Assembly (NCBI RefSeq): GCF_900289045.1
Contig: NZ_LT985188.1
Coordinates: 2,914,001 to 2,978,000, forward strand
Source of the DNA: Micropruina glycogenica
GTDB lineage: Bacteria > Actinomycetota > Actinomycetes > Propionibacteriales > Propionibacteriaceae
Reading direction: 5' to 3'
DNA: 64,000 nt
Each line of letters opens with the position of its first letter. Position 1 is the stretch's first letter. A model generated the notes under the pieces. That model did no database searches. It was given only the letters and a program-made list of their open reading frames with translations, and had not been told where the DNA came from. This document shows, piece by piece, positions 1 to 64,000 of this stretch. The translations under genes were made by a program, and so were the position numbers.

Positions 1-585
1 CAGACCCAGCGACAGCTCCCACAGGGCGATCGGCAGGGCGGCCAGTCCGCCGAGCAGCGACACCTGGTCGAGCGCGCCCAGGAGTTCGGCGAGAGCCGCG
101 CCCAGCAGCAGCGGGGCGCCGACCAACCCCACCAGCGGGACGGCTCGCGGCACCAGTCGGGCCTTCAGCAACACCGGTGCGAGCAGCAGGGCATTCACCG
201 CGGGCAGGGTGCCGGGACCGATCAGAAAGGCCCAGTCGTGCACAGCGACCAAGGCCTGCGCGCCCGGCGTGGCCGGCCCGCCGATGGACGCCACCGCGAG
301 CATGCTCACCACGCCCAGCACGATCGTTGCGGCCTCCAGCGTGCGCGAGCCGACGAACCCGAGAATCAGCGCGGGTTGATACCGGCGGGTGATCGGGTAC
401 AGCGCCACCGCGGTGCCCAGGCAGGCCAGCGCCAGCACCACCTCGAGCGCAGCCGCCCAGCGCAGCGCATCGACGCCCGCACCGGTCTGCAGATACGGCC
501 GCTTCAGCGCCAACGCGGGTATCGAGGTGACGAACGTCACGAGGTAGAGCACGCCGGCGACGCGGGCGAGGGTTCGAGCGGTCAT
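1..585 (-). CDS. DUF4386-family integral membrane protein (3' end cut by window)
   Basis: The reading frame is open from an ATG at 585 to the left edge (195 codons, no stop). The product begins MTARTLARVAGVLYLVTFV and continues with several hydrophobic segments. The opening RVAGVLYLVTF followed by a second helix is typical of the DUF4386 membrane family, whose biochemical role is unknown. It is transcribed away from the adjacent tetR-type gene, and the two share a 53-base gap containing two palindromic operators. It is therefore probably the gene that the regulator controls. The ATG is preceded on its strand by AGGAGAT, a good ribosome-binding site. Family assignment rests on recalled sequence character only. 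Confidence 0.7.
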   Translation of the reverse strand, partial: MTARTLARVAGVLYLVTFVTSIPALALKRPYLQTGAGVDALRWAAALEVVLALACLGTAVALYPITRRYQPALILGFVGSRTLEAATIVLGVVSMLAVASIGGPATPGAQALVAVHDWAFLIGPGTLPAVNALLLAPVLLKARLVPRAVPLVGLVGAPLLLGAALAELLGALDQVSLLGGLAALPIALWELSLGL

Positions 586-596
586 GACAATCTCCT

Positions 597-638
597 GGTG
601 TACGGTGTACACCTGACCATAGGTGTACGTTGTACACC
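597..638. promoter_or_regulatory. Twin 17-bp palindromic operators between DUF4386 gene and tetR
   Basis: Two nearly identical palindromes lie at 597-613 and 622-638. Each has the form GGTGTAC-N3-GTACACC, with spacers GGT and GTT. Their centres are 25 bp apart, and the second ends directly before the ATG of the downstream tetR-type gene. Paired, perfectly symmetric sites in a divergent promoter are what a dimeric TetR repressor binds, so autoregulation plus control of the DUF4386 gene is inferred. No other copy was noticed in the window. Confidence 0.75.
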
Positions 639-1322
639 ATGTCAACCGAGGTGCGCCCACCGCTCCACCGCGAGCGGGTCGTCCGGGCCGCGATCGACCT
701 GGCCGATGCCGAGGGACTCGCCACCTTGAGCATGCGCAACCTGGCCGCCACGCTGGGCGTGGTGCCCATGGCGCTCTACAAACACGTCGCCGACAAGCAG
801 GATCTGGTCACCGGCATGATCGACGCGGTGGTGGCCGGCTACCCGACACCAACTGAGGAGGGCTGGCGTGACCGCATGCGCCAACGCGTACTCGGGGCAC
901 GCGACGCCCTGCTGGCGCACCCGTGGCTGCGGGGGGCGATCGAAACCAGCAACCGGCGCACCCCCGTCGTGCTGGGCCACCTCGACGCCCTGGCGGGTGA
1001 GTTCTTCGCGGCGGGATTCTCAGCCGACCTCACCCACCACGCGATGCACGTGCTCGGGCATCGCGTGTGGGGGTTCAGCCCCGAGGCGTTCGACGACAGC
1101 GGGTCGCCGCCATCGCCGTCCGAGGCCGCCGATCCAACCGCCCTGGCCGACCGGTTTCCGCACATCATGGCCATCACCCGCGACTCCATGGCGCGCACCG
1201 ACGGCGCGGGCTGCGACAGTGACCGCGAGTTCGCGTTCGCGCTCGACCTGCTGCTGGACGCGTTCGAGCGGCTGCACGCCGCCGGCTGGCAGTCGCGCGC
1301 ACCCGAGGGCACCACGTGGTGA
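639..1322 (+). CDS. TetR/AcrR-family transcriptional repressor
   Basis: A 227-residue protein. An N-terminal helix-turn-helix at about residues 12-55 (RVVRAAIDLADAEGLATLSM, then LAATLGVVPMALYKHVADKQ) is followed by a helical ligand-binding domain ending in a TetR_C-like segment (FAFALDLLLDAFERL). The ATG at 639 is preferred over the in-frame TTG at 630 because it gives the usual TetR N-terminus. It directly abuts an operator, so the mRNA may be leaderless. It is divergent from the DUF4386 gene and probably represses both. The effector is unknown. Confidence 0.85.
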   Translation: MSTEVRPPLHRERVVRAAIDLADAEGLATLSMRNLAATLGVVPMALYKHVADKQDLVTGMIDAVVAGYPTPTEEGWRDRMRQRVLGARDALLAHPWLRGAIETSNRRTPVVLGHLDALAGEFFAAGFSADLTHHAMHVLGHRVWGFSPEAFDDSGSPPSPSEAADPTALADRFPHIMAITRDSMARTDGAGCDSDREFAFALDLLLDAFERLHAAGWQSRAPEGTTW

Positions 1323-1417
1323 TCCACATCGGGCACCGACAGCGGCGCACGAAGTGGACGAACCCTGATGTCTAGCGCGGCTAAACTCTTCGGTAGCCGA
1401 TCGATGGAGGCCTGCAC

Positions 1418-1858
1418 ATGTCCAACGGAGTCATCTACGGCGCCCTGATCGGCGCTGTGATCGGGCTGGTGGTGCTGCTGATGACCACCATGGGCAAGTC
1501 GAGTCGCGACACGGCGGTGGTACAGGGCCCCACCGATCAGGTGCTGGCCACGGTGCGCGGTTGGGCGGCGGCCAACGGTTACCACGAGTCGAACGAGGGC
1601 GGCACGCTGGTGTTCAAGCACGGCACGGGCGTTCTCACCGCAGTCACCATGATGACCCTGACCCAGGTGCCGTCCGGGCACCAACTGCAGGCCTGGATCG
1701 TGATGAACGCCCTGGTGGCCAAGCGCGATCTTGCCCTCAGCGACCCCAGCTTCGTGGGCGGCATTCCCCGCAAGTCGCAGCGCGACAAGTTCAATCAACT
1801 GCTCGCCGCGCTGGGCCACCCGCCCGTCGGCGACCACACCCGCCGGCAACTCGCCTAG
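1418..1858 (+). CDS. Small membrane-anchored protein of unknown function
   Basis: A 146-residue protein starting MSNGVIYGALIGAVIGLVVLL, one N-terminal glycine-rich transmembrane helix, followed by a soluble domain (about residues 30-146) with alternating hydrophobic strands. The domain contains WAAANGY, LVFKHGTGVL and LTQVPSGHQLQAWI. The layout resembles small actinobacterial proteins with one anchor and a cytoplasmic alpha/beta domain, but I do not recognise the family. The ATG at 1418 follows a GGAGG at about 1406. It stands alone, with a family A repeat directly downstream. Confidence 0.6.
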   Translation: MSNGVIYGALIGAVIGLVVLLMTTMGKSSRDTAVVQGPTDQVLATVRGWAAANGYHESNEGGTLVFKHGTGVLTAVTMMTLTQVPSGHQLQAWIVMNALVAKRDLALSDPSFVGGIPRKSQRDKFNQLLAALGHPPVGDHTRRQLA

Positions 1859-1899
1859 TGGAGCACGACGGTTGGGAAAGCGCTGACCTGGCCCTTCCG

Positions 1900-1986
1900 C
1901 TGGTTGAGCGTGTCGAAACCCCTAGCCACAAGGGGTCTCGACTTCGACCGACGGTTCAACGGCGGTCTCGACACGCTCGACCGGCG
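1900..1986. repeat. Family A palindromic repeat pair
   Basis: Arms at 1912-1923 (GTCGAAACCCCT) and 1931-1942 (AGGGGTCTCGAC) form a 12-bp hairpin with one mismatch. A further copy, GGTCTCGACACGCTCGACCG, starts at about 1964. The same family recurs at many intergenic places in this window. Here it runs into the 3' end of the DUF2200 gene. Confidence 0.75.
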
Positions 1987-2329
1987 TACGCAAGATGGCG
2001 TCCATGTTCTTACCCTTGGCCAACTCGTCGATCAGCTTGTCGAGGTAGCGCACCTTCTGCATCAGCGGGTCGTCGATCTCTTCGACCCGGTGCCCGCAGA
2101 TGACGCCCTTGATCAGCGACGCGTTCGGGTTGAACGCCGGCGCCTGATCGAAGAACGTCTGCACGTCGGTTTCGTCGGCCAGCACCCTCGCGAGCCCGTC
2201 GTGGTCATAGCCGGTGAGCCAACCGATCACCTGGTCGACCTCGGCCTTGGTGCGGCCCTTGCGTTCGGCCTTGGTGACGTAGAGCGGGTAGATGCTGGCG
2301 AAGCTGGTGGTGAAGATGCGGTGCGCCAT
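1922..2329 (-). CDS. DUF2200 family protein
   Basis: A 135-residue protein starting MAHRIFTTSFASIYPLYVTK, followed by AERKGRTKAEVDQVIGWLTGY, the signature of the small DUF2200 family (role unknown, common in bacteria and fungi). The conserved domain spans about residues 1-113. The last 22 or so residues, from RTPVERVET to the end, are encoded by a family A palindromic repeat rather than by family sequence. The native stop seems to have been lost and replaced by one inside the repeat. The gene stands alone. Confidence 0.85.
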   Translation of the reverse strand: MAHRIFTTSFASIYPLYVTKAERKGRTKAEVDQVIGWLTGYDHDGLARVLADETDVQTFFDQAPAFNPNASLIKGVICGHRVEEIDDPLMQKVRYLDKLIDELAKGKNMDAILRTPVERVETAVEPSVEVETPCG

Positions 2330-2364
2330 TCCGCGACCCTACGCGGACCTTCGCCGGCGTTGCC

Positions 2365-3267
2365 CTACCAGTCCGTGCCCTGACAGCCGGACGCACCCGG
2401 CGCCTCGATCTGCAGCGTGGCGTGGGCGATCGAGAACCGCTCCCGCAGCGTGGCGCTGGCCGCGACGAGCACCTCGCCCGGTACCGCCGTGGCACCGGTG
2501 ACGATGTGGGCGGTCGCCACGTCCATGCCCGAGGTGAGCCGCCACACATGCAGATCGTGCACCTCGGCGACCCCCTCGACGGCGAGCAGCGCCCGGGTGA
2601 GTTCGGCCGGCTCCTTACCCTGCGGAGCGTGCTGACCGAGCACCCCCAGCACCTCGCGACCCAGCATCACCGCCCGCACCACGACGAACGCCGCGATGGC
2701 GAGCGCGATCACCGTGTCCCACCACGCGTTGCCGGTCCACCCCACCAGCAGCGCCGCGGCGATCACGCCGATCGAACCGAGCGAATCGGCGATCACCTCG
2801 AGGTAGGCGCCCTTCACGTTCAAGCTCTCGGACGCCCCGGCACGCAGCAACACCAGGCACACCACGTTGACCACGAGGCCGATCACACCGACCACCAGCA
2901 TCACGCCCGAGGCCAACTCGGGCGCCTGCCCGATGCGGCCGATCGACTCGACCGCGATGTACACCCCGACCGCGATCATCAGCAGCACCGCCAGCCCAGA
3001 GGCGAACACCTCGGCGCGGTACGAGCCGAAGGTGCGGCGTCCGGTGGTGTCCTTACGAGTGGCGATTCGGGTGGCTACCAGCGCGGCCCCGAGCGTGGTG
3101 ACGTCGGCGGCCATGTGGCCGGCGTCCGACAGCAGGGCCAGCGAGCCGGACGCCCACGCGGCCACCAGTTCGACCACGAAGAACGCCGCGACCAGGCCGA
3201 ATGCGACGGCCAGGCGCCAGCGATGCCGTCCGGTCGCCCCGGCGTGGTGGTCGTGGGAGTGGCTCAT
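2365..3267 (-). CDS. CDF-family divalent metal cation exporter
   Basis: A 300-residue cation diffusion facilitator that exchanges Zn/Co/Cd-type cations for protons across the cytoplasmic membrane. The start MSHSHDHHAG is a histidine-rich cytoplasmic tail. Six transmembrane helices follow, with SDAGHMAADV in helix 2 and EVIADSLGSIGV in helix 5, the paired metal-site positions. A C-terminal cytoplasmic domain contains VHDLHVWRLTSG. The start at 3267 overlaps the stop of the upstream arsR-type gene by 4 bases (ATGA), so the two are translationally coupled. The metal is inferred from the regulator. In helix 5, Glu sits where many family members have His. Confidence 0.92.
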   Translation of the reverse strand: MSHSHDHHAGATGRHRWRLAVAFGLVAAFFVVELVAAWASGSLALLSDAGHMAADVTTLGAALVATRIATRKDTTGRRTFGSYRAEVFASGLAVLLMIAVGVYIAVESIGRIGQAPELASGVMLVVGVIGLVVNVVCLVLLRAGASESLNVKGAYLEVIADSLGSIGVIAAALLVGWTGNAWWDTVIALAIAAFVVVRAVMLGREVLGVLGQHAPQGKEPAELTRALLAVEGVAEVHDLHVWRLTSGMDVATAHIVTGATAVPGEVLVAASATLRERFSIAHATLQIEAPGASGCQGTDW

Positions 3268-3737
3268 GGCCGCGACGATTCGAAAGCATCGGGCGGATCG
3301 ATCAGGCCGATGGTCCACACGCTTGCCGGCCCACCCGCCGCCTCGGGGCCGTTCTCGAACTGCGCCGGCACGTGGTGGGTGATGTGCTCGCGCGTCACGT
3401 CGAGCAGCAGGCGCACGTGGGCGTCCGACAGTCGGTAGAAGATGTTGCGGCCCTCGCGGCGTCCGATCACCACACCTGAGGCGCGCAGCAGGCGCAGGGC
3501 CTGCGAAACGGTGGCCTCGGCGGTCGCCGTGGCGGCCGCGAGGTCGCACACGCAGAGTTCGCCCGCCTCAAGCAGGGCGTAGAGCAGTCTGGTTCGGGTG
3601 GGGTCGCCCAGCAGTTTGAACACAGCGCTCACCCGCGCGACCTCGTTCGCGTCCGGCGCGTTCGCACTGGCCAGTCGCACCTTGTCGGGGTGCACCGCGG
3701 TGTCGGCACAGCCGTCAAACGCCTCGACGGGGTTCAT
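3264..3737 (-). CDS. ArsR/SmtB-family metal-sensing repressor
   Basis: A 157-residue winged-helix repressor. DPTRTRLLYALLEAGELCVC lies in helices 2-3, and the recognition region has SQALRLLRASGVV and RREGRNIFYRL. The C-terminal helix reads DAH, ten residues, then HITH, an exact match to the alpha-5 metal-site pattern D-x-H-x10-H-x2-H known from SmtB/CzrA-type zinc and cobalt sensors. A Cys pair (LCVCDLA) is also present. It is co-transcribed with the CDF exporter, so metal excess should release it from the operator just upstream and induce export. Confidence 0.9.
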   Translation of the reverse strand: MNPVEAFDGCADTAVHPDKVRLASANAPDANEVARVSAVFKLLGDPTRTRLLYALLEAGELCVCDLAAATATAEATVSQALRLLRASGVVIGRREGRNIFYRLSDAHVRLLLDVTREHITHHVPAQFENGPEAAGGPASVWTIGLIDPPDAFESSRP

Positions 3738-3748
3738 ACCTGGCCTCT

Positions 3749-3770
3749 CATCTGATCATCTGCTCAGATG
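3749..3770. promoter_or_regulatory. Probable ArsR/SmtB operator
   Basis: CATCTGA (3749-3755) and TCAGATG (3764-3770) form a perfect 7-bp inverted repeat with an 8-bp spacer. It lies 12 bases upstream of the arsR-type start. An extra half-site CATCTG falls in the spacer. Location and symmetry fit autoregulation of the repressor-exporter operon. Confidence 0.6.
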
Positions 3771-4055
3771 TTAGCAACGATGTCGTCGCGGGTGCCCACC
3801 CACGAGAGGCGATGAAGTCGCTTCGACGAAAGGCGACCCCGACTGTCGACAGCACGCCGAGACCATGGCGTGTCGCGGCCAAGAGCGGCCGGCATGCGGT
3901 GACCCGAGTCGTCCGGCGCCAACCCGGTCCGGCCGGCGGCGAAGCGTGACACCGACCCACTTCGATAGACTCCTTGACCGGTGCGCCGGGAAGTCTGGTC
4001 GGCATGGGGCACTCGTCAGACTTGATGGGATGCCGTTCCAAGCGAGCGGAGAACA

Positions 4056-5312
4056 ATGACTCAGAGAACCACCGACGCCTCATTCGGCTCACGGCTGCGC
4101 AGTTTCGTCACCGGTGAGAGCACCGGCGGCATGCTGCTGCTGGGTGCGGCGCTGGTCGGTTTCGTGCTGGCCAACTCGCCCGCGGGCGATTGGTTCATGG
4201 GGTTGGCCGAAACCCGCGTGGGGCCGTCCGCACTACACCTTGATCTGCCCCTCGCCACGTGGGCCGCGGACGGGCTGCTGGCCGTGTTCTTCTTCGTGGT
4301 GGGTGTCGAGCTCAAGCACGAACTGGTGGTGGGCAGCCTGCGCAACTTCAAGGAGGCTGCCGTCCCGGTGGTGGCCGCGGTGGGCGGCATGGTGCTGCCG
4401 GCAGCCATCTATGTGTCGATCGTGGTGCCGATGGGCGACGCGTCGTCACTGAAGGGCTGGGCGGTGCCGACCGCCACCGATATCGCCTTCGCGCTCGCCG
4501 TGCTGGCGGTGTTCGGACGCGGCCTGCCCCGTGCGCTGCGTACGTTTCTGCTCACCCTCGCCGTGGTCGACGACCTGCTGGCCATCATCGTGATCGCGGT
4601 GTTCTACACCGAAGAGATCCATCTGCCGGCGCTGGCCGGTGCGGCCCTGGCCATCGCCGCCTTCGGCTGGGCTGCGAAAGCCAAGTCGTTGCGGTGGTGG
4701 GTGCTGTTGCCGGTGGCCCTGATCACCTGGATTCTGATGCACGAGAGCGGGGTGCACGCCACGATCGCGGGAGTGGCGCTCGGGCTGACCGTGCCGGCCG
4801 TTCCGCAGGGCACGAGGCCGGGCCGCACCCATCACTTCGAAAAGCTGACCCGACCCTGGTCGGCAGGCATCGCGCTGCCGGTGTTCGCCTTCTTCGCAGC
4901 GGGCGTGCCGGTGATCGGCAGCGGCGGCGAGGGCCTGGAATGGTCGGTGTTCGCGGGCGTGATCGTCGGGTTGGTGGTGGGCAAACTGATCGGTGTGCTC
5001 GGCGCCACAGCGCTGGTCACCCGGTTCACCCCGCTGCGGCTGCCCGACTCGATCGGCCTGCGCGACCTGCTGCCGGTCGGCTTCTTGTGCGGCATCGGCT
5101 TCACCGTCTCGCTGCTGATCACCGAGCTGTCGTTCGACGACCACCAGCACGCCGTCGCGGCCAAACTCGGCGTGCTGCTGGCCAGCGTGCTGGCCGCGGC
5201 CCTCGGCGCGGGCACGCTGCGCTGGGACGCCCGCCAGGCCCGCACCGACGACATGAACGCCGACGGCCGTCCTGATCTGGACCATCGGCAGATCGGCGAC
5301 GAAGACGACTGA
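4056..5312 (+). CDS. nhaA: Na+/H+ antiporter NhaA
   Basis: A 418-residue NhaA-family antiporter that exports Na+ in exchange for H+. Seen: GGMLLLGAALVGFVLANSP near the N-terminus, ADGLLAVFFFVVGVELKHEL, then AVPTATDIAFALAVLA and LTLAVVDDLLAIIVIAVFYT, which carry the conserved aspartates of the ion site. GFLCGIGFTVSLLI occurs near the C-terminus. Length fits the family. GAGCGGAG precedes the ATG. The preceding 285 bases (3771-4055) show no convincing gene. The gene is single, with a hairpin about 85 bases downstream. Confidence 0.95.
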   Translation: MTQRTTDASFGSRLRSFVTGESTGGMLLLGAALVGFVLANSPAGDWFMGLAETRVGPSALHLDLPLATWAADGLLAVFFFVVGVELKHELVVGSLRNFKEAAVPVVAAVGGMVLPAAIYVSIVVPMGDASSLKGWAVPTATDIAFALAVLAVFGRGLPRALRTFLLTLAVVDDLLAIIVIAVFYTEEIHLPALAGAALAIAAFGWAAKAKSLRWWVLLPVALITWILMHESGVHATIAGVALGLTVPAVPQGTRPGRTHHFEKLTRPWSAGIALPVFAFFAAGVPVIGSGGEGLEWSVFAGVIVGLVVGKLIGVLGATALVTRFTPLRLPDSIGLRDLLPVGFLCGIGFTVSLLITELSFDDHQHAVAAKLGVLLASVLAAALGAGTLRWDARQARTDDMNADGRPDLDHRQIGDEDD

Positions 5313-5396
5313 GCGCGCGCCGAGTCTCAGCGTAAAGTGTCAGCGGCCGACGGCTCGGCGCAGCTGGTCGATGAAAGTGGTCGATCCGCGATCGGG

Positions 5397-5431
5397 TGAA
5401 CGGTAATCGGAACCGTCCCCATTACCGTTCA
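5397..5431 (+). terminator. Hairpin downstream of nhaA, carrying a family C motif in its loop
   Basis: TGAACGGTAAT (5397-5407) pairs perfectly with ATTACCGTTCA (5421-5431). The 13-base loop holds GGAACCGTCCCC, the family C motif. There is no T-run, so Rho-independent termination is uncertain. It may equally be a mobile-repeat scar. Confidence 0.5.
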
Positions 5432-5604
5432 GCTGGGCTCGGAGCCCTCAGCAACGCCATCAACTGCTCCAGATGGGCCGCCATGTCGACGCTCTCGTCG
5501 GCCAGCCAGGCCAACTGAATGCCCTCGATCTCGGACGTGATCAGCCACCAGGCCGAGGTCGAGCCCGTCGCGCAACCGTCCGGCCTCACGCTCGCGCTCG
5601 AGTC
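5422..5604 (-). pseudogene. C-terminal remnant of a TetR-family regulator
   Basis: On the minus strand one frame encodes EREAGRLRDGLDLG (about 5604-5555). A shifted frame continues AWWLITSEIEGIQLAWLADE, then SVDMAAHLEQLMALL, to a stop at 5422. Together they resemble the last 50 or so residues of a TetR C-terminal domain. No helix-turn-helix or start remains: the 5' part is replaced by a family A repeat. At least one frameshift is needed. Confidence 0.55.
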
Positions 5605-5640
5605 AGTTCGTGGACGGCGGACACGTCGAGCTGAGCTGCG

Positions 5641-5742
5641 CTGGCTGAGCGTGTCGAAACCTGGGGAAGCGCTGATTCTCGCTGGTCGAGCTTGACGAGA
5701 CCCGTTGCGGCCAGGGGCTTCGACAAGCTCAATCGGCTTATC
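5641..5742. repeat. Family A repeats at the left edge of the island
   Basis: Two partial copies: GAGCGTGTCGAAACC at about 5647 and CTGGTCGAGCTTGACGAGAC from 5682, followed by GGGGCTTCGACAAGCTCAAT from about 5714. They separate the tetR remnant from the accessory genes that begin at 5894. Confidence 0.65.
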
Positions 5743-5782
5743 TGGATAATCAACGTCTGAATCATGCAAAACACGTAGTCAT

Positions 5783-5872
5783 TACCTACATATTATGGTA
5801 TGATCGTGAGCATGACCGATTGTCGAGGCGAGTTAGCTTGCGGTTCTGCGTGTCGCTTTGATCATGTAGGTA
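5783..5872. promoter_or_regulatory. AT-rich leader with 9-bp inverted repeat, possible promoter/operator or element end
   Basis: TACCTACAT (5783-5791) and ATGTAGGTA (5864-5872) are perfect inverted copies 72 bases apart. They bracket an AT-rich patch unusual for this DNA (TATTATGGTATGAT, with a -10-like TATGAT at 5799-5804). The pair precedes the first island gene. It could be a repressor site for the neighbouring XRE-type protein or part of the element's left end. Confidence 0.35.
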
Positions 5873-5893
5873 TCCCGGTGCAAAGTTGCAACC

Positions 5894-6538
5894 GTGGAAC
5901 TACATCCGTGGAAGTTGGTGGCGGCGGTGCTGAAACGGCATCGGGCCGCGCTGGGTTTGGTACATGGCTATCTGGATCTGTCGGTGGAGGACGCCTACCG
6001 GCGGCTGGATGGCTTGCGCTCGGACGATCTGGGCCCGCACGGGCTGACCGTGGGTGGAGTGGTTCGCGATGGGATGCGCGAGCGGACGGCGTGCGAGGTG
6101 TTCCAACAGTGCTCGCTGTCGGTGGTCAGGAAGTCAGGAAATGGGGTGTGGCTGACCGACGGTCGCTACGTCTCGATCAGGATCCGGCGGCGGCCGAAGG
6201 ATGTGCGCACGGGCTTGCCGCTGCGGGCGAACTCGGATCAGGAGTCCTTGCCGGAGCTGGGCTTCTCAATGTTGGGTCAGATCACGTTGGTGATCTTCTG
6301 GTCGAGCAGCTTGCAGTCGAAGGTGTTGGACCGGGCGGTGTTGGCGGCGGTGACGCACGTGGAGGATCGCAATCGTTTGACGATCGTAGCCGAGTCGGAG
6401 TTGCCGCTTGCGACTGCGGCGAGCCTGGGCCTGGTTCCGGGGCCGGACGGCGGCGCGGCCGCGGTCGACGAGGACGACGACCTGGACGAGTTCTGGCCGA
6501 TGGTCGAACAGGGTGGGGGCGACGACGATCCGGCGTGA
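5894..6538 (+). CDS. Unknown island protein paired with ImmA/IrrE protease
   Basis: A 214-residue protein of unknown function with a GTG start. Visible features are a helical N-terminal part (LVAAVLKRHRAALGLVHGYL), an internal basic segment (SIRIRRRPKDVRTG), a C-terminal hydrophobic stretch (FSMLGQITLVIFWSSSL), and a strongly acidic tail (DEDDDLDEFWPMVEQ). It immediately precedes the ImmA/IrrE gene. In ICEBs1 and similar systems an ImmA protease cleaves a partner repressor, so this could be the substrate or a co-regulator, but no DNA-binding motif is obvious. Confidence 0.6.
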   Translation: MELHPWKLVAAVLKRHRAALGLVHGYLDLSVEDAYRRLDGLRSDDLGPHGLTVGGVVRDGMRERTACEVFQQCSLSVVRKSGNGVWLTDGRYVSIRIRRRPKDVRTGLPLRANSDQESLPELGFSMLGQITLVIFWSSSLQSKVLDRAVLAAVTHVEDRNRLTIVAESELPLATAASLGLVPGPDGGAAAVDEDDDLDEFWPMVEQGGGDDDPA

Positions 6539-6593
6539 GTTCTGCAGCGTGGAGGCGTTGTGGGACGAGCGGGGGTGGATCGAGGTGAGTGTC

Positions 6594-7829
6594 GTGTTTG
6601 GTGCGCGGGTTTTGCAGGCGCGGGTGTTGCGGTCGCTGCCCTCGGGTGTGGTGGCTGAGCGGGTGGGCTGGCGTCCGGAACGGTTGTCGCGGTTGGAGCG
6701 GCGCGACCGGGTCGAAGTGGACGATGCCGATGTGGCGAAGCTGCGGGAGGTGTTGCGGGTGTCGGAGGCGTTCCTGACCACGGCACCGGTGGCGCATGTC
6801 GATGAGCGGAGCTTGTCGTTTCGGGCTCCAGCGTCGATGACGCAGCGGGAACGCAAGTATTTGACCCAGTTCGCTGCCTTGGTGGAGGAGTTCATTGATC
6901 GGGTGACTCGGGTGAACCCGTTGCCGCCGGTGCGGCTGCCGCGGCTCCGTCCGGGCGGATCGATCGTGGCGGCAGCGGCGGCCGCGCGGGAGGCGATGGG
7001 GATCAGTGATGGTCCGATCGGCTCGTTGACGATGGCGATGGAACGCGCCGGCATCCCGGTGGTGATGCGCTCGGCCGCGTCAGTTGGTTCGATCAGTGGC
7101 GAAGCGGACATGTCGGAGCGGCACATTGGGTTGTCGGCCTGGTTGGGTGAGTTCGCTGATCAGCCGTTGGTGATGATGCCGGCCTTGTCGTCGTGGGAGC
7201 GGACCCGCTGGACGTTGGCGCACGAACTGGGGCACATCTGCTTGCATCGCGGCGGCGTGACCGGCGCGGAGGTGGAGGATGAGGCGCACGCGTTCGCGGG
7301 TGAGTTCCTGGCACCGATCAGCCAGGTCGCACCGGAACTGCCCGCTCAGGTGACGTTGACCGCTCTGATCGATGTGAAGGTGCGGTGGGGGGTGTCGATC
7401 GGCGCGTTGATCATGCACCTGTCCCGGCACCACGTGATCGATGCGGAACGGACCCGGACGCTGCAGCGGCAGCTCTACACACGTAAGAACCCGGACACGG
7501 GCCGGTCGTGGGGTGTTGATGAGCCGGCAGCGGATGTGCGCACGGCGGAACGGCCCCGGCTGCTGATGAAGTGGTTGGAGCGTTCGACCGGCTCGCAGTC
7601 ACCGCAGATGTTCGCCGCCTTGCCGGAAGTGGTGTTGCCGCCGGATCTGGTCGCGGCCGTATTGGCGAACCAGCGACTCGGCCGGTCCGCGCAGACCGCC
7701 CCGGCAGCGGATGCGGCGGTCTGGTTGTTCGTGGCTGGCCCGGATGCCGGGTTCGAAGCAGACATCAAGGCAGCGGCCGATCAGGGTGATGGTTTGGCGA
7801 AGGTTGTGCCACTGTCACGGCGCCGCTGA
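6594..7829 (+). CDS. XRE-ImmA/IrrE family metallopeptidase
   Basis: A 411-residue protein. The N-terminal helix-turn-helix (about residues 1-60) reads VFGARVLQARVLRSLPSG then VVAERVGWRPERLSRLE. A zinc-peptidase domain carries TLAHELGHICLHRG at about residue 205, the HExxH motif of the ImmA/IrrE family (COG2856), with EDEAHAFAGEFLAP as the downstream metal ligand region. GTG at 6594 is preferred because GAGGTGAG lies 5 bases upstream and it gives a classical XRE start. An in-frame GTG at 6549 is the alternative. Such proteins cleave repressors or antitoxins in mobile elements. Confidence 0.85.
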   Translation: MFGARVLQARVLRSLPSGVVAERVGWRPERLSRLERRDRVEVDDADVAKLREVLRVSEAFLTTAPVAHVDERSLSFRAPASMTQRERKYLTQFAALVEEFIDRVTRVNPLPPVRLPRLRPGGSIVAAAAAAREAMGISDGPIGSLTMAMERAGIPVVMRSAASVGSISGEADMSERHIGLSAWLGEFADQPLVMMPALSSWERTRWTLAHELGHICLHRGGVTGAEVEDEAHAFAGEFLAPISQVAPELPAQVTLTALIDVKVRWGVSIGALIMHLSRHHVIDAERTRTLQRQLYTRKNPDTGRSWGVDEPAADVRTAERPRLLMKWLERSTGSQSPQMFAALPEVVLPPDLVAAVLANQRLGRSAQTAPAADAAVWLFVAGPDAGFEADIKAAADQGDGLAKVVPLSRRR

Positions 7830-7840
7830 ACGCAAAGGGG

Positions 7841-9061
7841 GTGGCTGGGTTGGCGGCGTCGGTTCGGCCATTGCTGATCGGCGGTGAGCGGTCTTGGACC
7901 GTAACCGACACCGCCGGTTTGCCGATCGTGCCGGCCGAGCGTTACCTGGCGTTCCTACGCAGCGATGACCGATCCCCGAACACAGTGCGCTCCTACGCCC
8001 GCGGCCTGGCGGAGTGGTGGACGGTGCTGGAAGCGTCCGGGGTTGCCTGGGATGGTTTGACGCGGACCGTGTTCGGCGATTTCCTCGCCTATCTACGAAC
8101 CGGGGACCTGCCCGGGGTGGATCGAATCGGGCCGGTGCCGCAACGGTTGGCGCCGGCGTCGGTGGCGAACCGGGCGGCGGCGGTGCTCGCTTTCTACACG
8201 TGGGCAGCGGCGGCGTTGAACATCACCCAGCCCCGCCAAATGCTTTACCAACGCTCAACCCGGCGGCACCACAGTTATCTGCCGATGCTGACTGGGGTCG
8301 TGCCTGCCACGGATCGACCTGCGCCGGTGTTCCGGTTACGGGTGCCGAACAAGTCGCGCACCCCGCTGCTTACCCCGGGCCAGGTGCGGACCATCCTGGA
8401 CGGCTGCGCCATCCTGGACCCGGCCGGCGACGGCTGGCGGCCGAACCTGGCCGGGCTGAGGGACCGGTTCCTGTTCGCGTTGCTGGCCGAGTCGGGGATG
8501 CGTTTGGGTGAGGCGTTGTCGCTTCGGCACTGCGACATCCACATCGGGGCAGGTGGCACACCGTGGGTGGAGGTCGTCCCGCGGCAGGACCACCCGCACG
8601 GGGTGCGGAACAAGTCATCACGCGGCCGTGACATCTACATCGGCGCCGACCTCGAAGGGCTCTACTCGGCCTACGTGTGGGAACTGATTGACGCCGGCAT
8701 CGACGTCCAGGTTGCCGATGTCGCCAACCACTTCGTGTTCGTCAACGTCGGCGGGCAGCCGTTGTTTGCCCCGATGCGGGCCAAGTCGGTCTATGCCCGG
8801 GTCCGTGCCCTGACCCGTGACCATCGCGCCGCCCTGCCGCCTGATTGGACCCCGCACTGGCTGCGGCACACCCACGCCACCGCCCTGCTGCTGGCCGGCC
8901 GGCCGGTGCATGTGGTGATGCGCCGCCTGGGGCATCTCGACGTCCAAACGACCCTGTCGACCTACGGGTGGGTCACCGAGGACGCTGAAATGCGTGCCCT
9001 GGCGAACTGGAAGTCCTACGTGGCCGGCTGGAAGGGAATTCACGATGATCAACCCGCCTGA
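7841..9061 (+). CDS. tnpA: Tyrosine recombinase, TnpA of Tn554-type element
   Basis: A 406-residue site-specific recombinase. The N-terminal SAM-like domain (ERYLAFLRSDDRSPNTVRSY, about residues 25-110) is followed by the catalytic domain. The first Arg lies in LLAESGMRLGEALSLRHCDI, HxxR in PHWLRHTHATALLLAG, His in RRLGHLDVQTTLSTY, and the nucleophile is the Tyr of that last segment. Members cut and rejoin DNA through a 3'-phosphotyrosine. The GTG start has a strong AAAGGGGG 3 bases upstream. It overlaps tnpB by 17 bases. Confidence 0.9.
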   Translation: MAGLAASVRPLLIGGERSWTVTDTAGLPIVPAERYLAFLRSDDRSPNTVRSYARGLAEWWTVLEASGVAWDGLTRTVFGDFLAYLRTGDLPGVDRIGPVPQRLAPASVANRAAAVLAFYTWAAAALNITQPRQMLYQRSTRRHHSYLPMLTGVVPATDRPAPVFRLRVPNKSRTPLLTPGQVRTILDGCAILDPAGDGWRPNLAGLRDRFLFALLAESGMRLGEALSLRHCDIHIGAGGTPWVEVVPRQDHPHGVRNKSSRGRDIYIGADLEGLYSAYVWELIDAGIDVQVADVANHFVFVNVGGQPLFAPMRAKSVYARVRALTRDHRAALPPDWTPHWLRHTHATALLLAGRPVHVVMRRLGHLDVQTTLSTYGWVTEDAEMRALANWKSYVAGWKGIHDDQPA

Positions 9062-11249
9062 GGCGTCCACCGACCTGCACTCGGTGCCAGTACCCGAGCT
9101 GGCGACGACGTGGGACCAGCAATGGGTCAGGGTCCCAACCATCTGGCGAGATGGCATGTTCGACACCTCCCAGGAGCCGTTCACCGAGTTGTTCATCCAG
9201 CACGCCACCAACGACACCATCTTCGATGTCCGGCCCGACGGCTTTGACCGGGCCAGTCAGGAGATCTGCTGGTGGGCGTTCATCACCTGGTCGGAAGGGT
9301 TCCGCAAGATCGACCCGTTCCTGCTGCGCGCCTATGCCCGGGCAGTCGCGTCACTGTTGGAGCGGCAGACGCTGCTCACCGGACAGCGCACCGAGTCGAT
9401 CACCGGGCTGCCGGCGGCGTTGATAGCCCGTGAGGCCGACCGGCTGTTCGAAGCCCATCGCGGCCGGCTGCCCGGCAAGATCCGGCGTCGGCACCTGCGT
9501 GAGCTGGCCGACAACATCGAGTTGCTTCTCGAGGTGCGGTGCAGCGGCCGGGACTGGTGGCGAAGTGATGTGTGGGATCTCAGCGCCGATCCGCGCATCC
9601 CGCGCCGGCCGCACGAGCCTTACGCCGACAACGCTGTCCGGCTCGAGCCGATCGAGCCGGCCTGGCTGCGCGAAGGTGTCCGGTTCTGGATGTCGTATGC
9701 CCTGACCTACAACCTCTACACCTGGACCAGCGTCATCACCCGCGCCAGGCACCTGCCGCCCTATTTCAGCCGGTTCCTCACCGAGCACGGCATCTCTTCC
9801 CCGTTGCTGGTCGACGACCCCACGCAGCTGCGGCCGCTGATGATGCGGCTGTTGTCGTGGCTGCGTTCCCCCAGCGCGCTTGCACCGGGCCGGACGGCCC
9901 CGATGGGCGCCACGACGATCGCCGCGACCCAGTCAATCATCGGCAAGTTCTACGAGTTCATGGTCGACAACCGGGCCGAAGCAGCCGCCTTCACCGGCGA
10001 CCCGCGCTGGCTGCAACTCAGCGCCGACTACACCAGACTCTGGCCACCACAGTTCCGGCAACGGACCACCAACCGTGCACGCACGGACCGGACGTCGTTT
10101 ATGAGCCGAGCCGATCTGGACCAGATGATCTGCTGCCTGCCGATCCTGGCCGCACCGCGCAACGAACCGGTCACCGTCACCCTGCCCGGCGGGCGCCGCA
10201 TCACCAGCAACGGGATGGGCGACCCGCAAGCGATGCGGGCCTGGCTGCTGCAGGCCATGACCGGCCGACGCGCCTCCGAAATCCTGCTGCTCGACTTCGA
10301 CCCCATCCGACCCCTCCACCCCACGGGCGGAGCTGAGCCGGCGCAGGGTGCGTTCGTGGCCCGGCTGCGCTACCAGCAGACCAAGGTCGAGGGGGTCGAC
10401 CCGACGATCCTGGTCGAGCAGGCCGTGGTGAACCTTATCCGCGACCAACAACAGTGGGTGGAAACCCATCTCGGGCACCGGCCGACCTACCTGTTTGTCA
10501 GCATGCGAGGCAACCATCGTGGGCTTCGCCCGAGGCTTTACAGCGCCAGCTTTCAAACCCTGCGCCGGCTCGACGACATCGTGAACCTCACCGACGAGGC
10601 CGGGCAGCCGCTGCGGTTCACCCAATCACACCGGCTACGCCACACCCGCGCCACCGAGCTGCTCAACGCCGGCGTCGCCATCCACATCGTGCAGCGCTAC
10701 CTGGGTCACCGCAGCCCCGAAATGACGATGCGTTACGCCGACACCCTCGCCTCTGTCGCCGAAGCCGAGTTCCTCCGCTACAAGAAGATCGGCGCCGACG
10801 GCAACGACCTGGCCATCGACCCCCACGACCTCTACGACATGGCTCAACTCGACCGCCGCACCGACCGGATCCTGCCCAACGGCTACTGCATGCTGCCCCC
10901 GGCCAAGACCTGCGACCGCGGCAACGCCTGCCTCACCTGTACCCACTACGCCACCGACGCCACCTTCATCGAAGGCCTGCGCGACCAACACCAACAAACG
11001 CTGCAACTCATCGAGCAACGCCAAGCCGTGTTCACTGCCCGGCACGGCAACCCCATGAGCCCCGAACACGTCTGGCTGGCCGAACGGACCCGTGAGATCG
11101 ACGCGCTGACCACCATCATCGCCCGGCTCACCGACACCACCGACGCGGCAGTGCGTGCTGCCGGCGTCAACCCAGGACGAGTCCTCCCAATACGGCCGGT
11201 CACCAACGGCGCCCACCACACCACCCTTGACGTCACCCAGCACCCGTGA
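9045..11249 (+). CDS. tnpB: Tyrosine recombinase, TnpB of Tn554-type element
   Basis: A 734-residue recombinase. The N-terminal 350 residues hold an extended DNA-binding region. The catalytic residues lie in MTGRRASEILLLDFDP (Arg), HRLRHTRATELLNAG (HxxR), and QRYLGHRSPEMTMRYADTLA (His and nucleophile Tyr). Next comes a Cys-rich block (GYCMLPPAKTCDRGNACLTC), a likely zinc site also seen in other TnpB proteins, and a coiled-coil C-terminus. The ATG at 9045, preceded by GAAGGGAA, is preferred to the longer frame because it gives a normal coupling overlap with tnpA. Confidence 0.9.
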   Translation: MINPPEASTDLHSVPVPELATTWDQQWVRVPTIWRDGMFDTSQEPFTELFIQHATNDTIFDVRPDGFDRASQEICWWAFITWSEGFRKIDPFLLRAYARAVASLLERQTLLTGQRTESITGLPAALIAREADRLFEAHRGRLPGKIRRRHLRELADNIELLLEVRCSGRDWWRSDVWDLSADPRIPRRPHEPYADNAVRLEPIEPAWLREGVRFWMSYALTYNLYTWTSVITRARHLPPYFSRFLTEHGISSPLLVDDPTQLRPLMMRLLSWLRSPSALAPGRTAPMGATTIAATQSIIGKFYEFMVDNRAEAAAFTGDPRWLQLSADYTRLWPPQFRQRTTNRARTDRTSFMSRADLDQMICCLPILAAPRNEPVTVTLPGGRRITSNGMGDPQAMRAWLLQAMTGRRASEILLLDFDPIRPLHPTGGAEPAQGAFVARLRYQQTKVEGVDPTILVEQAVVNLIRDQQQWVETHLGHRPTYLFVSMRGNHRGLRPRLYSASFQTLRRLDDIVNLTDEAGQPLRFTQSHRLRHTRATELLNAGVAIHIVQRYLGHRSPEMTMRYADTLASVAEAEFLRYKKIGADGNDLAIDPHDLYDMAQLDRRTDRILPNGYCMLPPAKTCDRGNACLTCTHYATDATFIEGLRDQHQQTLQLIEQRQAVFTARHGNPMSPEHVWLAERTREIDALTTIIARLTDTTDAAVRAAGVNPGRVLPIRPVTNGAHHTTLDVTQHP

Positions 11250-11668
11250 CGAGCACTGCCCCCGCTGGCCGCACCGACGGCATCATCGCCGCCAGCCGCC
11301 GCAAAGCCGAAACAGCCGAAAAGGCAGCCCGCGCCGCAATCACGAAACTCCGCCGATCAGGGAACGCGATCACGGTCGCCGCAGTGGCACGCGAAGCGGG
11401 CGTTTCCCAGCACTACCTCCACCAACACCCCGACCTCGGCCCACTCATCCGATCCATCCGCAACGCCAACACAACACCGGCAAACACCCAGCCGGCAGAG
11501 CCGTCACAGTCCGGCATCGTGTCCGTTCTACGAGCCAGAATCGAAGCCCAAACCCAAGAGCGACGAGAACTGATGCAGCGCATCAGCGCCTTGGAATCCG
11601 AAGTATCGACACTCCGGGGCGCGCTGGCTCAAGCTCAGGCTCGTCTGAGCTATGGGCGGAAGTGCTGA
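11246..11668 (+). CDS. tnpC: TnpC-like (DUF6262) accessory protein of Tn554-type element
   Basis: A 140-residue protein starting with GTG that overlaps the tnpB stop (GTGA). A basic helix-turn-helix-like region (AARAAITKLRRSGNAITVAA, then VAREAGVSQHYLHQHPDLG) is followed by a predicted coiled coil (RARIEAQTQERRELMQRISA, then LESEVSTLRGALAQAQARL). This is the pattern of the small third protein of Tn554-like trios, which influences frequency and orientation of transposition. It ends the operon: the next gene is convergent. Confidence 0.8.
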   Translation: MTSTAPAGRTDGIIAASRRKAETAEKAARAAITKLRRSGNAITVAAVAREAGVSQHYLHQHPDLGPLIRSIRNANTTPANTQPAEPSQSGIVSVLRARIEAQTQERRELMQRISALESEVSTLRGALAQAQARLSYGRKC

Positions 11669-11744
11669 TTAGGGCAGACCCGCCACCGCGCCAGCTGCAC
11701 TTCCCAAGGGCAGGTCAGTCCCCTGGAGGGATTGGGCGTCTGGT

Positions 11745-14120
11745 TCAGAACACCGACCGCTCACTGGAGCGCAATGTCATCAGCCCTGAGCCCATTCCTG
11801 CCAATGCCCCGACTACAGTGACCGCCGCGACAACAACCAATGAGAGCGGGTCAGGTCTCGGCACCAGCGCGTCTGGGGTGGCGGCCCACAGGATCAGGTT
11901 GCCCCCCACAACAACTCCCCCTGCTAGCACGCCACTTGTGAGGCATACCAGTGCCACTTGGAATCCGAGGACCTGAGCGATCCACGATTGCGGGACTCCG
12001 ATCGCCTTGAGCGCTCCAAGTTGCGGCCGCATAGCCCTTGCCTGACCGGTGACCAAGATGACCATCAAGCCTGCTGCCACCACGCACAGTGCTGCCAGCG
12101 CCCAACGAAATGAGTCAGGCAAACTATAGGGAACCGGCAACTTGTTGAAGACAATGTATCCAGGCTCGATACCCAACCTGGCTGCGGCGTCCGCCACAGA
12201 TATTTGTTGGTCTGCAGAGACGGATGAGTAGATGATTTCCTCATTGACCTTCTTCAACCGCAGCCGACTCACTGCTGGTTCAAGAAGGATACCGCCATAG
12301 TTGGCGGCCCATTCCTTGGGCGCATCGATTTGCACTGGCTCCAGGTCGACCCAGCGTCCCTCCACAGGACTGATCGCCACCTTTCCTTCGGCTGGTGCGA
12401 ATAGACCCAAAGCACCCGACTCCAAAGCAGTTGCCTGTTGCGTCGTCAGAGGATGCCCAAGCCACCGCTCAATATCTGCCAGACTTGAGAACAGGCGAGG
12501 CTCCCCATCGAATCCCCGCGGCAGGTCTTCGATCCCCGCGCCCCAGCTGACTATCGGATTGCTCAGACCGGTCACCTCTTCAAACCGGCTTCGAATAGAT
12601 GAAGGCACGGGCTTCGACGCATCGAGCGTTCTTAACACTGCAAAACCTGGGGGAATGGAAGCAGTGAGTTGCGCGTTGGCGGCCGCTAACGATCCGGCGG
12701 TTATCGCGATAGCGCCGCCGCTCAAACTGATGACCAGAGTCAAAGGGGCAAGAAGTGCGGCGACAAATCCTTGCCGCGGATTCAGCATAGCTGCACCCAA
12801 TTGTGTGGCCATCCCTCGACGTTTTGTCGACTCGATCAGCAACGTCAACACGTCAGGGGACAGCAACGCCACAGTCATTGCGAACAATGAATAGGTGACC
12901 GTCATGGCAATACCGTCATCGGGACCCGGGAACTGGCTGACCAGACTCAGCGCCGCGATTCCCGCAGCAACACGTCGCGGCCTAGCACCGAAACGCACCG
13001 CCTTCGCCACCTTCACAAGCCCCGAAGAAAGCATGCCGATCGAGGTGCCCACCAGTGAGCCTGCTAACACCAGGATCATGTCGCCCCAGCCGATCGCGAA
13101 TGGCGCCAGCGGTTGGTTGGCGGCCGCGTCAAGGGCTGGCCGCACAGCTAAGCCAGCCCCAGCCGCCACTACACACCCTGTCAAGACGCCTGCGGAGGTC
13201 GCAGCGAGAGTGGCCAGCATCCTGGCGGAGACGGTGAGCCGGTCAGGGACACCAATCTGCTGAAGTTGTTTCGCGACCCTGCGTGACCAGCGGGCGGCCA
13301 AGCCGCCACAGATCACCCCTGCCAGGAGCGGCACGATGGCAACCGGAAGCCCCAAAACCAACGGGAAGCGTTTGGCGGCAGTCGCCTTGTCGGTGGCCAG
13401 ATACTGGTCCCGCTCCAGCAGCAATCCGCTCATCTGGCCTCGAGCGCTCGCCGCACTCATACCGTGCTTGGCGGCGACCAGGGCCAGCGCGTCCAAGCCC
13501 GCGTCCCGGTCACCGATCCACAAATACGTGGCCGTCGCCAACGTGTTGGGAAAGCGGGTCGACAAATCGGCGACATGCCAACTTGACCACGTTCCCGGCG
13601 CTGCCGCGATGGTGAAACCGTGCCGGTCATAGCGGTCTACGACCTCTCCCACCACCTGCACCGCAACGTCGCCCAGTACATGCACCGACGCCCCAACCGG
13701 GGCCGAGGTGGCAACCTCTCCCGCCGATCTTGGCCAGCGGCCAGACACCAGTTGATAGCGTAGTGGGAGCGGGTTAGCCTGCCAGTTCGTCTCGATGAAT
13801 GCAGCACGAGTTTGCGGCTGCTCGGTCACTCGCAGATCTCCCGAACTCACTAGCACCGCGGACGCCGTGGCAGTCATATCCACCCGTGGGATCGCGGAAC
13901 CTGGGGTCAAAGCCACCGGCAGTTGCGCCCCGAACTCGAACTCGCCAAGATCCCGCTCTGCAGCCTGGCTGTTCGCCAACGACAAGCTGCCCACAACAGA
14001 TGACGCCAACACCAGCGCCGCCGCAACCAGCGCCATTGCGACACCAATGCGGCGCATCAAAGCCGAGCGCATCATGAGCGCGCTCACCAAACCCAGCGGT
14101 CGTGCAAAGACCATCGTCAC
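11745..14120 (-). CDS. FtsX-type ABC transporter permease
   Basis: A 791-residue membrane protein with an N-terminal helix (residues 22-45), a large extracytoplasmic domain (about 50-240), a group of helices (about 250-420), a second membrane and periplasmic section, and a C-terminal FtsX core (SWIAQVLGFQVALVCLTSGV, then AVTVVGALAGMGSGLMTLRS). This is the double-FtsX plan of MacB/Lol-type systems that handle substrates outside the membrane. The GTG start overlaps the ATPase stop by 4 bases. Codon use is visibly less GC-biased than in the flanks, suggesting transfer. Confidence 0.85.
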   Translation of the reverse strand: MTMVFARPLGLVSALMMRSALMRRIGVAMALVAAALVLASSVVGSLSLANSQAAERDLGEFEFGAQLPVALTPGSAIPRVDMTATASAVLVSSGDLRVTEQPQTRAAFIETNWQANPLPLRYQLVSGRWPRSAGEVATSAPVGASVHVLGDVAVQVVGEVVDRYDRHGFTIAAAPGTWSSWHVADLSTRFPNTLATATYLWIGDRDAGLDALALVAAKHGMSAASARGQMSGLLLERDQYLATDKATAAKRFPLVLGLPVAIVPLLAGVICGGLAARWSRRVAKQLQQIGVPDRLTVSARMLATLAATSAGVLTGCVVAAGAGLAVRPALDAAANQPLAPFAIGWGDMILVLAGSLVGTSIGMLSSGLVKVAKAVRFGARPRRVAAGIAALSLVSQFPGPDDGIAMTVTYSLFAMTVALLSPDVLTLLIESTKRRGMATQLGAAMLNPRQGFVAALLAPLTLVISLSGGAIAITAGSLAAANAQLTASIPPGFAVLRTLDASKPVPSSIRSRFEEVTGLSNPIVSWGAGIEDLPRGFDGEPRLFSSLADIERWLGHPLTTQQATALESGALGLFAPAEGKVAISPVEGRWVDLEPVQIDAPKEWAANYGGILLEPAVSRLRLKKVNEEIIYSSVSADQQISVADAAARLGIEPGYIVFNKLPVPYSLPDSFRWALAALCVVAAGLMVILVTGQARAMRPQLGALKAIGVPQSWIAQVLGFQVALVCLTSGVLAGGVVVGGNLILWAATPDALVPRPDPLSLVVVAAVTVVGALAGMGSGLMTLRSSERSVF

Positions 14121-14797
14121 GAGGCCATCTCACTCAGCCGGCCATCCGTAATCATGACCGTCCGATGCGCAAACTGACCCACCGCCGGATCGTGGGTCGC
14201 CACAACAGCGAGCATCCCGCGGCTCACACACAACTCGGCGACGACAGCGAACAGCTGCGCAGCGGTCGCGGTGTCCAAAGCGCCGGTGGGTTCGTCCGCC
14301 AAGATGACCGACCGCTCCCCAGCGACAGCACGCGCGAATCCGCATCGCTGTCGCTGGCCAGCCGACGCCTGATGCGGGTAGCGGTTAGCGAGGTCCTCAA
14401 TCCCTAAGGCCCCCATCGCCTCGATCGCCGCGTTCCGGGCCTTGCTCGCGCCCCAGCCCATAACCCGCAAAGGAAGCTCAACATTCTCGCGGAAAGTAAA
14501 CTCCGGGATGAGATTGTTATCCTGAAAGACGACGCCGACATTCCGCAGGCGAAACTCGGTCCGTGCCCCATCTGACATGTCAGAAACCTGCGTCCCGTTG
14601 ATCTGCACTGACCCGGAACTCGGTGTGTCAAGGCCAGCGATCACGTTCAGGAGCGTGCTCTTCCCCGAACCGGATCGACCCCTCAAAGCCACGAAGCTGC
14701 TACGGGCAACCGTCAATGACACGTCATCCAATGCAGTCACCGTTTCGACTGAGGAGACATACTGGCGCTTCAGACCAGTGCAGATCAACCCTGGCAC
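14117..14797 (-). CDS. ABC transporter ATP-binding protein (MacB/LolD-like)
   Basis: A 226-residue ATPase. Walker A is GRSGSGKST, the Q-loop is VVFQDNNL, the signature reads ASAGQRQR in place of the usual LSGGQ, Walker B is SVILADEPTGALD, and the switch His is in VVATHDPAVG. It belongs to the family that energises FtsX-type permeases. Its GTG start directly follows the stop of the I36-like gene (TAG then GTG with no spacer), and its end overlaps the permease. The three genes form one operon. Confidence 0.92.
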   Translation of the reverse strand: MPGLICTGLKRQYVSSVETVTALDDVSLTVARSSFVALRGRSGSGKSTLLNVIAGLDTPSSGSVQINGTQVSDMSDGARTEFRLRNVGVVFQDNNLIPEFTFRENVELPLRVMGWGASKARNAAIEAMGALGIEDLANRYPHQASAGQRQRCGFARAVAGERSVILADEPTGALDTATAAQLFAVVAELCVSRGMLAVVATHDPAVGQFAHRTVMITDGRLSEMAS

Positions 14798-15169
14798 CTA
14801 GCAGCCGCCAGCGCGCATCGACCAGCTCGAGATCGAATCTTGGAACGGCGAGTAGAAGTTGGCCTTGGTCTTGGCCCCACGAGAACCACACGTTCCGCCG
14901 CTATTCGTGTCGGTATAGACCGTCATCACGGACGTCGACTTGTTTGCGTATGACGACGCCCAGTCGTTCTGGCTCCACGGAACATTGAACGGCCCAGTGC
15001 CGCCGGCCTTCTCCCCGACCAGAGTGAAGTAGTTGGAATCCGCAAACAGGCAGCCATTGCCGTTGTCGCAGGACGCCAGATTGTCGGCCTGCGCAACCTG
15101 AACACTTGCACACGTTGCGGCCAGCATGAGACCACCACCCCATGCAATGATCCAGTTCTTAACCTTCAT
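14798..15169 (-). CDS. Secreted peptidase-inhibitor I36-like small protein
   Basis: A 123-residue precursor. The Sec signal peptide MKVKNWIIAWGGGLMLAATC ends near AQA-DN, leaving a mature protein of about 94 residues with four cysteines (SCDNGNGC, GGTCGS and the C-terminal GGC). SCDNGNGCLFADSNY and WSQNDWASSYANKSTSVMTV resemble the I36/SMPI beta-gamma-crystallin fold. The ATG at 15169 has GGGAGT upstream. As first gene of an operon with an ABC ATPase and FtsX permease, it may be a secreted inhibitor, bacteriocin-like protein or envelope-stress sensor. Its target is unknown. Confidence 0.7.
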   Translation of the reverse strand: MKVKNWIIAWGGGLMLAATCASVQVAQADNLASCDNGNGCLFADSNYFTLVGEKAGGTGPFNVPWSQNDWASSYANKSTSVMTVYTDTNSGGTCGSRGAKTKANFYSPFQDSISSWSMRAGGC

Positions 15170-15639
15170 GACAACTCCCAACTGCGAGGAAAGGGGAAGA
15201 TAATTCATCCTCACGACCGAACCTAGCGTTGCAACTATGGATCTCGCAACCATCTCGCCAAAGATCATATGGCAAGAACGGTCTCACCAAACTGAAGCAA
15301 TCCTCTTCGCCAATTGTTGACATATCAGCCGACTATCGCACGCATCCCAGAGACCACACGACCCCACCACAGGAAAGCAAATGGGCACACCAGACCCTAC
15401 GAGATCTCACGCCGAACGGCGAGACTACGACGCCGCTTAACCCCCACGGGCCTAGCGCACCGCTGGGCCCTAACCAACGCCTGGGAGGAGGCACGGCTGC
15501 TCGCGAGTCCTACTGATAACACTCGCACCAAGCAGCACCCTAGCGACACATCAGACCCATAGAGAAGCCTTCCCCCCGTGCGTGGCGCGCCTACAGATAA
15601 ACCCACGACCCGCACGTTGATCAACGGTTCCCTGGTCAG
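15170..15639. other. Low-GC intergenic stretch upstream of the I36/ABC operon
   Basis: About 470 bases with lower GC than the surroundings. It must hold the promoter of the leftward I36-like operon. One tiny rightward frame (ATG 15381 to TAA 15440, MGTPDPTRSHAERRDYDAA) has AGGAAAG upstream. A shifted frame continues LAHRWALTNAWEEARLLAS, as if a small gene had been frameshifted. I do not recognise it and would not call it a gene without comparison. Confidence 0.3.
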
Positions 15640-15664
15640 GGGTCTCGACAAGATCGACCAGCGG
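15640..15664. repeat. Family A repeat at the right edge of the island
   Basis: GGTCTCGACAAG followed by ATCGACCAGCGGG, a near-consensus family A copy. With the copies at 5641-5742 it brackets the accessory island. Confidence 0.7.
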
Positions 15665-15682
15665 GCGTGCCCGAACCCGAGG

Positions 15683-16576
15683 TCAGCCTTCAATCGGGTA
15701 GTCCACGTACGCCAACCGACGGCCGTCCGGGGCCCAACTGGCCACGTTGATGGTGCCCTGCCCGCCGAACAGGCTGATCAGGTCGCGCACAGTGCCGTCG
15801 GCCTCGATCAGCCGCAGCAGCACGGGCAGATCGGCCGGGTGGCCCAGCGTGCCCGGCGGAAAGCTGACGAAGGCGATGCGGCTGCCGTCGGGCGAGGGGT
15901 GCGGAAACCAGTTCACCCGTTCGTCGTCGGTGAGTTGTTGCACGTTCGAGCCGTCGATGGCCATGCGAAACAGTTGCGCGTGGCCGGGCGTGGACGATCC
16001 GCGTTCTGAGTTGAAGTAGATCCACGCGCCGTCGGGGCTGTACTCGGAGCCGTCGTCGGGGTACCGGTCGTCGGTCAACTGCACATCGATGCCGCCGGCG
16101 GCGGGAATCGTCCACACGTTGGTGAGCACCGAACCGTCCGGCTCGATCTGCAGCCCGATGTAAGCCAGCGTCTGCCCGTCGGGCGACACTCCATGCAGAA
16201 AGTGCATGAAGTGGTCGCCCCGGTCGTTGCTCACCCGGCGCGATTCGCCCGTGGCCAGCACCACCTCGTACAGGTGCCCGTCGAACGCCGACACGAACAC
16301 CGACGAACCATCAGGGCTGAGCACGTGGTCGTTGTTGATGCCGGGCACGTCGCCCAGCCCGACCGGCACCAGGCCACCGCCGGACGGCGCCACCCGGAAC
16401 AGTCCGCCGTCGCCGTTCACCAGCAGCCAGGCACCGTCGGGGGTCCAGTTGGGCGCCTCGAACAACAGCGAACCCGACTCGGCGATCACCACGTCCTCAC
16501 CCGAATCGACGTGCAGCACGTGCAACCGTGACCGCTGCCCGGTGGCCAACTGCCGGGCGCCCTGGCGAATGGTCAT
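15683..16576 (-). CDS. TolB-like beta-propeller protein
   Basis: A 297-residue protein built of WD40-like PD40 repeats: APNWTPDGAWLLVN, HVLSPDGSSVFVS, HGVSPDGQTLAYIG, SEYSPDGAWIYFNSERG, PHPSPDGSRIAFVSF and ASWAPDGRRLAYVDY. No signal peptide is seen, so it is probably cytoplasmic. Its ATG overlaps the stop of the upstream oxidoreductase (ATGA), so it is the last gene of the LacI operon. Such proteins accompany sugar catabolism genes and may bind a polymer or intermediate. The exact role is unknown. Confidence 0.8.
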   Translation of the reverse strand: MTIRQGARQLATGQRSRLHVLHVDSGEDVVIAESGSLLFEAPNWTPDGAWLLVNGDGGLFRVAPSGGGLVPVGLGDVPGINNDHVLSPDGSSVFVSAFDGHLYEVVLATGESRRVSNDRGDHFMHFLHGVSPDGQTLAYIGLQIEPDGSVLTNVWTIPAAGGIDVQLTDDRYPDDGSEYSPDGAWIYFNSERGSSTPGHAQLFRMAIDGSNVQQLTDDERVNWFPHPSPDGSRIAFVSFPPGTLGHPADLPVLLRLIEADGTVRDLISLFGGQGTINVASWAPDGRRLAYVDYPIEG

Positions 16577-17724
16577 GCCCCTGCCCCCAACGTGTCCTCG
16601 TGGGGATCCCAACCTTCGGGCAGCAGCGGCACCGGCGCGGTGCTGCTGGCCAACCGGACGGTCTGCCCGCTCGCGATCGACTCTTCGATCGAGGCCATCA
16701 CGTCGAGCACGTGGTAGCCCAGTTCACCCGACGCGATCGGCTCACCCCCGCCGCGAATGCAGCGGGCCAGGTCGAGCGCGCCCGCGCCGCGGCCGTAGGT
16801 CTCGTCGGGCACGGGCACGTCGAGCCATTCGGTCTCGCTCTGCACCGTGGCCAGGGTGACCGGGTGGGTGAGCCGCACCGCACCGCCGAACAGGTTGGGG
16901 TCGGGCACCAGCAGCGTGCCCTCGGTGCCGGTGATCTCGACATAGCCCATGCGCGCCATCGGCGAGTCGAAACTGAACAGGTTCTGCGCCACCTGGCCGC
17001 CGGTGAACGACGCGATGGCCTGCACCAGGGTGGGCGCCTCGACGACGAACTCGGTGCCCGCCCGGTCACCGGCCTGCACCCGGCGCGTCTCACGACCCTT
17101 GACGCCCACCGCCGCAACGGTGGCGTATGAGCCGAACAGGTGCGCCAACGCGGTCAGGTAGTAGGGGCCGATGTCGAACAGCGGCCCCGCGCCGGCGGCG
17201 AACAAGAACTCGGGGTTGGGGTGAAACAGGTCGGGCCCGGGGTACTGAAACACGGTCTGCGCCGACAGCGGCACGCCGATGTCGCCGCGCTCGATCGCCC
17301 GGCGAGCGGTCTGAAAGCCCGGGCCGAGCAGGGTGTCGGGCGCCACGCCCACCAGCAGCCCGGCGCGGGCGGCGTCGTCCAGCACCTGACGAGCGGACTC
17401 GCGGGTGATGCCGAGCGGCTTCTCAGACCACACGTGCTTGCCCGCGGCGATCGCGGCCGACGACACCTGCGCATGCACAGCGGGAATGGTCAGGTTCACC
17501 ACGAGTTCGATGTCGGGGTGGGCCAACACGTCGTCGGCGCCGCCCCAGGCCGGCACGCCGTGCTTCTGCGCCTGCGCCTGGGCGCGCGGCACGTCGCGGT
17601 CGCTCACCATGAGCACCTCGACGTCGGGAAAGCTGGTCAGGTTGTCGAGGTAGGTGTCGCTGATCATGCCGGCGCCGATCAGCCCCACCCCGACCCGGCC
17701 CGTGCGTGGTGTCTGGTTGGTCAT
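16573..17724 (-). CDS. Gfo/Idh/MocA-family dehydrogenase
   Basis: A 383-residue NAD(P)-dependent oxidoreductase. The N-terminal Rossmann motif VGLIGAGMISDTYL is followed by the family signature HVWSEKPLGI (the conserved EKP lysine) and the C-terminal domain with GPLFDIGPYYLTAL, where Asp and the following residues usually bind substrate. Members oxidise sugars or inositols at a ring carbon. It overlaps both neighbours by 4 bases and sits under a LacI regulator, so the substrate is probably a sugar or polyol that induces the operon. Confidence 0.92.
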   Translation of the reverse strand: MTNQTPRTGRVGVGLIGAGMISDTYLDNLTSFPDVEVLMVSDRDVPRAQAQAQKHGVPAWGGADDVLAHPDIELVVNLTIPAVHAQVSSAAIAAGKHVWSEKPLGITRESARQVLDDAARAGLLVGVAPDTLLGPGFQTARRAIERGDIGVPLSAQTVFQYPGPDLFHPNPEFLFAAGAGPLFDIGPYYLTALAHLFGSYATVAAVGVKGRETRRVQAGDRAGTEFVVEAPTLVQAIASFTGGQVAQNLFSFDSPMARMGYVEITGTEGTLLVPDPNLFGGAVRLTHPVTLATVQSETEWLDVPVPDETYGRGAGALDLARCIRGGGEPIASGELGYHVLDVMASIEESIASGQTVRLASSTAPVPLLPEGWDPHEDTLGAGA

Positions 17725-18209
17725 TCGCCCACTCCTTCGTTGCGAGGTTCGGATTCGTTGCTCTGTTCGGCGTCGTTCGCCAGTTCGCGCACGGCCGCCA
17801 CTGCCAACGCGTGGTCTTCGGACGATTCGAGGCCCGAGACCGCCAGCACGCCGACCACCGCTCCCCCGACGGTGATCGGCACGGCCCCGCCGGCGGGAAA
17901 GTACTTGTCGACCGGCAGCGCGAACGCCGTCAGAAACGCCATCGGGTCACCGTCGTCGCCCACGTAGCGCCGCCACACCTCGAGCGACGGCAGCCCGAAG
18001 TGCCACGCGATGCGTCCCTTGCGGCTGGCCCACCGATCGTTGTCGGCGCTGCTGCCGGGCAGAGCGGCGTGAAACACCTGCTGCGCGCCCAGCCGAACGT
18101 CGATCGCCACCGGCAGGGCGCATCTGCGGCACGCCTCGACCAGCCTGCTGCCCAGCCGCCAGGCCTCGTCGGGGCCGAACCGGGTCAGGTCGGGTACGTC
18201 TGTGCTCAT
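17721..18209 (-). CDS. UPF0303 / HbpS-GlcG-like protein
   Basis: A 162-residue single-domain protein. RFGPDEAWRLGSRLVEACRR opens a roadblock-like alpha/beta fold. ASRKGRIAWHFGLPSLEVWR and the motif KYFPAGGAVPITVGGAVVG, then LAVSG, match the UPF0303 branch of the HbpS/GlcG superfamily, some members of which bind haem. It is translationally coupled to the LacI gene before it and the dehydrogenase after it. In this setting a role as a small-molecule-binding accessory of the sugar operon seems more likely than haem handling, but this is inference. Confidence 0.82.
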   Translation of the reverse strand: MSTDVPDLTRFGPDEAWRLGSRLVEACRRCALPVAIDVRLGAQQVFHAALPGSSADNDRWASRKGRIAWHFGLPSLEVWRRYVGDDGDPMAFLTAFALPVDKYFPAGGAVPITVGGAVVGVLAVSGLESSEDHALAVAAVRELANDAEQSNESEPRNEGVGE

Positions 18210-19204
18210 CGAGTCTCCTTCGACGCTACGGGGCCGACACTGGCCCGCTCCACCAGCCGGACGGCAGGTGCGAAGTCAGTCGGTTCGGCGCCCTCGCCGA
18301 GCCGGTGCAGGGCGCGGGCCCACAGGTGATCGGCGAAGCCGAGCGGGTCGAGCCGCACCGTGGTGAGGGCAGGCCGGGTGAGCGGCGCGAGCACGTCGTC
18401 GTCCAGTCCGATCACCGACAGCACCTCTGGCACCCGTATGCCTTTGTCCGCCGCCGCGGCCAGGCAGGCGGCGGCGTGCACGTCGTTGAAGCAGGCCACA
18501 GCCGTCACCGGCTCCGGGCCGCTCAGCCAACCGTCGAGCAGCGTGGCGATCGCCGACACGCTCACGGCCAGCCCGCCGGGCACCTCGGCGACCTGCGGCG
18601 CCGGCAACCCCAGCCGGCGGCAGGCGTCCAGAAAGCCGTCGGTGCGCGGCTCGGCGAACCGGCGCAACGCGGGTTGGCTGGTGGTCAGGTAGCCGAGCCG
18701 CCGGTGGCCGGCTGCGACGAGCCGCTCGGCCTGCATCAGCGGCGACGCGTCGGGCCGACCCGCCACGGCCTCGACCAGGGGCACCCCGACCACCTCGAGC
18801 ACCTGCCGCTCGGCCGGGCTGAGGGCGTCCATGGTGAGCAGCGCGCAGGGCTCGAGGTTGGCCAATGTGACGCCGAGTTCGTCGGGACCGGGGCGGCGCC
18901 ACACCACGAGCGAGCGGCCCGACGCGGCCACGTCGGCGGTCAACCGATCTTCGATGTCGGTGATGTTGGTGCTCCACGGCGTGCCCGCGTTCACCAGCAT
19001 CACCAGTCGTGACTTTCCGCCCCGCAGCGCCCGCGAGGCCGCGTTCGGCACGTAGCCCAGGTCGCGGGCGGCGGCCAGCACCCGGTCGCGGGTGGCCTCG
19101 GGTATCGACTGGTCGGTGCGGTCGTTGAGCACGTAGCTGACCGTGGCCCGCGAGACGCCGGCGCGACGAGCCACGTCGACGCTGGTGCTGCGTTTGCCCG
19201 CCAC
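18206..19204 (-). CDS. LacI-family transcriptional regulator
   Basis: A 332-residue repressor. The N-terminal LacI helix-turn-helix (TSVDVARRAGVSRATVSYVL) and hinge helix (NAASRALRGG) are followed by a periplasmic-binding-protein-like effector domain (LVMLVNAGTPWS, then TAVACFNDVHAAACLAAAAD and VIGLDDDVLAPLTRPALTTV). It is the first gene of a four-gene operon whose members overlap by 4 bases each. Two CACGTG-centred palindromes upstream are the likely operators, giving autoregulation. The effector is probably a carbohydrate. Confidence 0.93.
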   Translation of the reverse strand: MAGKRSTSVDVARRAGVSRATVSYVLNDRTDQSIPEATRDRVLAAARDLGYVPNAASRALRGGKSRLVMLVNAGTPWSTNITDIEDRLTADVAASGRSLVVWRRPGPDELGVTLANLEPCALLTMDALSPAERQVLEVVGVPLVEAVAGRPDASPLMQAERLVAAGHRRLGYLTTSQPALRRFAEPRTDGFLDACRRLGLPAPQVAEVPGGLAVSVSAIATLLDGWLSGPEPVTAVACFNDVHAAACLAAAADKGIRVPEVLSVIGLDDDVLAPLTRPALTTVRLDPLGFADHLWARALHRLGEGAEPTDFAPAVRLVERASVGPVASKETR

Positions 19205-19220
19205 CGATCCTCCTCCATCG

Positions 19221-19283
19221 ACTTACACGTGAAAGTAGCGGCCGCGAGGGCGCGCGGGCAATAGTCACACTGACACGTGTCAG
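19221..19283. promoter_or_regulatory. Two LacI-type operators upstream of the lacI operon
   Basis: CTGACACGTGTCAG at 19270-19283 is a perfect 14-bp palindrome. ACTTACACGTGAAAGT at 19221-19236 is a 16-bp palindrome with one mismatched pair. Both are centred on CACGTG, a CG-centred core as expected for LacI-family dimers, and lie 17 to 79 bases upstream of the lacI-type start. Confidence 0.7.
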
Positions 19284-19481
19284 CATGTGGACGACTGGGA
19301 GCTGTGAACGAGAGTGTTGGTCTGACCCCCGTCTGTGGTGGTCGGATCAACACTGTCGTGCCCGGCGGTGTCGACACCCTCAACTGCCCGATGACTCGCC
19401 GGCGGTGACACCATCAGAATGCGCGCCTACGCTGGGGGCCACGTGAGACGTCCGTCACCTTCATTGCGCGAGAGGGGCACC

Positions 19482-20363
19482 ATGGCCGGAGCCCAGCACC
19501 GCTCGGTGACCGGCATGGACGAGCGCACCCTCGGTCGCATCGACCTCATTCTGTTCGACGCCGACTATCGCGACGGCAAAGCCGCGATCGAAGACTCGTG
19601 GCGCGTCGCCGTTCTGGCCTCCGACCCTCGTACACGCGCGGCCCATGAGCGTGCCCGCGCCGAGGCTGTCGAGGCGGCGAACCAGCGCCGCGACCCGAGC
19701 GCCCCGCGCGTGCGTCCGTCCACAACGCTGCATCGGGCGGCCTTGGCGATGGCCCTGGTAGCGGGTGTCGTGGCGGTGGCCCTGCTCAGCACCCCGCGCA
19801 CCAGCGCCCTCGCCCTGCGGGACGTGATGCTGCCCGCCGGCGCTCTCGCCCTCACCTCGGCCGCGCTGCTGTGCTGGCTCGAACCGCGCCGAGCCAACGG
19901 GTCGTTGTGGGGCTCGCGCGTACCCGCGGGCATTCACCTGGGCTTCGGCGGCCTGTGGCTGCTGGCGGCCGCGGCGGTGTTCATCTTTCGCTGGGGCGAG
20001 GTCGGCATCACCGCCGCCCTGCCGGCCCTCGCGGGGCTCGCGCTGTTCGTGCTGGCCGGCCTGGTCGCGCTGGCGCTGGGCGGGTTCGCGCTGCGGGCCG
20101 ACCGGGCCGGACACCAATCGGGCGCCGTACGGCTGACCGGCGACCTGATCGACCCGAGCGACTCGTCCGAGGTGTTGCGCGCCCTCGACCAGTGGTGGGC
20201 GAAGACCGGCCCCGAGGCCATGCAGCGCTCCGCGGCGCGTGTACTGGCCGTGCGGCTCGAGGTGCTGGCCCGGCTGCGGGCCGGTCGGCTGATCACGCCC
20301 GACGAGCAGCAGCGCGCGGGCTACGCGTCCGACCCCGAACAGTGGGCGGAACGACGCCGGTAG
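19482..20363 (+). CDS. Hypothetical membrane protein with soluble N- and C-terminal regions
   Basis: A 293-residue protein. Residues 1-80 are charged and hydrophilic. Four hydrophobic helices follow at about residues 88-200 (AALAMALVAGVVAVALLS, VMLPAGALALTSAALLCWL, LGFGGLWLLAAAAVFIF, LAGLALFVLAGLVALALGGF). A soluble helical tail closes it. ATG 19482 with GAGGGG 5 bases upstream is chosen over the longer frame. I do not recognise the family. No operon partner is visible. Confidence 0.65.
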   Translation: MAGAQHRSVTGMDERTLGRIDLILFDADYRDGKAAIEDSWRVAVLASDPRTRAAHERARAEAVEAANQRRDPSAPRVRPSTTLHRAALAMALVAGVVAVALLSTPRTSALALRDVMLPAGALALTSAALLCWLEPRRANGSLWGSRVPAGIHLGFGGLWLLAAAAVFIFRWGEVGITAALPALAGLALFVLAGLVALALGGFALRADRAGHQSGAVRLTGDLIDPSDSSEVLRALDQWWAKTGPEAMQRSAARVLAVRLEVLARLRAGRLITPDEQQRAGYASDPEQWAERRR

Positions 20364-20396
20364 AACCGGGGGGCCCGGGGCGGCGGACTGAGCCGA

Positions 20397-20594
20397 GTGA
20401 GGTTGATCGAGTTCTGGCCCGATTACGGCCAAGGGCCGCTCTGGTCGCCCGACGGCACGCCCGTCGACGCGGCCTCGCTCGGCCTGCCCGACGACCTCGT
20501 GCAGCAACTCTCGTTGTGGAACGGCAGTGACGACGACGTCACCGATCGAGGGTGCGGTCGTAGGCGCCTCAGAACACCGGCTTGCCACCGGTGA
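20397..20594 (+). pseudogene. Truncated small gene overlapping the SDR gene end
   Basis: A GTG-started frame of 65 codons. The first 40 or so residues look protein-like (RLIEFWPDYGQGPLWSPDGT, then ASLGLPDDLVQQLSLWN). They resemble the N-terminus of small actinobacterial proteins whose C-terminal half is missing here. The rest (RGCGRRRLRTPACHR) is only the antisense of the SDR 3' end. I read it as a gene cut short by a deletion against the SDR locus. It could still be a real short gene. Confidence 0.4.
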
Positions 20595-21423
20595 CACCCA
20601 ACACGGTGCCGCTGACGTAACTGGCCTCGTCAGAGGCGAGAAACACATAGGCTGCGGCCACCTCCACCGGCTGCCCCGCCCGGCCCAGGGGCGTGTCCGA
20701 CCCGAACCCCTCCACTTTGTCGGGGGCCATGGTGGCGGGTATGAGCGGCGTCCAGATGGGGCCGGGCGCGACGGCGTTGACGCGAATTCCTCGCGCGCCC
20801 AGGTCACCGGCGAGGTTGACGGTGAGGTTGTTGAGGGCCGCCTTGGTGGCGGCGTAGTCGAGCAGGTGCGTCGAGGGGCTGTATGCCTGAATCGACGTGG
20901 TGACGATCACGTTGCCGCCGTTCTCGAGCTCGCCGGCGAGGTTCTGCACCAACCAGAACGTCGAGAAGACGTTGGTGGCGAAGGTCTGCTGCAACTGGCC
21001 CGGCGGAAACTGCTCGAGTTCGTCATAGGTCATCTGGTAGGCCGCGTTGCACACCAGCACGTCGAGCCCGCCGAGAGCGTCCACGGCCTCGCGGGCCAGT
21101 GCGCGGCAGGCGTCCTCGGTGCGCAGGTCGCCGGCGATCGACCGGCAGCGTCCGCCGATGCGCTCCACCTGGGCGACGGTTTCGGCGGCGTCCGCCTCCT
21201 CCTCGGGCAACGACGCGATCACCACGTCGGCCCCTTCGTGCGCGAACAGCACGGCCACCGCACGACCGATGCCCGAATCCCCGCCGGTGACCAGTGCACG
21301 CTTGCCGGTCAGCCGGCCGCGGGGCGTCCAACTGGTTTCGCCGTGGTCGGCGGCAGGGGTCAGGGCTGCGTCGGTGCCAGGCCATTGCTGGCTCTGGGCG
21401 GGAATGTTCGACAGGTCGGTCAT
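20569..21423 (-). CDS. SDR-family oxidoreductase (general-stress type)
   Basis: A 284-residue short-chain dehydrogenase with an N-terminal extension of about 38 residues (SQQWPGTDAALTPAADHGE) typical of the YhdG/GSP39-like subgroup. NAD(P) motif is ALVTGGDSGIGRAVA, then VCNAAY, with catalytic Ser in VTTSIQAYSPS, Tyr-xxx-Lys in LDYAATKAAL, and VAPGPIWTPLIPAT after it. The natural substrate is unknown: relatives act on glucose or general aldehydes. It stands alone. The next 200 bases to hspR are empty. Confidence 0.92.
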   Translation of the reverse strand: MTDLSNIPAQSQQWPGTDAALTPAADHGETSWTPRGRLTGKRALVTGGDSGIGRAVAVLFAHEGADVVIASLPEEEADAAETVAQVERIGGRCRSIAGDLRTEDACRALAREAVDALGGLDVLVCNAAYQMTYDELEQFPPGQLQQTFATNVFSTFWLVQNLAGELENGGNVIVTTSIQAYSPSTHLLDYAATKAALNNLTVNLAGDLGARGIRVNAVAPGPIWTPLIPATMAPDKVEGFGSDTPLGRAGQPVEVAAAYVFLASDEASYVSGTVLGVTGGKPVF

Positions 21424-21625
21424 GGGGAGCCTCGCTCATCGTTGGTGGTGGTGAGTCGGCGGTGCGCCTGCTTTCATCGAACCAGGTGCGGACGCCCCCG
21501 CGACACCGAGTTTGGGGGGTAACAGATCGTTTCGGACGCTAGCGCGCAATCCCTCGGGCAGTTCACCCGGTGACGCGCTGAGGAATGACCCGGAACGTGG
21601 CGCAACGGTGCTTCGGGTGGTGCTG

Positions 21626-21919
21626 TCATCGTGCTGATTTTGTGTTGGATTGTTGGCGCAGTTCTTGATTCTCGTCTTGGAGTTGCATCACCATGGCCAC
21701 TCCGGCGAGGTTGAGGCCGGCCTCCAGTAGATCGCCGATCCTGCGCAGCCGGTCGAGATCGTCAGCGCTGTATCGGCGGGTGCCACCGGCGGTGCGTCCA
21801 GGGGTGAGCAGGCCGCGGGCCTCGTAGGCGCGCAGGTTCTGGGTGCCAGTGCCGACCAGTTCGGCGGCGATCGAGATGCCGTACACGCCGCGGCTGCGGT
21901 CGAGCTCTGCATGCGCCAA
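21626..21919 (-). CDS. hspR: MerR-family heat-shock repressor (HspR-like)
   Basis: A 97-residue MerR-type regulator. YGISIAAELVGTGTQNLRAY then EARGLLTPGRTAGGTRRYSA forms the winged helix-turn-helix, followed by a short dimerisation coil (MVMQLQDENQELRQQ). Size and the lack of an effector domain match HspR. The TTG start at 21919 has GGGG 10 bases upstream. It is divergent from the hsp20 gene, the usual pairing in which HspR represses a small heat-shock gene. Confidence 0.82.
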   Translation of the reverse strand: MAHAELDRSRGVYGISIAAELVGTGTQNLRAYEARGLLTPGRTAGGTRRYSADDLDRLRRIGDLLEAGLNLAGVAMVMQLQDENQELRQQSNTKSAR

Positions 21920-21972
21920 TCGGATCAGTCCCCTTTTGTAGATGTGGCCTCTTGCCTCAGCATGACACGTGA

Positions 21973-21991
21973 GCTATAAAAAATCTATAGC
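21973..21991. promoter_or_regulatory. Inverted repeat between hspR and hsp20, probable HspR-type operator
   Basis: GCTATA (21973-21978) and TATAGC (21986-21991) are separated by 7 bases. The half-site spacing equals that of the known HAIR operator (CTTGAGT-N7-ACTCAAG), but the half-site sequence differs. The AT-rich spacer may overlap the promoter. Binding by the neighbouring HspR-like protein is inferred from position only. Confidence 0.5.
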
Positions 21992-22057
21992 GCCCGCTAC
22001 AGATCTGACACTGCGGCGGCAGGCATCAAACAGAACAGAAAGGAAGGTTGAACAACG

Positions 22058-22489
22058 ATGCTGATGCGCACTGACCCGTTTCGCGAACTGGACCGACTGA
22101 CCCAACAGATGCTCGGCACCAACGGCACCCTCGCCCGGCCCTCGGTGATGCCGATGGACGCCTGGCGAAGCGGCGACATCTTCTACGTCGAGTTGGATTT
22201 GCCGGGCGTCGCACCGGACTCGATTGAACTCGATGTCGAGCGCAATGTGGTCACCGTCAGGGCCGAACGCCCCAGCCGCGACAACGGCGCCGAACTAATC
22301 GCCGCCGAGCAGCCGCGAGGAGTCTTCAGCCGGCAACTGATCCTGGGAGACAACCTCGACACCGAGAGAATCGACGCCAGTTACGACGCCGGTGTTCTAG
22401 CCCTGCAGATCCCGGTCGCCGAGAAGGCCAAGCCGCGCCGAATCTCCATCGCGCACAACGAGCATCCCCGGCAGGCGATCAGCGTCTGA
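22058..22489 (+). CDS. Hsp20 / alpha-crystallin small heat-shock protein
   Basis: A 143-residue ATP-independent chaperone that holds unfolding proteins. The N-terminus [20 protein letters not shown] is the standard family opening. The alpha-crystallin domain covers about residues 35-135 ([20 protein letters not shown], then [48 protein letters not shown]). The GVLxLxIP motif is intact. GAAAGGAAGG precedes the ATG. It is divergent from hspR and heads a run of four rightward small genes. Confidence 0.95.
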
Positions 22490-22502
22490 ACGGCAGGTCA
22501 TC

Positions 22503-22694
22503 ATGCTCACCGCGCGCGCCGGCGGAGACTGGTCCGGCTCAGTTCGTGAGGAGTTCCTGACCCTCATGTGCAGCGATGCAGAACTGCTCGGCCTTGCCTT
22601 CGACACGATCGTGGCCGAGCAACGCGACAACCACGACGCCAACGCGACGAAAGGAGACGCCAGGCACACGCCACTGCATCGATCCGACGTGTGA
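22503..22694 (+). CDS. Small hypothetical protein downstream of hsp20
   Basis: A 63-residue frame starting 13 bases after hsp20 with GCAGGTC before the ATG. LTARAGGDWSGSVREEFLTL, MCSDAELLGLAFDTIVAEQR: the first 45 residues look like a real amphipathic helical protein, the tail is low-complexity. Probably co-transcribed with hsp20. Function unknown. The following 220 bases contain no convincing gene. Confidence 0.5.
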   Translation: MLTARAGGDWSGSVREEFLTLMCSDAELLGLAFDTIVAEQRDNHDANATKGDARHTPLHRSDV

Positions 22695-22915
22695 CCGCTC
22701 GCCCCGACTGCCACATTCACAATGCCGCAAGCGTCCCCACAGCAGGACGCATCGCCCACCAGGCACCACAACAGGCAGTCCAGCAAGCAGCACGCGATCG
22801 TGGTCCCGGGCGAGCACCGGGACCACGATCGGATTGACCCAAGCCCACAGAGGGAGTCCGCTTAGATGTGAACCGCTGACGTCCCGGCACGAAGCGTGAT
22901 CCCATTTCGAGATGC

Positions 22916-23140
22916 ATGGCTGGTTACCTCGAAGCCCTCACAGCAGCCCACCGGCTGCGCATCAACGACACCGACGAGGCAGCAGAAGAGCTGCTGTGGC
23001 TGTCGGTTTCGCCGGCCGTCAACCGGCTGCCGTTCCTGCCCTCGGGCGCATGTCACCCCGATGAACTGGCACGAACGTCCAGCCGCGCCTTCGACACCCT
23101 CTGGCAGGCCCACGGCCCTGCCGACGAATCCGCCCACTGA
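22916..23140 (+). CDS. Small hypothetical protein
   Basis: A 74-residue protein, AGYLEALTAAHRLRINDTDE, AAEELLWLSVSPAVNRLPFL, rich in helix-forming and acidic residues. It lies 15 bases before the DUF4287 gene, so the two probably share a transcript. Protein-like composition and position support it, but I do not recognise the family. Confidence 0.5.
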   Translation: MAGYLEALTAAHRLRINDTDEAAEELLWLSVSPAVNRLPFLPSGACHPDELARTSSRAFDTLWQAHGPADESAH

Positions 23141-23155
23141 CCAAGAAAGGTCCCG

Positions 23156-23443
23156 ATGTCATTCCAGGCCTACCTCGACACCATCGAGAAGAAGACGGGG
23201 CTCACCCCTCGCGAGCTGCTCGAGATCGCCAAGGCACGCGGCTTCGACGGACCGTCGGTGAAGGCCAACGACGTCGTCGCCTGGCTCGCCGCCGACTACG
23301 GACTCGGCCGCGGCCACGCCATGGCACTCGTGCACGTTATCAAGCACGGCCCTGGCATCGACCCCAAGCACGTCGCGAGCACCGGAACACAACGCGACGA
23401 GTCAGACACCCTCTGGCTTGACGGCATCGCCACCAATCCCTGA
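23156..23443 (+). CDS. DUF4287-domain protein
   Basis: A 95-residue protein. SFQAYLDTIEKKTGLTPREL then KARGFDGPSVKANDVVAWLA and DYGLGRGHAMALVHVIKHG are the hallmarks of DUF4287, a small domain often found alone or fused to DUF5655-type domains. The biochemical role is unknown. AAGAAAGG precedes the ATG. It closes the rightward run that starts with hsp20, suggesting a stress-related cluster. Confidence 0.85.
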   Translation: MSFQAYLDTIEKKTGLTPRELLEIAKARGFDGPSVKANDVVAWLAADYGLGRGHAMALVHVIKHGPGIDPKHVASTGTQRDESDTLWLDGIATNP

Positions 23444-23515
23444 CGTTGGGCCTACCGGCCCGGAGCGTTCACGGTCGAGCAGCGTGCTTCGAGAGCGTGT
23501 CCCACTTCGGCGTTG

Positions 23516-24082
23516 CTAACGGCCGAGAGCGGCCAGTTCGGATTCGAGTAACTCGTGGGCTTCGCGACCGGATAGGTCGCCGATCAGCACGCGGACGGTG
23601 AGTCCGTCGGCGAGGGCGAGCAGCCGTCGTGCGGCAATCCTGGCGTCGATGTCTCCGGGTGGTCGTGTAGAGAGCTTGATCAGCCGGACGCATTCGTCTT
23701 CGGTACCTCGTTTGGTCTCGGCCAGCAGGCGGCTGATCTCGGCGTCGTCGACCGACTTCGCCAGGTAGGCGTGCCAGACACTGGCGCCGAAACGTGCCCG
23801 GGGTGAGTCGGGCAGGGCGTGCAGCAGAATGTGTTTGAGCCGTGCCGATGGGTCATCCGGAAGTTCCTGGTACTGGGCGTGGGCACCTTCGATCATCGCT
23901 GCGCAGGCGGCGCGAACCAGTGCGTCCCGCGTTCCGTAGTGGTGCTGGATCCGCCCGACAGAGACGTGAGCGCGCTCGGCCACCCGCCTGAAGGTAACAG
24001 CCTCAATGCCGTGGTGTGCGATCAGTTGCCACACGGCGAGCATGATCGATTGGCGACCAGTATCGGCGTCGCGGGTCCCCAT
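23516..24082 (-). CDS. TetR-family regulator
   Basis: A 188-residue regulator. The helix-turn-helix lies in LIAHHGIEAVTFRRVAERAH then VSVGRIQHHYGTRDALV. The C-terminal domain has ASVWHAYLAKSVDDAEISRL and LLALADGLTVRVLIGDLSG, which resemble the BetI-like C-terminal fold. ATG 24082 is chosen because it gives the usual length; upstream extension runs through the operators. It is divergent from an alpha/beta hydrolase, its probable target. Confidence 0.88.
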   Translation of the reverse strand: MGTRDADTGRQSIMLAVWQLIAHHGIEAVTFRRVAERAHVSVGRIQHHYGTRDALVRAACAAMIEGAHAQYQELPDDPSARLKHILLHALPDSPRARFGASVWHAYLAKSVDDAEISRLLAETKRGTEDECVRLIKLSTRPPGDIDARIAARRLLALADGLTVRVLIGDLSGREAHELLESELAALGR

Positions 24083-24097
24083 GCCTGCAAGATACCA

Positions 24098-24136
24098 GTA
24101 CAAACGTATTGACTTTGGTCTACGATACATCTGTAT
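24098..24136. promoter_or_regulatory. Two related TetR operator candidates
   Basis: GTACAAACGTATTG starts at 24098 and ATACATCTGTATTG at 24125, 27 bases apart. The second contains the perfect palindrome ATACATCTGTAT with a two-base centre step. They lie between the divergent tetR and hydrolase genes and probably overlap both promoters (TTGACTTTGGTCTACGATAC between them has a -35-like TTGACT). Confidence 0.6.
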
Positions 24137-24174
24137 TGCAACGAGACGCACGTACTACAGAGAGCGGAGCGCGG

Positions 24175-25173
24175 ATGCGAGCACCCCAGCCGAGACCCCG
24201 TGCGCCACGTCGCCTGCGCCGGGTGGTGACTGTGGTGGTCTGTGCCCTCGCAGTTGCCCAGGCCGTCAGCTGGTTAACCGCCTCACCCCAGGTCGGGCAC
24301 TTCCGTAGTGCCGCCGACCGAGCTGCGTACGTGGACGCGTACACCGAGGCACTGGCCCTGATGCCTTCCCCGACCAGCACCTTCGACGTCCCGACGTCGT
24401 TCGGCACGGTGCACGCCTACGCCTGGGTGAATCCGGCGGCCACCGGTGACCCGGTGGTCCTGCTTGCGGGCCGCGGCAGTGGCGTCCCGATGTGGTCGGA
24501 GAACCTGCCCGGACTACTCGCCCGGCGCACGGTGTACGCGCTGGACGCAATCGGCGACGCCGGGCTGTCCACCCAGTCCACACCCCTCACCGGGCCCGTC
24601 GACCAGGCGACCTGGATCGACGAAGCACTGGCCGCGCTTCACATCGACCGCGCCCACCTCGTCGGACACTCCTTCGGTGCGGCCAGCGCCGCCGCGCTCG
24701 CCGTCCACCGTTCCGGGCGCGTCAAGACGCTCACCCTGCTCGAGCCGACCTTCGTGTTGCGCTGGCCGCCCCTGGGCACCCTGCTGTGGTCGGTGCCAGC
24801 CACGCTTCCGTTCCTGCCCCAGGCGTGGCGGGACGCGGCCGTCGCGAAGATAGCGGGGGAAGATCTCAGCAGGCTCGATCAGGCCAACCCTGTCACGCGG
24901 ATGATCACGCTCGGAGGCACCGCATATTCTGCCGAGTTGCCCACGCCGCGTCCGCTCTCCGGCGACCAGCTCCGGGGTCTGACCATGCCGGTCTACGTGG
25001 CGCTCGCAGACAACAGCCCCATCACCGAAGGGGAGGCGTCGCTGGCCAAGGCGGAACTCATCGGCGACGTGACCGCCAAAGTGTGGCCGAACACCACACA
25101 CTCGCTACCGATGCAGGTAGCCGAACCCTTGGCCGCCGAACTCGGCCAGTTCTGGGCGACACACGACACGTAA
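24175..25173 (+). CDS. Membrane-anchored or secreted alpha/beta-hydrolase
   Basis: A 332-residue hydrolase. An N-terminal basic stretch and one hydrophobic helix (VVTVVVCALAVAQAVSWL, about residues 18-35) act as signal or anchor. The alpha/beta fold has an HG-like loop VVLLAGRGSG, nucleophile elbow GHSFGAAS (Ser about residue 166), acid region YVALADNSPIT, and the catalytic His in NTTHSLP. The substrate is unknown. The divergent TetR regulator suggests induction by a small molecule, possibly its substrate. ATG 24175 is chosen by its upstream GGAGCG. Confidence 0.82.
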   Translation: MRAPQPRPRAPRRLRRVVTVVVCALAVAQAVSWLTASPQVGHFRSAADRAAYVDAYTEALALMPSPTSTFDVPTSFGTVHAYAWVNPAATGDPVVLLAGRGSGVPMWSENLPGLLARRTVYALDAIGDAGLSTQSTPLTGPVDQATWIDEALAALHIDRAHLVGHSFGAASAAALAVHRSGRVKTLTLLEPTFVLRWPPLGTLLWSVPATLPFLPQAWRDAAVAKIAGEDLSRLDQANPVTRMITLGGTAYSAELPTPRPLSGDQLRGLTMPVYVALADNSPITEGEASLAKAELIGDVTAKVWPNTTHSLPMQVAEPLAAELGQFWATHDT

Positions 25174-25209
25174 GCACGTCCCTTCAGATGGTGGGGTTCG
25201 GGCCGATGG

Positions 25210-25860
25210 TCAGCCCGCCGCCAGTCCGGAGCGATGGGCGAGCACCACCGCCTGCAGCCGGTCACGCACCCCCAGCTTGGCCAGGATCCGGGCGACGTGG
25301 GTCTTCACCGTGGTTTCGGCCAGATAGAGCTCGCCGGCGATCTCGGCGTTGGACTGGCCGCGCGCCATCGAACGCAGCACGTCGACTTCGCGTCCGGTCA
25401 GATCGGCCAGGCCGGGAACCTGCACCACCGGCTTCGCCGGTCGACTCACAAAGCTGTCGATCAGACGGGCGACCACGGTGGGCCCGAGGGTCGTACGGCC
25501 GGCCGCGTTCTCTCGCACGCTGTCGATCAGGGTTTGGGGGTCGGTGGTCTTCAGCAGGAACCCGGAGGCTCCGGCACGCAGGGCGGTGATCACGTATTCG
25601 TCGAGGTCGAACATGGTGAGAATCAGCACCCGAACCTGCGGAGATCGCTGGAGGATCCGCTCTGTGGCACTGATGCCGTCGCCGTCCGGCATCTCGACGT
25701 CCATCAGCACCAGGTCCGGACGTGTCGCTTCAACGATCGTCAGCGCACGCCGACCCCCGTCTGCTTCGCCGACCACCTCGATGTCCTCCGCACTGTTCAG
25801 CACGGTGATCAGGCCGGCGCGCAGCAATGCGTTGTCATCGACCACCACCACGCGGATCAT
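25210..25860 (-). CDS. NarL/LuxR-type response regulator
   Basis: A 216-residue regulator. The receiver domain (1-120) has VVVDDNALLRAGL with the acidic pair, the phospho-acceptor Asp in DLVLMDVEMPDGDG, Thr in ILTMFD and Lys in FLLKTTDP. A LuxR helix-turn-helix near the C-terminus reads LTGREVDVLRSMARGQSNAE, then LYLAETTVKTHVARILAKLG. The ATG at 25860 overlaps the stop of the histidine kinase gene by 4 bases, so kinase and regulator are coupled. Targets are not evident. Confidence 0.95.
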   Translation of the reverse strand: MIRVVVVDDNALLRAGLITVLNSAEDIEVVGEADGGRRALTIVEATRPDLVLMDVEMPDGDGISATERILQRSPQVRVLILTMFDLDEYVITALRAGASGFLLKTTDPQTLIDSVRENAAGRTTLGPTVVARLIDSFVSRPAKPVVQVPGLADLTGREVDVLRSMARGQSNAEIAGELYLAETTVKTHVARILAKLGVRDRLQAVVLAHRSGLAAG

Positions 25861-27467
25861 CGCAGGAGGCCCGCCAGCGCCGGCAGCGTCGCACTCACCG
25901 TGAAGCCGCCAAGTTGGCCCGTCGGCCCCGCCTCGAGCGTTCCGCCGGCGAGTTCGACGCGCTCGCCGAGCCCGACCAGCCCGAAGCCGCGGCGGACGCC
26001 CGTGACCGGCGGGCCCGTGTCGGTGACCCGCACGAGGGTGTTGCCCTGATCGTCCAGGGCGATCACCACCCGCGCCGACGCGCCGGGAGCGTGGCGGACG
26101 ACGTTGGTCAGGGCCTCCTGTACGACGCGGTAGGCCGTGGGCCCCACCTCGGACCGCGCCGCCGTGGCAACCTCGAGGGTGACCGGGGTGCCGGCCAGCC
26201 GGATCCGGCAGGCGAGGTCGTCCAGGTCGGCGGGCGTGCCCCGGGGCTGCCTTGCCGTAGCGTCCGGATGGTCGGAAGTAAGGAGCCGGTCCAGTTCGTC
26301 GGCAGCGTGTGCTGCGCTGTCGCGCACGACGCGCAGGCAGTGCCGGGTGGCCTCTCGATCGTTCGGCCAGCTCACCTCGGCCGCACTGGCCTGCACCGCG
26401 ACTAGGCCGATCGCGTGCGACACGACATCGTGCAGTTCGTGGGCGAACACCCGCTGTTCGGCTGCCACCGCCACTTCCGCAGCCGCGGCCAGTTCGCCGC
26501 GCCGGAGCTCGGCGACCAGTTGAGAATCGGCCGTGTGTCGTCGCGACCGGCCCACGATCAGACCGCCACCCACCGACACCACCAGCACCACGAGCCACAA
26601 CCCAAGGTTGTCCGGGTCGAGCCGGCCCACGCTCACACCACTGGCCAGGCAGAGCAGGGCGATCGCCGCCAGGTCGGTTCGGCGGCTCCCCGGCGTGGCG
26701 CACACCGTCCAGATCAGCGGGGCGACGGCCAGCATGGACCAGAATCCGCTCTGGATCGGGACCTGCAGCGGGATGGCGGCCAGGTAACCGACGGACATCG
26801 CACCAGCCGCCAGGGCCGGCGAGTGCCGCCGGCCCAGACCGGCTGCCGCGACCAGAACCGTCAACGCCGTGCTGGCAGCCTGTGGCGACTCCCCCTCGAA
26901 CAGAGGGGTGACGAGGCACTCCAACAGCGCCAGCGCCACGGCTGACAGCCCCAGCACCAGGTCGCGCGGAGTGTGTACCGGCGCGGCACCGTCCGGCGGG
27001 TCATCGACCACCTCGGCTTCGGGCGCGCTGAGTAGGCCCAGCTGCCGGCGCAGCTCGCTGGTCGCTATCCGGCTGTGGTCGCGGATCCGTCGGATGGACG
27101 GCAGCGGATCCGCCGCCCCCAGCGCCGCATCGGCGTCGGACCGCAACTGCCTGATGGCCTCATGCAGCGAAGCGGCAATGTCGTCGGCCAGCCTGCGACG
27201 CTCCTGGCGCACCGCCTCGCGAGCCACCCTGGACGGCTGCGTCGTCGCCAACTCCGCCGCCACCCGCCGCGCGACCGTCGCCGTGCGCACGCTGATCACC
27301 GTGCCGCGCAGCACCAGAGCGAAGACGGCGAGCACGATGGCGATGAACACCCCGTCGATCACCGGAGAGCCGGTCACCCAGGCGATCAAAGCCGCCACGA
27401 AGCTCGCCGCGGTCACCACCGCGGCAGTACCGACACTGGCGTCGGTGCCGAACCCGTTCCGGCTCAT
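25857..27467 (-). CDS. NarL-type sensor histidine kinase with a degenerate tandem N-terminal unit
   Basis: A 536-residue kinase. The second half has membrane helices followed by the HisKA_3 box FAHELHDVVSHAIGLVAVQA (phospho-accepting His in ELHD) and an ATPase domain with QEALTNVVRHAPGA and GFGLVGLGERVEL. The first half also has helices plus ERRRLADDIAASLHEAIRQL, which looks like a decayed HisKA_3 helix lacking the ELHD histidine. ATG 27467 with GAGGTG directly upstream is chosen. It is coupled to the response regulator. The signal is unknown. Confidence 0.9.
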   Translation of the reverse strand: MSRNGFGTDASVGTAAVVTAASFVAALIAWVTGSPVIDGVFIAIVLAVFALVLRGTVISVRTATVARRVAAELATTQPSRVAREAVRQERRRLADDIAASLHEAIRQLRSDADAALGAADPLPSIRRIRDHSRIATSELRRQLGLLSAPEAEVVDDPPDGAAPVHTPRDLVLGLSAVALALLECLVTPLFEGESPQAASTALTVLVAAAGLGRRHSPALAAGAMSVGYLAAIPLQVPIQSGFWSMLAVAPLIWTVCATPGSRRTDLAAIALLCLASGVSVGRLDPDNLGLWLVVLVVSVGGGLIVGRSRRHTADSQLVAELRRGELAAAAEVAVAAEQRVFAHELHDVVSHAIGLVAVQASAAEVSWPNDREATRHCLRVVRDSAAHAADELDRLLTSDHPDATARQPRGTPADLDDLACRIRLAGTPVTLEVATAARSEVGPTAYRVVQEALTNVVRHAPGASARVVIALDDQGNTLVRVTDTGPPVTGVRRGFGLVGLGERVELAGGTLEAGPTGQLGGFTVSATLPALAGLLR

Positions 27468-27636
27468 CACCTCAGGATAAGAACGTCCCAGGGGAACGCG
27501 CATCCTCCGTTCGAACGATGCGACGGTCGTCCGTACGCCGCTCACGGTCGCTGCCGCGGGGAGGACGCGGCCGGACCGCAGCCTTGCCTAGCGTTGCGTC
27601 GTCCGGCTCGACCCGGCTCAGCGAAGGAGAACGACG

Positions 27637-28281
27637 ATGACGCTCGACCGCCGCCACACGCTCGCTCTGATCGGAGCGACCCTGACCTCGGCCATCGCGC
27701 TCGGTGACGCCGTCACCCACGGGCTCACGGGGCAATCGTCCGTCTTCGCCGGCGACTCCGGCGCCACCGCGTGGAGCGAGATCGGAGGCCTCGTCCACGG
27801 CCTCACCTACGCGGCGCTCGGCTGGGTGCTGGTCGGCGAACGCGACCGTTTCGCCACCGCGAATCGTTTCGCCAGAGTACTGCGCCTGGTGCTGATCCCG
27901 ACCTTCGCCGTGATGGCCGTCGCCTTCGTCATGGTCGGCCCGATCCTCACCGTGACTGGCGTGTCGTCCGAGTCGCCCGTGGGGGCGACGTATGACGTGA
28001 TCGGCACCTTCGTGTTCCTGGTGATGATCCTGGGCAGTCTTCTGCTCGGCCTGGCGCTGCTGCGCAGCCATTCCGGTGGCGTGGGCGCCCGGGTGCTGGC
28101 CGCGATCACTCCCGTGCTGGCGATCACCGTGCTGCTCGGCTTCCTCGCACCGGCCTGGACGCATCCGGGGTACGTCGAGACGCTGATCCACTTCGGGGTG
28201 GCCCTGCTCGGTGTCGGTGTGCGACCCGACCTCACTGATTCGGTTGCCGCTCCCGCGACCGCCGACCAAGCATCGAAGTGA
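27637..28281 (+). CDS. Six-helix hypothetical membrane protein, possible target of the two-component system
   Basis: A 214-residue protein with about six hydrophobic helices (TLALIGATLTSAIALGDAV, GGLVHGLTYAALGWVLVG, VLRLVLIPTFAVMAVAFVMV, TYDVIGTFVFLVMILGSLLL, VLAAITPVLAITVLLGFLA, TLIHFGVALLGVGV). GAAGGAGAA precedes the ATG. It is divergent from the sensor kinase across a 169-base gap, a layout in which NarL-type regulators often control the adjacent membrane gene. The family is not recognised. Confidence 0.65.
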   Translation: MTLDRRHTLALIGATLTSAIALGDAVTHGLTGQSSVFAGDSGATAWSEIGGLVHGLTYAALGWVLVGERDRFATANRFARVLRLVLIPTFAVMAVAFVMVGPILTVTGVSSESPVGATYDVIGTFVFLVMILGSLLLGLALLRSHSGGVGARVLAAITPVLAITVLLGFLAPAWTHPGYVETLIHFGVALLGVGVRPDLTDSVAAPATADQASK

Positions 28282-28387
28282 GCGAGTGCCGTGGGGTTAG
28301 TGGTCCGACCGGAGCCTCCGCGGGACGAGCGGCACGCCGCACCAAACACGGCATGGGCCTGTTCGCTGGCGCAGCTGTCCGACCCGC

Positions 28388-28780
28388 GACAAATGAGAAT
28401 CCCGCAGGCTCCCGAGCAACAAACTGAGACCGAGGCCGACTCAACGAAGTGAGACTCAGCGCTCTTCCCCGGATGTGCGTGCCCGGAGAGTCTCCAGGGA
28501 CGACAGACAGCGTGTCCATCGTGCCTTCACGCGCACAAGCTGGGGCAGATCAGCGCGTCACGCCAGTGCAGCACTGATGGCTGGTGGTACCGCTAGAGAA
28601 GCGTCACGATTGCGTGGTAGTCGAAGTGACTCTTTACTGGCTCTTCACAATCCAGGGTGTCGTTGGGGTCTGAATCCGCCGGCTCGAACCTTGACGCTCG
28701 TCTCAACTTCCCCGGCGAAACCCCGGTTCATTCTCACGTCGTCTCAATTTCCTGTCGCTCGTCTCAGTTTCGACCTCGCC
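28388..28780. mobile_element. Remnant of an insertion sequence with multiple terminal repeats
   Basis: The left part (28388-28460) holds AAATGAGAATC, AAACTGAGACCG and GTGAGACTC. The right part (28698-28780) holds the inverse motifs CGTCTCAACTTC, TTCTCACG, GTCTCAATTTCC and GTCTCAGTTTCG. Repeated (A)AACTGAGAC-type boxes facing each other resemble the multiple terminal repeats of IS21-like elements. No transposase is left in the 240 bases between. The rest of the gap 28282-28876 shows no gene. Confidence 0.4.
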
Positions 28781-28831
28781 GGACAAGAGCCTGTTCTGCC
28801 GAGGGGCACGATCGGACTTACATCGCTGTAG

Positions 28832-28861
28832 TTATCCCCATGTGGACAGCACTGTGGATAA
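28832..28861. other. Cluster of DnaA-box-like sequences
   Basis: TTATCCCCA (28832-28840), TGTGGACAG (28841-28849) and TGTGGATAA (28853-28861, the exact complement of the consensus TTATCCACA) occur within 30 bases. Two or three boxes in a convergent gap are too few for an origin. They may titrate DnaA or be fortuitous. Confidence 0.3.
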
Positions 28862-28876
28862 CTCTCGTCCCAGCTG

Positions 28877-29833
28877 TCACAGCATCTTGCCGTGGACGTC
28901 CCAGCCGCGCAGTTGCACCTGATACAGCGCCGCCATGCGCCTGAACCCCACCGGGTGGCTCGAGAACAGGTTCACCAGCTTCAGCCACAGCCCGTCTTTG
29001 TGCGCCGCGATGCTCGCCATGTACGCCTCGATGTTCACGTTGCGGTAGACCCGCTTGCCCGCGTACAGCAGCACCAGCGTGCGCGCTCCCTCGGGCACGT
29101 AGTACGACGCGCACCGGTCGGCGGTGTACTCCTGCGCGCGAATGATCGTGGCGTCCAGACCCACGAACCGCACCACCGCAGTGGTGAGCATGCGCCACAG
29201 CGACACGTGCCGACACTTCACGTGCCCGAGTTCATGCGCGAGCACGAACTTGACCGCGGTGAAGTCGTTCAGCTCGTACGCCACGTCGACCAGATCACTG
29301 AACAGCGTGACGTAGGCCCTTCTCAACTGGCATTTGGACGCGAACGCGTTCAGCACGCCGTTGCCGTTGATGACGTAGAGATTCGGCGTCCAGGGCACGT
29401 CCATCTTGGCCAGCAGTTCGGTGTAGATCGCGTACAGCTCGGGCAACTGGTGCGGCGTCACCGGAATGCCGTTGCTGGCCACGCTGTAGAACTGGTAGCG
29501 AATCATGAAGAACGCGATCAGCGGCGTCAGCACCGCCAGCAGGCCCGCCAGCGCCCAGGTGGGCAGCTCGGTGGCGCCGTAGCTGATCATCGCGATCGCC
29601 AGAACCCCGGCCACGATGGTGACGGCCAGCCCGCCGATCACGAACGGCATCTCGGCCCAATGCCGAAGCTGCGCCACCGATGGGCCCGTCGGCACCGCGA
29701 GCCGCTGCGGCGGCACGTCGCCCGCCCAGCCGCCGGGCATCTGATGACTCGGCGGGTAGCCCGGTTGGGGGGTGAACGCCGACGGCGGCCCCCACTGCAT
29801 CGACGGCTGACTGGACGGTGGCGGTTGCGTCAT
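28877..29833 (-). CDS. M48-family membrane zinc metallopeptidase
   Basis: A 318-residue protein. The N-terminal 60 residues are Pro/Gln-rich. Two helices follow (MPFVIGGLAVTIVAGVLAIA, WALAGLLAVLTPLIAFFM). The peptidase domain has FVLAHELGHVKCRHVSL, the HExxH zinc motif with a further His, and AQEYTADRCASYYV, where the Glu is the third ligand. The plan fits HtpX/Ste24-like quality-control proteases at the membrane. ATG 29833 is chosen. The gene is single, with family B repeats upstream. Confidence 0.88.
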   Translation of the reverse strand: MTQPPPSSQPSMQWGPPSAFTPQPGYPPSHQMPGGWAGDVPPQRLAVPTGPSVAQLRHWAEMPFVIGGLAVTIVAGVLAIAMISYGATELPTWALAGLLAVLTPLIAFFMIRYQFYSVASNGIPVTPHQLPELYAIYTELLAKMDVPWTPNLYVINGNGVLNAFASKCQLRRAYVTLFSDLVDVAYELNDFTAVKFVLAHELGHVKCRHVSLWRMLTTAVVRFVGLDATIIRAQEYTADRCASYYVPEGARTLVLLYAGKRVYRNVNIEAYMASIAAHKDGLWLKLVNLFSSHPVGFRRMAALYQVQLRGWDVHGKML

Positions 29834-29870
29834 GCGCACAATCCTGGCATCGCCGCCCGCTGCGTAGCAG

Positions 29871-29981
29871 AGATCCCGGCATGGCGCCGGGATGACGTGG
29901 CGAGTGGCGTCCGTCAGCCGGGATCGCAGACCCGCGCAGCCGACCCCAGCCGTTCCGTCATCCCGGCGAACGCCGGGATCT
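29871..29981. repeat. Two family B palindromes
   Basis: AGATCCCGGC-ATGGC-GCCGGGATGACG at 29871-29897 and GTCATCCCGGC-GAAC-GCCGGGATCT at 29957-29981, in opposite orientation. Each can form a stem of about 9 bp. They lie between the M48 and fadB-like genes, transcribed the same way. Confidence 0.75.
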
Positions 29982-30005
29982 GCAACGCAACGACCAGCTG
30001 CGGCG

Positions 30006-32261
30006 TCAGTTCTCCAGCGGCTTGTTCGTGGCCAGCATGTGCCGCATGCGGGCCTGGTTGGCCGGCAACACCACCAGTTTCAGCGCCACGTCGAGTTCAC
30101 GTGCCAGCAGTTCCTCTTCGGTGACCTGCTCGGCACCGGTGAGCATCGCCGCCAGATCACCAACGATGCGCCGGTCGGTCTCGGACGCGTCCGCCCACGA
30201 GGCGTCCAGCGGTTCGAGCCGGGGGTCGTGAAGTGCGAACGTCGCAGGCTCTTGCCGGCGCTCGGCCCCCACCAACTCCAAAGCCGACGCCTTGGCCCGC
30301 TCGAGCACGCGCGAGGCGTTCAGCACGATCTCGTCCGACGGCAGCAGCAGACCCCCGGCCTGCGCCTCGAACGCCGACCCGCTGATCACACACGTGGACG
30401 CCAACGCGAACGCCCGCGCCGCCGGATCGGCCAAACCCCTAAGAGACGACCGGATCAGTGTGCGCGTCACGCCGCCCCAGGCCGGAATCAGGCCGACCTT
30501 GCGCTCGGGAAACCCGGCGTACAACTCGGCCGCCGCCACCACGTGTTGCGCGGCCAACATCAGCTCACAGCCGCCCCCCAGGGCCAGCCCGCGCGCCGCC
30601 GCCACCACTGGAAACGACGCCGCCCGAAGTCGGGCGAACGACCGCTGGCCACGCTCGGTGAACTGCCGCAACTCGTCCGGATCGTTGCGGTCGACCAGGG
30701 CGGCGAACACGTTCAGGTTGGCGCCGGCCGAGAAGGCGCGGGGGTGGTCCGAGCCGATCACCAGCGCCTTGAAGGCGCCCGCCTCGCCCATGTCGAGGGC
30801 CTGGTCGATCACGTCGAACAGCCCCGGCTGGCACACGTTCATCTTGCTGCGCAGGGCCAGGCAGGCCACCCCGTCGCCCAGGTCGACCAGTGCGGCCGAG
30901 TCGTTCTCGACCATCACCCGGGCGGCCTGCGCCACAGTCAGCGGACCCGGTGCCACCTCGATCACCGTGCCGTCGCCGGCCAGCACCAGGCCCGGGCTCG
31001 GCCTGAACCCACCGGCGTCGCGGGCCTGGGTGAGCAACGGAGGCACCGGACGTCCCTCGGCCTCGAACCGCTCGATCAGCCAGTCCAGCCCCACCCGGTC
31101 GGCCAGGGCGAACGGGCCCGCCTGCCAGGCGTAACCCAGGGTCATGGCGTCGTCGATCAAACCGACGTGGTCGGCGATCTGAGGCGCGGTGGTGCAGCAG
31201 TAGTCGATCAGCTCGCGCAGCACCGCCCACGCGTACCGGCCGCCGGGCGACTGGGTGTCGCAGGCGGCCCGCAACCCCTTGGCGTCCAGCACCGAGTCGG
31301 TCGGCGCATGCCGGGCGCGGTAGGTGAAGTTGGCGACGTCGAGCACCTCGTCGACGGGACCGTCCGGGGTCTTCTGGCGGCGGGTGAAGCCGCCAGGGCC
31401 GCGGCGTCCGACCAGACCCCGTTCGAGCAGCCCGGTGAAGGTGGGGTCGGTGGTGATGTCGAAGCGGTGGTAGGCGTCCTCGGCGGGCAGCAGGCGCAGA
31501 AAGCTGGTCCAGATCAGCGGCACCAGGTTGATGCCCACCAGGTCGAACAGCCCGAACACGCCGGTGCGGGGCGTCCCGAAATGCCTGGTCATCACAGCAT
31601 CGGCGGTTTCGATGCCGACACCGCCCCGCAGCGCTTCTGACGCCGCGACCGCCATCCAGAAGTTGCCGATGCGATTGGCCAGAAAGCCCGGAGTGTCGCG
31701 ACAGCGCAACACGGTTTTTCCGAGCTGATGATCGCCGGCGGTGATCAGCCGCTCGACCACGGCTGGGTCGGTGTCGGGGCCGGCCACCACCTCGAGCAGC
31801 GGCATCTGCCGGGGCGGATTGAAGAAGTGCGTGATGCCGAAGTGCGCCACGAAGCCGGGGTCGCGGCACTCGACCAACTGCGCCAGCGGAATCGTGGACG
31901 TGTTCGACGTCACCATCGTGTCGGCGCCCCGATGGCGCTCGATCGTGGCGTACAGGTCGCGCTTCACCGCCAGGTCTTCGAACACGGCCTCGATCACCCA
32001 GTCAGCGGTGGTGTAGGTGGCCACGTCGTCGATCACGTTGCCAGGGGTCACCCGATCGGCAAACACCGGCAACATGAAGCCTGCAGAATTCACTTGGCGG
32101 GCGATCGCGTCGCGGGCCAGCCGCGAGCGGTCGGTGGTTTCGCCCTCGGGCACCACGTCGAGCAGCCACACCTCAACCCCGGCGTTGGCGAGTTGGGCAG
32201 CGATGCCCGACCCCATCGCCCCGGCTCCGACCACCACTGCCCGGCGAACGTCGTCATTCAC
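30006..32261 (-). CDS. Bifunctional 3-hydroxyacyl-CoA dehydrogenase / enoyl-CoA hydratase
   Basis: A 751-residue protein for two consecutive beta-oxidation steps. Domains run dehydrogenase first: Rossmann motif VVVGAGAMGSGIAAQLANAG, catalytic His region VAHFGITHFFNPP then QMPLLEVV, and C-terminal HAD domain with RDTPGFLANRIGNFWM. The crotonase domain follows (FSAGANLNVF for the oxyanion hole, ALGGGCELMLAAQHVVAAAE, GFPERKVGLIPAWGG). This order is the reverse of E. coli FadB but is known in other bacteria. No thiolase is adjacent, so the pathway partners lie elsewhere. Confidence 0.92.
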   Translation of the reverse strand: MNDDVRRAVVVGAGAMGSGIAAQLANAGVEVWLLDVVPEGETTDRSRLARDAIARQVNSAGFMLPVFADRVTPGNVIDDVATYTTADWVIEAVFEDLAVKRDLYATIERHRGADTMVTSNTSTIPLAQLVECRDPGFVAHFGITHFFNPPRQMPLLEVVAGPDTDPAVVERLITAGDHQLGKTVLRCRDTPGFLANRIGNFWMAVAASEALRGGVGIETADAVMTRHFGTPRTGVFGLFDLVGINLVPLIWTSFLRLLPAEDAYHRFDITTDPTFTGLLERGLVGRRGPGGFTRRQKTPDGPVDEVLDVANFTYRARHAPTDSVLDAKGLRAACDTQSPGGRYAWAVLRELIDYCCTTAPQIADHVGLIDDAMTLGYAWQAGPFALADRVGLDWLIERFEAEGRPVPPLLTQARDAGGFRPSPGLVLAGDGTVIEVAPGPLTVAQAARVMVENDSAALVDLGDGVACLALRSKMNVCQPGLFDVIDQALDMGEAGAFKALVIGSDHPRAFSAGANLNVFAALVDRNDPDELRQFTERGQRSFARLRAASFPVVAAARGLALGGGCELMLAAQHVVAAAELYAGFPERKVGLIPAWGGVTRTLIRSSLRGLADPAARAFALASTCVISGSAFEAQAGGLLLPSDEIVLNASRVLERAKASALELVGAERRQEPATFALHDPRLEPLDASWADASETDRRIVGDLAAMLTGAEQVTEEELLARELDVALKLVVLPANQARMRHMLATNKPLEN

Positions 32262-32340
32262 GTTTGACCTCCCTGCTCACCTCGATGCTAGGCGGTCGGC
32301 GCCTGTCGAGACCCGGCACGTGGGTGATTGACTGGGCCGC

Positions 32341-33309
32341 ATGCAGGTGAATCTGGTGCTGGGGTCGGGCGGTGCGCGCGGGTTCGCCCACGTGGGTGTG
32401 ATCCACGAGTTGCAGGCCCGCGGGCACGAGGTGGTCGGCATCGCGGGCACGTCGATGGGCGCGCTGGTCGGTGGCGTGCTGGCCGCCGGACGACTGGACG
32501 ACTTCGCCGACTACTGCCGCACCCTCACCCGCTCGGATGTGCGCCGGCTGACCGACCTGACGCTGGGGTCGTCCGGGCTGGTGCGGCTGCAGAAGGCGAT
32601 GAACGAGCTGCACCGGTTCGTTGGCGACGTTCGCATCGAGGACCTGCCAGTGCCCTACACGGCGGTGGCCACCGACATCGACCTCGAACGCGAGGTGTGG
32701 TTTCGCACCGGTTCGCTGTTGGCGGCGATCCGGGCGTCCATCGCGATTCCGGCCGTGTTCACCCCGGTGCGCATCGGCGAACGGCTGCTCGTGGACGGCG
32801 GCCTGCTCAACCCTCTGCCGATCGGCCCCACCATGGACATGCCCGGCCAGGTCACCGTGGGCGTTTCGCTGTTCGCCAAGCCGCCGGGCCTGTGGCAGGT
32901 GTCGCCGAGCAACGAATCTGCCGATACCGCGAGTGCCGACGGCGAGGCGGTTGCCGACGATCTCGAGATCGCAGAAGCCGCCCGGCAGCCGTGGTCGAAC
33001 CGGCTGGGCGAGGCGCTGGCCGCGTCGTGGGTGGGTAAGCAACTCGCCAAACACCTGACGCCGCAGCCCTCGGTCGAGCTGGAGTTCGAAGACCTGCCGA
33101 CCGATGTGAACCTGCTCGACATGCTGGGCCGCACGCTTGATCTGATGCAGGCCCGCATCGAGTTGGCCCGTAATGTGCTGAACGCCCCCGACGTGCTGGT
33201 CGGGGTGCCGACCGACAGTTGCTCGGTGCTCGACTTTGACCGGGCCGACGAGATGATGACGTTCGGACGCCAGTTGGCCATCGCCGAGTTCGACCGCGTC
33301 GGCCTCTGA
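32341..33309 (+). CDS. Patatin-like phospholipase (RssA/NTE type)
   Basis: A 322-residue serine lipase-type protein. LVLGSGGARGFAHVGVIHEL carries the oxyanion-hole glycines, GTSMGALVGG the nucleophile Ser, and VDGGLLNPLPI the catalytic Asp of the Ser-Asp dyad. The C-terminal part is helical. No signal peptide. Such proteins release fatty acids from phospholipids. It is divergent from the beta-oxidation gene, whose product could use those fatty acids, but that link is only suggestive. Confidence 0.9.
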   Translation: MQVNLVLGSGGARGFAHVGVIHELQARGHEVVGIAGTSMGALVGGVLAAGRLDDFADYCRTLTRSDVRRLTDLTLGSSGLVRLQKAMNELHRFVGDVRIEDLPVPYTAVATDIDLEREVWFRTGSLLAAIRASIAIPAVFTPVRIGERLLVDGGLLNPLPIGPTMDMPGQVTVGVSLFAKPPGLWQVSPSNESADTASADGEAVADDLEIAEAARQPWSNRLGEALAASWVGKQLAKHLTPQPSVELEFEDLPTDVNLLDMLGRTLDLMQARIELARNVLNAPDVLVGVPTDSCSVLDFDRADEMMTFGRQLAIAEFDRVGL

Positions 33310-33329
33310 GGCCGACGAAGCCCTTCGCT

Positions 33330-33498
33330 GGTCGAGCCTGTCGCCGGTCGAGCCTCTCGAGACCCGTCCCCGCAGCCGGTCGAGATCCCGGCGTCCGCCG
33401 GGATGGCAGAGGCCCCGGGATGACGGACGCCGCCGGGATGTCGAGCCCCGCCTGGCCGACACACTCGCACACGTCATCCCGGCGCATGCCGGGATCTC
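33330..33498. repeat. Mixed family A and B repeat cluster
   Basis: GCTGGTCGAGCCTGTCGCCG (family A-like) from about 33329, CGAGATCCCGGCGTCCGCCG then GGATGG at 33381-33406, and TCATCCCGGCGCATGCCGGG then ATCTCC at 33473-33498. The rest of the 290-base gap between the patatin and cupin genes shows no gene. Confidence 0.7.
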
Positions 33499-33599
33499 CC
33501 CAGCAGGTCGCCCAGACCCATTCGGTGCGATCGCTCGAAAAGTGTGGCCGCGTGGGCAAGGATGAAAGTAGTCCCAAACCCGTTATCGAAGGAGTGCGC

Positions 33600-34025
33600 A
33601 TGACCGTCCGGCACAACAAAGACCGCGGCAAAGAGCCCTACGTCGTCGACATCGAATCCAAGACCGTCAACAACGACAACTTTCGCACCACCCTGTGGAC
33701 GGGCGCGCACCTGCAGCTCACCTTGATGTCAATTCCGGTGGGCGGCGACATCGGCCTCGAAGTGCACCCCAAGAACGACCAGTTCCTGCGGCTCGAGAAG
33801 GGCAAGGGCCGGGTGCAGATGGGCCCGAAGAAGAGCGAGTTGACCTTCGAGCGCGACGTCGAAGACGACTGGGCGATTCTGGTGCCCGCCGGCACCTGGC
33901 ACAACGTCACCAACATCGGCGACGAGCCCATGAAGGTGTACGCGCTGTACGGCCCCGCCGACCACGTGCCGGGTACCGTGCACAAGACCCAGGAAGACGC
34001 CGAGAACGACCCCGAAGAAGACTGA
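33600..34025 (+). CDS. Cupin-domain protein
   Basis: A 141-residue single-domain cupin. LTLMSIPVGGDIGLEVHPKN then DQFLRLEKGKGRVQMG contains cupin motif 1 (G-x5-H-x-H-like with Glu and one His), and ILVPAGTWHNVTNIGDEPMK is motif 2 with its metal-binding His. An acidic C-terminus follows. The family covers metal-dependent enzymes and sugar-binding proteins, and this type is common and uncharacterised. The ATG at 33600 has GAAGGAG upstream; the longer frame runs into repeats and is rejected. Confidence 0.88.
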   Translation: MTVRHNKDRGKEPYVVDIESKTVNNDNFRTTLWTGAHLQLTLMSIPVGGDIGLEVHPKNDQFLRLEKGKGRVQMGPKKSELTFERDVEDDWAILVPAGTWHNVTNIGDEPMKVYALYGPADHVPGTVHKTQEDAENDPEED

Positions 34026-34056
34026 GTCGAAGGGCCACCGACCCGACTGATCAAGC

Positions 34057-34094
34057 TGGTCGATCGACCCCCTGAGACGGGGGTCGATCGACCA
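34057..34094. terminator. Bidirectional terminator-like hairpin between cupin and lysR
   Basis: TGGTCGATCGACCCCC (34057-34072) and GGGGGTCGATCGACCA (34079-34094) form a perfect 16-bp stem with loop TGAGAC. It lies between convergent genes, 4 bases after the lysR stop on the other strand. No T-run is seen. Confidence 0.75.
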
Positions 34095-34097
34095 CGT

Positions 34098-35030
34098 TCA
34101 GTCGATGGCAGTCGCGAAGCCGACCAGCACAGCCTCACGCACGGCGTCGACAACGGTTTGCAGTGCGGGTGAGGCGGCCTGCGTGCGCCGGTGCACGGCC
34201 GAGATCGCCCGCGTCGATGCCGGCGCAACGGTGCGAATCGCCACTACCTCGGGCGGCAGCGCGGGCCGGCCGAGGCGCGGCACCAACGCGACCCCCAACC
34301 CCGCCCGCACCAACTCGATGTGGTTCTCGAACTCCATCGACTCGTGCACGATGCGCGGCGCGTTCGGCACCCCGTCGAACAGTCGGCGCAGCCACTGCCG
34401 GCAGATGGTGGAGTCGAAGGTGGCGATCCAGTCGCAGTCGGCCAGGTCGGCAGGCGCCAGAACCGCACGATCGGCGAGCGCGTGGTCGCGGGGCAGCACC
34501 ACGTCGGCCACATCGGTGAACAGCGGGGTGGCGATCAGATGGTCAGGCATGGCCAGCGCCACCCCGCCCCAGGCGTGCACGATGCCCAGGTCGCGCTGAC
34601 CGGACGCCACCAGGGCGACCGTCTCCCACGGCTCGCTCTCGCGCAGGGGCACGCGCAACGCCGGGTGCTCGCGCCGCAATCCGGCCAGCACCTCGACCAG
34701 CAACCCGCGCACCGCCGTCGAGAACGCCGCCACCCGCACCTCGCCCGTCACCTGCTCGGCCGCCACGCTGCGCGCCAGCTGCAGGTCGGCCTCAATGCGT
34801 TCCAGGTCGGCCAGCACCGGCGCCGAGGTGGTGACCAACTGCCGTCCGGCGTCGGTGAGCACCACGCCCCGTCCTGCCCGCTCCAGCAGCGTGACGCCGG
34901 TGCCGCGCTCCAGCCGTTTGATCTGCTGCGACACCGCGGACGGCGTGTAGCCGAGCGTCTCGGCGGCCACGGCGACGCTGCCGCCGGTGGCGACGGCGCG
35001 GAGGGCGAGCACGGCTTCCAGATCGAGCAT
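34098..35030 (-). CDS. LysR-family transcriptional regulator
   Basis: A 310-residue regulator. The N-terminal helix-turn-helix (AVATGGSVAVAAETLGYTPS, then AVSQQIKRLERGTGVTLLER) is followed by a LysR substrate-binding domain (GEVRVAAFSTAVRGLLVEVL, GIVHAWGG, FENHIELVRAGLGVALVPRL). It is divergent from an EamA exporter with only 72 bases between, the arrangement of a local LysR activator and its exporter target. The effector is unknown. Confidence 0.93.
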   Translation of the reverse strand: MLDLEAVLALRAVATGGSVAVAAETLGYTPSAVSQQIKRLERGTGVTLLERAGRGVVLTDAGRQLVTTSAPVLADLERIEADLQLARSVAAEQVTGEVRVAAFSTAVRGLLVEVLAGLRREHPALRVPLRESEPWETVALVASGQRDLGIVHAWGGVALAMPDHLIATPLFTDVADVVLPRDHALADRAVLAPADLADCDWIATFDSTICRQWLRRLFDGVPNAPRIVHESMEFENHIELVRAGLGVALVPRLGRPALPPEVVAIRTVAPASTRAISAVHRRTQAASPALQTVVDAVREAVLVGFATAID

Positions 35031-35042
35031 GTACCGATGCTA

Positions 35043-35089
35043 CCGAATCAACCGGAGAAATCGTCGCTGGTGTTTCCGAATATCTTCGG
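35043..35089. promoter_or_regulatory. LysR-type binding site candidates
   Basis: CCGAA-TATC-TTCGG at 35076-35089 is a perfect interrupted palindrome within the T-N11-A frame of LysR sites. A related half-site, CCGAA, recurs at about 35043. Both lie between lysR and the EamA gene. Confidence 0.5.
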
Positions 35090-35102
35090 GTTCGATGGTG
35101 CC

Positions 35103-36053
35103 ATGAGCAGACGAGACATGCTGTTGGCGGCCACCGTCGCGAGCCTGTGGGGCTTCAACTTCGTGGTCATCGACTGGGGCATGCACGGCGTGCCACCGCT
35201 GCTCTTCGTGGCGATTCGGTTCGCGGTTGTCTCGCTCGCGGCGTTGGTGGTGCCGCGTCCGCTCGTGTCGTGGCGGGTGGTGCTCGGCGTCGGTGCGTTC
35301 ATGAGTCTGGGTCAGTTCGCGCTGCTGTACACGGCGATCGGTCTGGGCCTGCAACCGGGGCTGGCGGCCCTGCTGCTGCAGGCTCAGGCGGTGCTCACCA
35401 TCATGGTGGCCGCCCTGGCCCTTCGCGAACGTCCCAATCGCGCGCAGGTGGCCGGAGTGGTCACCGGATCGGTCGGCCTCGGGGTGGTCGCCCTCGGTCG
35501 CGGCGGCAACGCCCCCGCGCTGGCCGTGCTGCTCTGCCTGCTGGCCGCCCTCTCGTGGGCGATCGGCAACGTGATCGCCCGCCGGGCCGGCGCGGCGTCC
35601 CCGAGCGGGTGGCGGGGTTCGCTGTCGCTGACGGTGTGGTCGTCGCTGATCGTGCCGCTTCCCGCCTTGGCCCTGTCGGCCCTGCTCGACGGCCCGGCCG
35701 CGATCACCCTAGCCATCGGGCAGTTCGGGTGGCGTCCGATTCTCTCGACCCTGTACACCGCGGTGCTGTGCACCCTGGTCGGCTACGCGATCTTCAACCG
35801 CTTGTTGGCCACCAATCGCTCGGCCGCCGTGGTGCCATGGGTGCTGCTGGCCCCGGTGGTGGCGATGATCTCGGCGTCGGTTCTGCTGGGCCAGCGGCCC
35901 AACGTGTGGGAGACGGTCGGCGGCCTCACCCTGGTGCTGGGCGTGCTGTTCGCCAACCTTCCCGTCGGGCGTGCCGAGCGGCCAAGGGTTGATCCACATG
36001 GGGCACCGCCACTGGTGCCCGATGTGGATGAGCGCCGCGGGGTTCGGGCTTGA
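35103..36053 (+). CDS. EamA/DMT-superfamily transporter
   Basis: A 316-residue membrane protein of ten predicted helices in two EamA repeats (MLLAATVASLWGFNFVVIDW, first repeat; LLCLLAALSWAIGNVIARRA, second repeat). Members export amino acids and other metabolites. ATG 35103 is chosen because it opens directly with helix 1. The last 24 or so residues (RPRVDPHGAPPLVPDVDERR) are encoded by a large hairpin and are atypical for the family, so the gene runs into its own terminator. It is divergent from the LysR regulator that probably controls it. Confidence 0.9.
   Translation: MSRRDMLLAATVASLWGFNFVVIDWGMHGVPPLLFVAIRFAVVSLAALVVPRPLVSWRVVLGVGAFMSLGQFALLYTAIGLGLQPGLAALLLQAQAVLTIMVAALALRERPNRAQVAGVVTGSVGLGVVALGRGGNAPALAVLLCLLAALSWAIGNVIARRAGAASPSGWRGSLSLTVWSSLIVPLPALALSALLDGPAAITLAIGQFGWRPILSTLYTAVLCTLVGYAIFNRLLATNRSAAVVPWVLLAPVVAMISASVLLGQRPNVWETVGGLTLVLGVLFANLPVGRAERPRVDPHGAPPLVPDVDERRGVRA
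35992..36029. terminator. Hairpin inside the end of the EamA gene
   Basis: ATCCACAT-G-GGGCACC (35992-36007) pairs with GGTGCCC-G-ATGTGGAT (36014-36029) with one G-G mismatch and loop GCCACT. It sits between convergent genes and could terminate both. Its left half recurs at 1322-1337 directly after the first tetR gene. Confidence 0.6.
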
Positions 36054-36054
36054 T

Positions 36055-36828
36055 CTAGGGCCAGGGGTTCGCGGTGCAGCCGAACAGGCCGGCACCCTGC
36101 TGCAGCATCACCGGAGCCTTCTTGCCCTTGCCGCCGCACTCGGCGTGCTTCTTGCCGATCAGGTGCCCGAACGCGTGGTTGATCAGAAACTCGCGGTAGC
36201 GGGTCAGGTCACCGAAGCCGGCGGCCGCCGTCGTCCATTGGGCTGCGTTGATCACCACCACGTCGCCCAGCACGCAGGTGTAGCCGGCCTCGCCGTCGCC
36301 GTCACACAGCGACGCGGCGGTCTTGGTGCTGGCCAGGTACACCTTCACCTCGGCCTTGGCCTGCGACACCAGAGCGAACCGGACGTCGCCGTCACCGGTC
36401 CAGCTGCGGGGGTCGTTGAGCACTCCCGCGATGTCGCCGGCCACCGAGTTGACCTTCAGTTTGGCCGAGCTCTCGACCGCCACCGCGTAGCGGTACAGCT
36501 TGCCCTGCGAGCCGGACGCCGCCGCGGTGGTCGTCGCCCAGTCGAAGTCGCCGGACGCCTTGATGCTCTTCGTGGGCGAGGCGGACGGGCTGGCCGACGC
36601 GCTCGACGACGGCGACTCGGTGCCCGTCGCGCTGGGCGTGGGTGACGGACTGGTGAACCGGGTGCCGCTCGGCGCAGGCACCGCGATGGTGGGCGCCCCG
36701 GCCTTCTCGACCGGCGCAGACACGGCCCGCACGCCGAACACCACCGCGACCAACGTCACCACGGCAGCAATGACCAATGCGGTGCGACCCCAGTTGAGCA
36801 CGCGTCGTTGCACCCCCGGATCGCTCAC
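36055..36828 (-). CDS. DUF3152 protein, membrane-anchored, with altered zinc-site motif
   Basis: A 257-residue protein with an N-terminal helix (TALVIAAVVTLVAVVFGVRA), a Ser/Pro/Thr-rich linker (about residues 60-90), and a DUF3152 domain resembling secreted metallopeptidases of actinobacteria. The zinc-like motif reads NHAFGHLIGKKHAECGGKGK: the pattern HxxxHxxGxxH is complete, but Ala replaces the Glu that acts as base in HExxH enzymes. It may therefore bind zinc without peptidase activity. It is convergent with the EamA gene and precedes nothing in operon. Confidence 0.82.
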   Translation of the reverse strand: MSDPGVQRRVLNWGRTALVIAAVVTLVAVVFGVRAVSAPVEKAGAPTIAVPAPSGTRFTSPSPTPSATGTESPSSSASASPSASPTKSIKASGDFDWATTTAAASGSQGKLYRYAVAVESSAKLKVNSVAGDIAGVLNDPRSWTGDGDVRFALVSQAKAEVKVYLASTKTAASLCDGDGEAGYTCVLGDVVVINAAQWTTAAAGFGDLTRYREFLINHAFGHLIGKKHAECGGKGKKAPVMLQQGAGLFGCTANPWP

Positions 36829-36858
36829 CCACTCACCCTATGCGACCGCACCGGCCGG

Positions 36859-38091
36859 TCAGGGTTGCGACCCCCGGCGCGGCCCCGATGCCCCCGATCC
36901 GCCCACCCGGCGCATGACGACGAGGCCCGCGAGGGTGGCCAGCGCCCCGCCAAGGGTCGCGGTCCAGGCCGCCTGCTGCGGCGAGAACGCCTCGATAAGC
37001 TGGCCTGCGACGGCCGACCCGGCGGCGACCCCCACCACGCCCACGGTCGACAGCACGGTGAGTACGGTCGAGAGCCGTTCGGGCGGGGCGATGCGTTCGG
37101 CCAGTGCGTAGGCGGTCACCAGCGTCGGGCCGACCATCACGCCCACGATCAGGCAGGCCAAGGCCATGGTCGCGGCGTCCCAGGCCACCACCAGCAGCGG
37201 CGCGGTGAGCGCCGAACCCAGCCCGAACACCACGATGCGATCACTCAGCGAGAAGCGGGCGGGCAGCCGGTTGCTGAGCAGACCCATGCTGGCGCTGCCG
37301 ACCGCCATGGTGCCGTAGACGAGTCCGGTCACGGCCTGTTCGCCGCGCAGGGTGAAGAAGGCCGCGATGGCGGTTTGCGACCCGCCGAACAGCAGACCCA
37401 CCGCACCTGTCACCACGCCGAGCAGCACCAGCAGCGTCCAGTCGATGCGGTCGGGTGAGTCGGGGTGCCGCGCTCGTCCGTGCCGGGCGGGCGGCAGAGC
37501 CGTTCGGTGCAGCGCGAAACCGACCTGGCCCACCCAGGCCAGGCCGATCGCCAGCAGCACCGGCGCGGCGGGGGCGAGCGCGGCCAGGGTGGTGGCCAGC
37601 ACCGGACCCACCACGAACGACACCTCGTCGACGGCACCCTCCCACGCCATCGCGGCGGCGGTGTACGGCCCCCGATCGTCACGGACGGCGGCCGCCTGCG
37701 ACCAGCGCGCCCGGGCCATGGCGCCCAGTTGGGGGTTGGCGAAGCCGGCCAGGGCTGCGCAGGTGAGCATGGCGGGCAGCGGCGCGTCCGGCCGGCAGGT
37801 GAGCAGAAAGCCGATCAGGGCGACGGTCTGCACGAGCGTCGTACCGACGCCGACCACGCGGTGCCCCAGGGTGTCCGACAGGTGGCCGATCAACACCGCC
37901 CCGGACGCTCCGCCCAGGCTGAGCGCTGCCGTGGCCAGTCCGGCCAGGGCGAACGAACCCAGTTGCGACTGGGCGTAGAGCAACAGCGCGAGCGGCAGAA
38001 TGCTGGTCGGCAGCCGCCCGACGATGGCGAGCGTGGTGAACGTGGGCCCCATGCTGCGCAGCAGCGTGCGGTAGCCCAGGTGCTGCGCCAT
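36859..38091 (-). CDS. MFS transporter
   Basis: A 410-residue major facilitator protein of about 12 helices, with the loop 2-3 motif LIGHLSDTLGHRVVGVGTTL and loop 8-9 equivalent LLSNRLPARFSLSDRIVV. ATG 38091 is chosen for GGAGGACGGCG just upstream; the frame remains open further 5' but without family-like sequence. The substrate is unknown: the sequence resembles drug or metabolite exporters. It is divergent from the transglutaminase-like gene. Confidence 0.88.
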   Translation of the reverse strand: MAQHLGYRTLLRSMGPTFTTLAIVGRLPTSILPLALLLYAQSQLGSFALAGLATAALSLGGASGAVLIGHLSDTLGHRVVGVGTTLVQTVALIGFLLTCRPDAPLPAMLTCAALAGFANPQLGAMARARWSQAAAVRDDRGPYTAAAMAWEGAVDEVSFVVGPVLATTLAALAPAAPVLLAIGLAWVGQVGFALHRTALPPARHGRARHPDSPDRIDWTLLVLLGVVTGAVGLLFGGSQTAIAAFFTLRGEQAVTGLVYGTMAVGSASMGLLSNRLPARFSLSDRIVVFGLGSALTAPLLVVAWDAATMALACLIVGVMVGPTLVTAYALAERIAPPERLSTVLTVLSTVGVVGVAAGSAVAGQLIEAFSPQQAAWTATLGGALATLAGLVVMRRVGGSGASGPRRGSQP

Positions 38092-38146
38092 CGCCGTCCT
38101 CCGATCGACCTTGTCGCCCACCTTGCCACGCGGCATTGTGGGCAGC

Positions 38147-39046
38147 ATGAGCGTCGACATCACCGATCCGCGCGCGTTCGCGCCGCACAGTCCGTATTCC
38201 GACCCCGGACGGCACCTCGCTCTGGTGCAGAACCTGGACGCCGAGGTGGGCGGACTGTGCGCCACCACCCGCAACCTGATCGGCCACTATCGTGCCGAAC
38301 TCACCGACCTGCCCGAGGCGCGACGCGGCGAGATCGACTCGCGGTGGGCCGAGGCGATCCTCGATCTCGACCAGTCGCGGCAGCCCGCCGACCTGACCGA
38401 GCCCCGTCCGTTACCCGACCGCATCGCGGGCTGCTGCCGCGACCACTCGCTGATGTTGATCAGCTTTCTGCGCACGAACGGGGTGCCGGCGCGCAGTGTG
38501 GTGGGCTTCGCCGGGTACTTCGCGCCGCCGTTCCACCACGATCACGTGGTGGTCGACTACTTCGACGGCACCCGGTGGGTGCGCACCGATCCCGAACTCG
38601 ACAACGGGTGGGGCTTCGACTTCGACGTCCGCGACATGCCGACGGGCGCGGGCTCGCCGTTCGAAACCGCGGCCGAGGTGTGGCAGTTGCTGCGCAGCGG
38701 CGACGCCGACCCCGACCAGTACGGCGTCGACCCGATGGTTCCCGCACCGCTGCGCGGCAGAGACTTCGTGGCGGGGTACGTGGTCTTTCAGGTCGCCCAC
38801 CGCTACGGCGACGAACTGCTGCTCTGGGACGACTGGTTCACCACCCCCGAGCCCGAGGTGCTCGACCGGCTGGCGGCACTGCTGGTGGCGGCCGACGGCG
38901 GCGACGCCGAGGCCGAACGCGCCCTGCACGACTGGTACACCTCAGACGAGACCCTGCACCCCAAGGGCTTCGTCATGCAGCACTCGCCGTACGGCACGCC
39001 GTCCGTTCGGGTGAACCTGACGACCCGCGAGGTCACGCCCGCCTGA
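38147..39046 (+). CDS. Transglutaminase-like (cysteine peptidase fold) domain protein
   Basis: A 299-residue cytoplasmic protein. The motif ADLTEPRPLPDRIAGCCRDH holds the candidate catalytic Cys (GCCRDHSLMLISFLRTNGVP), followed by GYFAPPFHHDHVVVDYFDG with the His and WVRTDPELDN with the Asp, the Cys-His-Asp order of bacterial transglutaminase-like domains. The function of the stand-alone family is unknown. ATG 38147 gives the normal start; it is preceded by a weak site. Family C repeats begin 5 bases after its stop. Confidence 0.82.
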   Translation: MSVDITDPRAFAPHSPYSDPGRHLALVQNLDAEVGGLCATTRNLIGHYRAELTDLPEARRGEIDSRWAEAILDLDQSRQPADLTEPRPLPDRIAGCCRDHSLMLISFLRTNGVPARSVVGFAGYFAPPFHHDHVVVDYFDGTRWVRTDPELDNGWGFDFDVRDMPTGAGSPFETAAEVWQLLRSGDADPDQYGVDPMVPAPLRGRDFVAGYVVFQVAHRYGDELLLWDDWFTTPEPEVLDRLAALLVAADGGDAEAERALHDWYTSDETLHPKGFVMQHSPYGTPSVRVNLTTREVTPA

Positions 39047-39050
39047 CCCG

Positions 39051-39281
39051 TCAGGGGACGGTTCCGCCGGTTCAGGGGACGGTTCCGCCGGTTCAGGGGA
39101 CGGTTCCGCCGGTGCAGGGGACGGTTCTCCAGCCAACAAGGGGACGGTTCTCCAACCGTCTGACCGGCGGCTCAATACTGCGCGCCACAAGGCATTTCGT
39201 CGTTCGACGCAGCAGTCTGAGAACCGTCCCCTTACCAACTGGAGAACCGTCCCATCACCAGCTGGAGAACCCGTCCCCAAG
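39051..39281. repeat. Family C repeat array (five direct, three inverted copies)
   Basis: GGGGACGGTTC occurs at 39054, 39075, 39096, 39117 and 39140; the first four are spaced by exactly 21 bases (unit GGTTCAGGGGACGGTTCCGC plus C). Inverted copies GAACCGTCCC start at 39221 and 39244, and a variant GAACCCGTCCCC at 39267. The array therefore has opposing arms around a 70-base centre. The motif also occurs at 5409 and 42545. Such motifs resemble REP-like scars, but no associated transposase is present here. Confidence 0.8.
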
Positions 39282-39295
39282 CTGCCCACGCATGC

Positions 39296-39327
39296 CAAGG
39301 GGCGGGGTCCGAAGACCCCGCCCCTTG
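39296..39327 (-). terminator. Terminator hairpin of the rpsF-ssb-rpsR-rplI operon
   Basis: CAAGGGGCGGGGTC (39296-39309) and GACCCCGCCCCTTG (39314-39327) form a perfect 14-bp stem with loop CGAA. It lies 7 bases past the rplI stop. No T-run follows on the minus strand, common in high-GC actinomycetes. Confidence 0.85.
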
Positions 39328-39334
39328 ATCCGTC

Positions 39335-39781
39335 TCAGGCGGAAACGACGTTGACGTCGATGTGCGCCACCACACCGCTGGTGAGCTTCAGACCCACGGT
39401 GTGCGTGCCGACGGCCTTGATCGGCTTGGCGATCTCGACCGCGCGCTTGTCGACGGCGGGCCCGCCGGCCTTCTTCACCGCGAGCACGATGTCGGCCGGG
39501 GTGACCGCACCGAAGAGCTTGCCGTTGTCGCCGGCGTTGGCCGGCAGCGACACCGTCAGCGCTTCGAGCTGCGTACGGATCTCTTTGGCGTGATCGATGC
39601 TACGAATCTCGCGAGCGTCACGCGCCCGCTTGATGCCTTCGATCTGCTTTTCGGCACCCCGAGTCCACTTGATGGCGAACCCGCGGGGCAGCAGGTAGTT
39701 ACGGCCGTAGCCGTCTTTGACCTCGACGATCTCGCCGGGAATGCCCAGGTGATCGACCGGGGCGGTCAGAATGAGCTTCAT
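39335..39781 (-). CDS. rplI: 50S ribosomal protein L9
   Basis: A 148-residue L9, which bridges domains of 23S rRNA near the L1 stalk. KLILTAPVDHLGIPGEIVEV then KDGYGRNYLLPRGFAIKWT is the N-terminal L9 signature. A long connecting helix (about 40-75) and a C-terminal domain (KLFGAVTPADIVLAVKKAGG) follow. Length is normal. It is the last gene of the operon, 14 bases after rpsR, with a strong hairpin behind it. Confidence 0.97.
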   Translation of the reverse strand: MKLILTAPVDHLGIPGEIVEVKDGYGRNYLLPRGFAIKWTRGAEKQIEGIKRARDAREIRSIDHAKEIRTQLEALTVSLPANAGDNGKLFGAVTPADIVLAVKKAGGPAVDKRAVEIAKPIKAVGTHTVGLKLTSGVVAHIDVNVVSA

Positions 39782-39795
39782 GCTGTCGTCCCTTC

Positions 39796-40032
39796 TCAGC
39801 GAGCGGTCGAGGCGTAGGGCAGCAGGGCCAGCTCACGCGCGTTCTTGACGGCGATCGCAACCTTGCGCTGCTCTTGCACGGACAGACCGGTGACCCGACG
39901 AGCGCGGATCTTGCCCCGCTCGCTGATGAACTTGCGCAGGGTCGCGGTGTCTTTGTAGTCGATGTGGCCGATGCGCACCGACTTGGCCGGCGCGATCTTC
40001 TTCTTGTTCACAGGCTTACGCTGCTGTGCCAT
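39796..40032 (-). CDS. rpsR: 30S ribosomal protein S18 (cysteine-free type)
   Basis: A 78-residue S18, which pairs with S6 on the 30S platform. [20 protein letters not shown] then [20 protein letters not shown] and [15 protein letters not shown] is the family core. The N-terminal CxxC-type zinc-binding cysteines of many actinobacterial S18 proteins are absent: the protein has no cysteine. This is the zinc-independent form. It lies between ssb and rplI. Confidence 0.97.
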
Positions 40033-40117
40033 TGTGGTGCTCCCTTTCAGTGAGCCCGGCCGAAGCCGGAATGACGTTGTTTGCTAATGCTGCGGACGAC
40101 GCGGCGTCCGCGGGTGA

Positions 40118-40648
40118 TCAGAACGGCGGCTCGTCGCTTTGGGCCTGAGCCCACGGATCGTTACCGGCCGAGCGGTTGTTGCCGCCACCACCGGACGACC
40201 ACGCGTCGTTGCCACCCGAGTTGTTGCCGCCGGAGTAGCCGCCACCGCCGCCGGAGTTGCCCCCGCCGGAGTAGTTGCCGCCACCCTGATTGCGGCTGAC
40301 CTTGGCCGAGGCGTACCGCAGGGACGGGCCGACCTCGTCGACCTCGACCTCGAACACGGTGCGCCGCTCACCCTCACGGGTCTCGTACGAGCGCGACTTC
40401 AGCCGGCCCTGCACGACCACCCGCATGCCCTTGGTGAGCGATTCGGCGACGTTCTCGGCCGCCTGCCGCCACACCGAGCAGTTGAGGAACATGGCGTCGC
40501 CGTCTTTCCACTCGCTCGTCTGACGATCGAACGTGCGCGGGGTCGACGCGACGGTGAAGTTGGCCACGGCCGCCCCGGACGGGGTGAAGCGCAGCTCGGG
40601 ATCCGCCGTCAGGTTGCCGACGAGCGTGATGATGGTTTCGCCTGCCAT
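40118..40648 (-). CDS. ssb: Single-stranded DNA-binding protein
   Basis: A 176-residue SSB, which coats single-stranded DNA in replication and repair. The OB fold occupies residues 1-110 ([60 protein letters not shown]). A Gly/Asn/Ser-rich linker follows, ending in DEPPF, the acidic tip that recruits partner proteins. Position between rpsF and rpsR is standard in actinomycetes. Confidence 0.97.
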
Positions 40649-40728
40649 GAGTTTGTCTTTCGATCGGTGACTATCACTCAGAGCCTGTCAGCCGGGGCCG
40701 ACAGTTTTCTCTATCGGGTGCCGGGCCG

Positions 40729-41019
40729 CTACCGGGTATCGGGCCGGATGACCTTGGTGCGCATGATCTGCTCGTTCAGGGTGAACTGGCGATCCAGTTC
40801 CTTCACGTCGGCAGGCTCAGCGGTGATGTTGATGACGGCGTAGATGCCTTCGGACTTCTTGCGAATGTCGTAGGCGAGCCGACGGCGACCCCAGATGTCC
40901 AGGTTGTCGACGGTTCCACCGGCCTTGGTCAGGCCCGCGAGCGGCTTCTCCAGCAGGCCATTCACCTGACGGTCGTCCACGTCGGGATCGATGATGACCA
41001 TGACTTCGTATTGACGCAT
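40729..41019 (-). CDS. rpsF: 30S ribosomal protein S6
   Basis: A 96-residue S6, which binds S18 on the 30S platform. [20 protein letters not shown] then [20 protein letters not shown] and [12 protein letters not shown] are family hallmarks. The ATG at 41019 has AGGAGGTGGAG upstream, so the longer frame is rejected. It is the first gene of the operon. A leader of about 90 bases contains a GGTGCC/GGCACC hairpin. Confidence 0.97.
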
Positions 41020-41111
41020 ACGCGAACTCCACCTCCTCTGGTCTCGAGCGGCCATGAGCATTTCCCATGGCAGGAGGGCGTGTGCACGGTGCCACGAGGC
41101 ACCAAGGGTCA

Positions 41112-41142
41112 AGCTTAGCCGCAGCCCGCCCGCCCGGGCCAA
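41112..41142 (-). promoter_or_regulatory. Predicted promoter of the rpsF operon
   Basis: On the minus strand TTGGCC (41142-41137) is followed after 19 bases by TAAGCT (41117-41112), a plausible housekeeping promoter about 90 bases before rpsF. The neighbouring insertion sequence ends only 9 bases upstream of the -35 box, so the core promoter was spared. Confidence 0.45.
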
Positions 41143-41150
41143 TCCGCGAG

Positions 41151-42517
41151 TTGACTCGTGCTGAATGCCCGCGTGGGTGGGGTCGTTGACTCATCTGAGA
41201 ATGCCCGCGTGGGTCAGGCTGCGGGGATGGGGCTGACGATGAGGCAACGGAAGGCTGTGCTGGCGAGCCAGGTCAAGGCGTGGCCGAAGGCGACCAAGGC
41301 TGAGAAGTCGACCATTTTGGATCATCTGGTCGCGGTCAACGGCTGGCATCGAGACCATGCCCGCAAGATGATCCGGGCAGCGGTCGCCGGTGTGGACGTG
41401 AACCGGCCACGCAGGCCCCGCGAGCCTGTGTTCCGCTACGGACCTGAGGTGATCGACGCCTTGGCGGTGTGCTGGGCGGTGCTGGACGGACCCAGCGGCA
41501 AGATCGTGCGCCCAGCGCTGCCGGTCCTGGTCGCGAGCCTGGTCGCCAAGGGCGAGCTGAACGCGACACCCGAAGTCATCGACGCACTGCTGGCCATGTC
41601 GGCGGCGACCATCGATCGCCGATTGCGGCCCTACCGGCTCGGGCTGGTCGGCAACCTCAAGGGCCGGTCCTTGACCCGCCCCGGATCGCTGTTGAAATCG
41701 TCGATCCCGCTGAAGACCTGGCACGAGTGGGACGACACCCAGCCAGGGTTCATCGAGATCGATCTGGTCGGTCACGACGGCGGCGACAACAACGGCCACT
41801 TCCACTACAGCCTGGACGCTGTCGACGTGGCTACCGGTTGGACCGAAACCATCACCGTGAAGTCCAAGGGCGAAAGGATCGTGGCCACCGGGCTGGAGCA
41901 ACTCGCCCTCCGGTTCCCGTTCGCGATCGTGGGCGTCCACTCTGACAACGGCTCCGAGTTCATTAACCACCACCTGATGAGCTGGTGCAACACCCGTGAG
42001 ATCACGTTCACCCGCGGCCGCCCGAACCATTCCAACGACCAAGCCCACATCGAACAGAAGAACTGGACCAGAGTCCGCCGCAACGTCGGCTACTACCGCT
42101 ACGACACCAGCCGGGAACTCGACCTGCTCAACCAGCTATGGCCCCTGGCCGCTGAACTGTCCAACCTGTTCACCCCGCAACAGAAGCTGAAAACCAAGAC
42201 CCGCACCGGAGCGAAAGTCACCAAGACCTACGACACCGCCACCACCCCGGCCGGCCGGCTGCTCCGTGACCACCCCACCGTCCTCGACGACCAGGACCGG
42301 CGACACCTTGACAGTCGCATCACCCAGGCCAACCCGGCCCAACTACGCCGAGACATCGACCTCATCCAACGCAACCTGCTCGAACTCGCCCGCCGCCGCG
42401 GCACCATCCTCAAAGCAGCCAAACGCAACCACGTCTACCTATCCCGAACAAAAATGACGCGGGCAAAACGAAATGAGTCAACGACCCAACCCAAGCGGGC
42501 ATCTTGACATGAGTCCA
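41151..42517 (+). mobile_element. Insertion sequence (DDE transposase) with complex 60-bp ends
   Basis: Ends at 41151-41210 and 42457-42517 are inverted copies over about 60 bases. Each contains two sub-repeats, GACTC then 8-9 bases then ATGCCCGC with TGGGT, spaced about 35 bases apart. Between them is one transposase gene filling almost the whole element (1367 bp). No clear target duplication is visible at the flanks. It lies between the rpsF promoter and a family C repeat. Confidence 0.8.
41227..42507 (+). CDS. DDE (rve-type) transposase
   Basis: A 426-residue transposase. The N-terminal helical DNA-binding part (STILDHLVAVNGWHRDHARK) is followed by an integrase-like core with the catalytic triad: Asp in GFIEIDLVGHDGG, Asp in VHSDNGSEF, and Glu in QAHIEQKNW exactly 35 residues later (D-35-E). 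A basic C-terminus follows (TKMTRAKRNESTTQPKR). The ATG at 41227 is chosen as the first with family-like sequence after the inverted repeat. The stop lies inside the right end. I cannot name the IS family with certainty. Confidence 0.88.
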   Translation: MGLTMRQRKAVLASQVKAWPKATKAEKSTILDHLVAVNGWHRDHARKMIRAAVAGVDVNRPRRPREPVFRYGPEVIDALAVCWAVLDGPSGKIVRPALPVLVASLVAKGELNATPEVIDALLAMSAATIDRRLRPYRLGLVGNLKGRSLTRPGSLLKSSIPLKTWHEWDDTQPGFIEIDLVGHDGGDNNGHFHYSLDAVDVATGWTETITVKSKGERIVATGLEQLALRFPFAIVGVHSDNGSEFINHHLMSWCNTREITFTRGRPNHSNDQAHIEQKNWTRVRRNVGYYRYDTSRELDLLNQLWPLAAELSNLFTPQQKLKTKTRTGAKVTKTYDTATTPAGRLLRDHPTVLDDQDRRHLDSRITQANPAQLRRDIDLIQRNLLELARRRGTILKAAKRNHVYLSRTKMTRAKRNESTTQPKRAS

Positions 42518-42540
42518 CAGGATCCGCCTCCTGGCGCGAG

Positions 42541-42602
42541 TTGGGGACGGTTCCCAACTCACGCCAACCACCCCGGATTACGCGAGACGGGAACCGTCCC
42601 CC
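42541..42602. repeat. Family C inverted pair
   Basis: GTTGGGGACGGTTCCCAACT from 42541 and GGGAACCGTCCCC ending at 42602 are inverted family C copies about 35 bases apart. They follow the insertion sequence and precede the GreA-like gene. Confidence 0.7.
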
Positions 42603-42666
42603 CACTTGCGCCGCAACACCGATACAGTGCAGAGCCGCCACGGAGCGCCGAGATCAGGAGCCGACC

Positions 42667-43113
42667 ATGACCGACAAGCGCGAGGTTCGCGACGCCGTCG
42701 CGGCCGCCCAACGGGCCGCCATCGCCGCCGCTGAGCGCGCCATCGCCCAACTGCACGGCGCGTCCGAGCTCGACGACGAGACAATCAACGACCCCAGCCT
42801 GATCGCCCAGTCGAGCGTCGACCTCGGCACCGCCGAGGCTCTGGACGACACGCTGCGGCCCCTTCGCGACTCGCTCGCCCAGCTGGAGGCGGTCGACTTC
42901 ACGCCCAGCACCACGGTCGGCCCAGGCTCGCTGGTACAGGTGGACGACGAGTACTACTTCGTCGCGATCTCGGCCGACGACGTCGAGGTGAATGGGCTGA
43001 CCGTGCAGTCGGTGTCGCCCGAGGCTCCGTTCACCCAGGCGATGCTGGGCAAGTCCGCCGGCGACGAGTTCACCGTGCGTGGGCACAACTACCGCATCGA
43101 CCAGGTCGGCTGA
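42667..43113 (+). CDS. GreA/GreB C-terminal-like domain protein
   Basis: A 148-residue protein. The N-terminal half is a helical, Ala-rich region (REVRDAVAAAQRAAIAAAER). The C-terminal half (VGPGSLVQVDDEYYFVAISA, then VQSVSPEAPFTQAMLGKSAG, DEFTVRGHNYRIDQV) resembles the FKBP-like domain of transcription elongation factors GreA/GreB. The N-terminal coiled coil is much shorter than in GreA, so it may be an anti-Gre or Rnk-like regulator of RNA polymerase. ATG 42667 has AGGAG upstream. The family A repeat begins just after its stop. Confidence 0.7.
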   Translation: MTDKREVRDAVAAAQRAAIAAAERAIAQLHGASELDDETINDPSLIAQSSVDLGTAEALDDTLRPLRDSLAQLEAVDFTPSTTVGPGSLVQVDDEYYFVAISADDVEVNGLTVQSVSPEAPFTQAMLGKSAGDEFTVRGHNYRIDQVG

Positions 43114-43118
43114 TCGAC

Positions 43119-43143
43119 GGGGTCTCGACGCGCTCGACCAGCC
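43119..43143. repeat. Family A repeat
   Basis: GGGGTCTCGACGCG then CTCGACCAGCC, a near-consensus copy between the GreA-like gene and the convergent carboxypeptidase gene. Confidence 0.7.
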
Positions 43144-43145
43144 AC

Positions 43146-43916
43146 TCAGGCCAGGCGCAGATACTGTTCGATCGTCATGTTGGCGCCGAGCGCCCTGATC
43201 GCCTTGGCCTGCTCGACGCCCACGTAGCGCCAGTGCCACGGCTCGAACCCGATGCCGGTCACCTTCGTGAGCCCGTCGGGGTAGCGCAGCACGAACCCAT
43301 AGTTCTGCGCGTGCGCGCGCAACCACCGCCACTCGCGGCTGTTGTCGAACGACGTGCCGCGCCCACCCGGGCTGCGCAGGTCGACCGCCAGGCCCGTCTG
43401 GTGCTCGCTCGTGCCCGGCACCGCCACGTACTTCTGCGTGTAGGCCCGCCCCATGCTGGCCAACTTCGACGCGTACAGCGCCTGTTGCGCCGCGTGCGAG
43501 CGGTAGCTCGACACCACGTAGAGCCGCAGGCCGGCCTTCTCAATCGCTCGCTTCAACCCGGCGAACGCCTTGCCTGCGGCCGGGGTCAGCCCGTAGGCGC
43601 CCACGCTCGGACGGTACGCCGCACTCACCTTGTGCTTGGCCGACACCACGACCATGCCGTTGACGGTGAAGGGGTGGCCGAGTTGCTTGCCGCTGCGGTC
43701 GTCCACCGGCTTCGTGGACGGACGCAACGACTCGGACGGCGCCTGCGCAGAGGGCGACGACACCGGTGATGCGGCGCTGCCCGTCTGCCCACTCGGACGT
43801 ACTGCCGCGACCGACGGCGCCGAGCCGGGCTGAGGGGGGACGGCTGAACAGCCGGCAGCGAGCAACCCCGTTGCCAGCGCGCTGATCGCCCAGCGCCGCA
43901 CCACGCCCACCAACAA
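43146..43916 (-). CDS. D-alanyl-D-alanine carboxypeptidase (VanY/M15B type), lipoprotein
   Basis: A 256-residue protein. A short signal ending in the lipobox LLAAGC predicts a lipid-anchored exported enzyme, followed by a Ser/Pro-rich linker. The VanY domain has LRLYVVSSYRSHAAQQALYA, zinc ligands in GTSEHQTGLAVDLRS, and FEPWHWRYVG. It trims D-Ala from peptidoglycan stems. The TTG at 43916, six bases after AAGGGG, is the preferred start; a TTG and GTG just downstream are alternatives. It is divergent from an MFS transporter. Confidence 0.88.
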   Translation of the reverse strand: MLVGVVRRWAISALATGLLAAGCSAVPPQPGSAPSVAAVRPSGQTGSAASPVSSPSAQAPSESLRPSTKPVDDRSGKQLGHPFTVNGMVVVSAKHKVSAAYRPSVGAYGLTPAAGKAFAGLKRAIEKAGLRLYVVSSYRSHAAQQALYASKLASMGRAYTQKYVAVPGTSEHQTGLAVDLRSPGGRGTSFDNSREWRWLRAHAQNYGFVLRYPDGLTKVTGIGFEPWHWRYVGVEQAKAIRALGANMTIEQYLRLA

Positions 43917-44023
43917 TGCACACCCCTTCGACCTCGCCAATCCTGTCACGCGCGAGCGTCCAGACCGGTCCACGGCACGAGCCGCCGAAGCGTCGCCATG
44001 GGCGAAGAGATAGAACAGAAGGT

Positions 44024-45373
44024 GTGAGCGAACCGGCCAAAGTGACGCGCTCGGCACTGATCGTGTGGGGTGTCGCGGTCGGCGCCTACATGCTCACCGT
44101 CTTCATTCGCAGTTCGCTGTCGGTGGCCGGGCTGTTGGCCGCCGACCGGTTCGGCATCACGGCCGCGCAACTGTCGTTCTTCACCACGCTGCAGTTGCTG
44201 GTGTACGCCGCCATGCAGGTGCCGGCCGGCCTGGCGATCGACCGATTCGGCCCGCGCCGGGCGCTGATCGCCGGCATCACCGTGCTGACGCTGGCCCAGG
44301 TCGGGTTCGCCCTGGCACTCACCTACCCGGCTGCGATCATCGCCCGCGTGTTCATCGGCGGCGGCGACGCGGTGATCTTCACCAGCGTGTTACGCCTGGT
44401 CAGCTCCTGGTTTCCGATGATGCGCATTCCCCTGTTCACCCAGTTCACGGGCCAGTTGGGCCAGATCGGCGCGATGGCCGCCACGGTGCCGATGACGCTG
44501 CTGCTGCGCGACGTGGGGTGGACGGCGACCTTCGCCACGCCTGCAGCACTCGGTGTGGTGTTCGTGCTGCTCCTGCTGGTGCTGGTGCGCGACACCCCGA
44601 CCCGCCGCACCCAGCCCGGCCCACCGATTTCGCGCCGACGGGTGGTCAGCACCATCGTTGAGGTCTGGGCACGTTCGGGCACCAAGATGGGGTTCTGGGT
44701 GCATTTCTCGACACCGTTCAGCGTCATGGTCTTCGCGTTGTTGTGGGGCTACCCGTTCTTGGTGCAGGGGCAGGCCACCGACCCGATCGCCGCCGGCGTG
44801 TTGCTGCTGCTGGCCACGTTCGTGTCGATGCTGACGGCGCCGCTCATCGGACAGTTCGTGGCCTACCGTCCGTTTCACCGCTCGACCCTGGTGCTCGCCA
44901 GCCTGGCCGTGCAGATGGTCGTCTGGGCCGCGGTGCTGCTGTGGCCGGGGCCCGCTCCGCTGTGGCTGCTGGTCGTGCTGGCGGCGGTGATCGGTGTGGG
45001 CGGACCGGTCTCGATGATCGGCTTCGACTACGCCCGCACGTCCAACCCCCCGGCGCAACTGGGCGGAGCCAACGGCATCGTCAACCAGGGCGGCTTCATC
45101 GCCACCGTGCTGGTGGTGTCGGCCGTGGGGGTGATTCTCGACCGGCTGACGCCACCCGGTCAGCCGTACGGCCGCGAAGCTTTCGGGTGGGCCATGTCGG
45201 CGCAGTTCCTGCTCTGGACGATCGGCATCGTGCAGGTGGCCCGCTACCGGGTACGCACCCGCCGTGAGTTTCACGACCTGGACGCCGACGGCTACGAGCG
45301 GTTTCGCCACCATGACCTCAGCGTCGACTGGAACCTCAGCGTGCGCCCGCCGATCGACCGTCGGGACGACTGA
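44024..45373 (+). CDS. MFS transporter
   Basis: A 449-residue major facilitator protein. About 12 helices, with VPAGLAIDRFGPRRALIAGI as the loop 2-3 signature and FIGGGDAVIFTSVLRLVSSW after it. The C-terminus is cytoplasmic and charged (RREFHDLDADGYERFRHHD). Resembles the nitrate/anion and hexuronate branches, but the substrate is unknown. The GTG at 44024 is chosen as the first start before helix 1. It is divergent from the carboxypeptidase gene. Confidence 0.87.
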   Translation: MSEPAKVTRSALIVWGVAVGAYMLTVFIRSSLSVAGLLAADRFGITAAQLSFFTTLQLLVYAAMQVPAGLAIDRFGPRRALIAGITVLTLAQVGFALALTYPAAIIARVFIGGGDAVIFTSVLRLVSSWFPMMRIPLFTQFTGQLGQIGAMAATVPMTLLLRDVGWTATFATPAALGVVFVLLLLVLVRDTPTRRTQPGPPISRRRVVSTIVEVWARSGTKMGFWVHFSTPFSVMVFALLWGYPFLVQGQATDPIAAGVLLLLATFVSMLTAPLIGQFVAYRPFHRSTLVLASLAVQMVVWAAVLLWPGPAPLWLLVVLAAVIGVGGPVSMIGFDYARTSNPPAQLGGANGIVNQGGFIATVLVVSAVGVILDRLTPPGQPYGREAFGWAMSAQFLLWTIGIVQVARYRVRTRREFHDLDADGYERFRHHDLSVDWNLSVRPPIDRRDD

Positions 45374-45406
45374 CCGCAGCGCGTCCCCGCCGCTCTCCGC
45401 GACCAT

Positions 45407-45549
45407 CGCGCGACGTTGCTCGCGATGGGTGACGTTGCTCGCGTTCGTCCGCAGGCAACGAGCGCAATCGCGAGCGACGTCGCGCGGCCGTCGTGAGCGT
45501 GCGTCAGACCCTGCGTTCATTGATCCCGTGAGACCCTGCGTCATTGATC
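45407..45549. repeat. Long imperfect hairpin plus short direct repeats
   Basis: The arms at 45407-45426 and 45467-45486 (CGCGCGACGTTGCTCGCGAT against its inverse with one mismatch) enclose further GACGTTGCTCGCG copies. Just downstream AGACCCTGCGTTCATTGATC and AGACCCTGCGTCATTGATC are direct repeats (about 45507 and 45531). No gene is in the 235-base gap. Confidence 0.65.
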
Positions 45550-45608
45550 GAAACCCGGCTTACCCTCAATGCACGATCCCGACGCCGCGACCGTCTGCGA
45601 GGCAGCCC

Positions 45609-47357
45609 ATGCGCACCCTGATCCGTCCATTCGTCGCCGCCGCCTGCGCGCTGCTGGTGCTGCTGGCACCCGTCACGCAGGCCCGCGCCACCAACCCAGC
45701 GCCGCCGAAGACGCTGCAGACCCCCGGCATCGACGCGCACCTTGGCTACATCGCGCAGAAGACCTGCACCCCATCGGCCAAGCCCGGCACCACAGCGCTG
45801 CTCAAGGCGCTGATCAAGACCTGGGGGGGCTCGTCGTGGGGCATCTCGCGGTTCTGTTCCAGCGGCGGCACGTCCGAGCACAAAGAGGGCCGGGCGCTCG
45901 ACTGGCACATGGACTCCCGCAAGGCCAAAGACCGCGCCAAGGTGGCCGACATGGTCAAGTGGATGACCGCCAACAACGGCGAGGTCGCCTACCGGCTGGG
46001 CGTCATGTACATCATCTGGAATCAGCGCATCTGGTCGATCTACTACCAAGAGCTCGGTTGGCGAAAGATGGCCAGCCGCGGCTCGTGGACCGCAAACCAC
46101 AAGGACCACGTGCACATCTCGCTCAGCTGGGACGGCGCCATGGCCCAGACCTCGTGGTGGACCGGCCAGGTGCTGACCGTCCCCCAACTCGGGCCCTGCG
46201 GCAAGAGCGGCCGTCCGGCCTGCCTGCCGACCATCGGACGGTCGTCGGTGAAGTCGTTCGCGCACGTGACGGTCGACCCGTTCAGCCCGTACCCGTCGGT
46301 GGTGCCGGCGATCGGGGGCAGCGCCCGGGTGGGCCTGACCCTGAAGGCCGTCGCAGGCACCTGGATGCCGGACGGCTCGACGCTCACCTATCAGTGGCTG
46401 CGCGACGGCAAGGCGATCACCGACGCCACCGGCACCGAGTACGTGGTGGCGGCGGCTGACGTCGGCCACGCGATCAAGCTGCGGGTGAGCGCCACCCTGG
46501 GAACCACCACGGTGACCAAGACCTCCGACGAGACCACCGACACCGTCAAGGGCATCTTTCCCACCCCACGTCCGGTGGTGACGGGTGACTACGTCTTCAG
46601 TTCGAAACTCAGCGGAACCCCGGGCCTCGGCTTTCCTGAGGGCACATCATTCGGCTACCAGTGGCAACGCGACGGCAAGAACATCGCCGGTGCCACGGCC
46701 GCCGAGTACGACCTGACCGCCTCAGATGTCGGCCACGACCTGCGGCTGCGGGTCAGGGCGTCCCTGGCCGGCTACACCACCGACTACACCTACACCAAGG
46801 CCGTCGAGGTGCAGCCGCTGCACTTCACCGCGACGCCCGAGCCCACCATCGACGGCATCCTCCGGGTGGGTGGACGGCTCACCTCAGTGCCGGGCGACTG
46901 GCAGCCCACGGCGGTCTTCACCTACGTCTGGTACCGCAACGGCAAGGCCATCAAGGCCGCCACCAAGGCGGGCTACACGCTGACGTCGTCCGACCTGGGC
47001 AAGGCGATCACGGTGCGGGTGCGGGCTACCCTGCCCGGCTACCAGGCGGTCAGCCGGCTCTCGCCACCCAGCGTGAAGGTTCAATCCGGGCTCACCTCGG
47101 CGTCGGCGAAGCTGTCGGACTCGACCCCTCGCGTGGGTCAGGCGATCACCGTGACCACGGGCACCTGGAAGCCCTCGGGTGTGACGTTCGGCTACCAGTG
47201 GTACCGCAACGGGGTGGTCATCGACGGCGCCATCGAGGCGACCTACACCGTGACCGCGGCCGACAAGGGCAAGAAGCTCAGCGCCCGCATCACCGGCTCG
47301 CTCACCGGCTACCCCGACGCCTCACGAACCACGGCGCGGTCGAGCACGGTGAGCTGA
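45609..47357 (+). CDS. Secreted M15-like (ARB_07466-type) cell-wall protein with four Ig-like repeats
   Basis: A 582-residue exported protein. The signal peptide RTLIRPFVAAACALLVLLAP ends near ARA-TN. The first domain (about 30-205) has FCSSGGTSEHKEGRALDWHM and ANHKDHVHISLSWDG, the His/Asp ligands of an M15-like peptidase fold. Four repeats of about 90 residues follow, each with a YQW/VWYRNGKxI core (LTYQWLRDGKAITDATGTEY, FGYQWQRDGKNIAGATAAEY, FTYVWYRNGKAIKAATKAGY, FGYQWYRNGVVIDGAIEATY). They are typical of surface-attached actinobacterial proteins and may bind the wall. Confidence 0.85.
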   Translation: MRTLIRPFVAAACALLVLLAPVTQARATNPAPPKTLQTPGIDAHLGYIAQKTCTPSAKPGTTALLKALIKTWGGSSWGISRFCSSGGTSEHKEGRALDWHMDSRKAKDRAKVADMVKWMTANNGEVAYRLGVMYIIWNQRIWSIYYQELGWRKMASRGSWTANHKDHVHISLSWDGAMAQTSWWTGQVLTVPQLGPCGKSGRPACLPTIGRSSVKSFAHVTVDPFSPYPSVVPAIGGSARVGLTLKAVAGTWMPDGSTLTYQWLRDGKAITDATGTEYVVAAADVGHAIKLRVSATLGTTTVTKTSDETTDTVKGIFPTPRPVVTGDYVFSSKLSGTPGLGFPEGTSFGYQWQRDGKNIAGATAAEYDLTASDVGHDLRLRVRASLAGYTTDYTYTKAVEVQPLHFTATPEPTIDGILRVGGRLTSVPGDWQPTAVFTYVWYRNGKAIKAATKAGYTLTSSDLGKAITVRVRATLPGYQAVSRLSPPSVKVQSGLTSASAKLSDSTPRVGQAITVTTGTWKPSGVTFGYQWYRNGVVIDGAIEATYTVTAADKGKKLSARITGSLTGYPDASRTTARSSTVS

Positions 47358-47399
47358 GCGCCGTAGGGCTGCTGAGGCGGCCCTGTGCTGGCGGTTTTC

Positions 47400-47477
47400 C
47401 TCCGAAAGTTGCGCGCCAGTGGTGCCCACCGGCCTGTTTATCGGCGTGTCGCGATCACTGGCGCGCAACTTTCGGAG
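47400..47477. terminator. 22-bp perfect inverted repeat after the M15-like gene
   Basis: Arms at 47400-47421 and 47456-47477 (CCGAAAGTTGCGCGCCAGTG core) match perfectly over 22 bases with a 34-base loop. It could terminate the M15-like gene, but stem length and loop size look more like a small inverted-repeat (MITE-type) scar. Confidence 0.5.
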
Positions 47478-47534
47478 CATCGTCGCGTCGCCCGCGCTTC
47501 GATGCCGTCGGTGACCACCGTTAGGCTCGCAGCC

Positions 47535-48326
47535 ATGATCGTGATGGGTGCCCATGTCGACCAGACAGACCCGATCGTCGAAGCCAAGGCTCGCGGCGCC
47601 GGGCTCAGCCAGTTCTTCCTCGGCGACCCGCAGGGCTGGAAGGGTCCGAAGGTGGCCTATGCGGGCGGTGCGGCCACGCTCAAAGCCGACGCCGAATCCG
47701 CCGGCGTCGCGCTGTACGTGCATGCGCCGTACGTGCTGAACGTGGCCAGCAGCAACAACCGCATCCGCATCCCGTCCCGGCAGCATCTTCAGAAGCAACT
47801 CACCGCGGCCGCCGAGATCGGCGCCGCCGGCGTAATCGTGCACGGCGGCCATCTCAACAAGAACGAGGATCCGCAGGTCGGTTACGCCAATTGGTTCAAG
47901 GCGGTCGACAGGCTCGACATCGCCGTGCCGCTGCTGATCGAGAACACAGCGGGCGGCACCAACGCGATGACCCGCCAACTCGAGTCGATCGACCGGCTCT
48001 GGTCGGCGATCGCGGCCTCGGCCAACGCCGACATGGTCGGTTTCTGTCTCGACACTTGTCATGCCCACGCGGCCGGACTCGAACTTCTTGGACTCGTGGA
48101 CCGGCTGAAGTCGATCACCGGACGGCTCGACCTGATCCACGCCAACGACTCCCGCGACCCGTTCGATTCCGGCGCCGACCGGCATGCCAACTGGGGCACC
48201 GGCCACTGCGATCCCGACGGTGTGGCCGATGTGCTGCGCAGTGCCGACGCCCCCGTCGTCATCGAAACCCCGGGCGGCGTGCCCGAGCACGTCCTCGACC
48301 TCACCTGGCTCGCAGATCGCCTGTAG
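47535..48326 (+). CDS. nfo: Deoxyribonuclease IV / AP endonuclease
   Basis: A 263-residue TIM-barrel nuclease of base excision repair that cuts 5' to abasic sites. Metal-site motifs: VIVHGGHLNKNED (His), PLLIENTAGGTNAM (Glu), GFCLDTCHAHAAG (Asp and His), LIHANDSRDPFDSGADRHAN (Asp, His) and VVIETPGG (Glu). FFLGDPQGWKGP matches the family N-terminal region. Length is slightly short but complete. ATG 47535 is the family start. Single gene. Confidence 0.92.
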   Translation: MIVMGAHVDQTDPIVEAKARGAGLSQFFLGDPQGWKGPKVAYAGGAATLKADAESAGVALYVHAPYVLNVASSNNRIRIPSRQHLQKQLTAAAEIGAAGVIVHGGHLNKNEDPQVGYANWFKAVDRLDIAVPLLIENTAGGTNAMTRQLESIDRLWSAIAASANADMVGFCLDTCHAHAAGLELLGLVDRLKSITGRLDLIHANDSRDPFDSGADRHANWGTGHCDPDGVADVLRSADAPVVIETPGGVPEHVLDLTWLADRL

Positions 48327-48346
48327 GGCTGACGGAAGTTGCTAGC

Positions 48347-48455
48347 CATCATCCCGGCGCACGCCGGGATCTCCCAACGATGCGGGCGCGCAGGTCTCGA
48401 CAAGCTCGACCAACGGTCGTTCTACCCCGTCATCCCGGCGCACGCCGGGATCTCT
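48347..48455. repeat. Family B - A - B repeat cluster upstream of pta
   Basis: CATCATCCCGGCGCACGCCG then GGATCTCCC at 48347-48375, GGTCTCGACAAG then CTCGACCAACGG at 48393-48416 (an intact family A site), and TCATCCCGGCGCACGCCGGG then ATCTCT from 48430. The remaining gap to pta (48456-48645) contains no gene I can support. Confidence 0.8.
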
Positions 48456-48645
48456 GACCGTGACGTGGTGAATCCCTAGCAAACCCGACAAAGCTGAACG
48501 AAGCCGGGCGCAAACGTGACATCGAAGCGGCGTCAGACACAGCACCGGTTCTCAGCAACGCGGCTAGGTCGGGCACGGACGTCCATAGCCCAGTGGGCGG
48601 GCGTCTGGCAGACAGTCCTCCGGTCAGGGGTTTAGCCTGAACGTC

Positions 48646-50709
48646 GTGACTCGAAGCGTGTACGTAGCGGCCCCCGAGGGCCACACCGGCAAATCCGTCA
48701 TCGCCCTGGGCGTGCTCGACACGGTGCTGCGAGAGGTGGAATCGGTCGGCGTGTTCCGTCCGTTGGTGCGAGCCGGCGAGCGCGACGGCATTCTCGAAAT
48801 GATGCTCGCCCAACCCGGCATCGACCAGACCTACGACGAGACCGTCGGCATCACCTACGACGAGATGCGCACCGACTTCGAGGGCGCCCTGCAGACCATC
48901 GTCGAGAAGTTCGGCCGCATCAGCCCCCGGTTCGACGCGATCGTGGTGCTCGGCTCCGACTACGCCGACGTGACCAGCCCCACCGAGCTCGCCTTCAACG
49001 CCGAGATCGCCGCCAACCTGAACAGCTCGCTGCTGCTGGTGGTGAGCGGCCACGACCGCGACGCGCAGCAGATTCGCGACGCCGCAGAGACCGCCCTCAA
49101 CGAGTTCACCGCGCATCACGTGCAGACCATCGGGGTGATCGCCAACCGGGTCGACGCCGACATTCTGGACGAGACGGTCGAGGCCCTGCACGGCCTCACC
49201 GATCTGCTGGTGGCCGCGATCCCCGCCGACCGGCTGCTGGTCGCGCCCACGTTGCGCGCTCAGTACGAGGCCGTCGGCGCCGTGCACGTACTCGGCAACC
49301 CCGACCTGCTCGACCGCGAGAGCCAAGACGTGGTGGTGGCCGCGATGACCCTGCCCAACATTCTGACCCGCCTGGTCACCGAGGCCACCGTGCTGATGCC
49401 CAGCGACCGTTCCGACCTGCTGCCCGGCCTGATACTGGCCCACCATTCCGGCTCGTTCCCGCAGATCACCGGCGTGATCCTCACCGGCGGCTACCCGATT
49501 CCCGATCCCGTGGTGCGCCTCTTCGACGGTATGCATCTCGACCTGCCCATCGGCATGACCGAACTGGGCACCTACACCACCGCCAAGCAGGTGTTCAACA
49601 CCGAGGGTCACTTCACCTCATCGCCCCGCAAGGTCGAGGTGTCACGCCGCCTGTTCTCTGAACGGGTCGACGCCCAGGCGCTGCTGCAGGCGCTCGAGGT
49701 GGAGCCGTCTAAGGCCATCACCCCGTTGATGTTCGGCTATCAGCTCAACGAGCTGGCCCGGCGTGACCGCCGCCGCATCGTGATGCCCGAATCGAGCGAC
49801 GACCGCATTCTCGAATCGGCGTCGATTCTGATGCAGCGCGGCGTCGCCGACCTGACCCTGCTGGGCGACCCGGTCGAGATCAAGACCCGCGCCTCGGCCA
49901 TGGGTTGGGTGCTGGACGGCGTCGACATCGTCGACCCCAACGACCCCGAACTGCTCGAACGGTTCTCGCAGGAGTACGCGACACTGCGCGCCCACAAGGG
50001 CGTCACCGTCGAACAGGCCCGCGAGAAGATGAAAGACCTTTCGTACTTCGGCACGATGATGGTGCACCTGGGCCTGGCCGACGGCATGGTGTCGGGGGCG
50101 ATCAACACCACCGCCAACACCATTCGTCCGTCGCTGGAGTTCATCAAGACCAAGCCGGGCGTCAAGGTGGTGTCGGGCTCGTTTCTGATGTGCATGCCCG
50201 ACAGGGTGCACGTCTACGCCGACTGCGCGGTCAACCCCGACCCGACCGCCGAACAGCTGGCCGACATCGCGATCAGCTCGGCCGAAACCGCGCTGGCGTT
50301 CGGCATCGAACCGCGGGTTGCCATGCTGTCGTATTCGACGGGCAGCTCGGGTTCGGGCGCCGACGTCGACAAGGTGCGGCAGGCCACCGACCTGGTGCGC
50401 GAACGCCGTCCGGACCTGGCGTTGGAGGGGCCGATTCAGTTCGACGCGGCCGTCGACCCCGACGTGGCCCGCACCAAGCTGCCGAACTCGGCCGTAGCCG
50501 GCAAGGCGACGGTGTTCATCTTTCCCGACCTCAACACCGGCAACAACACCTACAAGGCGGTGCAGCGGTCGTCGGGCGCGGTGGCGATCGGCCCGATTCT
50601 GCAGGGCCTCAAGAAAGCGGTCAACGACCTGTCGCGCGGCGCCCTGGTCGAAGACATCGTCAACACCGTGGTGATCACGGCCATTCAGGCCCAGTCCGAC
50701 GGCAACTGA
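48646..50709 (+). CDS. pta: Phosphate acetyltransferase (long form)
   Basis: A 687-residue enzyme converting acetyl-CoA and phosphate to acetyl phosphate. Domains: N-terminal P-loop-like domain (SVYVAAPEGHTGKSVIALGV), DRTGG regulatory domain (about 215-330), and C-terminal catalytic PTA domain (RRIVMPESSDDRILESASIL, GVIANRVDAD earlier, MVSGAINTTANTIRPSLEFI, GKATVFIFPDLNTGNNTYKA). The GTG start fits the family. It is followed after 31 bases by ackA with GGAGAGC before it, so the pair forms an operon for acetate formation with ATP gain. Confidence 0.97.
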   Translation: MTRSVYVAAPEGHTGKSVIALGVLDTVLREVESVGVFRPLVRAGERDGILEMMLAQPGIDQTYDETVGITYDEMRTDFEGALQTIVEKFGRISPRFDAIVVLGSDYADVTSPTELAFNAEIAANLNSSLLLVVSGHDRDAQQIRDAAETALNEFTAHHVQTIGVIANRVDADILDETVEALHGLTDLLVAAIPADRLLVAPTLRAQYEAVGAVHVLGNPDLLDRESQDVVVAAMTLPNILTRLVTEATVLMPSDRSDLLPGLILAHHSGSFPQITGVILTGGYPIPDPVVRLFDGMHLDLPIGMTELGTYTTAKQVFNTEGHFTSSPRKVEVSRRLFSERVDAQALLQALEVEPSKAITPLMFGYQLNELARRDRRRIVMPESSDDRILESASILMQRGVADLTLLGDPVEIKTRASAMGWVLDGVDIVDPNDPELLERFSQEYATLRAHKGVTVEQAREKMKDLSYFGTMMVHLGLADGMVSGAINTTANTIRPSLEFIKTKPGVKVVSGSFLMCMPDRVHVYADCAVNPDPTAEQLADIAISSAETALAFGIEPRVAMLSYSTGSSGSGADVDKVRQATDLVRERRPDLALEGPIQFDAAVDPDVARTKLPNSAVAGKATVFIFPDLNTGNNTYKAVQRSSGAVAIGPILQGLKKAVNDLSRGALVEDIVNTVVITAIQAQSDGN

Positions 50710-50740
50710 ACCCCGAACCCCTCGTCAAGGAGAGCATCGC

Positions 50741-51928
50741 ATGAGCACGCCCATTCTGCTGCTGAACGCCGGATCGTCGTCGATCAAGTACCAGGTCATC
50801 GACGCCGACGACGAAGCCGTGCTGGCTTCGGGCATCATTCAGCGCATCGGTGACGAGTCGGGCACCATCGACCACACCGTCGACGGCCAGACCCACCACC
50901 AGACCCGCGGCTTTCCCAACCACGGCCGCGCACTCACCGTGCTCACCCAGATGTTCGACGAGTTCGGCCCGTCGCTCGCCTCGGTGAAGGCGGTCGGGCA
51001 CCGCACCGTGCACGGCGGCGCCGAGTTCAACTCGACCACGCTGATCGACGACGAGATGCTCGAACACCTGCGCAAGCTGTCGCCGCTGGCCCCGTTGCAC
51101 AACCCGCCGGCCATCGCCGGCATCGCGGCCGCCCGCCGGGTGCTGCCCGACGTGCCGCACGTGGCGATCTTCGACACCGCGTTCTTCGCCACCCTGCCGC
51201 CCGAGGCCTACACCTACGCCGTGCCCCGTGAACTGGCCGCTGAGCACGGCATTCGCAAGTACGGCTTCCACGGCACCTCGCACAGCTACGTCAGCCGCAA
51301 GGTCGCGGACGTGCTGGGCAAGCCGTACGACTCGTTCAACCAGATCGTCTGCCATCTCGGCAACGGTGCGTCGATCTCGGCCGTCGACCACGGGGTGGCG
51401 GTCGAGGCGTCCATGGGGCTGACCCCGCTGGCCGGCTTGGTGATGGGTACCCGCTCGGGCGACGTCGACCCGGGGCTGCACGCCTTTCTGGCCCGCCAGG
51501 TGGGCATGAGCATCGACGACATCGACACCACGCTCAACAAGAAGTCGGGCATGCTCGGGCTCTGCGGCGCCACCGACTTTCGCGACATCAACGAGCTGGT
51601 CGGCGACGGCGACGAGGCCGCCACGCTGGCCCTGGCCGTGTACACGCACCGACTGCTCAGCTACATCGGTTCGTACATCGCCATTCTCGGCGGAGTCGAG
51701 GCCATCACGTTCACGGCCGGCGTGGGCGAGAACAACCCGCTGCTGCGGGCGGCGATCGCCAAGCGCCTGGCTTTTCTCGGCGTGACCTTGGACGACACCG
51801 TCAACGACACCCGCTCGAAAGAGCCGCGGGTGATCTCGACGCCCGAGTCGTCCATCGCGATCCTGGTGGTGCCCACGAACGAGGAGCTCGCGATGGCGCG
51901 CGAGACAAAGGCCGCGATCGGCGCCTGA
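50741..51928 (+). CDS. ackA: Acetate kinase
   Basis: A 395-residue enzyme transferring phosphate between acetyl phosphate and ADP. ILLLNAGSSSIKYQVIDADD is the first acetate kinase signature. HRTVHGGAEF, RKYGFHGTSHSYVSRKVADV (second signature), VCHLGNGASI and MGTRSGDVDPGLHAFLARQ follow. VEAITFTAGVGENNPLLRAA carries the adenosine-site residues. AAGGAGAGC precedes the ATG. It is second in the pta-ackA operon; the IS110 element begins 32 bases after its stop. Confidence 0.98.
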   Translation: MSTPILLLNAGSSSIKYQVIDADDEAVLASGIIQRIGDESGTIDHTVDGQTHHQTRGFPNHGRALTVLTQMFDEFGPSLASVKAVGHRTVHGGAEFNSTTLIDDEMLEHLRKLSPLAPLHNPPAIAGIAAARRVLPDVPHVAIFDTAFFATLPPEAYTYAVPRELAAEHGIRKYGFHGTSHSYVSRKVADVLGKPYDSFNQIVCHLGNGASISAVDHGVAVEASMGLTPLAGLVMGTRSGDVDPGLHAFLARQVGMSIDDIDTTLNKKSGMLGLCGATDFRDINELVGDGDEAATLALAVYTHRLLSYIGSYIAILGGVEAITFTAGVGENNPLLRAAIAKRLAFLGVTLDDTVNDTRSKEPRVISTPESSIAILVVPTNEELAMARETKAAIGA

Positions 51929-51966
51929 CCGCCGCTGGTCGAGCTTCTTCGCTGGTCGAGACGCTT

Positions 51967-53037
51967 CTATGTCTTGTCAAGGGTGGTCGTGTTGAGGTGT
52001 CGGAAGATTTGGCGGGCGATGTAGCGCTTGAGGCAGCGTCGGATTCGGGGTTTGGTTTGGCCTTGCTGTTTGCGTTTCTTGACGTAGGCCTTGGTGGTTT
52101 CGTCGTGTCGCATGCGGGTGTTCGCGATGGAGTTCAGGGCTGAGTTGAGTTGTCGGTCGCCGGTGCGGTTGAGGCGATGATCCTTGGAGTTGCCCGAGGA
52201 GATCTCCAGGGGGCAGACGCCGCCGATCTTGGCGAAGCCGGCTTCGTCATGGATGCGGCCGGGGTGAGACCAGACGGCGAGCACAATGGCGGCGTTGATG
52301 GGTCCGAGGCCGGGCAGGTCGAGCAGGGTTGGTTCGAGTTCACGCACGAGGGCGTTGATGGCTTTCTCGTTGCTGTCGAGGTCGGCGTCCAGGGTGTGGA
52401 TGCGGGTGGCGAGGCGGTGCGCTTCGGTGCGGGCGATCCGGGCCAGGGTGGTGTCGGTGGGCCGCTTGCGCCAGCCCGCAATGAGGCTGATGTGGACCTT
52501 GTTGATTCCCTTGCGGGCATCGATGTCGAGGTTGTGGGTGCGTAGCAGCGCGGTGAGCTGGTTCTTGGAACGGGTCCGGTCGCGTCGCATGCTGTCGCGG
52601 GCGGTGAGCAGGATCTGCAGCGCGGCACGGGTATGGCCGGCGCGTCGGTCGGCGAGCCGTTCGCTGTCCTTGGGTAACGCGCCGCGGGCAGCGACCAGGG
52701 CATCGATGTGGTCGTTCTTGCCGCTGCCACGAGCCCGTTTCGGCGAGGGTGCGTCGACGACCCGGTAACCGCGTGCGGCGAGCAGCTCGGCTGCCTGGGC
52801 GCCGTAACTGCCGGTGCCTTCCATGCTGATCAGCACCTGGTCGACAGCTGGGTTGTCGTCAACACTGGTGCGGCGGCTGATCCAATCCACGGCCCGCAAC
52901 AAGCCCGCGGCATGGGTGGGGAACTTCCCGTGGGTGATCTGGCCGCCGCTACGGGTCTCCACGATCGCGTAATGATGAGTGGCGGCGTGGGTGTCCACAC
53001 CCACCACATAGGTGTAGGTATCTGCAACGATGGCCAT
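51967..53037 (-). CDS. IS110-family transposase (RNA-guided recombinase type)
   Basis: A 356-residue DEDD recombinase. The RuvC-like domain has YVVGVDTHAATHHYAIVETR (first Asp), ISMEGTGSYGAQAAELL (Glu) and GKNDHIDALVAARGAL (two Asp). The C-terminal transposase_20 domain has LLDLPGLGPINAAIVLAVWS, the conserved Ser-region FAKIGGVCPLEISSGNSKDH then RLNRTGDRQLNSALNSIA. ATG 53037 is preferred; the longer frame overlaps the structured RNA region. Members of the IS110 subgroup use a bridge RNA from the upstream end to choose targets. Confidence 0.95.
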   Translation of the reverse strand: MAIVADTYTYVVGVDTHAATHHYAIVETRSGGQITHGKFPTHAAGLLRAVDWISRRTSVDDNPAVDQVLISMEGTGSYGAQAAELLAARGYRVVDAPSPKRARGSGKNDHIDALVAARGALPKDSERLADRRAGHTRAALQILLTARDSMRRDRTRSKNQLTALLRTHNLDIDARKGINKVHISLIAGWRKRPTDTTLARIARTEAHRLATRIHTLDADLDSNEKAINALVRELEPTLLDLPGLGPINAAIVLAVWSHPGRIHDEAGFAKIGGVCPLEISSGNSKDHRLNRTGDRQLNSALNSIANTRMRHDETTKAYVKKRKQQGQTKPRIRRCLKRYIARQIFRHLNTTTLDKT

Positions 53038-53096
53038 CGGTGTCTGAGCCTCCTGTTTTCGGGATGTTGGGCATCGAGCCGGTCGAACCGGCGCGG

Positions 53097-53293
53097 CCAT
53101 CCCGGGGAAAGAGTCACCCGTGGCGTTACTGTGATCGGTCACCCCGCCAAAGCGGTGGGACGGGCTTCTATCAGGCCAACGAGTGGGCCGGGATGGTCGG
53201 CCGGTTCTCCGTGCACGAGCCGGACAGATCTCGACCAAGACACCCCGCACAATTGCGGACGGTCAGCTTGTCGAAGGGTCACGACCCGCACAC
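53097..53293 (-). ncRNA. Predicted bridge RNA of the IS110 element, with target and donor loops
   Basis: Read 5'-3' on the minus strand. Target loop: stem GTGTGCGGGTCG (53293-53282) with CGGCTCGTGCAC (53222-53211), 12 pairs including four G-U. Left guide TCGACAAGCT (53274-53265) equals the left target plus core. A small hairpin CCGCA-ATTG-TGCGG (53258-53245) follows, then right guide TGGTCGAG (53237-53230), complementary to core plus right target. Donor loop: perfect 9-bp stem CCATCCCGG (53196-53188) with CCGGGATGG (53105-53097), ATAGAAGC (53171-53164) equal to the element's right end (51970-51963), a hairpin, and TCACAG (53134-53129) complementary to core plus left end. Order and layout match IS621 bridge RNA. 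Not verified by folding or expression data. Confidence 0.75.
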
Positions 53294-53382
53294 GAACAAC
53301 CGGTCCCACCACCCTGCCAGCTAGCCCCAGGCCAGCCACCACCAACTCTCACAGCTTGTCGAGACCCATCTGTTGCCGCTCC

Positions 53383-53476
53383 GCGGGGGCGCCCCTGTAC
53401 CGCCCTTCCGAGACTGCTCGGCTAGCGCCTCGCAGTGCGAAAACGCCCGACCACACCATGACAGGGGCGCCCCCGC
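53383..53476. repeat. 16-bp perfect inverted repeat next to the IS110 element
   Basis: GCGGGGGCGCCCCTGT (53383-53398) and ACAGGGGCGCCCCCGC (53461-53476) are perfect inverted copies with a 62-base spacer. The function is unknown; it may be the ends of a small non-autonomous element. Confidence 0.55.
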
Positions 53477-53500
53477 TTCCGCTTTACACGTGCGTGCCCA

Positions 53501-53618
53501 CCGTCCTCCCGGCGAACGCCGGGATCTTCCAACCTTGGTCAGCGCTCAGGTTGCGGGTGAGATCCCGGGTCAAGCCCGGCATGACGAGGCCTTCCGCCGG
53601 TCGAGCCGGTCGAGACCT
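53501..53618. repeat. Family B copies and a family A copy
   Basis: CGTCCTCCCGGCGAACGCCG then GGATCTT at 53502-53528, GAGATCCCGGGTCAAGCCCG then GCATGACGA at 53559-53587, and CGCCGGTCGAGCCGGTCGAG then ACC at about 53596-53618. No gene lies between the IS110 element and the next CDS. Confidence 0.7.
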
Positions 53619-53627
53619 AACCCGGTC

Positions 53628-54635
53628 TCACGTTCCGGCGATCACCGCTTGCACGCCCAAATGGTCGGTGCCCGGCACCTCGAAGGCGGCGAACTCGGTG
53701 GCGGTCAGCCGTCCGTCGACCAGGATGTGGTCGATGCCGATCAGCGGCGGAATCCGGCGATTCGCCGGCCAGGTGCGCACGAACCCGGCACCAGCCAGGT
53801 TGGCGGCGCTGCGAAAGCCGTCGGCGTAGAGGTCGCGCATCGTGCTGTGGTCGTCCACCGAGTTGAAGTCGCCGGCCACCACGGTGGGAATCGTCAAGTC
53901 GCGGCCGGCCAGCCAACTGCGCAGGTGAGCCGCCTCACGCATCCACAGCCCGTCGCCGCAGTAGGGGTTGCAGGGGTGCACCGCCGCCACTCGCACCGGG
54001 CCCAGTTGCGGGGTGTCGACGATCGCGGCAGAGAGCTGAAACGAGTTGGACGGTGGCAGGTCGCCGGCCCGCAGTGGGTAGCGCGAGAAGATCACTGACC
54101 CCACGTCCATTGTGCGCATCGGCGGCGCCTGGTGGGGGAACCATTGATAAAACCGTTCGGACAGGCTCAGCCGCCAGCCTTCGGACGCCTCAACGAATAC
54201 CACTACGTCGGCCCCGGCGGCTGCCTGCGTCACGGCGGTCGGATCGGCGGTGCCGGCCACATTCAGGCTGATCACGGTCAGTGGCGGCGTCACGACCGGC
54301 CGCCGGTCAGGTATGAAGGCCGGCGCCTCCCAGGCCGCAGCGGCGGTCAGCCCGGCCGCGGCGAGCAGGCTCAGCACGCCGAGCACCACTCGTCCGGGCC
54401 TGTGGTGCCGCCACGACCGAATGGTCGCAGTGCCGAGCAGCACCATCGCCGGCACCCACATCACCAATCCGTAGGGGATGAACGACGCCACCTTGGCCAA
54501 CTCGTCCGAGCTGGGCGGCAGCACCCGCAGCCAGGTGGCGAAGGCAGCCGGAATCGCGACCAGCACGCCGAGCACCACCAGCCAGGCCTGCCCGCGCGGC
54601 CTTCGATGGGGGTTGCGCCGGTGGGTCGAGGTCAC
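53628..54635 (-). CDS. Membrane-anchored endonuclease/exonuclease/phosphatase (EEP) protein
   Basis: A 335-residue protein. Three N-terminal helices (AWLVVLGVLVAIPAAFATWL, FIPYGLVMWVPAMVLLGTA, RVVLGVLSLLAAAGLTAAAA) precede an EEP domain (about 115-335): VISLNVAGTADP (Asn), VVVFVEASEGW (Glu), VVAGDFNSVDDHSTMRDL (Asp, Asn), GIDHILVDG and VPGTDHLGVQAVI (Asp-His). The catalytic residues are all present. Family members are nucleases or phosphodiesterases, and the anchored type probably acts outside the membrane. Single gene. Confidence 0.88.
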   Translation of the reverse strand: MTSTHRRNPHRRPRGQAWLVVLGVLVAIPAAFATWLRVLPPSSDELAKVASFIPYGLVMWVPAMVLLGTATIRSWRHHRPGRVVLGVLSLLAAAGLTAAAAWEAPAFIPDRRPVVTPPLTVISLNVAGTADPTAVTQAAAGADVVVFVEASEGWRLSLSERFYQWFPHQAPPMRTMDVGSVIFSRYPLRAGDLPPSNSFQLSAAIVDTPQLGPVRVAAVHPCNPYCGDGLWMREAAHLRSWLAGRDLTIPTVVAGDFNSVDDHSTMRDLYADGFRSAANLAGAGFVRTWPANRRIPPLIGIDHILVDGRLTATEFAAFEVPGTDHLGVQAVIAGT

Positions 54636-54691
54636 GCGCCCAAGCGTGCCCGATCAGGGCAAGGCCGCGGGTGCCGTATCGCAGCGAGTGG

Positions 54692-55294
54692 TCAGAGCAG
54701 CACGAACGCCGAGCCGTCGCGGGCGCTGAGTTGACGCACCGCGGCCACGCCCCGGCCAGTGAGCATCGCCGCATCGGCGATCACGTCGAGGGTGCGGCGC
54801 ACGGCGGCGTCGGGCAGGTGCGCCTCGCGGTTCACCGCGGTAGCCAGGTCTGAGGTGTGCACCACCAGCTCAACCAGGCGGGTGTCGAGGTAGTCACTGA
54901 GCGCGATGGTGCCGAACCGGGTGGTGATCACCGGGTCGCCCTTGGTGTCGGCCAAGGCGACCCTCAGCCGCGAGATCAGCGTCTCGATCACCTCGGCGGG
55001 CTCGTCGCCCAGTTCATGACCGGCCTCGACGCCACGCGCCGCCACCCCTTCGTGCACGGCCGGGTCGACGCCGTAGGCGACGGCCAGGTAGTGCGCCGCC
55101 GACGCCAGCTCGGCCACGTCGGCGGTGTGAGGCAGGTAGTCGAGCACCGTGACCACCGCGCGTCCCGTGTGCCCCACCAGCGAGCGGACGTCCCACACGC
55201 CCAGCCCGGGCCGGTCCCAGTCGTCGTGGTGCAACTCGCTGACCAGCGCCACGAACGCTTCGGCCGCGTCGAGCATGATGTCGGCGTTGTTCAT
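54692..55294 (-). CDS. Maleylpyruvate isomerase-type (DinB-fold, mycothiol-dependent) protein
   Basis: A 200-residue protein of the TIGR03083-like family. ADIMLDAAEAFVALVSELHH then DDWDRPGLGVWDVRSLVGHT (His region of the metal site) and RLVELVVHTSDLATAVNREA (second His) are characteristic. Members use mycothiol in thiol transfer or isomerisation, and most have unknown substrates. ATG 55294 is chosen over a longer frame, giving a 128-base gap to the divergent SDR gene. Confidence 0.83.
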   Translation of the reverse strand: MNNADIMLDAAEAFVALVSELHHDDWDRPGLGVWDVRSLVGHTGRAVVTVLDYLPHTADVAELASAAHYLAVAYGVDPAVHEGVAARGVEAGHELGDEPAEVIETLISRLRVALADTKGDPVITTRFGTIALSDYLDTRLVELVVHTSDLATAVNREAHLPDAAVRRTLDVIADAAMLTGRGVAAVRQLSARDGSAFVLL

Positions 55295-55422
55295 GCCTGA
55301 CGGTACTGCCGTCGCCGCGGCATCGGCAGTGCAATCCCTGAAATCGCGGCAGGGCGCGGCCGCACACCCCGGAAGCGCACAGTACTGGCTCTTGCGTGTC
55401 GGGCTGCCGGTAACGTTCGGCC

Positions 55423-56190
55423 ATGCCCACCGCACTGATCACCGGCGGAACCTCCGGCATCGGGGCCGCCTTCGCCCGAGCCCTGGCCGAGCGAGGCCAC
55501 GACCTGGTGCTGGTCGCCCGCGACGCCGAACGCCTGCGCGCCTGCGCCGACGAGTTCACCGAGCGCTACGGCGTGCACGTGGAAATCCTGCCCGCCGACC
55601 TTGCCGTGCCGGCCGACGTGCAGCGGGTGGCCGACCGGCTCGAGTCGAGCGAGCGTCCGGTCGACGTGCTCGTCAACAACGCCGGCTACGGGTTGCACGT
55701 GAAACTGCTCGACGACAAGCCCGACGAACACCGCCGGGCGATCGACGTGATGTGCCTGGCAGTACTGGTGCTGGGTGGCGCCGCCGGGCGGGCAATGAAG
55801 GCGCGGGGGCACGGACTGATCATCAACATCGCGTCGCTGGCCGCCTACATCAGCCAGGGCGCCTACTCGCCGATCAAGGCCTACGTGCTCGCCTACTCGG
55901 AAGGGTTGGCCAACGAACTGCACGGCACGGGCGTCACGGTGACGGCGGTGAATCCGGGCTGGGTCAAGACCGAGTTTCACCAGCGGGCCGGCATCAAGAC
56001 CTCGTCGATACCCGATTTCATCTGGGTGGATTCCGACAGAGTTGCGGCCGAAGCTTTGGCCGATGCCGACAAGGGACGGGTCATTTCGGTGCCCACGAAG
56101 CGCTGGAAGCTACAAAAGCTGGTGGCCCGGCACGCGCCTCGTTCCACGGTTCGCTGGGCCTCCCGTATGTTGAGCAGAAGCAGGCAGTGA
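55423..56190 (+). CDS. SDR-family oxidoreductase
   Basis: A 255-residue classical short-chain dehydrogenase. TALITGGTSGIGAAFARALA binds the cofactor, VLVNNAGYG is the NAG motif, Ser lies in IINIASLAAYIS, and Tyr-xxx-Lys in GAYSPIKAYVLAYSEGLANE (Tyr-Ser-Pro-Ile-Lys). VTAVNPGWVKTEFHQRAG is the following loop. The last 50 residues are basic and amphipathic, suggesting membrane association. Substrate unknown. It is followed by an acyltransferase gene in the same direction, possibly in lipid metabolism. Confidence 0.92.
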   Translation: MPTALITGGTSGIGAAFARALAERGHDLVLVARDAERLRACADEFTERYGVHVEILPADLAVPADVQRVADRLESSERPVDVLVNNAGYGLHVKLLDDKPDEHRRAIDVMCLAVLVLGGAAGRAMKARGHGLIINIASLAAYISQGAYSPIKAYVLAYSEGLANELHGTGVTVTAVNPGWVKTEFHQRAGIKTSSIPDFIWVDSDRVAAEALADADKGRVISVPTKRWKLQKLVARHAPRSTVRWASRMLSRSRQ

Positions 56191-56250
56191 TCCGGTTCCC
56201 CCGGGTGGCTGCGCGACAATGTGCTGACCGATCGTGCGGGAAGGTAAACG

Positions 56251-57093
56251 GTGTCTGACGACGAGAACACCAGCCGTTATTCCTCCGCACCGGGGGTGGC
56301 CGGACGGTTCGTCGCCCAACAGTTGCTGATGAAGCCGTACATCTGGTCGGCGGTGCACGTGCACGAGCACGGACGCCGCAACCTCGACGGTCTCAAACCC
56401 CCCTTCATCGCGGTGGCCAACCATTCCAGCCATCTGGACGCCCCGCTGATCATGGGGTCCCTACCCCGCCGGCTGAGCCGCAACCTGGCCGCGGGTGCGG
56501 CCGCCGACTACTTCTTCGACAAGTGGTACACCGCCGCCGCCACCCGGCTGTTCTTCAACGCCTTTCCGGTCGATCGCAAGGGGCTACGCAACCGCAAGGG
56601 GCTGGCCGGCGTGCTGATCAGCGAGGGTGTGCCGCTGCTGCTGTTCCCCGAAGGCACCCGCTCACGCACCGGTGCCATGAAGAACTTCACCCCTGGGCAC
56701 GCCGCGCTGTCGATCAGCCGCAACGTGCCGGTGCTGCCGATCGCCCTGGTCGGTGCCTACGCCGCCATGCCGTACGGCACCACCCGTCCGCCGCAGGGCC
56801 GTCCAGATGTGCACGTGGTGTTTGGCCGTCCGCTCAAGGCAGCCCCCGGTGAGATCGCGCACCAGTTCGCCGAGCGCGTCTACCGCTACGTGGTCGAACT
56901 GCACGACTCGACCGCACGGGCGTACGGCATGCCGACCCAGGCCGACTTCCACCGTGCCGTCGCGCTGCGCAAGGCCGCCGCCGAGCAGGCCCAGGTGGCC
57001 GAGGCCGAGGCGGCCAAGAACGCCGAGCCGCCGGTCGAGGCCGACGATGCACCGCCCCGTCCAGACACCGAAGCCGAGCAGCAAGAGAGCTGA
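56251..57093 (+). CDS. 1-acyl-glycerol-3-phosphate acyltransferase-like (PlsC) protein
   Basis: A 280-residue acyltransferase. Motif I is VANHSSHLDAPL (NHxxxxD), then GLRNRKGLAGVLISEGVPLL leads to motif III LLFPEGTRSRTG; motif IV is VPVLPIALVGAYAAMP. It transfers fatty acyl groups to lysophospholipids at the membrane. The C-terminal 50 residues are Ala/Glu-rich and probably disordered. GTG start with GGAAGG upstream. It lies 60 bases after the SDR gene and probably shares its transcript. Confidence 0.9.
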   Translation: MSDDENTSRYSSAPGVAGRFVAQQLLMKPYIWSAVHVHEHGRRNLDGLKPPFIAVANHSSHLDAPLIMGSLPRRLSRNLAAGAAADYFFDKWYTAAATRLFFNAFPVDRKGLRNRKGLAGVLISEGVPLLLFPEGTRSRTGAMKNFTPGHAALSISRNVPVLPIALVGAYAAMPYGTTRPPQGRPDVHVVFGRPLKAAPGEIAHQFAERVYRYVVELHDSTARAYGMPTQADFHRAVALRKAAAEQAQVAEAEAAKNAEPPVEADDAPPRPDTEAEQQES

Positions 57094-57159
57094 CCGGCGC
57101 GCCGTCATACCGGTGCCGCTCCGACCCCCGTCATCCGCCGGGACGACGGTGCCGACGAT

Positions 57160-57891
57160 TCAGCTCAGTCGTTGGCGCGAGATGAACCGGAACCGGTCGC
57201 CGCGAAACCGCCCGGTCGACCACTCCACCGTGCGCCCGTCGTGGTCCCAGCCCGTGCGGTGTATCAGCAGCAGCGGCAGGCCCGTGTCGACCCGCAGCAG
57301 ATCGGCCGTCACCGGGTCGGCCAGCACTGTTTCGACGGTGTCTTCGGCCGTGGCCAGGCTGATGCCGTACGCCTCATGCAGGGTGCGGTACAACGACGAG
57401 TGCTCCGCGAGCCGTTCGGCCAGGTGCGGCAACGGGCCGGGCAGCAGCGCGATCTCATGCGCGATGGGCTCGTCGGCCGAGGTGCGCAACCGCTCGACCC
57501 GATGCACCATGGTGCCCGGCTCGACCTGCAGCCGCTCCGCCGCCTCGACGCTCGCCGGCACCTCAGAGATGTCGAGCACCACGCTGCCCGGCCGCCAGCC
57601 CTCTGACTGCAGATCCTGGCTGAACGACGTGAGCGGACGCACCACCATCAGTTTCGGCTGTGCCACAAACGTGCCGCTGCCCTGGGTTCGGGCCAGCCGG
57701 CCGTCCACCACGAGTTCGGCGATCGCCTGCCGCACGGTGGTGCGCGACGTGCCGAACCGCACCGCGAGTTCGCGCTCGGTGGGCACGGCGGTGCCGGGCG
57801 CCAGGTCGGCGATCATCCTCAGAATCTCGCGCTTCACCTGATAGTACTTCGGCACCCTGACCGTGGTCCTACCGGGGCCGTCGATGGTCAT
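57160..57891 (-). CDS. dasR: GntR/HutC-family regulator (DasR/NagR-like)
   Basis: A 243-residue regulator. The GntR winged helix-turn-helix (VPKYYQVKREILRMIADLAP, then VPTERELAVRFGTSRTTVRQ, AIAELVVDGRLARTQGSGTF) is followed by a UTRA effector domain (GSVVLDISEVPASVEAAERL, VHRVERLRTSADEPIAHEIA). In known DasR/NagR proteins the effector is glucosamine-6-P or N-acetylglucosamine-6-P. It is divergent from the nag cluster, and three dre-like sites lie in the gap, so it probably represses the PTS-nagB-nagA operon and itself. Confidence 0.88.
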   Translation of the reverse strand: MTIDGPGRTTVRVPKYYQVKREILRMIADLAPGTAVPTERELAVRFGTSRTTVRQAIAELVVDGRLARTQGSGTFVAQPKLMVVRPLTSFSQDLQSEGWRPGSVVLDISEVPASVEAAERLQVEPGTMVHRVERLRTSADEPIAHEIALLPGPLPHLAERLAEHSSLYRTLHEAYGISLATAEDTVETVLADPVTADLLRVDTGLPLLLIHRTGWDHDGRTVEWSTGRFRGDRFRFISRQRLS

Positions 57892-57909
57892 GAGCCCACA
57901 GTACCCAAT

Positions 57910-57979
57910 ATTGGACTAGACCAAAGCTTGACGTCTGCGATTGGTCTATGCCAATCTTCTCTCATTGGTCTACACCAAT
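57910..57979. promoter_or_regulatory. Three dre-like operators of the DasR/NagR type
   Basis: ATTGGACTAGACCAAA (57910-57925), ATTGGTCTATGCCAAT (57940-57955) and ATTGGTCTACACCAAT (57964-57979). All fit ATTGG-N6-CCAAT with a TCTA core, close to the DasR consensus (ACTGGTCTAGACCACT). Sites two and three are spaced 24 bp, sites one and two 30 bp. They lie between the GntR gene and the PTS gene. Confidence 0.85.
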
Positions 57980-58021
57980 CATTACCCCGGTCAACCCCCG
58001 ACATCCAACGAGGAGCACCAC

Positions 58022-59222
58022 ATGTCAACCGCAGCCCCGGCAAAGACGCCGACCAAGGACTCCGGTCCACGCATTCCCGGATTCGCCCAACTGCAGCGTC
58101 TCGGCAAGAGCCTGATGCTGCCCATCGCCCTGCTGCCCGCCGCCGGCATTCTGCTGCGCCTGGGCCAGCCCGACCTGCTCGGCCAGATCAAGATTCCCGT
58201 CATCGGCCCCTTCTTCGAGGCCATGAGCGCGGCGGCGACGCCATCTTCGGCAACCTCGCCCTACTGTTCGCCGTGGGCGTGGCCATCGGCTTCGCCAAGA
58301 AGGCGGACGGCTCGACCGCCCTGTCTGCGGTGGCCGGCTACCTGGTCATGACCGCCGTGTTCAAGAGCATGTCGCCGGTCGTGCTGGCCGGCGTGATGAA
58401 CTCGGCCGGAACCCAGGCCCAGATCAACTACAGCGTCTTCGGCGGCATTCTGATCGGCCTGATCACCGCCTGGCTGTTCGACAAGTACCACGACATTCAG
58501 CTGCCGCCCTACCTCGGCTTCTTCGGCGGCCGCCGGTTCGTGCCGATCGTGGTGTCGCTGTCGACCAGGCCAAGCTGCGGGCTCTCGGCGCGGCCGGCGT
58601 GGTCGAGGTCGGCAACAACGTGCAGGCCATCTTCGGCACCCAGGCCGACGCGCTCAAAAGCGACATCAACAACACCCTGGTGGCCAACCCGACCGATCCG
58701 ATCGAGACCGTCGCGGCCCTCGAAGAGGTCGCCCCGGCCGCCGCGGTGGCCACGGTCGACGTGCCCAGCACCACCATCGTGGCGCCGGTCGCCGGCCGTC
58801 CGGTGGCGCTGAAGGACGTGCCGGACGCCACCTTCGCCCAGGGCCTGGTCGGCTACGGCCTGGCCATCGACCCGCCCCGCGAGGTGGTGGACGCGGTCGC
58901 TCCGGTGGCCGGTTCGGTGATGAAGCTCTGGCCCCACGCCTACGTGGTGCTCACCGACGACCAGGTCGGCGTGCTGGTGCACCTCGGCATCGACACCGTG
59001 CAGCTCAACGGCGAGGGTTTCACCACCCACGTGGCCGAGGGCGATCGGGTCGAGGTCGGCCAGAAGGTGATCACCTACGACGTGCCCGCCGTCGAGGCCA
59101 CCGGACGCAACCCGATCATTCCGGTGCTGGTGATGGAGCGGCAGGCGGACGGCGTGGCCTTCACAGACGCCGTGATCGGTGACCACGTGGCGGCCCTGGA
59201 CGCCCTGTTCAGCACCCGCTGA
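58022..59222 (+). pseudogene. nagE: N-acetylglucosamine-type PTS permease (EIICBA) with frameshift and internal deletion
   Basis: Three frames carry one family sequence. Frame one (58022-58234): RIPGFAQLQRLGKSLMLPIA then PFFEAMSAA, the EIIC start. A missing base in GGCGG near 58232 shifts it to frame two (58234-58562): GDAIFGNLALLFAVGVAIGF, then YLGFFGGRRFVPIVVSLS. From 58563 frame three gives DQAKLRALGAAGVVEVGNNV (end of EIIB) and a full EIIA domain with VLVHLGIDTVQLNGEGF. About 250 residues, including the rest of EIIC and the EIIB phospho-Cys, are absent. It would normally import and phosphorylate the amino-sugar. As read, it cannot. An assembly error is possible. Confidence 0.85.
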
Positions 59223-59305
59223 GAACCGGGATCCGGGCCGGCATCCCCCACCGGCCCGGGTCCCCCTGCACCCGTCTCAACCCCCACCCACAAGGAGATT
59301 CAGTC

Positions 59306-60091
59306 ATGGAAATCGTCATCTGCCGCGACGCTGTCGAGGCCGGCAAGCTCGGCGCGGCCACCATCGCCGAGCTGGTGCGCAACAAGCCCGACGCGGTGCT
59401 CGGCCTGGCCACCGGCTCGTCCCCGCTGGCCATCTACGACGAGCTGGCGCGGCTCTACGACGCGGGCGAGGTGTCGTTCGCCAAGGCGAAGGGATTCAGC
59501 CTCGACGAGTACGTGGGCCTGGCCGCCGACCACCCCGAGACCTACCACAACGTGATTCGCCGCGACTTCGTGCACCGCGTCGACTTCGAAGACGGCAACG
59601 TGCGCGGCCCCGACGGCCTGGCTGAAGACATTCCCGCCTTCTGCGCCGAGTACGAGGCCGCGATGGCCGCCGCCGGCGGCGTCGACCTGCAGATTCTCGG
59701 CATCGGCACCGACGGCCACATCGGCTTCAACGAGCCCGGGTCGTCCCTGGCCTCGCGCACGCGCATCAAGACCCTCACCAAGCAGACCCGCATCGACAAC
59801 GCCCGCTTCTTCGACGGCGACCTCGACCGGGTACCCACCCACTGCATCACGCAGGGCCTGGGCACCATCATGTCGGCCAGGCACGTCGTGCTGGTGGCCA
59901 GCGGGGTGGGCAAGGCCGAGGCCGTGCACCACGTGGCCGAGGGTGCGGTGAGCGCCATGTGGCCGGGCACGATTCTGCAGCACCACCCGCACGTCACCGT
60001 GCTGCTCGACGAGGGCGCCGCCAGCCGGCTGCAACTCACCGGCTACTACCGCGAGACCTACGCCGCCAAGCCGGCGTGGCAGGGTCTCTGA
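59306..60091 (+). CDS. nagB: Glucosamine-6-phosphate deaminase
   Basis: A 261-residue enzyme converting glucosamine-6-P to fructose-6-P and ammonia. VLGLATGSSPLAIYDELARL binds phosphate, SLDEYVGLAADHPETYHNVI carries the catalytic Asp, and LGIGTDGHIGFNEPGSSLAS the catalytic His region. Length is normal. AAGGAG precedes the ATG. It follows the PTS gene by 83 bases and nagA begins 26 bases after it, so the genes form one operon under the GntR regulator. Confidence 0.97.
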   Translation: MEIVICRDAVEAGKLGAATIAELVRNKPDAVLGLATGSSPLAIYDELARLYDAGEVSFAKAKGFSLDEYVGLAADHPETYHNVIRRDFVHRVDFEDGNVRGPDGLAEDIPAFCAEYEAAMAAAGGVDLQILGIGTDGHIGFNEPGSSLASRTRIKTLTKQTRIDNARFFDGDLDRVPTHCITQGLGTIMSARHVVLVASGVGKAEAVHHVAEGAVSAMWPGTILQHHPHVTVLLDEGAASRLQLTGYYRETYAAKPAWQGL

Positions 60092-60117
60092 GCCGCCGGA
60101 CGAGAAAGGACAACACC

Positions 60118-61272
60118 ATGTTGCTCACCGCTGACCAGGTGGTCACCGGTACCGAGGTGTACAGCCCGGGCTGGGTCGAGATCTCGGACGGCGCGGTCAC
60201 CGCGATGGGTGCCGGCGCCGGGCCGCGGGCGGTCGACACGGCGCAGGGCGATGTCGCGCTGGGCGGGGTCACCGTCGTGCCGGGGTTCGTCGACATGCAC
60301 ACCCACGGCGGCGGATCGGGGGCCTTTCCCGACGCCACCGAGGACGGTTCTCGGGCGGCGGTCGCACTGCAACGCCGGCACGGCACCACCACGCTGGTGG
60401 CGTCCCTGGTGTCGGCGCACCCAGACGAGTTACTACGTGAGGCGGCGGTGCTGGGCGAGCAGGTGCAAGACGGCCTGATCGCCGGCATTCACCTCGAGGG
60501 GCCGTGGCTGTCGCCGATGCGCTGCGGCGCGCACGAGCCGTCCGCCTTGCGGTCACCGGAGTTGGCCGAGGTCGAGCGGGTGTTCGCAGCGGCCAAGGGC
60601 GCGGTGCGCATGGTGACCATCGCCCCCGAGCTCGACGGAGCCATGCCCGCCATTCGCCGCATGGTCGAGCTGGGTGCGGTGGCGGCGGTAGGTCACACCG
60701 ACGCCAGCTACGAGCAGGCCAAGGCGGCCATCGAGGCCGGCGCCACCGTGGCGACGCACCTGTTCAACGCGATGCGGCCGATCCATCACCGCGAGCCGGG
60801 CCCCGTCGTGGCCCTGATGGAAGACCCGCGCGTCACGGTCGAACTGATCAACGACGGCGTGCATCTACACCCGGCGCTGTACCAGTTCGTGAACCGTGAG
60901 GCGGGCTCTGAGCGCATCGCGCTGATCACCGACGCCATGGCCGCCGCGGGTATGGAGGACGGTTCGTACCACCTGGGTTCGTTGGCCGTCGACGTGGTCG
61001 GCGGGGTGGCCAAGGTGGCCGGCACCGACACCATCGCGGGCAGCACCGCCACCATGGATCTGGTCTTTCGCAACGCCGTGCTGAACAGCGGCCTGCCCCG
61101 CGACGAGGCGTTGGCCATCGCCGTGCGGCAGACGTCGGTGATTCCGGCTCGCGCGGTCGGGTTGGACGAGGCCGGGCTGCTGGTCGGGTCGGCCGCCGAC
61201 CTGGTGGTGCTGAACGACGACCTGCGCGTGGCGCGGGTGATGAAGACCGGCGCCTGGGTCGACCTGAGCTGA
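60118..61272 (+). CDS. nagA: N-acetylglucosamine-6-phosphate deacetylase
   Basis: A 384-residue amidohydrolase removing acetate from GlcNAc-6-P. The first metal motif is VPGFVDMHTHGGGSG; GIHLEGPWLSPMRCGAHEPS holds the Glu, VGHTDASYEQ and GATVATHLFNAMRPIHHREP the His ligands, and ALITDAMAAAGM the catalytic Asp. ATG 60118 with GAAAGGA is chosen over the longer frame. The acetate could join the pta-ackA pool. It is last in the nag operon and followed by a hairpin. Confidence 0.96.
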   Translation: MLLTADQVVTGTEVYSPGWVEISDGAVTAMGAGAGPRAVDTAQGDVALGGVTVVPGFVDMHTHGGGSGAFPDATEDGSRAAVALQRRHGTTTLVASLVSAHPDELLREAAVLGEQVQDGLIAGIHLEGPWLSPMRCGAHEPSALRSPELAEVERVFAAAKGAVRMVTIAPELDGAMPAIRRMVELGAVAAVGHTDASYEQAKAAIEAGATVATHLFNAMRPIHHREPGPVVALMEDPRVTVELINDGVHLHPALYQFVNREAGSERIALITDAMAAAGMEDGSYHLGSLAVDVVGGVAKVAGTDTIAGSTATMDLVFRNAVLNSGLPRDEALAIAVRQTSVIPARAVGLDEAGLLVGSAADLVVLNDDLRVARVMKTGAWVDLS

Positions 61273-61283
61273 ACACACGAGAA

Positions 61284-61316
61284 AAGATCGTGGCTCGCTC
61301 GTCGGGCCACGATCTT
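61284..61316 (+). terminator. Terminator hairpin of the nag operon
   Basis: AAGATCGTGGC (61284-61294) pairs perfectly with GCCACGATCTT (61306-61316) around an 11-base loop and is followed by CTTG. It lies 12 bases after the nagA stop. Confidence 0.75.
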
Positions 61317-61319
61317 CTT

Positions 61320-61632
61320 GCGTCATCCCGGGCTTGCCCCGGGATCTCCCAGCCCGACCAAACCGTCATCCCGGGCTTGCCCCGGGATCTCCCAACGCGA
61401 CCGTCAAGCAGCCGTCAGATTACGTCCGATTCGACACCCACTACCGCTCACTGAGGCGGAAGGCTCCCCAAACCGGACGTAATCTCGCGCCCAGCAACGT
61501 CCGCCACGAGATCCCGGCATCCGCCGCGATGACGAAAAGCGCGGACAGCGACGTCCGTCATGAGATCCCGGCATCCGCCGGGATGACGAATGACGCGACC
61601 ATCGTCATCCCGGGCTTGCCACGGGATCTCGC
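61320..61632. repeat. Family B repeat cluster with an embedded 12-bp inverted repeat
   Basis: TCATCCCGGGCTTGCCCCGG then GATCTCCC at 61323-61350 and again from 61366; GAGATCCCGGCATCCGCCG variants at about 61508 and 61561; TCATCCCGGGCTTGCCACGG at about 61606. Within it AGATTACGTCCG (61417-61428) and CGGACGTAATCT (61474-61485) form a separate inverted pair. The 379-base gap contains no gene. Confidence 0.75.
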
Positions 61633-61651
61633 AACCCGGTGACGGCCGGAA

Positions 61652-63766
61652 TCAGCTCAGTGCGCTCAACTCCGCGAGCCGGACGGTCCGCCGCCGCAGC
61701 ACCGCCGCCGCGCTCGCCCCGAGCGCTATCACCGCCCAGCCGAGCAGGGTGAAAATCGCCGCCGGGGCGCCGGTCGAGTCGGTCATCAGTGCTCGCAGGC
61801 CGTCCAATGCCGGGCTGACCGGTGACAGCGGCCGCAGCGTGTCGAACACCCCGGGCACTGCGCTGGTCACCGCACTCACCGTGGTGATCACCGCGAACGC
61901 GATGGCGATCAGTCGCCCGGCGTTGCCGAACCAGGCCGCCAACGCGTGGTTGACCAGCACGAACGCCGCTCCGGCGAGCACCAGGAACCCGGCGACGGCC
62001 GCCGCCTTGGGCAGCTGCCAGCCGAGCACGGCGGTGCCGAGCGCGGTGACCACGATCGCCTGCGCCGCCGCCACGATCACACCCGGCAGCAAGGCCCGGC
62101 CAATCAACGTGGCGCTCGATGCGGTCGAAAGCGCGAGCCGTCCGTCGAGCGGCTTGATCACCGCGAAGGTGGCCAACGCCCCTAGCCACAGGGCCAGCGC
62201 GATCAGCAGGCTGACCCACGACACGGTCGGCGTGACGATGCCGTCGATGTTGCTGGTGTTCACCGGGTCGGCCACCACGGTGGCGAGGTTCTCACGATCG
62301 GCCTTGCTGAAGGTGGGAATCTTGCCGGCGCCCTTCTCGAGGCCGTCGGCCAGCTTGCGCGTGCCGTCCGCGAGCTGCGTGGAGCCGTCCGCTGCCTTCG
62401 CCAGGCCCTTGGCAAGGTCGTTGGTGCCGCTCGCGGCCGAGGCGGTGCCGTCGGCGAGCTTGGCGATGCCGTCTGCCAGGGCCGGCATGCCGGCGGCCAG
62501 TTGCTGGGTGCCCGAGTCGAGCTTCTTGCCGCCGGCGATCAGCTGCTTGAGCTTCGCGGTGGTCTTGTCGACGTCGGGTAGGCCGTTCTGCACCTGGTCG
62601 CTCAACTGGCTCATGCCGGCCGCGGTCTTCGCGGCACCGCTGATCAGACTTTCGCCGCTCGACGGGTCTTTGGTGTCGAGTCCGGCCGCGGCCTGCGACA
62701 GGGCCCCCGCCGCACCCTTGAGCGACGCCACACAGATTGCCCCGTCGGTGGCCAGCTTCTCGGGCGTGGTGGTCACCTGGCAGGCCTGCTCGATCGCCTT
62801 GATCGCCTGCGGCTCGTACGTGGCCGGATCACCCTGCGCCGCCTGCAGCAGTTGCTCGATGCCCGAGGCGGCCTTGTCGGCGCTCGCCGCGTTGGCTTCG
62901 AGCCTGCTCTGGTAGGTGGTCAGGCCGTCGCTGAGCCCGGACGTGCCCTGGCTGAGTTGCTTGATGCCAGCGGCCAGCTTCACCTGATCGCCGAGCGAAT
63001 CGATGGTCGATTGCGCGAGCCCGTTGGCGCCGTCCACGTAGGCCGAGACCCCCGAGGCGAGCTTCTTGGTGTCGGCGGGCAGCGAGGACGTCTTCGACTT
63101 CAGTTGCCCCATGCCGTCGGCCAGCTGCCCCAGGCCGGCGTTCAACTTGCCCGCGCCGTTGGACGCAGACCGCACCCCGTCGCTCAGCTCGTCGGTGCCG
63201 TCGGCCAGCTCGCCGGCCGCGTCGGCGACGGTCTGAAACTGCTTGCCGGTGTCGTTGAACCCGATGTAGATCTGGTCGAGGTACGCCTTGGTGAGCGTGG
63301 TGTTGAGCGACCGCGACGCGGCGTTGGCCAGCACGTTGCCCAGCCAGGCGTCCGCCACCCCGGCAACCGGCGAGGTGTGCACGGCGATCGTGGCCTGCTC
63401 AGCGGTCTGCGGGTCGTCGTTGCCGTACGAAGTGGCCGCCTTGGAGAAGTTCTCGGGAATCACCACGACTGCGGCGTAGCGTCCGGACGCCAGCCCCGGC
63501 CAGGCGTGCGCCTCATCGGCCAGCACCCAGGTGAAGTTCTGATCCTTGCTCGAATCGACCAGGTCGGCCGACAGCTGCCGGCCGAGCGGAATGAACTGGT
63601 CGTCGATGGTGACGCCCTCGTCGAGGTTCACCACGGCGGCCTCGACCTGCTTGAGGCGGTCGCCGGAGTTCCAGGTGCCCCACAGAAATCCGCCGGCGAC
63701 GAGCACCGGAATCATCACCAGGGCCACCAGGGTGCGCCACGAGAAGGTGCGGGTGGCTTCAGACAT
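61652..63766 (-). CDS. YhgE/Pip-domain membrane protein
   Basis: A 704-residue protein. One N-terminal helix (TLVALVMIPVLVAGGFLWGT), then an extracellular domain with VEAAVVNLDEGVTIDDQFIP, VVVIPENFSKAATSYG, typical of YhgE/Pip proteins. A long region rich in LADGTxxLxxG heptad-like repeats (LADGTDELSDGVRSASNGAG; LADGIAKLADGTASAASGTN) follows and should form a stalk. Five or six C-terminal helices close it. Members are ABC-2-like exporters or phage receptors, linked to ESX-type or antibacterial functions. Its start overlaps the end of the upstream partial gene by 8 bases. Confidence 0.9.
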   Translation of the reverse strand: MSEATRTFSWRTLVALVMIPVLVAGGFLWGTWNSGDRLKQVEAAVVNLDEGVTIDDQFIPLGRQLSADLVDSSKDQNFTWVLADEAHAWPGLASGRYAAVVVIPENFSKAATSYGNDDPQTAEQATIAVHTSPVAGVADAWLGNVLANAASRSLNTTLTKAYLDQIYIGFNDTGKQFQTVADAAGELADGTDELSDGVRSASNGAGKLNAGLGQLADGMGQLKSKTSSLPADTKKLASGVSAYVDGANGLAQSTIDSLGDQVKLAAGIKQLSQGTSGLSDGLTTYQSRLEANAASADKAASGIEQLLQAAQGDPATYEPQAIKAIEQACQVTTTPEKLATDGAICVASLKGAAGALSQAAAGLDTKDPSSGESLISGAAKTAAGMSQLSDQVQNGLPDVDKTTAKLKQLIAGGKKLDSGTQQLAAGMPALADGIAKLADGTASAASGTNDLAKGLAKAADGSTQLADGTRKLADGLEKGAGKIPTFSKADRENLATVVADPVNTSNIDGIVTPTVSWVSLLIALALWLGALATFAVIKPLDGRLALSTASSATLIGRALLPGVIVAAAQAIVVTALGTAVLGWQLPKAAAVAGFLVLAGAAFVLVNHALAAWFGNAGRLIAIAFAVITTVSAVTSAVPGVFDTLRPLSPVSPALDGLRALMTDSTGAPAAIFTLLGWAVIALGASAAAVLRRRTVRLAELSALS

Positions 63767-64000
63767 GGCTGAGTTCTCCTTGAAGATTCATCGTGCGATG
63801 CGCGGCGGGCAGAACGTCGGACAGGTCCGCGCCGGGCGCGTGGGCGAGTACGGCACAGCCGCCCGCCTCGGTCAGGGTGCGCAGCCGGTCGGCCAGCGCC
63901 GCTCGTTCGACCCTGGTGAACTGGTCGGCCTCTTCGACCAACAGCACCGGGCCGTCGAAATCGTGAATCGGTGACGGGTGCTTGGTGGTCGCCACGGCGG
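63759..64000 (-). CDS. Partial protein upstream of YhgE, probably ATP-binding subunit (5' end beyond window)
   Basis: Only about 80 C-terminal residues are visible, the frame being open to the right edge. DGPVLLVEEADQFTRVERAA resembles a Walker B strand (LLVEEAD) with LRTLTEAGGCAVLAHAPGAD after it, as in ABC-type ATPases that accompany YhgE/Pip proteins. Overlap with the YhgE gene by 8 bases shows co-translation. The assignment is tentative because Walker A and signature lie outside the window. Confidence 0.5.
   Translation of the reverse strand, partial: AVATTKHPSPIHDFDGPVLLVEEADQFTRVERAALADRLRTLTEAGGCAVLAHAPGADLSDVLPAAHRTMNLQGELSHV

Follow-up and report, generated by a model that had tools for sequence, protein, structure and literature searches.

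A probable very recent pseudogene of a NagE-type EIICBA permease in the nag operon of Micropruina glycogenica

The nag locus of Micropruina glycogenica combines an intact regulator and intact catabolic genes with an EIICBA permease gene spread over three reading frames, which raises the question of whether the permease was lost by the organism or broken by the assembly. The stretch of DNA analyzed here (the window, 64,000 nucleotides) spans positions 2914001-2978000 of a genome that consists of one contig of 3,844,677 bases, and its GC content is 67.8%; positions below are those of the window unless marked as genome positions. Probably, the gene is that of a NagE-type permease and has only very recently turned into a pseudogene, disabled through two lesions.

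The nag locus and its broken permease gene

The locus comprises, in order, a divergently transcribed GntR/UTRA regulator, three dre-like operators, the broken EIICBA gene, nagB and nagA. The regulator gene (57160-57891, minus strand) encodes a protein matching the Pfam GntR and UTRA families at 65 and 126.8 bits, respectively, and appears to be DasR/NagR-like, going by its context. Each of the three operators (57911-57924, 57941-57954 and 57965-57978) is an exact match to TTGGWCTANNCCAA. The second and third have counterparts in the same-genus genomes G003, G004 and G005, and the first in G004 and G005, none being found in G003. Downstream of the permease remnant (58022-59222, plus strand) lie nagB, encoding glucosamine-6-phosphate deaminase (59306-60091, plus strand; TIGR00502, 276.2 bits, cut-off 236.9), and nagA, encoding N-acetylglucosamine-6-phosphate deacetylase (60118-61272, plus strand; TIGR00221, 239.8 bits, cut-off 225.65), the start of the latter having been picked by eye within the ORF 59959-61272. 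An AAGGAG upstream of nagB constitutes its own ribosome site, and a scan of 57850-59350 for promoters and terminators found neither kind. An IS110-family transposase gene is located at 51967-53250, approximately 4 kb before the regulator.

The remnant divides into three pieces. Piece 1 (58022-58231, plus strand) carries the start of EIIC, with 61 of 70 residues identical to residues 1-70 of the G003 protein. Piece 2 (58231-58559, plus strand) carries EIIC on after a change of frame and matches G003 residues 72-180 with 89 identities over 109 residues (PF02378, 81 bits). Piece 3 (58563-59222, plus strand) uses the third frame and encodes the end of EIIB followed by the whole of EIIA; aligned with G003 residues 476-697, it has 162 identities over 217 aligned residues (PF00358, 129.3 bits). 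The three pieces thus follow one another along a single 697-residue protein, at 87%, 82% and 75% identity, a pattern that is more than chance. Within EIIA, the His codon of the HLGIDTV motif is retained (58980-58982, plus strand, by sequence reading), this His presumably being the phospho-His. The profile matches and exact operator sites agree with the preliminary description, in which the regulator, operators, nagB, nagA and the EIIA domain were all held to be intact.

The first lesion is a 1-nt deficit relative to the intact relatives (58229-58232, plus strand), which alignment places at 58229 against G003 and at 58232 against G004; a single missing base near 58232 had been noted earlier. 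Reading on in the start frame, the first stop codon is reached at 58349-58351. The second lesion is an internal deletion with its junction at 58559/58560, where mid-EIIC passes into late EIIB. The missing stretch amounts to 883 nt against G003 and 886 nt against G004, by alignment to the intact genes, and to 892 nt against G005, by BLAST coordinates. It removes G003 residues 181-475, or ∼295 residues (∼885 bases). The initial account of a frameshift combined with a 250-residue deletion therefore holds for the break, visible in the three-frame reading, and underestimates its size, while the jump from mid-EIIC to the end of EIIB in another frame, which it put at about 58562, lies where the junction and the start of piece 3 place it. 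Two EIIC motifs, GLHHI and GVTEPLEFAF (G003 residues 229 and 316), fall in the deleted part, as does the EIIB cysteine motif DACITRLR (G003 residue 459 onward). What is left of the EIIC transport domain covers positions 48-165 of the 319 in PF02378, and no EIIB with its active-site cysteine is encoded at the locus (no PF00367 match), confirming the reported loss of the phospho-Cys. The other differences in the alignment are end effects at the gene start, EIIB-EIIA linker gaps in multiples of three (58699-58772) and, against G003 only, an offsetting 20/20 gap pair near 59137.

Comparison with relatives supports a pseudogene. A relative of the EIIC piece is present in 8 of 37 genomes, this genome included, and three of the five other same-genus genomes searched (G003, G004 and G005) carry copies with 82-83% identity. 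The orthologues in G003 and G004 are intact, ∼697 residues long and arranged in C-B-A order; that of G005 is an open 718-codon frame ending in masked or unknown bases. In all three genomes the gene is preceded by two or three of the same operators and followed by nagB. The disabling lesions in M. glycogenica are judged against intact orthologues from this same position, and the neighbors of the broken gene are themselves intact. Of the remaining two genomes, G001 has only a 45% identical paralogue, and as nagB starts at base 27 of a contig there, the draft may simply lack the preceding gene; in G002 (80% complete), no relative of the EIIC piece was found.

If both lesions are real, the permease gene would have been broken by a 1-nt deletion in its EIIC part and a ∼885-nt internal deletion from mid-EIIC to late EIIB. 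We infer that the gene yields no working permease: reading from the start codon stops at 58349, and the sequence lacks both the second half of EIIC and the phospho-Cys of EIIB. The substrate of the permease, judging by the operon and its regulator, is probably GlcNAc, whose PTS uptake through EIICBA would then be lost. The operon would be expected to stay largely repressed unless amino-sugar phosphates arrive otherwise, through cell-wall recycling or through ABC import and a kinase. Since nagB has its own ribosome site, nagBA should still be translatable, perhaps at reduced expression through polarity.

Recent loss or assembly error

Selection on the remnant shows little or no relaxation when pooled dN/dS values against relatives (0.33, 0.32 and 0.29) are set beside those among the intact copies (0.35, 0.28 and 0.24). 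Piece 1 alone, with 68-69 codons, gives slightly higher values (0.20-0.25 versus 0.03-0.17). The lesion is therefore either very recent or an artefact, two readings that fit the dN/dS values equally. The second reading holds that a full-length EIICBA gene exists and that a chimeric or deletion-bearing long read, together with an unpolished base, produced both lesions. We consider this unlikely, though a number of features speak for it. The two lesions are only ∼330 nt apart, the junction is explained by neither a repeat nor clear microhomology, and nanopore assemblies do produce 1-nt lesions in GC-rich runs, like the one seen here.

The history of the sequence bears on this in both directions. 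As described in PMC5974061, M. glycogenica Lg2 has a closed genome of 3.84 Mbp with 68.3% GC; if the present genome is that of Lg2, its contig was made from nanopore reads with Canu, which favors an error, but was then polished with Illumina reads and checked by manual read mapping, which speaks against one. Long-read Micropruina genomes from metagenomes, corrected solely by a frame-shift procedure, also exist according to PMC7966762, and an artefact would be likelier if this genome were one of those.

The assembly itself does not appear to be generally frame-broken. Of 244 G003 ORFs compared with the 464 kb surrounding the window, 89 have an orthologue there at ≥60% identity. Eleven of these 89 were flagged as incomplete, three lying in more than one piece and the other eight matched over <80% in one piece. 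The three split orthologues are EIICBA, one with a transposase inside and one with a short insertion; EIICBA alone among the 89 shows matched pieces flanking a missing part. A coding-frame scan flags 12 switches in 453 coding segments (464 kb) here, two of them in EIICBA, compared with 11 in 351 segments (365 kb) in G003, so that frame breaks are no commoner than in this relative. On the orthologue comparison and the frame scan, a frameshift-rich assembly was rejected.

A more specific proposal, that a collapsed assembly had dropped about 750 bases, is not borne out: frame breaks are not unusually common, and there is no repeat available to collapse. The gap itself measures ∼885 bases. With the G003 sequence as a stand-in for the ancestral state, the ±10-nt surroundings of the two breakpoints share a string of at most 4, whereas 300 random position pairs spaced alike average 4.35; the ±100-nt surroundings have a single 9-mer in common, out of register with the breakpoints. 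The lack of a repeat at the junction makes a repeat-mediated collapse unlikely.

The orthologue with a transposase inside lies at genome positions 2873978-2877173, where a DDE transposase gene has split what in G003 is a single ORF of 457 residues; we take the interrupted gene to resemble ferredoxin-NADP reductase, and its first part has no Pfam match at 1e-5. At genome positions 2893769-2895969, a gene lies in two frames relative to G003, with a short repeat-like stretch between the pieces in which CTCGACACGCTCGACCGGCGG occurs twice.

Amino-sugar supply beside the EIICBA permease

If the gene is a very recent pseudogene, GlcNAc might reach the cell by another route, and the preliminary description had suggested a search for another transporter. 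The genome contains four PF02378 matches, one being the broken EIICBA; the other three belong to a beta-glucoside-type EIIBCA, a mannitol-type and a fructose-type protein, and the only EIIB that matches PF00367 belongs to the beta-glucoside-type protein. The search thus yields no GlcNAc-type candidate among the EIIs, and one candidate elsewhere. A cluster at genome positions 786-793 kb encodes a ROK regulator, a binding protein, two permeases, a GH3 beta-N-acetylhexosaminidase-like protein (196.8 bits, cut-off 207) and a ROK kinase and, from its gene content, could be a GlcNAc supply route.

It would be compatible with the pseudogene that this route is an adaptive replacement: with GlcNAc imported by an ABC transporter and then phosphorylated by a kinase, the cell could do without the PTS permease and would have kept nagA and nagB. 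Apart from the candidate cluster, this idea draws on G002, where nagBA has an ABC sugar transporter as its neighbor and the EIIC search found no relative. Replacement nevertheless seems improbable. For the G002 binding protein, the genome offers three matches of 26-30% identity and no close relative. In a search for NgcE proteins, the best match reaches 72.9 bits, short of the 399.65-bit cut-off. The exact TTGGWCTANNCCAA form, searched across the genome, occurs nowhere outside the nag locus. Furthermore, a lesion so recent requires no compensation. A genome-wide kinase search returned five ROK and five BadF-type matches; three ROK proteins and one BadF-type kinase were inspected, and none has a settled GlcNAc assignment. 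Independently of any import, nagA and nagB could also serve cell-wall recycling. In G002 itself (G002:C1:146000-162000), nagB and nagA adjoin the transporter, which is divergent, and there is no dre-like site of the nag-locus kind.

Two possible remnants of other genes were also encountered. A stub at genome positions 2913291-2913680, just before the window, has by eye a sugar-binding-lipoprotein-like start whose signal peptide changes frame, and it continues as an unrelated tail. Next to the stub lie genes for a ROK regulator, a BadF-type kinase and a GH4 hydrolase, and an internal deletion may have cut a second importer here. Neither the 125-aa ORF of the stub, searched against Pfam, nor its 64-residue piece, searched against the plasmid collection, has a match. 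The neighboring GH4 gene is 36-42% identical to relatives in four of the other same-genus genomes, whereas G001 has none. An isolated EIIA-domain tail at genome positions 1650507-1650614 (minus strand) covers 36 of 127 profile positions and is perhaps a relic of another PTS gene. Relocation of the lost EIICBA part was rejected, a family search at E ≤ 0.001 having found no further EIIC or EIIB copy of such kind in the genome; in the plasmid collection, the EIIC piece retrieved 524 records, all at <60% identity.

A wider scenario would place the GlcNAc PTS importer at a point very shortly after its loss, the genus being in the course of replacing PTS amino-sugar import by ABC transport and a kinase. 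The regulator and catabolic genes would then serve amino sugars that are recycled or come in by ABC transport, and the nearby GH4/BadF/ROK cluster, with its truncated stub, would represent a second importer that this strain has lost; this scenario we rate slightly more improbable than the adaptive replacement. Very improbable indeed is a remnant that still works, its complete EIIA being made separately from an internal start (e.g., GTG 58599) as phosphate donor to another EII or a regulator: the EIIA frame is open and complete with its His motif and has a dN/dS like that of intact copies, but no ribosome site is visible before that GTG, and the other glucose-family EII found in the genome carries its own EIIA.

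In biological terms, the very recent pseudogene would be an ordinary recent (or apparent) loss of one sugar permease in an otherwise intact operon. If it is real, the sequenced strain lacks GlcNAc uptake by the EIICBA PTS, though the annotation of regulator, nagB and nagA suggests GlcNAc use, a discrepancy relevant to metabolic models based on a single strain. No title or abstract opening among the Micropruina papers retrieved concerns this EIICBA gene, and the words acetylglucosamine, glucosamine, phosphotransferase and chitin do not occur in the main text of PMC5974061.

Relation to NagE-type permeases and the DasR regulon

The permease resembles the NagE-type EIICBA proteins of the glucose/GlcNAc PTS family in the C-B-A order of its orthologues and in its nag-operon location. 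Unlike these, the M. glycogenica copy is out of frame and lacks ∼295 residues, including the EIIB cysteine. Even the intact orthologues of G003 and G004 score below the curated cut-offs: NF007608, their best-scoring model, gives 539.8 and 528.3 bits (cut-off 1010), and TIGR01998, the best-scoring IIBC model, gives 525.3 and 522.3 bits (cut-off 553.2). The solved structures nearest to the G003 copy by sequence are those of a glucose EIICB.

On the regulatory side, the locus recalls the nag genes of Streptomyces coelicolor under DasR and dre, with which it shares a GntR/UTRA regulator and operators resembling the core of the dre consensus, published as A(G/C)TGGTCTAGACCA(G/C)T in PMC4398421. The genome-wide operator search returned 19 rows in all, against 39 with a reversed-pattern control, and 14 one-mismatch rows lie away from the nag locus. 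Whereas S. coelicolor DasR binds at many genes, exact sites here are found at one locus only, and because of this the M. glycogenica regulon looks local.
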